Position numbers and translations under genes: made by a program
Notes under the pieces: generated by a model
Told to the model about the DNA's origin: nothing
Database searches by the model: none
Seen by the model: the letters and a program-made list of their open reading frames with translations, nothing else
IMG/VR virus record: IMGVR_UViG_3300027763_000250
Coordinates: 1-22,584 of that record
Origin: a virus
DNA: 22,584 nt
Reading direction: 5' to 3' (one strand)
Shown: positions 1 through 22,584 of the stretch, piece after piece
How positions within the stretch are numbered: position 1 is the first letter of the stretch
How the letters are laid out: each line of letters starts with the position of its first letter

Positions 1-18
1 GACAGGATCAAAAGCCAT
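1..18 (-). CDS. Start of an unidentified late gene (partial, cut by window edge)
   Basis: Only six codons are visible, reading M-A-F-D-P-V, and the gene runs off the window. The ATG lies seven bases after the TAG of the upstream DUF5856-like gene, with a weak GGTG ribosome-binding sequence in between, which fits the tight packing seen elsewhere. MAFDP-type N-termini occur in some phage holins, and the preceding genes look like a late or lysis-type cluster. Six residues cannot establish a family, so no function is assigned. Confidence 0.45.
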
Positions 19-25
19 GTGTCAC

Positions 26-379
26 CTACTTCAGATTGACTAGCTTGTAATGCGTGGTCGAATAGGTCTGCATCAGGTCGTCGATCAGGTTTTCAATCAT
101 GGTATTCTTCTTGGCAATCTTGTCCCGATTGGTCTGAATCCAGCCCAGTTCCGTGCGAACAGTGTTCACAATACGGTCCTTGGGCATCATCATAATCCGC
201 ACTTCGCCAATCAGGCCATAATAGCCCTGATATGCCTCTACGATGCTGTCAATCTTGTCGATCAGGTCATCGTAGAACTTACCTAAAGCCTTATGCTCGC
301 TATAGGATTTGGTCGAAAAGTGCGCCAGATGGGCCGCGTTCCGCATGGCAAAAACGTGGCTAACGAGTTCCTCAATCAT
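26..379 (-). CDS. DUF5856-like small helical protein
   Basis: A 117-residue protein starting MIEELVSHVF. The segment with HLAHFSTKSYSEHKALGKFY, followed by a DLIDKIDSIVEAYQGYYG stretch, matches my recollection of the DUF5856 family of small helical phage proteins, which has a ferritin-like His/Glu pattern and unknown role. I chose the ATG at 379 because it overlaps the TGA of the upstream membrane-protein gene (ATGA). The same frame is open a further 89 codons upstream, but that part reads as low-complexity Arg/Ser-rich shadow translation of two other genes and is rejected. No signal peptide or membrane helix is seen. It belongs to the late cluster at the end of the structural operon. Family assignment is moderately sure; biochemical function is unknown. 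Confidence 0.75.
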   Translation of the reverse strand: MIEELVSHVFAMRNAAHLAHFSTKSYSEHKALGKFYDDLIDKIDSIVEAYQGYYGLIGEVRIMMMPKDRIVNTVRTELGWIQTNRDKIAKKNTMIENLIDDLMQTYSTTHYKLVNLK

Positions 380-558
380 GGCTTTGACATCCCATTTCCG
401 GCCAGCAGCATAACCATGCCGACAACGACAATGCCGATGGCCCAATACGCCTTCTGAGCGACTGACTTGCCGATATTCTCGTACATCTTGCGGATAGCCC
501 GGTCTGCCGCGCGTTCGGCTATGGCATCCATTTCGGCTTCGCTCAGATTTGCGCTCAT
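376..558 (-). CDS. Small single-span membrane protein, possible holin or lysis-region protein
   Basis: A 60-residue protein. Residues 1-37 form a charged amphipathic helix (SEAEMDAIAERAADRAIRKM), followed by one hydrophobic segment at about residues 38-54 (AYWAIGIVVVGMVMLLAG) and a short tail. It starts with an ATGA overlap on the preceding 48-residue gene and ends with an ATGA overlap on the DUF5856-like gene, so translation is probably coupled. Similar one-helix proteins are common near lysis genes of podoviruses, where they are sometimes called holin-like. Nothing here proves a lysis function; no endolysin or spanin is visible in the window. Confidence 0.7.
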   Translation of the reverse strand: MSANLSEAEMDAIAERAADRAIRKMYENIGKSVAQKAYWAIGIVVVGMVMLLAGNGMSKP

Positions 559-701
559 TCTGGGGGGGTGTCCTTTGGGGCAAGCTGCGGCTGAACCTGC
601 TTGCGGATTTCGTTGATGATGCCTTCAACCTGTATAAACGGCGCATTGCCCAGCGAGGACATGATGACGTTGATCTGGTCGATGGTAAGGTCGAGAGTCA
701 T
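555..701 (-). CDS. 48-residue conserved-type small phage protein
   Basis: This gene is below the usual length cutoff and easy to miss. It encodes 48 residues beginning MTLDLTIDQINVIMSSLGN and ending in a Pro-rich APKDTPPE tail. Its ATG overlaps the TAA of the upstream gene by one base (TAATG) and its TGA overlaps the ATG of the downstream membrane-protein gene (ATGA), which is strong positional evidence that it is translated. It fills what would otherwise be a 140-base hole in a gap-free operon. Small proteins of this style, with a short helix followed by an NEIRKQ-like helix, are common between tail and lysis genes of podoviruses. No function is known to me. Confidence 0.75.
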   Translation of the reverse strand: MTLDLTIDQINVIMSSLGNAPFIQVEGIINEIRKQVQPQLAPKDTPPE

Positions 702-1033
702 TAGGCGCTCCAAGGCAGGGGTGGGGTTACGACAGGGGGATTGACCTGATTGGCAATCATGGTGTCAAGAGCCGCCTCTGTAGCAGCCTGATCGACGCCG
801 TTGGCCCAGACCCAGCCCAAGACCTGATCCTGCGTCAGATCGGCATAGGGGGTGTAGGGGTCACCCGCGACATAAGGCACGTTCACGGTGCCATACTGTG
901 TGGCAGTAAATGGCGGGGTCGATGTATCTTCTGCGTTACAGCGCCAGCCCACGGTAAAGACGACATCCGTCTCGCCTTCGGCCTCCGGGTAGCAGGACAT
1001 ATATTCGACGATCCAGTCATATGTGTTAGCCAT
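701..1033 (-). CDS. DUF7936-like small protein downstream of the tail genes
   Basis: A 110-residue protein starting MANTYDWIVEYMSCYPEAEG. The pattern of a beta-strand YDW..V start, a VGWRCNAED segment, TATQYGTV, and then a PYADLTQDQVLGWVWANG.D..A.EAALD helix matches a small protein widespread in podoviruses (I believe DUF7936), often encoded near tail fibres. Two in-frame starts exist: a GTG at 1036 directly after the upstream TAA, and the ATG at 1033. I prefer the ATG because GGAGAA in the end of the upstream gene sits at good spacing before it. The C-terminus is Pro-rich. The biochemical role is unknown; association with tail or host recognition is only inferred from neighbours. Confidence 0.75.
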   Translation of the reverse strand: MANTYDWIVEYMSCYPEAEGETDVVFTVGWRCNAEDTSTPPFTATQYGTVNVPYVAGDPYTPYADLTQDQVLGWVWANGVDQAATEAALDTMIANQVNPPVVTPPLPWSA

Positions 1034-1036
1034 CAC

Positions 1037-1693
1037 TTATTCTCCAGTAGGCGCTAAAGAAATATCATCACCATACACAGACAGTATTTTTAGTTTCTGT
1101 GCGTCAGTCAATTCTGGCATCAATTCTTTATATTCCAAGGAAGTCTTGATGCGCTCTTTTGTAATTAGGTTTTTGGGGTCAACACACCCGTGGTTAGACA
1201 GCATCGTTTTCATACCGTCTGAAAAGCTGTTAAAGCTAAAGACGGTCACTTTCGGGTTATCTAGCCAATAGGATTGCGGTGCGAATATAACAAATTCCTT
1301 TTTAAGAAGGTCTATGTTGTCCAAGAAATTGTCATAGGACATAGACGCAACGTCCGGTAAAATCTGTTTTGCATATTCCGGCATCATGTATTTAGAAAAC
1401 GCTACGCCAGATACAAAACGATCAATAGGATCACGGTAAAAGGCGTAAACAGGAAATGTATCCGCTTCTTCGTGCGTTGCTATATTGTTAGCTAGAAGAT
1501 CAGCCATATTGTAATGCAGCGCCAAAAGGCTTTGCGGGGTTTGAATTTGTAAATCAGGCGCTCCGTTTACAACATCATTAGAACTCTCATCAACCATGCC
1601 CGTTAGCTTAAAGACATGCTCTACCGTGGACGAAGCCGCCCGCGATACTTTTAGGAAAATGAATTTCTTAGAGCGTGAAACTATAGAAGGCAT
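1037..1693 (-). CDS. Sulfotransferase-like protein (putative PAPS-dependent)
   Basis: A 218-residue protein with the two signature regions of the Sulfotransfer_2-type fold. The first, FIFLKVSRAASSTVEHVF at residues 11-28, corresponds to the 5'-phosphosulfate-binding loop (FxxxxKxAxT/S type). The second, VYAFYRDPIDRFVSG at residues 82-96, corresponds to the 3'-phosphate-binding RDPxxRxxS motif. Such enzymes move sulfate from PAPS to carbohydrate or protein hydroxyls. The length is slightly short for the family. An AGGGGA ribosome site lies just before the ATG, 8 bases after the tail-fibre stop. The gene is clearly AT-richer than the terminase and portal genes, suggesting separate acquisition. 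Substrate is unknown: a host surface polysaccharide or the phage's own fibre are the obvious guesses from position. Fold assignment is fairly sure, activity less so. Confidence 0.72.
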   Translation of the reverse strand: MPSIVSRSKKFIFLKVSRAASSTVEHVFKLTGMVDESSNDVVNGAPDLQIQTPQSLLALHYNMADLLANNIATHEEADTFPVYAFYRDPIDRFVSGVAFSKYMMPEYAKQILPDVASMSYDNFLDNIDLLKKEFVIFAPQSYWLDNPKVTVFSFNSFSDGMKTMLSNHGCVDPKNLITKERIKTSLEYKELMPELTDAQKLKILSVYGDDISLAPTGE

Positions 1694-1701
1694 AAAATCC
1701 C

Positions 1702-2772
1702 CTAAAGGAAAGTTGGCGTATTACCTGAAAGTAACAATATGTTATAAGTAAGAGTTGATGAAAACGATGCGTTAGTACAATAAGCGGTTAAATAACTTGT
1801 ACCGCCACTAGTAGCAACACTCCAAGTAACTGATGGGTCGCCTCTGTAGCTGGAATATTCACAAGTAGCTTTAGTCCCCAAAGTAGCAGCAGAAGCGCCG
1901 CCTACTATAGTAACAAGCATTGAACCGTATTGTGCGTTACCGCCACCCGCACTTGTTTCGTTTTTCCAAGTTATTAAAAAATAAGTTGGGGCGGTATATG
2001 ATCCTATTTCTATGACGTTGCTTACCGCATTGCTGACAGCAAGTGCTTTACTCCCGCCTGTTTTGCTAACAAATCCAGTCGCTTTAACAAAACCAGCGCT
2101 GCCAAAGGGCGATGAACTGGATGTCGTCCCCACCAGCAGATTGCCGCTGGTGTCGAAGCGGGCTTTTTCGGCAAGATTAATGCCGAAGTAAATAGGCTGC
2201 GCCGCTTCTGTCGTAAAAGTCAGACCGCCCGCCCCGCCAGCACCAATATACCCGCCGTTTTGACGCGATACGCCGCTGGTCGTAAAGCCAGTGCCGTACA
2301 TCACGGTGTTTAGAGCAGACGTGCCATTGCTGACGGAATAGAAAGCAAGCGCACCAGCACCGGCGTTTGAATTGAGCAATTTAACAATCGAAAGCCCATT
2401 CTGGTTCTGCGTAATATCCAGCACGTTGACCGGCGTCATGCCGATGCCGACAAGGCCATCAGCCTGTACATTGCCCACAAGACGGCTCGTCGTCCCCACC
2501 CACAGAGCCTTCTGCGTGGATATACCGCCAGCCGTGATGATCGAGCCAGTCGTGCTGGACGTGGCGTCCGTGACCAGCGTGGATGACACGCCCTGCGCGA
2601 ACAGGATGCGCGCCGTGGTCGTGGTCTGCCCGTCCTTCGTGATCGCCGTGGACAAGCCCGTAGCCAAGTCCGCCGTGAGCGCGTTGAACGCCGTGGATGA
2701 TATGACCGTGCCAGTTACGACTGGCTGGCCTGCGCTGTTAATTACGAACGTGCCGGAACCGTTGTAGGACAC
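1702..2772 (-). CDS. Tail fibre protein
   Basis: A 356-residue protein beginning (GTG start) with MSYNGSGTFVINSAGQPVVT and then ISSTAFNALTADLATGLSTAI, an N-terminal virion-attachment region I recognise from many podovirus tail fibres. The middle is a Gly/Ser/Thr-rich beta region with repeated LVGTTSS-like turns (VGIGMTPVNVLDI, LLVGTTSSSSPFG), typical of trimeric fibre shafts. The C-terminal part from about residue 230 would be the receptor-binding head. The start is set by GGAG nine bases before the GTG. The gene follows the longest gap between genes in the window (67 bases), which has an AT-rich patch but no convincing promoter. Base composition drops sharply in the C-terminal coding half, consistent with exchange of receptor-binding modules. 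No peptidase or lyase motif is visible. Confidence 0.85.
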   Translation of the reverse strand: MSYNGSGTFVINSAGQPVVTGTVISSTAFNALTADLATGLSTAITKDGQTTTTARILFAQGVSSTLVTDATSSTTGSIITAGGISTQKALWVGTTSRLVGNVQADGLVGIGMTPVNVLDITQNQNGLSIVKLLNSNAGAGALAFYSVSNGTSALNTVMYGTGFTTSGVSRQNGGYIGAGGAGGLTFTTEAAQPIYFGINLAEKARFDTSGNLLVGTTSSSSPFGSAGFVKATGFVSKTGGSKALAVSNAVSNVIEIGSYTAPTYFLITWKNETSAGGGNAQYGSMLVTIVGGASAATLGTKATCEYSSYRGDPSVTWSVATSGGTSYLTAYCTNASFSSTLTYNILLLSGNTPTFL

Positions 2773-2839
2773 TAGACAACTCCATCGTTAAGGCATGTAG
2801 CCTGTTTATAGCGATAATATGTGTGTGATGCGGGGCGGG

Positions 2840-4585
2840 TCATTGCGTGAAGTCTTCGTAGTTTGGGCGGGTAGCTTGCCCGGCTGCCAGCGTTGAAACA
2901 TTAACCGCGTTTGCGTTGTTCTTAAGCAATTCAGCCAATTTTGCCGCCCGTGTAGCGTCAATCGCTTTTCTGCCTACCCCGGCAGCCTTGCCGGCATAAT
3001 ATGCGCCTTCTCCAACCAGACGCGGTGACGCAAGGGCAAGACCAGCTAAAGTGGAAGGGGCCAAAAGAGCCGCCGCTCCGCCAAGGCCGCCCGTGACAAT
3101 CCTTGCCATTCCACGCGGCAGTGGTGCGCTTAAAGACTGACCAGCCAGGGTGGGCAAAAGATTCTTAGCGCCATTATCAATGATATATTGAGCTAAAGCG
3201 GGTCGAGCAGACTGATTACTAGATACGTTATTCCGCAAAATGGACTGCAATTTCCTTATAGCAGTATCAGAACTTGCTTTGTTGCCAAGGGAAAAAGTCC
3301 TTTGAACATCGTTATAGAGATCGTCTGCCTCCATAAAGTCTTTCATAACTTTAGCGTATTCTGGGTATTTATCGACAATTTGCTGTTTTACGGCATTATA
3401 AACATTGCCAACAATTTTTGACCCAGGCGAACCAGGCTTTGTCAGAGCAGACAAGTCTTCTTCATAAGCAAGATTGCCAATCTTCTTTTTAAGTGCGTCC
3501 AAACCTTCTGCGGTATGGAACTTACTTGGGTCAGATTGACGCCAATCATCAACAACGCTTTGAATAGCTTCCTTTACCTTTTCAGCACTGCCGGAAATTG
3601 TTTTACCTTCAAAAGAGCCAACTTCAGAAGATTTTTTAATAGCTGAATCAATGGGGGCAAAATCAAGGGCTTCGGTTTTCCCGCCAATTGCTTTGGAAAT
3701 CCCAGCTTTATATTCAGCCGTTTTTGCCGCCCTAGCCATAGCAAGGGCGTCTTGCGCCATATCAAGAGCATCGCGCGGGCTTGCTCCGGTCCTAAAATCA
3801 ATTCTTAACTGGTCTTGAAACGCCTTGGCGGCAGAAGCGGCTTCTTTCCCGCCTACAATAGAACCATAGCCAGCCTTGGCAGCTTCGCGGATAGACCCGG
3901 CTTCTGCACCAGTTGTGAATCCAAGGGCATTAGAAACAATAGGTTCAACAGCCTTGCGGTTAACAAACCCACCTGCTTTTCCAAGCAGCGCAGCAGTTTT
4001 CTGAGGCAATGTTACGGGGTTGATAACGCGGCCAGCCGTAGCAACCATTTCTCCAGCCCGACCCAATCTTCCAACCGTTCCCAACGCTGGGGCGACGATT
4101 GAACCTACATCGAGCGCCATACCGCCTGGATCAGTAGCCAGAGTATTTTTGATATTACGATAATTGCCGTAGCGGTCATACAAAGCGTTTTCAACGCCTT
4201 GGATGGCTGATGTGTCATACGCCGGGGCGCTGCCGCGATACTGTTCAGGCGAAAGATTTCGGACTTGCTGAACCGCGCCGCCAGCTAATGATCCAGCGCC
4301 TCGGATAATGCTATCCATCGTCTTCGCCCCCTGAAGACGTTCTTCATCAGTACGCATAAAATCAGGCTTCATAACTTCATAAGCAGCCCCAGGGATTGCT
4401 TTAGCAACGCCGCCCACAGCGCCAAGAATTTGGCCTGGCAGTTTTTTAAGGCCAGCCATTGCGGACTCGCCCAAGGAAAGTTCTAAGTTTTCGGCCTTGG
4501 GTAGCTGTGCCACATTGGCATCGGCAATCCCAAGCCTTGCATTTATCGCGGCTAATTCTTTCTGCTCTGCGGGCGTAAGCGCCAT
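2840..4585 (-). CDS. Large internal/ejection-type virion protein
   Basis: A 581-residue protein starting MALTPAEQKELAAINARLGI. The ATG at 4585 is preferred over an in-frame TTG at 4618 because the latter lies inside the upstream gene while TAGGAT precedes the ATG. Visible features are Gly/Ala-rich segments that could insert in or cross membranes (GQILGAVGGVAKAIPGAAY, and GGLGGAAALLAPSTLAGLAL near residue 520), with long charged helices between them. This mix and its place just before the tail fibre fit a DNA-ejection or inner-core protein delivered into the host envelope (compare P22 gp16/gp20 or T7 gp15/gp16 by role, not by detected homology). No transglycosylase motif was found. The coding sequence is AT-richer than the packaging genes. 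Role is inferred from position and composition. Confidence 0.65.
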   Translation of the reverse strand: MALTPAEQKELAAINARLGIADANVAQLPKAENLELSLGESAMAGLKKLPGQILGAVGGVAKAIPGAAYEVMKPDFMRTDEERLQGAKTMDSIIRGAGSLAGGAVQQVRNLSPEQYRGSAPAYDTSAIQGVENALYDRYGNYRNIKNTLATDPGGMALDVGSIVAPALGTVGRLGRAGEMVATAGRVINPVTLPQKTAALLGKAGGFVNRKAVEPIVSNALGFTTGAEAGSIREAAKAGYGSIVGGKEAASAAKAFQDQLRIDFRTGASPRDALDMAQDALAMARAAKTAEYKAGISKAIGGKTEALDFAPIDSAIKKSSEVGSFEGKTISGSAEKVKEAIQSVVDDWRQSDPSKFHTAEGLDALKKKIGNLAYEEDLSALTKPGSPGSKIVGNVYNAVKQQIVDKYPEYAKVMKDFMEADDLYNDVQRTFSLGNKASSDTAIRKLQSILRNNVSSNQSARPALAQYIIDNGAKNLLPTLAGQSLSAPLPRGMARIVTGGLGGAAALLAPSTLAGLALASPRLVGEGAYYAGKAAGVGRKAIDATRAAKLAELLKNNANAVNVSTLAAGQATRPNYEDFTQ

Positions 4586-4595
4586 AATTAAAATC

Positions 4596-6017
4596 CTATT
4601 TTGTATTTTGCTTTGCAAGCAATGCTTCGCGCCTATTTCTGTCGCCTATGTATTGCTGCGCCTTTGTTAAAATTGCTGGTGGCACATACCCTTCTTCGTC
4701 AGAATAACTAGTGGCTTGGTCAGCAACTATTGCATCGTATTCATTTCTAAATTGGCGAAGTTTTTTTATTGCGGCATCAAATGGATCGTTAACTTGCGGT
4801 ATAAAAGGCATTAATCTTGGTGATTCTGACGCATTAACGGCTGCGCCACTTCTGTCATGCAATTTCAAAGAACCAATATCAGCAATAATTGCTCTTGCAG
4901 TCGTGCCACTTGGGTTGACTATTTGATTAAACCAATTAGGCCCAGAGCGCATAAGGCCAACAGCGGTTGGGTTTTTAGTCAATTCTTCGATGGAGGCGTC
5001 AATCTTTTTAATAGCGGAAAAATTGGCTCCGATTGTAGGTATAAGTGTGGCTGGAACGCGCTTTGTGGCAAGAGATTCTGATACTTGATTGCCAGCGTCT
5101 GCAAGCGATTTCGCTTCTGCTGGGTACAGAAATTTCTGCACAGGCTTTCCATCTTGCCCCGTAATTGTATAATTTTTAGGCGTACCTGGCGCTGGTCCCG
5201 TGACCGGCGCAATATAGGTATCTTTTCTATTAAACCTATCCATCTGCGCTTTAAATTCAGGCGTTCCGGGCGTGTAACCACTATCAACCAACCGCGTATA
5301 TTCGGCAGAACGCTTTTCTGGCGTGATGGCAGTTTCTAATGATTTATTAAAGATTTCAGTTCTGGAGCCCGGAATGCCACCGGCAGCATTCCATGCAGCG
5401 TCAGAAACTCCAACGGGCTTGGGAATAGCGGATTCTTGCGCCCTAACGCGTTCGCGCTCTGCTTCGGGCTGTGTCGCCGCAAGCAACATGGGAGCCATAG
5501 CCGCAAGCTTCTCATCATCGCCAGCCGCAAATTGATACGCCATGCGAACCCTATCAGCGTAGGAAGTCGGGCCACCAGCCACATTTGATGTAATGTCAGG
5601 GAGTGATACGGTTTTGGTAGCGGGGCCAGCAGCCATTGCTTCGGCATCATCCAAAAGATATTTGGGCAATGCCTCTCCTTTTTGGTCAGTCTGATAAGAT
5701 CCACCGGGCATGGTCATGGTTGTGTCAGGATTTTGGAAATACAATTCCAAAGCCTTTGCGCGGCTTTCGCCCTGTTCTTTCTTCAACGCCGCCTCATCAG
5801 CCGCCGCCTTGCCCGACAGGTAAGACCCGCCGAAGCTAGTCAGCCCGCGAGCCAAGGCCCCCATGCCGGACACGGGCGCGGCGATGCCTCCCGCTGTGGA
5901 CACAGCTTGCTCCTGTGCGCCCATCTGGGACAGCATTTCAGCCAGCTTCTCTTGGCGGGCGATGGCAGCCTTGCGGGAAGCGTAGTCGTCGTCTTTGGTC
6001 AGGCTGAATAATGCCAT
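4596..6017 (-). CDS. Internal virion or ejection-type protein
   Basis: A 473-residue protein starting MALFSLTKDDDYASRKAAIA, with a GGAG ribosome site before the ATG. The first 90 residues are Ala/Gly-rich and helical; the middle is polar and Pro/Thr-rich with a SGYTPGTPEFKAQM segment; the C-terminal third (from about residue 330) is a helical domain, IPTIGANFSAIKKIDASIEE through FDAAIKKLRQFRNEYDAIVA. I recognise this C-terminal helical domain as recurrent in large phage structural or ejection proteins, though I cannot name the family. It lies between the repeat-rich internal protein and the 581-residue protein, and the three probably form one ejection module. Base composition shifts within the gene, GC-rich at the 5' end and AT-rich afterwards. 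No enzymatic motif is visible. Confidence 0.62.
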   Translation of the reverse strand: MALFSLTKDDDYASRKAAIARQEKLAEMLSQMGAQEQAVSTAGGIAAPVSGMGALARGLTSFGGSYLSGKAAADEAALKKEQGESRAKALELYFQNPDTTMTMPGGSYQTDQKGEALPKYLLDDAEAMAAGPATKTVSLPDITSNVAGGPTSYADRVRMAYQFAAGDDEKLAAMAPMLLAATQPEAERERVRAQESAIPKPVGVSDAAWNAAGGIPGSRTEIFNKSLETAITPEKRSAEYTRLVDSGYTPGTPEFKAQMDRFNRKDTYIAPVTGPAPGTPKNYTITGQDGKPVQKFLYPAEAKSLADAGNQVSESLATKRVPATLIPTIGANFSAIKKIDASIEELTKNPTAVGLMRSGPNWFNQIVNPSGTTARAIIADIGSLKLHDRSGAAVNASESPRLMPFIPQVNDPFDAAIKKLRQFRNEYDAIVADQATSYSDEEGYVPPAILTKAQQYIGDRNRREALLAKQNTK

Positions 6018-6032
6018 TATAATGCTCCGAAA

Positions 6033-7595
6033 TTATCTATTTAGAAATCCGCCAGCGCCTAATCCGCCGCCCAGAACGCCACCCGCAATGCTACCAATAC
6101 CACCATAAAGCCCGCCCAACGCCCCCATCTGGGCATTGTACGCCGCCGTGTTGTAATTGCCCTGATTGGTCGCCGCCTGTGCAACAGGTGCGGCTTGGAT
6201 ATTACCGCCGCCCTGATATGCCTGAAACTGAGGCGTCTGAATCTGCGAGCCGGACAGCAAGCCCATGATTTCGTTCAAAGGCTGGTTCCGCATGGCAAGG
6301 TTCTGCTGGAGCCTCTGCTGCTGCGCCTGATTGCCGAACTGAGCCGCGCCAAGGTTTTGATTATACTGCTGGGCAGCGGCCTGATTATACAGCCCAGCCG
6401 ATGTCCCGGCCTGACCGTAATTCTGGCCCATGGCGGCATTGGCTTGGTCCTGAGAACTCATGGCTTGGCCGTAATTCTGGCCGATAGCTTGGTTCTGTAG
6501 CTGCTGGGAACTCATGCCCTGCCCATAGTTCTGGGCAATGGCCTGATTGCCAGCTTGGTTGGCCTGTAAGCCCTGACCGAAGTTTTGGCCGATGGCCTGA
6601 TTGCCCATCTGCCGCGCCTGTGCAGCTTGTCCAAAGCCCTGACCCAAGGCGGCATTGTACATACCAGCCTGCCCCATAGCCTGACCGTAGCCCTGCTGGT
6701 TGGCGCTCATATCAAGGCCAATGCCCTGCAAGGCAGCTTGGCTGAGCAGGTCGTTCTGGCCCTGCTGCTGCTCGCGCATGGCATTGTTGTACGCCTCAGA
6801 CCCCGGCGTGATGCCCTGATTGGCAAGCTGCTGGGCAGTAGCGGCAGACTGCTGGGCAAGCTGGGGCTGGAGGCGGTTCATAATTGCCTGTTGGCCTGTC
6901 ATGCCCGCATTGACCGGCATTCTAGCCACCCCGGACATATCAGCGCCGGTCTTTAGATTGCCGAACTGGTCGGCATTGACGCCCTGCGCCTGACCATAAG
7001 CCCCGGCGTCCACGCCCTGCGCCATGCCATACTGACCAGCCCCAACGCTGCCAGCCTGACCATACGCGCCGGGGGCAACGCTGCCCGCCATGCCGTACTG
7101 GCCCATGGCAGGGCCGTAATTGACCGGCATCTGCTGGCCAAGCGAAGTCTGGATGTCGTAGCCAGACGGATCAAACTGGGTCTGCAAGGCTCTTTGAAGC
7201 GTTGGCATTGCGTACCGCTCAGCGGTTTCAGATAGTCCCTGTCCAATGCGTTGCTGGGCTTTCAGGGCAGCTAAGGATTCTGGGTTTAGGGTCTGGGTAA
7301 TGGTCGGCGTGTCAGAGTCGCCAGCCGTGGTAAACTGTGAAATGTCTGGGGCCGCGCCGTAATTGCCATACTGGTCCTGCTGGCCCTGCTGATTTTGGTA
7401 GTTTTGCATGGCTTGGTCATAGCCAGCCTGATCTACCTTCGGAGCGCCAAAACTTACAGTCTGGCTGCCGTATGGCGTGTAGGTATTAGGCGTGTTCAGC
7501 CTAGCCTGAGTACGCGCAGCTGCAATGTTCTCAGTGCCCTGCGCCCGCGCTGCGGCAGCATAGTCAGGTGCTGGCGGTGCTGATGGCTTACCCAT
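6033..7595 (-). CDS. Gln/Ala/Gly-rich repeat-bearing internal virion protein
   Basis: A 520-residue protein starting MGKPSAPPAPDYAAAARAQG, a Pro/Ala-rich N-terminus found in phage proteins encoded next to tail hub genes. The region up to residue 160 includes TPYGSQTVSFG. Residues 165-208 are four 11-residue repeats (GQYGMAGSVAP type) and residues 295-420 are seven 18-residue repeats (GNQAIGQNFGQGLQANQA type). The end is a Gly-rich hydrophobic segment (LGGLYGGIGSIAGGVLGGGL) that could enter a membrane. The ATG overlaps the GNAT stop by eight bases. Composition, repeats, hydrophobic tail and neighbours suggest a virion protein released with DNA into the host envelope. Function is inferred; low-complexity sequence limits homology reasoning. 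Confidence 0.65.
   Translation of the reverse strand: MGKPSAPPAPDYAAAARAQGTENIAAARTQARLNTPNTYTPYGSQTVSFGAPKVDQAGYDQAMQNYQNQQGQQDQYGNYGAAPDISQFTTAGDSDTPTITQTLNPESLAALKAQQRIGQGLSETAERYAMPTLQRALQTQFDPSGYDIQTSLGQQMPVNYGPAMGQYGMAGSVAPGAYGQAGSVGAGQYGMAQGVDAGAYGQAQGVNADQFGNLKTGADMSGVARMPVNAGMTGQQAIMNRLQPQLAQQSAATAQQLANQGITPGSEAYNNAMREQQQGQNDLLSQAALQGIGLDMSANQQGYGQAMGQAGMYNAALGQGFGQAAQARQMGNQAIGQNFGQGLQANQAGNQAIAQNYGQGMSSQQLQNQAIGQNYGQAMSSQDQANAAMGQNYGQAGTSAGLYNQAAAQQYNQNLGAAQFGNQAQQQRLQQNLAMRNQPLNEIMGLLSGSQIQTPQFQAYQGGGNIQAAPVAQAATNQGNYNTAAYNAQMGALGGLYGGIGSIAGGVLGGGLGAGGFLNR
6336..6713 (-). repeat. Seven 18-residue (54-nt) protein-level repeats
   Basis: Codons 295-420 of the Gln-rich internal protein fall into an 18-residue register. 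Units begin at residues 295, 313, 331, 349, 367, 385 and 403 with the consensus xNQAxGQNYGQxxxxxxx. The N-Y/F-G-Q core stays at positions 8-11 in the central four units (331-402), while the outer units are diverged. At DNA level the units resemble each other without being identical, so this is an old coding repeat and not a recent tandem duplication. Confidence 0.85.
6972..7103 (-). repeat. Four 11-residue (33-nt) protein-level repeats
   Basis: Codons 165-208 of the same protein form four back-to-back 11-residue units: GQYGMAGSVAP, GAYGQAGSVGA, GQYGMAQGVDA and GAYGQAQGVNA. Odd and even units alternate between GQYGM and GAYGQ starts, so the original duplication may have been of a 22-residue pair. 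Confidence 0.85.
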
Positions 7596-8001
7596 ATCGT
7601 TCTCCTAAATACCTACAATCAGCCTTTTTCAGCGTGTACAAAATGATGTCGCCGTCCGGTGCTGAGTCTGTAATCCTTGCTTCTTCTGTAAACCCTAAAT
7701 TCTCTACAAACTTCATACTCTTAGCGTTCGCGTTGCTTACTGGTACAATGACCTTTTCGACCCCGCATTTAACGTAAGCGTACCTAAAAATCGCCCCTAT
7801 GTATGACCTGTTAATCTGCCCAGTTATAGCTACATGAGCCATAAGAGAGCGGCCATTCCAGTTCTCATACATAGTACCGGCTACAAGTTCTCCGTCCTTT
7901 TCAAGCCCGATGGCAGTAGCGGTATCGCCGCTAAAACTGCCATTCATCTGCTTTGCTACCCAATGGCCCACTTCAGGCCCGCTAACTATACGCCCGCCCA
8001 T
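7588..8001 (-). CDS. GNAT-family N-acetyltransferase
   Basis: A 137-residue protein starting MGGRIVSGPEVGHWVAKQ. It follows the GNAT fold order: strand ATAIGLEKDGELVAGTMYEN, then LMAHVAITG, the helix-forming INRSYIGAIFRYAYVKCG, the strand EKVIVPVSNANAKSMKFVENLGF that carries the family's N.NAKSxxxxExLGF signature for cofactor binding, and a final DGDIILYTLKKADCRYLGER. Starts further upstream (8034, 8109) are open but run deeper into the tail gene; the ATG at 8001 gives the family's usual N-terminus and a 16-base overlap. Small GNATs of this type are common in podovirus tail gene clusters and act from acetyl-CoA on unknown amines. The stop overlaps the next ATG by eight bases. Family is nearly certain, substrate unknown. 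Confidence 0.88.
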   Translation of the reverse strand: MGGRIVSGPEVGHWVAKQMNGSFSGDTATAIGLEKDGELVAGTMYENWNGRSLMAHVAITGQINRSYIGAIFRYAYVKCGVEKVIVPVSNANAKSMKFVENLGFTEEARITDSAPDGDIILYTLKKADCRYLGERYG

Positions 8002-9539
8002 CCGGTTTGATACACCACATCTGTTGAAGCCCATTGTATCTGCAAGCCGCTGCTGGCCGTCTTCATCTGGACCGCCCCGCAATAGCCAATGCCAGTAACG
8101 CCCAGCCATGTGTTCTGGATCGCCAAATCAGCGCCCCACAAGGCCACATCCCAAGTGCTTGTCGCCGCGTCCCAGACGCCATAGGACGATCCGGAAAAAG
8201 TCACAGGAGCCGTGGTATCGGACGTATCGAAGTCAATATTCATGCCCACGCTAATAGTTGGCGAGCCATCGCTAAAAATGCTGGGCCTAGCGCGGGTGAA
8301 GTACTTCTTAACGCCGCGAGCGCCTAGATAGTTGAACGCCTGTAGCGTGGTGGTGGTGATATTGCTGGTATTGTCAGCGTAATTGTCGTCCCAAGCATGG
8401 CCGACATAGCCATCTGAGCCAAAATAGGGATCGTCGTTGTAAAGTTCCCAGCAATAAGCCGCCCAGCCAGTGAACTGCGCCCAAGACTTTGTGATGGTGT
8501 TCATCACATATTGCTGCTGCTGGCCGTCAGCCACTGGGATGTTGATCCATACGGCATTGTATTTAGCCGTATAAACGACCTGCCAACCGACATCTGCATG
8601 ATTGCCGCCATACTGGGTCGTGGCCGCCGTAATAGCGCCCTGTATCTTGTCTGACAGGGCCACACGGGGGTCTAGGCGGCTGGACTGAAGGGACGCGGCC
8701 ATAGGCATAAGGCCGTCATAGGTTAGGATCAGCAGGTCGCCAGCCCATTTGAGCATGGCGCGGCTGCTAATGGGCGAACCCAGCTTCCAGACGCCGATCA
8801 GGGACCATGTGGCCGCGCTGGCCGGGTCGGTGCCTCGATAAACGATGACTTCGCCAGTGCTGGTAATGAAGGCAATGTTGTCATCGACGCCGTAGCCAGC
8901 GTCAATCGTCCAAGTGTCCAGATCGACCAAATGGCCGCCGAAGCGGCAGATCGAACTCATGTCGATATACTGGGCCGCGCCGCCAATCGAGCTAGTCGGC
9001 AGATACCAAGCCTTTAGCGTGTTCTCTTCAATGAACCAAATGCGGTTCTTGAACAGCGTGATATTGGACAGATTATTGTCGGTAACGCCCGTAATGCTTG
9101 GAGTTGACCAAGTGGTGCCATTGTATAGCAAGGCGTCATCAACGCCATTTACGGCCATAAGGTAGCTGCCGCCAGCGGTGGTGATGTTGATGTATTCCCA
9201 GATGCCGTTGGTCAAGCCTGACACAACAGCCGCGCCGACAGCCCCGGCAGTGGTCACATCATAAAGATAGCCCGTGCTGGTCACGGCAAACATCTTTGAC
9301 GTTGCGCCGCCATTGTAGACCATGATGGTCTGGGCTTTGCCGTTCAGGCCCGTGGCGTGCTTAGTATAGCCGCCCCGCATGGTCAGATTGCTAACCGTCG
9401 GGAACATATTGATGAGCGTTACCGCGTCAGTCGGTTCCATGTTGGCCAAGCTGTCACGCGCGTTCCAACCGCCCAACGGGGCGGGCAGCGACTGCACTTG
9501 AGCCGCGTTGCCTTGGACTAGGGCGCGTGGACTAATTGC
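7986..9539 (-). CDS. Tail hub/nozzle-type protein (P22 gp10 or tail-tubular-B role)
   Basis: A 517-residue beta-rich protein starting MAISPRALVQGNAAQVQSLP. It begins with the typical APLGGWNARDSLANMEPTDA-to-MRGGYTKH stretch seen in podovirus tail hub or stabilisation proteins, in which the phrase 'LINMFPTVSNLTMRGG' marks the first strands. The rest consists of repeated beta units (YLMAVNGVDDALLYNGTTW, NIAFITSTGEVIVYRG, KYNAVWINIPV) that suggest a propeller-like fold. The ATG at 9539 is preferred over one 11 codons upstream since it limits overlap with the preceding gene to eight bases. The protein would form part of the short tail below the connector. Assignment rests on pattern and place between connector and ejection genes. 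Confidence 0.8.
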   Translation of the reverse strand, partial: AISPRALVQGNAAQVQSLPAPLGGWNARDSLANMEPTDAVTLINMFPTVSNLTMRGGYTKHATGLNGKAQTIMVYNGGATSKMFAVTSTGYLYDVTTAGAVGAAVVSGLTNGIWEYINITTAGGSYLMAVNGVDDALLYNGTTWSTPSITGVTDNNLSNITLFKNRIWFIEENTLKAWYLPTSSIGGAAQYIDMSSICRFGGHLVDLDTWTIDAGYGVDDNIAFITSTGEVIVYRGTDPASAATWSLIGVWKLGSPISSRAMLKWAGDLLILTYDGLMPMAASLQSSRLDPRVALSDKIQGAITAATTQYGGNHADVGWQVVYTAKYNAVWINIPVADGQQQQYVMNTITKSWAQFTGWAAYCWELYNDDPYFGSDGYVGHAWDDNYADNTSNITTTTLQAFNYLGARGVKKYFTRARPSIFSDGSPTISVGMNIDFDTSDTTAPVTFSGSSYGVWDAATSTWDVALWGADLAIQNTWLGVTGIGYCGAVQMKTASSGLQIQWASTDVVYQTGWAGV

Positions 9540-10440
9540 CATATCCGCTATCCGGGATGTTGTCCCAACCAATTAGAACGGAGCCGGGGCGGGGCGCAAA
9601 AGACAGGTTGGCCGCAGATGTATCCTGTGCCACAGAAGTGTCAAACTCAGTCAGATAATCGCGGTAAAGCGCCGTTGTGTCGAAGCCCTTGGCTTGGAAA
9701 TATTTCAGTTTGGTTGACAGGACCATTACGCGGTCGGGGTAGATGCAGGTGTCGGTGTCAACCGTGAAGCTGTTCTTGACCGTGCCGTCAGCCGCTTTCG
9801 CCCAGCCCTTGCTGCGGTACTCAAAGCCCAGATTTTCATTGTCCGAATAACCCGGCCAGATCTGGAAATAGGCTCCCAGCAAGCGCCAGCGGATGCGCGG
9901 GCCTGTGCTAATAAAGCCACTAAGCAGCCATTCCCACTGCTGGGCGCTTTCCGGGCCAAGCATTTCCCAATGCTTGCTCTTGTCCCACTGGGTACGCGGC
10001 ACAATGCTGTCGTAGTCGCTGGGCAGGGCGTACTTGACCTTCTGGAAATAGATCGTGCCAGCGGTCACGGCGGTGGTCGAATAGGTCGAGATTGTAACCT
10101 GCGTGGAAGAGTCAACGCTTGTGATAAACGTAGCGTTAGGAATGCCCGTGCCAACGACCATGTATGTGGTGTCCAACCCGGCAGTGGACGGGATGCCGGT
10201 GATGGTCAAGGCCGTGGTCGTGTATGTACCCGTCGTTGTCGTGTATTCCGTGAAGAAGCTGTACGGTATGGTGAGTTCGCGCCAGTCGGCTTTACGCAGC
10301 AATTCGTACCCAGAAGCGTTCATCAACGCAAGAATCTGGATAACGTCTTGGTTCGTATTTCCCGCAACCGTTGTCGGTGTTGGAACGCCTAGTTCATTGG
10401 TGACCTGTTGCACCAACTGGAGCATCGTCGTAGTGGACAT
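9532..10440 (-). CDS. Head-tail connector or tail-tubular-A-like protein with beta insertion
   Basis: A 302-residue protein. Residues 1-60 are helical (MLQLVQQVTNELGVPTPTTV then QDVIQILALMNASGYELLRK), as in podovirus adaptor proteins that dock under the portal. Residues 136-302 continue with YALPSDYDSIVPRTQWDKSK, IRWRLLGAYFQIWPGY and the EYRSKGWAKAADGTVK segment, all typical of this family. Between them, residues 65-134 form a Thr-rich beta domain (TALTITGIPSTAGLDTTYMV...) that looks inserted. The ATG is supported by AGGAAG nine bases upstream, so a 47-base overlap with the preceding gene is real. It would be expressed with the hub protein that follows and form the top of the tail. Connector role is likely; the insertion's role is unknown. 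Confidence 0.75.
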   Translation of the reverse strand: MSTTTMLQLVQQVTNELGVPTPTTVAGNTNQDVIQILALMNASGYELLRKADWRELTIPYSFFTEYTTTTGTYTTTALTITGIPSTAGLDTTYMVVGTGIPNATFITSVDSSTQVTISTYSTTAVTAGTIYFQKVKYALPSDYDSIVPRTQWDKSKHWEMLGPESAQQWEWLLSGFISTGPRIRWRLLGAYFQIWPGYSDNENLGFEYRSKGWAKAADGTVKNSFTVDTDTCIYPDRVMVLSTKLKYFQAKGFDTTALYRDYLTEFDTSVAQDTSAANLSFAPRPGSVLIGWDNIPDSGYGN

Positions 10441-10969
10441 CTACATCTTCCTTGCGTGGCCGACCCGGTTTGCGCTGGGACATGAGCGAAGCCATCTGGG
10501 CCTTTAGCTCATCCAATTCGCTGCGGGTCTTAGCCAATTCGGTGCTGCTTTCAGACTGATTTCGCTGCGTCAGATAACCCCTAGCGCGTTCACGAAGGCC
10601 AGCGGCACCCATGCCAATACGCTGAAGCTGGGCATCCGTGGCCGTCGCGACCTGCTCGACGGTCTGAAACTTCAAAATCTGCAATTCAGCCATCTGGTGA
10701 TCATTGAAGTCTTCTGGCTTGTCCTTGTTCCACTGGTCCAGCTTAGTGCCGATCACCTGACCGTCGCTATTCTGGGACTGGAAATGGAGCCACTGACGAA
10801 TAAACCGCTCCTTGTGGTGTTCGCGGGCGGGCTGCTCAATGATGTTAGTCTTATCACCCGGCACCATAATCCTCACGAAAGGCGTGTCCTTGTAGGGGGC
10901 CTTGTCAAACATGTAGAATTCTACATGCAAATGAGAATCGGCATTGGAGATATCGCTATCCAACGGCAT
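10394..10969 (-). CDS. Conserved phage protein with C-terminal AT-hook-like motif
   Basis: A 191-residue protein with an excellent AAGGAG site before its ATG. The N-terminal 100 residues contain KDTPFVRIMVPGDKTNIIEQ, HHKERFIRQWLHFQSQNSDG and MAELQILKFQTVEQVATATD. I recognise this set from a protein conserved beside connector genes in many phages, without an established function. Residues 125-160 form a coiled coil (SSTELAKTRSELDELKAQMA). They are followed by a basic RKPGRPRKED segment, matching the GRP core of AT-hooks, and an acidic tail. The C-terminal 15 codons overlap the connector gene in another frame. It could be a head-completion or virion protein that contacts DNA; this is inference. 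Low similarity to named families limits confidence in role, not in being a gene. Confidence 0.75.
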   Translation of the reverse strand: MPLDSDISNADSHLHVEFYMFDKAPYKDTPFVRIMVPGDKTNIIEQPAREHHKERFIRQWLHFQSQNSDGQVIGTKLDQWNKDKPEDFNDHQMAELQILKFQTVEQVATATDAQLQRIGMGAAGLRERARGYLTQRNQSESSTELAKTRSELDELKAQMASLMSQRKPGRPRKEDVDVHYDDAPVGATGHQ

Positions 10970-10979
10970 AAATTACTCC

Positions 10980-11363
10980 TTATGTGGAAGACAGAGCCGC
11001 AGTAACGGCCCAAGTGGTGGCGGAAGTGCCAATGCAAATTGCGGTCTTGGTCGTGCCAAGGGCAACGCCAGTCGAACCGGCAACCGCCGCATTCATGGTC
11101 ACGCCAGACGATTCGTTGGTGTAAATCTGCAGGGTCTGAGCGCCGCCATTATAGACGTACACAACGGCACCGGCTTCGCACGGGGGCAGCTTGACGCCAG
11201 TGCTGGAAGCAGTGGTGCCGAGAGCGTTGACAACAGCCGAAAGCTGCAGAGCAGTGGCCTGTGTGGTGCCGGTAGCGGTCAGGGCAGTCGCGCCGTCGCC
11301 GCAGATGGAAATGGTCGCCAGCGGGGAATTACCGGAGGCGAGGACTCTGGAAGGAATGGGCAT
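10980..11363 (-). CDS. Small beta-rich structural protein (decoration-like)
   Basis: A 127-residue protein starting MPIPSRVLASGNSPLATISI, preceded by AAAGGATC. It is rich in Ala, Thr, Gly and short beta strands: ATALQLSAVVNALGTTASS, VKLPPCEAGAVVYVYNGGAQ, TLQIYTNESSGV. This form is common for small capsid-surface or tail proteins of phages. The AVVYVYNGGAQTLQIY phrase is recurrent in such proteins, where it suggests a jelly-roll-like or Ig-like sandwich. It sits between the DUF115-methyltransferase gene and the AT-hook-like protein. No catalytic motif is present. A structural role is probable but unproven. Confidence 0.65.
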   Translation of the reverse strand: MPIPSRVLASGNSPLATISICGDGATALTATGTTQATALQLSAVVNALGTTASSTGVKLPPCEAGAVVYVYNGGAQTLQIYTNESSGVTMNAAVAGSTGVALGTTKTAICIGTSATTWAVTAALSST

Positions 11364-11374
11364 AATTAGATCCT

Positions 11375-12718
11375 TTATTTAGGGTTTTGAACGTACAACG
11401 TGGCATACGGACAGGCATCGCCATGATCTGTGTGCTGGTACTTAATGTCATATTCAGAGAATTTGCTCTGCCACCATTCGCTAGGAAACACGGATAGATG
11501 AAGCGGGTGACCGATCAGCTTTCCCATACTATCGTCAAATAGGGCTATTTTGAAATAGCAACTATCGACGCAATCCATGATATTTCTAATAACGTCAGAC
11601 ACATCCTCTGGCGGGATATGCTCCATGACATCGGTGCAGTAGCCAATATTGCCGCTGACGCCGATTGGCTTGGTCAGGTCGGCTACCGTAAAGGGCAAGT
11701 TATTGCCTTCGTCGCGGCAATTCTCAGCAAAATCAACGAGTTGCACTTCGCAGCGGGTCAGGTTGGCAATCTTCTGACCGCCCCGGCCTGTGCCGCAGCC
11801 AAAGTCCACAATGACATCGGTCAGCTTGGGATCGGCAATCTGGACAAAATGCTCCGCAAATGACTCGCCGGGGGCGACTTCCCGGTAAAGCGGGGTCTGC
11901 CACATGGCTTCGTATTTACCGACTTCCGTCATGGGCGCGGGCGGCTCAGACATGGCCTTGGCAATAGCCGGGAGGAGGCCGTGGCCGTGGACCTGGATGA
12001 TCGTATCTTCTTCCGCAAGCTGCTGGGCTGCGGTCTGGAATTCCATAGCCTGCCGGGCCATCCAGGGGGCGGCAATGTATTCCTTGCCGCTGACCCAATA
12101 GCCTTCGCGGGGGTCTTCGGCGTTTGCCGCCTGGGCATAGGCATGGCCTTCGCCATTGGAATAGCTGGAATCAAAGCCGTAAAGGTGGATTGAGCGGTAG
12201 CCCATGCAGAAGGCGATGCTCATGGCCTGAAGGCCAACGGTGGTCCCGCCGCCGATCAGGGCGCAAAGACGATCACCAATGTATTCCTGAATGCCGGGGT
12301 AAGCCGGGTGCCAGACGGTCACATCCTGGCCGCCTAGGGCCTCAAAGACGCCATCGCTGCACTGGGACGCAATAAGGTACTTGGTAGACTTATTCGGGTG
12401 AATAAAGCCCTGATTATTTGCCCTGGCGTCCAGTAGCACAAAGTAATCAGGAGTCACATCAACGCTGGCAAGGGTCGGAATGGTGCCATTTACGGCAAAA
12501 ATGGCCTGACCAGCGGCCTTGTGACCGGCAATCATGGGGAGCAGCGGCTTCATAGAAGGGCCGCCCCCCACAATTACAGCTACCCCATCGTGCGGCTCTG
12601 CTAATTGCAGCCACGGAAGATCACGAGCAACGGCAGCAGTTATGTTGCCGAAAATCTCGTGATCCTCCGTGTTGCACACGATAGGAATCGTATCATCTAG
12701 GTTAGATGGTACGATCAT
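11375..12718 (-). CDS. DUF115 (MptE/Maf-like) domain fused to a class I SAM methyltransferase
   Basis: A 447-residue two-domain protein. Residues 45-255 resemble DUF115 (MptE-like, also the core of flagellin-modifying Maf proteins). They show GVAVIVGGGPSMKPLLP (45-61), an FAVNGTIPTL strand, PDYFVLLDARA (90-100), the IGGGTTVGLQAMSIAFCMGY helix and HLYGFDSSYSNGEGHAY (178-194). Residues 275-447 are a class I methyltransferase with the SAM-binding loop VDFGCGTGRGG (304-314), a VQLVDFAEN second strand and YCTDVMEHIPPEDV. DUF115 proteins transfer sugars or pyrophosphate; the methyltransferase could act on the same product. The gene starts with a TAATG overlap on the decoration-like gene, so it is coupled to capsid expression. 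Substrate is not visible. Domain identification is good, joint function is inference. Confidence 0.85.
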   Translation of the reverse strand: MIVPSNLDDTIPIVCNTEDHEIFGNITAAVARDLPWLQLAEPHDGVAVIVGGGPSMKPLLPMIAGHKAAGQAIFAVNGTIPTLASVDVTPDYFVLLDARANNQGFIHPNKSTKYLIASQCSDGVFEALGGQDVTVWHPAYPGIQEYIGDRLCALIGGGTTVGLQAMSIAFCMGYRSIHLYGFDSSYSNGEGHAYAQAANAEDPREGYWVSGKEYIAAPWMARQAMEFQTAAQQLAEEDTIIQVHGHGLLPAIAKAMSEPPAPMTEVGKYEAMWQTPLYREVAPGESFAEHFVQIADPKLTDVIVDFGCGTGRGGQKIANLTRCEVQLVDFAENCRDEGNNLPFTVADLTKPIGVSGNIGYCTDVMEHIPPEDVSDVIRNIMDCVDSCYFKIALFDDSMGKLIGHPLHLSVFPSEWWQSKFSEYDIKYQHTDHGDACPYATLYVQNPK

Positions 12719-13254
12719 TAGGCAACGGCACCCTGCAGATGCGGACGATTGATCGACACGATAACAGTCGAAACACTCGAAGCCACAGTGGCAAGGTTAG
12801 CCGAACGAGCGCCAAGAACCTGCTTGCCAGACGCAGCGGTAGCCATAATGCGGCCAGCGGTAGCGGACTGGTAAACAGCAACCTGGGCATTGGTCGCAAC
12901 GGCGGTCTTCTTGACAACCGCGAGGCCGCCAATCTGATACCAGCCGAAGAGGCCAGCGGTGTTGGCCGCCATTGCAACGGCTACCGGAGTCGCCTGGTTG
13001 GCCGTATTGGCCGACAGGGTGGTCTGGTAGGTCGTGGCATTGTAGGTCACCAGCGAGCCAATCACGGTGCTGGCAACGCCAACAAGCATGATGAACTCAC
13101 CTTCGCCGTAGGTCGGGTCGAACGCGCGGACAACCTGCCCGAGCGTGTTCGGCGGGGTGGGAATGGCAGAAGTGCCATTCGCCATCGTGACGCCGGAGTC
13201 AGTGTTCGCAATCTGGAGCATTCCAGCGCGATTTTCAGTGAACGAATAAGCCAT
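12718..13254 (-). CDS. Capsid decoration-like or head-stabilising protein
   Basis: A 178-residue protein directly following the major capsid gene, with GAAGGATTAG before its ATG. It contains the strands EGEFIMLVGVASTVIGSLVT, ATPVAVAMAANTAGLFGWYQ and GGLAVVKKTAVATNAQVAVY. I associate this pattern with small beta-barrel proteins encoded right after capsid genes (the DUF2190/head-decoration style), in which the phrase GLFGWYQIGG-AVVK is characteristic. The likely role is to bind the outside of the mature shell. The stop codon overlaps the ATG of the DUF115-methyltransferase gene by one base. No signal or membrane segments. Role is inferred from position and pattern. Confidence 0.75.
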   Translation of the reverse strand: MAYSFTENRAGMLQIANTDSGVTMANGTSAIPTPPNTLGQVVRAFDPTYGEGEFIMLVGVASTVIGSLVTYNATTYQTTLSANTANQATPVAVAMAANTAGLFGWYQIGGLAVVKKTAVATNAQVAVYQSATAGRIMATAASGKQVLGARSANLATVASSVSTVIVSINRPHLQGAVA

Positions 13255-13276
13255 TTTCTAATCCTTCATTTTTGCA

Positions 13277-14120
13277 TCACGCAATCAAAACGCCCTGGAA
13301 CTGCGAACCGGAGCAGGTCAGATTGCCCGCCCAGCCGATCAGCTTCACGATAGCGTCCTGGTTGACAGACTGGCGTTCGCCGCCAATCGGGACAAAGTTG
13401 CGGTCCACATGCGGCCTAAACATCAGATACTTGGTGTTCAGGAAGAACATGTGGTTAGCGGTAGCGGCAGCGCCGATACCACCGTCAAGCACAACATCCG
13501 ACGCCATACCAGCGCCATAGTACTTGAGCGAGGCAAAGCCAGCGCCAGCCATCGACGAACCGGAGTCCGAGATGCGCTGGATGGACTGCAACGACTGCAG
13601 GTACAGGCGATAGTAATTGTTGTCGGCAACGATCAGGTCAGGCTTGTCCGTACCACGGATAAGCTGCACAGCCAGGGCATCCATGTACTGCTGGATGTTC
13701 GAGGCAGTAACAGCCGAACCGCCGTTGGTCACGCCAGAGTAAGCAACCGACTGCCAGAACGAGAACGACGCGCGGTTGATGCCGCCGTAGGTGCCGCTGC
13801 TGGGCGCGTCAGGAACAGCGGCTCCGAGGCCGGTGATGTTCTTGCCGCTGTTGCCAGTGCCGTCCAGATACAGGTCGCCCGAAATGCGGTTAGCCAACTG
13901 GGCTTCCGCAACGTTCATACGGCCATCCAGCAGGTCGATGATCGCTTCCTTACCGGAGTTCTGGATCATTTCCAGGCCGGAGATGGTGATCGCCGAGGCG
14001 TACTGAGTGATCGAGAACTGAGCAGCCGAAATGGGGCTGTTCTGGGACACGTTCAACACTTCATAGCCAGAATAGCTGTTGGTGTTGTTGGTTGTGGAAT
14101 CATTGTACATAATTTCCTGC
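13277..14120 (-). CDS. Major capsid protein, exon 2 (280 complete codons plus stop)
   Basis: This exon encodes residues 54-333 of the spliced capsid protein, starting QEIMYNDSTTNNTNSYSGYE. The HK97-fold family is suggested by the SGYEVLNVSQNSPISAAQFS region, the long helix EAIIDLLDGRMNVAEAQLAN, GDLYLDGTGNSGKNITGL and the terminal AIVKLIGWAGNLTCSGSQ. The frame is open a further 52 codons upstream, to an ATG at 14275, but those codons lie in the intron and read as MILAALYLQAALGACNEHRP, unlike any capsid. The first base listed (14120) completes the last Leu codon of exon 1 if splicing follows the conventional U-end and omega-G rule. If the intron were not removed, no intact capsid would be made. 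Confidence 0.9.
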
Positions 14121-14855
14121 CACGGTTTGTTACGGGCAATGACACCCGGCCACATCATTTCTGTGTGACTCTCTATGTTCCCATAGAGTTCAGAGCACAT
14201 ATTCGCTTTCGCGGATGGTCTATGCTCGTTACACGCGCCCAGCGCAGCTTGAAGATAAAGAGCGGCAAGTATCATTTGCCCCCCACAATCTTAAATTGCG
14301 CTTGCTTGGCTCGGGGTTGTCCGTCCGCACCATTACTGGCCGGGCATAGGAGTTTCTCCGAATTAGCCATCATTCCATCAGGGGCACCTACGGTCTGCTT
14401 CAGCGACTTGATCTGCAAGCGCAAGCCTTCACGATAATCCTCGTAAGACTGGCGTTGTTCAGATGTCCACCGCTTGGCAGAGTTTCGATACCGCGTAATA
14501 TGATCTTGAAGCTGTATTGCGAGAATGGCTTCCTCGCGCTTTACGATCAGAAAAGGCATCATGTCCCGCAGCAATTGCGCTGCTTTTTCCCCGCAAAGCT
14601 GCGTTTGGTACGCAACTTTCCAGTGGGCCGCCCCTGGATTTTTCCGCGCCCTAAGAGCGCAGAATGCCGATCCAGTTTGCTCCGCAATCGCCCGAATAAC
14701 AGGTTCATGCGTCATGCCAAATATTACGCGTAAACTATATGAAAATCCGACAGCACTCTTCAACGGCACTTTGGGGATGTGAATACATCCTTCGCCGTCA
14801 AACAATCCTGCAAGATATCCGATTTCCATTAGTTAGCCCTGTGGCCCTAAATTAA
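14121..14855 (-). ncRNA. Group I self-splicing intron interrupting the capsid gene
   Basis: A 735-nt intervening sequence. Core elements seen on the minus strand:
- P3: GATGG (14371-14367) with CCATC (14218-14214).
- P4/P5: AATTCGG then GAAACTCC (14363-14349), facing GGACAACCCCGAGCC (14322-14308), with the classic GAAAC and CAA joining segments.
- P7: GAGCATA (14227-14221) with TGTGCTC (14199-14193), seven pairs, spaced from P3 as in known introns (P7-GA-P3).
- P8: CGC-GAAA-GCG (14213-14204).
- J8/7: AATA.
- P9: CTCTATG-GGAA-CATAGAG (14188-14171).
Exon 1 ends ...ATCCT and the intron ends in G, as required. P1 is weak: CCTT can pair with AGGG at 14848-14845. Layout resembles IC-type introns. 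A one-base shift of both ends (14854-14120) gives the same protein. Confidence 0.85.
14272..14829 (-). CDS. LAGLIDADG homing endonuclease (intron-encoded)
   Basis: A 185-residue protein starting MEIGYLAGLFDGEGCIHIPK. LAGLFDGEG (residues 6-14) is the LAGLIDADG helix, with Glu13 in the catalytic acid position. One clear copy is present, so it would act as a homodimer. The segment GEKAAQLLRDMMPFLIVKRE matches the usual C-terminal part of this family. It makes a double-strand break at intronless capsid alleles, which repair then fills with the intron. The gene lies wholly inside the capsid intron, starts after ACAGGGCTAACTA, and is out of frame with exon 1. Its last 33 or so codons also encode P3 to P6 of the ribozyme core, so its C-terminal tail (ASNGADGQPRAKQAQ...) is probably shaped by RNA constraints. 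Confidence 0.9.
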   Translation of the reverse strand: MEIGYLAGLFDGEGCIHIPKVPLKSAVGFSYSLRVIFGMTHEPVIRAIAEQTGSAFCALRARKNPGAAHWKVAYQTQLCGEKAAQLLRDMMPFLIVKREEAILAIQLQDHITRYRNSAKRWTSEQRQSYEDYREGLRLQIKSLKQTVGAPDGMMANSEKLLCPASNGADGQPRAKQAQFKIVGGK

Positions 14856-15013
14856 AGGATGACGTTACCGCCGGAGAACGTTTTCACGTTTCCACGGTCC
14901 TTCAGGCGACGAAGCAAAGCGTTATTGTTGGTCACGTTGTCGGCCAGTTCACCGCTGCGGCTCTGAATGTTCGTCGCAATGATGTCACTGATCGAACTAT
15001 TGGCGAAAGCCAT
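14856..15013 (-). CDS. Major capsid protein, exon 1 (52 codons plus two bases of Leu53)
   Basis: Reads MAFANSSISDIIATNIQSRS and continues through ELADNVTNNNALLRRLKDRG to VKTFSGGNVIL before an in-frame UAA that belongs to the intron. This is the N-terminal arm typical of this capsid family, in which ADN(V/M)TxNNALL and SGGxxIL|QE are conserved; joining to exon 2 restores the expected ...GGNVIL-QEIMYND. AAAGGA sits seven bases before the ATG. The exon follows the scaffolding gene by 23 bases. It is only 53 codons and so is easily missed; without it the stretch between the endonuclease and scaffolding genes would appear empty. Spliced length is 333 residues. Confidence 0.9.
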
Positions 15014-15036
15014 TGGATAGTCCTTTCAAGGTGTGA

Positions 15037-16017
15037 TTAAAAACGCTCGTTCACACTGTCGAATTGTTCGAGCAGCATAGAGCGTCTATCTTGCGCTTTG
15101 GTAGAAGTCTTGGTGCCGGGTGTGGAACTTTTGACACTAACCGCTGCCGCCTTAGCTGCTTTCGCAGCCCGATTGGCCGACGATGATTTCTGAGCCGCAG
15201 CTTCTGCCTGTGAGCGTTGCTGGGTCTGCGAGAAAATATCGTCGTTAAGGCGAATCGCCTTTTCATAGGCGTCTTCTAACGTGCCCGCTACGCCACTCTG
15301 TAGGAGTTGGATCATGGTCGGACGCGCTTCTTCAAAATACTCTGCCTTACCAGCAAAGTTATTGATTTCACCCAGCAGAGATTGGTTTTCAGCCTGTTCC
15401 TGCTGCTGTTTAAAACCATTAATTTCCCCGCGAACGCTGTTTAGTTCGTTCTGCAAGGCATAATAATTGGGATCGACTGGTCCGACTTGTTGGTACGGAT
15501 CGACTTCACCCAAATTAATTCCATAGGACTGGGCCAGGCTGGCAAGGTATGCCCGCTTCTGATCCGGTGGGCTATTACGCAGCACATGGTCGGCTTCCAT
15601 AAGCGCCTTTACGGCGCGGGGAGCATCAATACCAAGGCCCTGAATGGTGTTCATATAAGGCTGGATAGCCTCATTCATCTGGTCGGCAAACTGGGCTTTT
15701 GAGCGCAAAGGCTCAATACCAGCCCGCATTTCTTCCTCACGCTTGTAGGCGTATTCCTGCAAGCGGGGATCGGCGGTCTGCCAGACTTCGTGATAATCGC
15801 GCTTCCAAGAGGAAGGCGGGCGCTTCCAGACGGGTTCTTCGACAGCCGGTTCAGCCTGGGCGGCGTCGTTTGCGGCTACATACTTGCCGTCTTCGGCGCG
15901 CGGCTTGGTCTGCTGTGGTTCGTTAGGCTCAATATCGTCAAATTGCTGGGCAAGCAGTTCTTTACGATCTACGCCCGTGTCTTCTGGAATGATCTGATCT
16001 TGGGTGTCCAAGTTCAT
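15037..16017 (-). CDS. Scaffolding protein
   Basis: A 326-residue, highly charged, helical protein between portal-side genes and the capsid gene, the usual place for the scaffold. It starts MNLDTQDQIIPEDTGVDRKE with an acidic disordered region, then PVWKRPPSSWKRDYHEVWQT, helices around PLRSKAQFADQMNEAIQPYM and YALQNELNSVRGEINGFKQQ, and ends in a basic region (SSSANRAAKAAKAAAVSVKS...MLLEQFDSVNERF). Scaffolds of this type contact the coat through the basic C-terminus. The WKRPPSSWKRDYHEVW phrase is recurrent in podovirus scaffolds I know. AAGGAG of the upstream gene end serves as its ribosome site and the start overlaps that gene by ATGA. No protease domain is present, so removal without cleavage or by another protein is expected. 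Confidence 0.82.
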   Translation of the reverse strand: MNLDTQDQIIPEDTGVDRKELLAQQFDDIEPNEPQQTKPRAEDGKYVAANDAAQAEPAVEEPVWKRPPSSWKRDYHEVWQTADPRLQEYAYKREEEMRAGIEPLRSKAQFADQMNEAIQPYMNTIQGLGIDAPRAVKALMEADHVLRNSPPDQKRAYLASLAQSYGINLGEVDPYQQVGPVDPNYYALQNELNSVRGEINGFKQQQEQAENQSLLGEINNFAGKAEYFEEARPTMIQLLQSGVAGTLEDAYEKAIRLNDDIFSQTQQRSQAEAAAQKSSSANRAAKAAKAAAVSVKSSTPGTKTSTKAQDRRSMLLEQFDSVNERF

Positions 16018-16361
16018 CGTCTCCTTAGTTGCGCCAGTATCTGATTAGCCTGGCGGTCACTCATATCGCCCAAACGCCTGTGCAACATCTCGCGGCGGCT
16101 AGTCGAAACCGGCGGCGGGGTGTTTTGCATTTTCTCGTTTCCGATCTCAATGCAGTTATGCTGGCGTAGATGTTCTCTATGCTTCGAACGCGAAGTAATT
16201 ATACTTCCGTCAACCATGCTCTTATATGGTTGAATGTCAAGCATAATCTGGTGGCCCTGTTTTGTATGCTTGTCGAGTTCTTCGCGGACCCATACGAGTT
16301 CTTCGTCTTGATACTCAGCCAGCAAGCCTTTTCTGTCGTATATTGCTTTGTATTTGCTCAT
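16014..16361 (-). CDS. Conserved small phage protein upstream of scaffold
   Basis: A 115-residue protein. It shows VREELDKHTKQGHQIMLDIQ, then YKSMVDGSIITSRSKHREHL and RQHNCIEIGNEKMQ. I recognise this SRSKHREHLRxHxCIEIGNE segment as a conserved module in podovirus head clusters; the paired His residues and Cys could bind a metal, but no complete zinc motif is evident. The C-terminus is helical and Arg-rich (RREMLHRRLGDMSDRQANQI). It overlaps both neighbours by ATGA, so it is translated with the repeat protein before it and the scaffold after it. Function is not established. Confidence 0.78.
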   Translation of the reverse strand: MSKYKAIYDRKGLLAEYQDEELVWVREELDKHTKQGHQIMLDIQPYKSMVDGSIITSRSKHREHLRQHNCIEIGNEKMQNTPPPVSTSRREMLHRRLGDMSDRQANQILAQLRRR

Positions 16362-17095
16362 AGAAGTACCATCAAATCTTCATCTTCCATTTCTAAGTAT
16401 TCGTTCCAAAGACGCTCAGTGCGGTCTAAGTCATTAATTAGCTTATCAAAATCTATGCTGGGTAATGACTTGCCGGTCTTTTTGCTAGACTTGGCTTTTA
16501 CTTCAAACCCAGCCGTAAGTTCTTTAGCTAGGGCTGGCTTGCCTTCAACAATACGCTCATACGCCGCAATAACATCGTCACGCTTGCGCTTAAGCCGTTG
16601 ATTTTCCTTGTCAAACCGCTTCTTTAGCTTCTTGTGATAGTCGCCGTCATGGGTGTCATCGACAATGATGATCGGGGCCGGGACGTAGATTACGTTGCCA
16701 GCCGTGCCGGTAGCTTCCACGCCGGTCAGTTCAAACGATACGCCGCCGTGGCTGACAGTGCCGACCTGGCCGGTGGCCTGAACGCCGGTCAGGGCAACTA
16801 TAATTTCGTCGTTTTCGGTGCCAACTTGGCCCGTAGCTTGGACGCCAGTCAGGGCTATTGTGGTGCTGGGTGTAACGCTCCCTGCGGCCCCTGTAGCGGC
16901 ATTTCCGGTCAGGGCGGTGTCTTCGGACGGGGTTTGCGTACCAACGGCCCCAGTGGCCTCTACGCCCGTCAGGGCAACGGTACGCGCGCCTACGCCTACG
17001 CTGCCGGGTGACCCCGTAGCAGCGTTGCCCGTAATTGGGAGGCTATCCCAATAGGCGTCATCCCATGTGCCTGTGTCCCACGGACCCTGCGCCAT
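16358..17095 (-). CDS. Repeat protein with basic coiled-coil C-terminus
   Basis: A 245-residue protein with three parts. Residues 1-19 are Trp/Asp-rich (MAQGPWDTGTWDDAYWDSL). Residues 20-135 hold six 20-21 residue repeats built on ALTGVxATGxVGT. Residues 140-245 are a charged helical region (YHKKLKKRFDKENQRLKRKR, then LTAGFEVKAKSSKKTGKS) ending acidic (EMEDEDLMVLL). The repeat type occurs in phage and marine virus proteins; I take it to form short beta hairpins on the virion surface or fibre-like rods. It follows a small structural gene by five bases and overlaps the next gene by ATGA. Role unknown; the split into repeat rod and basic coiled coil suggests a head or portal-vertex attached protein. 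Confidence 0.72.
   Translation of the reverse strand: MAQGPWDTGTWDDAYWDSLPITGNAATGSPGSVGVGARTVALTGVEATGAVGTQTPSEDTALTGNAATGAAGSVTPSTTIALTGVQATGQVGTENDEIIVALTGVQATGQVGTVSHGGVSFELTGVEATGTAGNVIYVPAPIIIVDDTHDGDYHKKLKKRFDKENQRLKRKRDDVIAAYERIVEGKPALAKELTAGFEVKAKSSKKTGKSLPSIDFDKLINDLDRTERLWNEYLEMEDEDLMVLL
16691..17035 (-). repeat. Six 20-21 residue coding repeats (ALTGVxATGxVGT)
   Basis: Units carry (I/L)TG at residues 21, 42, 62, 82, 102 and 123, so most are exactly 60 nt apart. The invariant part is LTG(V/N)xATGxxG, followed by a variable 7-8 residue loop. The fourth and fifth units share ALTGVQATGQVGT exactly, which suggests recent duplication; the others differ at both base and residue level. 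Confidence 0.9.
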
Positions 17096-17100
17096 AGGAG

Positions 17101-17556
17101 TTAAGCAATGCGGATAAGGGCGTTCGTCGCGTCACTGGTCGGCATGGTCAGCGTGAATGTCCCGGCAGTCACAGTCTGCGAGCCAAAGGTATGGGCCGAA
17201 ATAGCCTTGTTGCTCTGGGTCGAGTTGTAAATTAGGACGCAATCAAAGGCCGTGGTCAGCGTGACAGTCGTGTAGGTCAGGCTGGCTGAAGGCGTCCAAT
17301 AGCCAGTCGTGCCGCTAGTCGTGGGGGGGTTGGCATTGGTGACAGTAACGCCGCCAGCCGAGTAACCCGTGCCAGACACTTCGCCGGTCACAGTGTAGGC
17401 CGTGGTGGCCGCGTTGATCGTGGCCGAGGCTAGGTACAGCGCGGCCTTAAGCGTGTCCGCCCCCGTGCCCGCCCTAATGACAGTCGTACCAAGGGCATGG
17501 ATGCCAGACAGGATTTCGCCCTTAAAGGACGTTGCCATTGCTTGTGTGTTGCTCAC
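17101..17556 (-). CDS. Small beta-rich head protein
   Basis: A 151-residue protein read from a GTG that overlaps the upstream TGA (GTGA). It begins MSNTQAMATSFKGEILSGIH, with a helix at about residues 10-25, then a beta-rich body with many Thr/Ala strands (AALYLASATINAATTAYTVT, GVTVTNANPPTTSGTTGYWT, SHTFGSQTV-type ending). I have seen proteins starting SFKxEILxGxH next to portal genes in other podoviruses, where they are unannotated virion proteins. A head decoration or connector role is plausible. An internal ATG seven codons in is an alternative start. Confidence 0.72.
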   Translation of the reverse strand: MSNTQAMATSFKGEILSGIHALGTTVIRAGTGADTLKAALYLASATINAATTAYTVTGEVSGTGYSAGGVTVTNANPPTTSGTTGYWTPSASLTYTTVTLTTAFDCVLIYNSTQSNKAISAHTFGSQTVTAGTFTLTMPTSDATNALIRIA

Positions 17557-17741
17557 GAAAAGCCTCCAATTTCAGTTACGGAAATCATGGGTTTCTTCAG
17601 ATGGACATGGACCGAGCGGTGGACCATTTCATCGCCATCCCAGTATTCAACCCAAGTAGTTGATTCATTGTCGTCTTCAAACTGGCCTTCGCGCTTTTCA
17701 AGCAACGCTTCGTCCATATTGCCCTTAGTCGTTGTAATCAC
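17553..17741 (-). CDS. Small acidic protein between portal and head genes
   Basis: A 62-residue protein started by a GTG that overlaps the portal TGA (GTGA); an in-frame ATG lies eight codons later. It has an acidic N-terminal half (EALLEKREGQFEDDNES) and a strand pattern TTWVEYWDGDEMVHRSVHVH. No family is recognised. Overlaps with the genes on both sides support it as a real, translationally coupled gene. Function unknown. Confidence 0.65.
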   Translation of the reverse strand: MITTTKGNMDEALLEKREGQFEDDNESTTWVEYWDGDEMVHRSVHVHLKKPMISVTEIGGFS

Positions 17742-20044
17742 TGGATCATCCCCTGCGGAGCAGCCTGTACCGGTTCAACACCCATCGCCCGACCATCAGG
17801 GCCGCGCACGATCCGCTTAGGCGCACTGGCGGCCTGAAGTACATCATGGAGCTTCTGCATGGACTCGCCGTGCATATTCGCCATGTTGTTCTGGGCATTG
17901 GTCATTTGGTCCATTGCCATGCGGACGTTATCGCCAAGTTCCTTGGTGATAGTCTCAGACGCAGCCTGCTGGGCCTCGATCATAGGCAGGTCCATGCCGG
18001 GGTTGGCCCCAATGCGGGCAACCATGATCTTGGTAGCCGCGTCCAGTTCAGTCTTCCAGCGGTCAAACTGCTCCTTAGCCGCAAGCTCCTGCATCTTAAG
18101 CTGGGCTTCGTGCTGCTGACGCTGGCCTTCAAGCTGAGACTCCATTTGCAGCTTCATCTGCTCAATCTGCATGTCAGCCTGTGCGCGCGCCTGCTGGCCT
18201 TGCGTATCGGCCTGCATCTTCATCTGGGCAGTCTTCTCAGCCGCTTGCGCCTTGAGCATCTCAGGATTGGGCTGCGGGTTCTGGGCCTTCTGGGCGCTTG
18301 CTTCAGCCATCTTTTGCAATGCAGCGTCAATGGACCCTTCGATGGTCCGGGCCTGTTTAAACCCGCCAATGCCAAACTTTATCATGTCCATAAGCATCGG
18401 CACCATCTCAGGCGATGCCTGACCAGCCGGAACAGCCTCGCGCAGGAAGTTGGAGAATGCCGTCATAAACTCAACGCGGTCTTGCTTGTTCTGGTTCTCG
18501 TCAAGCTGGACCAGACTGTCAGCGGCGACCTGAATGCGGAACGAACGAAGGGGGCTATCCTGCATCAGTTGCAATGCTTGGGGGATCATCTGCTGATCGG
18601 CAGGGGACATTTGCTCAGCCGCAGCTAGACGCAGGATAGTTTCAGGTTGGAACTTGGTGCAGATAATCTGCGCCTTTAGGCGGAGGAGTTCGCTCGCAAA
18701 GAGTGCAACGCTTTCCTGCATAGCTCGCAGTCGCAGCCCTGCATATTGCCCCTTAAGCTGTTGGGCCGTGGCCGATTCAGAAGCCGCGCCAGCGCCGCGC
18801 AGAATGTCTGAAATGCCCGTAATTTCATAGATCTGCCCCTTAATGTTGGCCTGTGCCTGATAACAATTAATGAGCGCGGAGGCCAACGTCTCGATGGGCA
18901 GAAGGTCGATAGAACCCTTCAGGCCGCCCTTCTCGCTGAAGGCCATCCATTTATCGACGGGGATCAACGTATTGTTGTCCCCTTCTGTCAATAAACGCTG
19001 TAGTGCTGGCTGCGAAGCATCATACACACCACGGACGCGCAGGGATTTAACCAGACCGTCAATGCGGTCGGTCAGAATGTCGAGTTCATTGGCCTGATCC
19101 TGATACAGGATAAAATCAGGCACTGGGATGAGGCTGTCGCTGGTCGTCGTCGCGTACAACGGCTTGGCGCACGGGAAGAAGCCTTCCAAGCCAAGCGGGT
19201 CGTCTCGCTCGTCCAGCAGTTCAACATAGTTCTCCATGAGCCAGTAAACCTTAGCGGTTTCCTTGTCCCACAGTTCGCAGACTTTAGCCTTGTCGTTGTT
19301 CTTGGACGCTTGGCCATACTTGGTCAGGCCATCTGGGCTGCTGTTAAACGAAATCTTTTTAGCAAGCTTCTTGCCAAAGCGTTCCGTTACGGCATCCTTG
19401 GACATATAAACCCAGCGCCAGACTTGGGTTACTTCCTCCCAAGTACGCGCACAAGAGTGGCCAAAATCGCGCCAATGAACGTAATCGGTGGGGGCGCACT
19501 CATAGTCAATTTCTTCAGGGGGGCCTTCGGTTCCAGCGGTTTGGTTGTGGATGTCGCCTTCCGCGTCGCGGCTTTCGCCTTCTTCAATGTCTTCGGTGAT
19601 TTGGTAGCCATCTTCGGGAACGTCCTGCTGCTTGATATGCGGGTCATAGCGCACCCACGACACGCCGCGCCCGCCGAGGAAACGATCTTCTACGGCATGA
19701 CGCATAGACGAACGAAAATCAGGGTAATGCTCAATCTCGTAATCAAGGGCGCGTTCGATCAACAAGGACGCAACGCGGCCCACTGGATCGTTATCGCCGA
19801 ACCGCCGGGAGACATCGGCCTTGGGCAGACGGGCGTACACAGCCGGAACTAACGTGTTAACATTGGACCACAGAATGTTGAACCGCGCAGCCTCATTCGC
19901 CATGCCGGTGCCAGTACCTTGGTCATCCCGGTAACGACGAATGATCCGCGTAGTCCGCGCTTCCCACTTCTTATATTCATTGTTGTAAGCATGAATATTG
20001 CCAAGAAGTTTCTGGACAGTCGAATCGACTTTTTCCAATGCCAT
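17738..20044 (-). CDS. Portal protein (P22-like podovirus type)
   Basis: A 768-residue protein, the size expected for large podovirus portals. The N-terminal region reads MALEKVDSTVQKLLGNIHAY, KKWEARTTRIIRRYRDDQGT, RFNILWSNVNTLVPAVYARL and PVGRVASLLIERALDYEIEH, a succession characteristic of the P22-type portal family. The middle includes VSWVRYDPHI, ILYQDQANELDILTDRIDGL (wing/stem area) and YEITGISDILRGAGAASESA. From about residue 590 to 720 it is a long Gln/Ala/Lys coiled coil (AAEKTAQMKMQADTQGQQAR...), like the barrel extension of P22. It forms the dodecameric ring at the packaging vertex. AAGGAATTAG precedes the ATG. Family confidence is high; no truncation seen. Confidence 0.92.
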   Translation of the reverse strand: MALEKVDSTVQKLLGNIHAYNNEYKKWEARTTRIIRRYRDDQGTGTGMANEAARFNILWSNVNTLVPAVYARLPKADVSRRFGDNDPVGRVASLLIERALDYEIEHYPDFRSSMRHAVEDRFLGGRGVSWVRYDPHIKQQDVPEDGYQITEDIEEGESRDAEGDIHNQTAGTEGPPEEIDYECAPTDYVHWRDFGHSCARTWEEVTQVWRWVYMSKDAVTERFGKKLAKKISFNSSPDGLTKYGQASKNNDKAKVCELWDKETAKVYWLMENYVELLDERDDPLGLEGFFPCAKPLYATTTSDSLIPVPDFILYQDQANELDILTDRIDGLVKSLRVRGVYDASQPALQRLLTEGDNNTLIPVDKWMAFSEKGGLKGSIDLLPIETLASALINCYQAQANIKGQIYEITGISDILRGAGAASESATAQQLKGQYAGLRLRAMQESVALFASELLRLKAQIICTKFQPETILRLAAAEQMSPADQQMIPQALQLMQDSPLRSFRIQVAADSLVQLDENQNKQDRVEFMTAFSNFLREAVPAGQASPEMVPMLMDMIKFGIGGFKQARTIEGSIDAALQKMAEASAQKAQNPQPNPEMLKAQAAEKTAQMKMQADTQGQQARAQADMQIEQMKLQMESQLEGQRQQHEAQLKMQELAAKEQFDRWKTELDAATKIMVARIGANPGMDLPMIEAQQAASETITKELGDNVRMAMDQMTNAQNNMANMHGESMQKLHDVLQAASAPKRIVRGPDGRAMGVEPVQAAPQGMIQ

Positions 20045-20066
20045 AGTCTAATTCCTTAATGACGTA

Positions 20067-20342
20067 TTAACGCGGCGGCATACCACCGGGCGGCATCATG
20101 GGACGCTGGGGCATACCCATCGGGCCGCCCATTGGCTGCGGCGTCATTGTGCCGTTGATCTGCATGGGGACGCCCTGCGGAGCGCCCATCGGGTCACCCA
20201 TCGGCGGGCCGCCCATCGGAGCCATGTCAGGCGGGGGCATAGGCGCGCCGCCCATCTGAGCGCCGTCAGGCGCGGGGCCTGCTGGCTGGGCCAGCTTCAT
20301 ACGTTGCATGATTTGCGCTAGGCGCTGTGGGTCGATAGCCAT
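20067..20342 (-). CDS. Pro/Met/Gly-rich small protein upstream of portal
   Basis: A 91-residue protein starting MAIDPQRLAQIMQRMKLAQP. The frame is open further upstream (to 20456), but AAGGA stands right before the ATG at 20342 and the upstream codons belong to the preceding gene in another frame. After a short helix the sequence is almost all Pro, Met, Gly and Gln (GGAPMPPPDMAPMGGPPMGD and similar), so it should be disordered. Such Pro/Met-rich small genes between terminase and portal recur in podoviruses of this type, with no known role. The portal gene follows after 22 bases. Confidence 0.68.
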   Translation of the reverse strand: MAIDPQRLAQIMQRMKLAQPAGPAPDGAQMGGAPMPPPDMAPMGGPPMGDPMGAPQGVPMQINGTMTPQPMGGPMGMPQRPMMPPGGMPPR

Positions 20343-20352
20343 GTAATGTTCC

Positions 20353-20640
20353 TTACTTGTTACGACTAGAAATTGCTGCGGCCTTGGACTTTGCGTCTGC
20401 CTTGCTGGACGCACCCCAAGCCCGTAATGCCAATGCCAAGCGGGTAGGCTTGCCATCCTTCTCCATTGGACCCGGCATACCGCCCATCCGAGCCAGAAAT
20501 GACGCGCGGCGTGGATTGTCGCCAGCCTTGACCGGCGGCTTTAGCGTCCCGCCCGTCTCAGCCTTATAGGACGCGCGCCCCTTGGCGTTTAAACCGCCCT
20601 TGGCATTCTTACCTTCCTTGCGCGTCCATGCTGCGGTCAT
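20353..20640 (-). CDS. Basic small protein, DUF6321-like
   Basis: A 95-residue protein beginning MTAAWTRKEGKNAKGGLNAK. The segment GGLNAKGRASYKAETGGTLK followed by NPRRASFLARMGGMPGPMEK and KPTRLALALRAWG closely fits a small conserved phage protein I associate with DUF6321. It is very basic, with no acidic cluster, and could bind nucleic acid. Its ATG overlaps the TGA of the preceding basic gene (ATGA). It sits in the packaging cluster between terminase and portal genes. Role unknown; a DNA-associated or head protein is a guess. Confidence 0.75.
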   Translation of the reverse strand: MTAAWTRKEGKNAKGGLNAKGRASYKAETGGTLKPPVKAGDNPRRASFLARMGGMPGPMEKDGKPTRLALALRAWGASSKADAKSKAAAISSRNK

Positions 20641-20801
20641 GTGCTGTCCTTCTTAGCGCCCTTGGCAGTCTTGGCAGACTCCTTGAACGCGCTGGCAGTC
20701 GGCGCACCCGGCTCGCCTGGCTTACGCATACGCTCGCCGGACCCCGCCTTGATCCGCTCCTGCTTCGCAAGGATATTGGCGTATAGCCCAGCCTTACTCA
20801 C
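20637..20801 (-). CDS. Small basic protein with GTG start
   Basis: A 54-residue protein beginning (V/M)SKAGLYANILAKQERIKA and then GSGERMRKPGEPGAPTASAF, a compact sequence motif (KAGLYANIxAKxxRIKxGSGExMRKPG) that I recognise in many phage packaging clusters. I place the start at a GTG that overlaps the TGA of the upstream gene (GTGA), which gives exactly the family N-terminus; an in-frame start 18 codons earlier yields an implausible His/Arg-rich leader. It is basic, similar in style to its downstream neighbour, and overlaps that gene by ATGA. Function unknown. Confidence 0.78.
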   Translation of the reverse strand: MSKAGLYANILAKQERIKAGSGERMRKPGEPGAPTASAFKESAKTAKGAKKDST

Positions 20802-21118
20802 GAGAAGATACCGACAGCCATGACTTCTACGCCAGCGCCCGTGGTGATCTTCCACGCGCCGTTGGCCGACACAGCATTAAGTTCAATGTTGTACACGCCG
20901 GGGATTACAGACGCGCTGGCCGGAAGGACCGTGTGCGTGAGGATGCCCGCGCCGGACCCATCGACAATCAAGACATTGCCAGTCGCGCCAGTCGTGACCG
21001 TGCAGATCAAGCGATGCAAATAGTCGCCAACTGCGCCAGTCGGACCAAGAACCTGAGCCGAGGCACTTGCCGCGATATGCTCATAAAAATACCGATATGG
21101 GTTGTTTACGCCGCTCAT
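20798..21118 (-). CDS. Small beta-rich protein downstream of terminase
   Basis: A 106-residue protein starting MSGVNNPYRYFYEHIAASAS, followed by strands AVGDYLHRLICTVTTGATGN, GILTHTVLPASASVIPGVYN and GAWKITTGAGVEVMAVGIFS. The order and the IPGVYNIELNAVSANGAWKI phrase suggest a small beta sandwich, such as a head decoration or fibre-tip protein. It starts with an ATGA overlap on the terminase stop and ends with a GTGA overlap on the next gene. I recognise the general type from phage packaging clusters but not a named function. Confidence 0.68.
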   Translation of the reverse strand: MSGVNNPYRYFYEHIAASASAQVLGPTGAVGDYLHRLICTVTTGATGNVLIVDGSGAGILTHTVLPASASVIPGVYNIELNAVSANGAWKITTGAGVEVMAVGIFS

Positions 21119-22452
21119 AGTCTAGCCCTTCTCTTTGTCTTCTGTGATGCCCACATATCATTCAATGTGGCCGTATTGGTCCTGCCCACAATTAGCGGGC
21201 GCTCGCTCGCCATGATCTTAGGGGCCACTTCGCCCCGCCATGCAACAGCCAGCATACGAAATGCGTCTGCGGGGTGCGAACACCAATTGTGCTTGGGAGC
21301 CGCGCGGAACGCCTTCTTGTCCTCATCATACTCGCGCTCATACTGGCGCAAAGCCTCAATGCCTTCAGCGCATTTGCGTTCGTCAAAGTAGCACTTGGGC
21401 AGCGTCATACGCACAGCTTGGATGCCATCTTGTACGCCCAGGTCTGGCACAACATTGATGTTCGCCAGGCCAAGGTGTTCAGCCAATTGCTCAATGATCG
21501 ACTTGCCTTGCGCCGCAAGCGTCTTGGCTCTGGCGTCATGTGGCAGGTAATGCTTGTTGTAATGGTATGGCTTGTTTGCAACGACTTCTGCAATGTCTTT
21601 AATGCTTGCGCCTGAGACAGCATAATAGTCAATAACGTGGACTTCATTGCTGACCACTTGATACCACCAAATGGCCGTGTCATCCCTAAAGCCCAAGTCC
21701 CACGCAGTGTAGGTTGGTAGGGCCGGGTCATAGGAAACTTCGCCAATGCGGTTTTGGTCCTGCGCCTCGCGCATCTCGACGCCGTAGAACGCGCCAAGGA
21801 TCGCAGCCTCAAAGCTGCACTCGTATTCCTGCATATACTGGTCAGGCGTAATCTGCGCCTTGACGGCATCAAGTTCGTACTGGGGCAGCAAACCACTGTC
21901 AGTCGCCGTCAGTCTAAGGAGAAACCAGTCTTTGGGGTTTTTCTTGGCGTCCGAGTAAATATCCCAGAATTGATTCTTACCTTTAGGAGTGCCCGCAAAA
22001 ACCGCCCAGCCCTGCTTATCAGATAGCGTAGGACGGATAACATGGCCCCAAACGCTAGGGCGAAAATCGCCATACTCATCCATAAAGATACCATCAAAAC
22101 CCAGCCCACGCATAGCATCAGCATTGTCAGCGCCGAAAAGCCGTATCCGAGCACCCGTAACAAGATCAATTTGCAACTCCGCTTCGTTAGAAGATTGAGC
22201 AATAGGCAAACTAAACCGCTTCAAATAATCCCACGCCACGCTCTTAGCCTGGCTGCGGAACGGTGCAATGTACGCGAACTGTGGGTTGGCCGTCTTGCAC
22301 ATGACCGCCGCCCGTATGATGTCGTTGATTGCCGCAACCGTCTTGCCAGCCCGGCGATGCGCAACAAGGCAAGCCCACCGCTGCGTCCGGTCATGGAAAG
22401 GCATGAACGCAGAACGCGGTTCGTAGCCAATGCTGATCTGCTTAACAGCCAT
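21115..22452 (-). CDS. terL: Terminase large subunit
   Basis: A 445-residue DNA-packaging motor of about the usual length. The ATPase domain has the Walker A loop HRRAGKT (residues 32-38), FAYIAPFRSQAKSVAWDYLK (59-78), the Walker B strand GIFMDEYGD (121-129) and the coupling motif FAGTPKGKNQ (152-161). The nuclease domain carries YTAWDLGFRDDTA (248-260), with Asp252 in the first metal-binding position, a second Asp in VIDYYAVSG, and the terminal HPADAFRMLAVAW motif. It powers DNA entry into the prohead through the portal and cuts concatemers. It starts six bases after the small-subunit stop, with little Shine-Dalgarno sequence, so translation may depend on coupling. No intron or intein is seen in it. 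Confidence 0.97.
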   Translation of the reverse strand: MAVKQISIGYEPRSAFMPFHDRTQRWACLVAHRRAGKTVAAINDIIRAAVMCKTANPQFAYIAPFRSQAKSVAWDYLKRFSLPIAQSSNEAELQIDLVTGARIRLFGADNADAMRGLGFDGIFMDEYGDFRPSVWGHVIRPTLSDKQGWAVFAGTPKGKNQFWDIYSDAKKNPKDWFLLRLTATDSGLLPQYELDAVKAQITPDQYMQEYECSFEAAILGAFYGVEMREAQDQNRIGEVSYDPALPTYTAWDLGFRDDTAIWWYQVVSNEVHVIDYYAVSGASIKDIAEVVANKPYHYNKHYLPHDARAKTLAAQGKSIIEQLAEHLGLANINVVPDLGVQDGIQAVRMTLPKCYFDERKCAEGIEALRQYEREYDEDKKAFRAAPKHNWCSHPADAFRMLAVAWRGEVAPKIMASERPLIVGRTNTATLNDMWASQKTKRRARL

Positions 22453-22458
22453 CCAAAC

Positions 22459-22584
22459 TTACTTCTTAGCGTCGAGCCACTTCACAACCAATTCAACAGG
22501 GCCGTCATCCTTGCCCGTAAGTTCAGTGCGGGCCAGCTTGGGCACATGGTACTCAATCAAGTCCGAAAAGCACTTGATAGCCGC
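22459..22584 (-). CDS. terS: Terminase small subunit, C-terminal 41 residues (partial)
   Basis: The frame is open from the window edge to TAA at 22461-22459. It reads AAIKCFSDLIEYHVPKLART, then ELTGKDDGPVELVVKWLDAK, ending in K. YHVPKLARTELTGKDDGPVE matches the C-terminal pattern (LPKLARTELTGxDGGPxE) of small terminase subunits I know, which sits in the portal/large-subunit contact region. The large subunit follows by six bases, the expected order for the pair. The DNA-binding N-terminus is outside the window. Confidence 0.75.
   Translation of the reverse strand, partial: AAIKCFSDLIEYHVPKLARTELTGKDDGPVELVVKWLDAKK

Follow-up and report, generated by a model that had tools for sequence, protein, structure and literature searches.

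The major capsid gene of an uncultivated virus is split after 52 2/3 codons by a 735-nt insert. Judged by its sequence, the insert is a group I intron that carries a LAGLIDADG homing endonuclease gene resembling I-MsoI and I-CreI. The capsid gene lies on the minus strand of a 22,584-base IMG/VR record (the window, meaning the whole stretch analysed), as do terminase and portal genes, among others. The best explanation, in which we have high confidence, is a mobile intron that would be spliced out of the capsid message and spread by its endonuclease. This reading draws on a core that is intact from P3 through P9.2, on exact flanks, on the capsid frame being preserved and on the LAGLIDADG ORF; the points against it are that the Rfam model RF00028 gives no match, that P1 has 4 bp and that P8 has 3 bp. 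The parts of the interrupted gene are as follows.

14856-15013, minus strand: capsid exon 1, 158 nt (52 2/3 codons), with its ATG at 15013 and the 3' end ...AUCCU
14121-14855, minus strand: group I intron, 735 nt, placed by a match to our covariance model R1, by homology with compensatory changes to the intron of contig L268, and by same-site junctions
14272-14829, minus strand: LAGLIDADG homing endonuclease ORF, 185 aa, with the single motif LAGLFDGEG, between P1 and P3
13277-14120, minus strand: capsid exon 2, 844 nt including the stop, starting G|CAG and encoding QEIMYND...

Exon 1 encodes MAFANSSISD...GGNVIL and is followed immediately by an in-frame TAA, while exon 2 begins at the third base of codon 53. 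Both match the major head protein family PHROG 9953 (exon 1, E 8.2e-11, profile positions 4-53; exon 2, E 1.5e-86, positions 55-328), so the two capsid halves abut, in register, in this profile. When viral contigs were scanned with exon 2, 80 relatives with 90-100% identity were retrieved. Exon 1 runs continuously into QE, exactly at IL|QE, in 74 of the 80, and in the remaining six IL|QE is also uninterrupted, with inserts lying further upstream. Once joined, the exons of the window yield a 333-aa protein identical to that of the uninterrupted relative L001. Between the two genes there are 47 silent changes, 12 of them in exon 1, and 0 replacement changes. By this comparison, the insert would either leave the message of a constrained gene or have arrived very recently. 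A first-pass annotation had described a capsid gene split by 735 nt and proposed a comparison with intronless relatives, and the exact joins and the identity to L001 bear it out. It had exon 1 stop at 14852, which is instead where the in-frame TAA ends; coding ends at 14856.

Close capsid relatives also occur in MAGs labelled Armatimonadetes, Acidithiobacillales, Lysobacterales and Chloroflexota (L295-L299), in some cases on short contigs, and some of these assignments are probably binning errors. Inspection by eye suggested two further minus-strand products in the window: a sulfotransferase-like protein (1037-1693) and, downstream of the capsid gene, one that looks DUF115/methyltransferase-like (11375-12718).

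LAGLIDADG endonucleases are also found in inteins and in some group II introns, and group II introns have the ends GUGYG...AY. An intein was ruled out because the TAA stop directly follows exon 1, and the ends of the insert are unlike those of a group II intron. With the group I helices P3 to P9 also arguing against both, we give an intein or a group II intron practically no weight. A different reading of the same frame is that splicing has been lost and the capsid is made from exon 2 alone, starting at the ATG at 14275; the product would have 332 aa, about 52 of them encoded by the intron. The frame is indeed open from 14275 into exon 2 (13277-14275, minus strand), and the ATG overlaps the endonuclease stop (ATGA) with GGGGGG before it, an arrangement that looks translationally coupled. 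However, exon 1 is strongly constrained, its 12 differences from L001 all being silent, the open frame is not conserved in introns at the same site, which have in-frame stops there, and the ribozyme core is undamaged and shows covariation. We therefore regard loss of splicing as improbable.

Two registers of the splice junction fit the window equally well, CU^U..GUG^G and CUU^..GUGG^, which give the joined codons CUG and CUU, respectively. Introns at the same site in L113, L123 and L129 permit only CU^U...GUG^GCAG, and we therefore placed the intron at 14855-14121 with CUG as the joined codon; the joined exon sequence would be ..GUCAUCCU|GCAGGAA... This register would also place a U.G pair at the 5' splice site, within CCU^U/AGGG. 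With this choice, a U precedes the 5' splice site and the intron ends in G (14121), as in all 17 capsid introns with extracted ends, the window's included; because ambiguous junctions were assigned the U/G register, this agreement is a matter of consistency and not proof. A terminal U and G had been noted in the first-pass annotation, but the junction itself probably lies one nucleotide upstream of the position given there, as judged from the same-site introns.

The elements of the ribozyme were assigned as follows.

14845-14858, minus strand: proposed P1, CCU^U/AGGG, 4 bp with a 6-nt loop and a U.G wobble at the splice site, read from the sequence
14367-14371, minus strand: P3 5' strand, GAUGG, compensatory to GGUGG/CCACC in L268
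14310-14362, minus strand: P4 (UUCGG 14362-14358 with CCGAG 14314-14310) enclosing P5 and P5a, with a GUAA loop at 14336-14333
14237-14309, minus strand: P6 and P6a (AGCGCA 14302-14297 with UGCGCU 14246-14241), the pairing taken from the L268 comparison and the 5' coordinates of P6 and P6a from the sequence
14193-14227, minus strand: block of P7, P3 3' strand, P8 and J8/7, from the R1 match and the L268 comparison
14227-14221 with 14199-14193, minus strand: P7, GAGCAUA/UGUGCUC
14218-14214, minus strand: P3 3' strand, CCAUC
14213-14204, minus strand: P8, CGC-GAAA-GCG, 3 bp
14203-14200, minus strand: J8/7, AAUA
14133-14188, minus strand: P9 (GGAA loop), P9.1 (loop CAGAAAUGA) and P9.2, from the R1 match, the L268 comparison and covariation

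The conserved group I core helices P3, P4, P6, P7 and P8 are all present, with P6 and P8 short, and the P7 arms of the window recur in L181. The P3, P4/P5, P7, P8, P9 and GNRA loops proposed earlier were correct in substance, the stretch from P7 to P9.2 matching a model built without the window. The proposed P1 is the weakest helix, lying outside both R1 and the covariation support. An alternative guide sequence within the ORF, AAGGAUG, could form 7 bp with the exon sequence CAUCCUU; it was rejected because its U.G register would place a stop at the junction.

The closest relative of the window intron lies in the IMG/VR contig L268 (11747-12510, minus strand). Like the window intron, it interrupts a capsid gene of the same broad family and carries a LAGLIDADG ORF between its 5' end and P3; unlike it, the L268 intron is inserted at a different site, about 13 codons further on, has its endonuclease on the opposite strand and has GACUA/UAGUC as P7. 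It was found by scanning with a motif from the window, and P3-P6 lay outside that motif. Identity between the two cores is 78-80% over P3-P6 and P6-P9.1, and P3 (GAUGG/CCAUC versus GGUGG/CCACC), P5, P9 and P9.1 carry compensatory changes. P5a, P6a and P7 also differ between the two introns, yet are paired in both. RF00028 covers the L268 intron over its full length (E 2.5e-11, 41.1 bits, under the curated cut-off of 50).

A search of the window with RF00028, put forward as a check in the first-pass annotation, went against expectation: cmscan and cmsearch gave no match at any threshold on the whole window or the trimmed core. By itself this outcome would count as one of the results that the annotation had named as refuting its reading. 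Because of this result, we built a separate covariance model, R1, covering P7 to P9.2, from 41 other phage introns with the window left out. The collecting motif, AGAGY-N4-CAGAAATGA..TAACAA, came from the 3' end common to the window and same-site introns; it matched at least 120 stretches of viral contigs, and a P7-like AGTC.G lay just upstream in 103 of 124 inspected places. R1 matched the window once in 22.6 kb (14231-14127, minus strand; 68.8 bits; E 2e-18, the E-values of this model being rough owing to a shortened calibration). The P9.1 share of this score is not independent, since the motif was partly derived from P9.1 of the window; P7 and P9 played no part in collecting the training set. 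Interrupted capsids were matched in all eight site classes (E 1e-21 to 0.006, the residue-13 class through L301), compared to none of 74 uninterrupted capsid loci.

In an alignment of 50 sequences, the window's among them, that was fitted to the structure and hence leans towards it, P7, P9 and P9.1 have 97.8% standard pairs and 269 double-sided changes, versus a shuffle mean of 71. The covariation score for this set was 0.737 and fell below 0.09 once pairing partners were slid by one column. At its gathering score, which is a detection cut-off and no structural feature, RF00028 also misses L113, L114, L121, L123, L126, L129, L131, L132, L133, L139, L146 and L148, and it gives the same-site intron of L114 only 17.5 bits. 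Since it falls below cut-off on clearly group I introns at the same site, RF00028 is a blunt tool for this group, and a survey based on it would undercount such phage introns. A blastn search with the window intron core against 50,697 phage records gave no match.

ORF-less introns occupy the same site in L113, L114, L121, L123, L126, L129, L131, L132, L133, L196 and L271. They share with the window intron the insertion point and the type of 3' domain (P9.1 loop CAGAAAUGA, P9.2 and UAACAA end), but differ in being about 231-237 nt long, in having no ORF and in their P3-P8 sequence. No second contig bearing this exact LAGLIDADG-carrying intron was found in IMG/VR, as might be seen if an intron fragment had been wrongly joined to the capsid gene during assembly; near-identical records were possibly left out of the search. 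Such a chimera is very unlikely, because these 11 other contigs have group I introns at exactly the position of the insert, and their U/G boundaries and type of 3' tail agree with it.

The endonuclease assignment made in the first-pass annotation was upheld by the LAGLFDGEG motif and by a match to I-MsoI (E 9.4e-9, residues 2-105), with weaker matches to I-CvuI and I-CreI; Pfam LAGLIDADG_1 gave E 3.5e-4, just below its cut-off. The motif core is invariant in an 11-row alignment, and the LAGLIDADG helix is present with its catalytic acid. I-MsoI and I-CreI are likewise single-motif enzymes, distantly related to the window protein, which unlike them has an additional C-terminal tail whose codons lie in the ribozyme core. 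Matches to homologues stop near residue 150 and the last ~35 codons fall in P3-P6, so that the endonuclease frame extends across half of the core. By analogy with its family, the enzyme may home at IL|QE. Its relatives in L081-L112 are mostly not beside R1-type introns (two matches, both in L088), and the endonuclease family alone is therefore no argument for an intron. The best PHROG match of the ORF is 5046, labelled HNH endonuclease; this label is probably wrong, the window protein being LAGLIDADG.

If the insert is a mobile group I intron, as we favour, the pre-mRNA would fold and guanosine would attack after ..AUCCU, and the exons would be joined as ..CUG-CAG.., giving a message for the normal 333-aa capsid. 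We infer this splicing of the window intron from its sequence. The endonuclease would be translated from unspliced RNA and would cut the intron-free capsid genes of co-infecting relatives near IL|QE, whereupon repair would copy the intron in. Capsid production would then depend on splicing, an interpretation already offered in the first-pass annotation and supported by the present evidence.

A capsid-gene intron as such is already known. Mycobacteriophage LittleE has a group I-type intron of 819 bp with a putative LAGLIDADG endonuclease in its major capsid gene, with splicing proven by RT-PCR and protein N-terminal sequence, although its authors did not firmly assign the intron class (PMC3706429). 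It resembles the window intron in the U at the end of exon 1, the G at the end of the intron, the LAGLIDADG gene and the capsid gene as target, but belongs to another phage lineage, has its endonuclease on the opposite strand and involves one capsid site. A group I intron in the capsid gene of lactococcal phage Tuc2009 is known to us as cited in PMC3706429; unlike the window, this is a phage of a Gram-positive host, and the likeness is judged from its description. Jug phages have 18.5 introns per genome, with metatranscriptome support for some (PMC12363816). In the open-access literature, subscription papers being mostly outside our scope, we found no description of a capsid gene with many intron sites, which is not proof that such multi-site density is new.

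The more interesting result is that the capsid gene is a multi-site target. At least eight group I intron sites were found in this capsid family, the counts being minima from pattern scans.

Residue 13: L011 (RF00028, 68 bits) and L301
Residue 27: at least 36 distinct contigs in which both exons were seen; the ORF looks GIY-YIG-like on inspection
Residue 53: the window and at least 11 contigs
Residue 61: L185
Residue 71: L126, L133, L146, L152 and L271, found through tblastn gaps, the junction splitting a Tyr codon
Residue 145: L196
Residue 150: L164 and L279
Residue 309: L146 and L129

The more distant capsids of L267 and L268 add further sites. Because relatives carry introns at seven positions other than that of the window, the gene for the shell protein is one on which such elements have landed repeatedly. 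Three introns interrupt the one capsid gene of L146 (27, 71 and 309), each matched by R1, and two inserts per gene occur in L126, L133 and L271 (53 and 71), L129 (53 and 309), L196 (53 and 145) and L164 (27 and 150). ORF-less introns at residue 53 (L113, 1843-2076) and residue 150 (L164, 9361-9128) are 91% identical and both follow CCU, as does an 81% identical ORF-less intron at residue 61 (L185, 4990-5233). Introns this similar (81-91%) at three capsid sites suggest movement within the gene, which fits guide-sequence-directed reverse splicing; homing with a since-lost endonuclease is a possible alternative. A bolder reading, slightly less likely than not, is that the capsid gene is a true hot spot in which short ORF-less introns moved between sites, probably by guide-sequence-directed reverse splicing into abundant capsid mRNA, and that up to three would be removed per transcript before the shell is built.

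Besides the LAGLIDADG enzyme of the window, GIY-YIG-like and HNH-like endonucleases were recognized by inspection in the relatives. Eight sites, several endonuclease types and near-identical introns make this gene family a good natural test of homing versus reverse splicing. Ribozymes that mostly escape the standard Rfam model have colonised this essential, very highly expressed gene time and again, so many broken-looking capsid genes in environmental phage contigs are probably intact and spliced. Six contigs (L251, L264, L219, L291, L207 and L187) each carry at least three R1-type or motif-matching introns.
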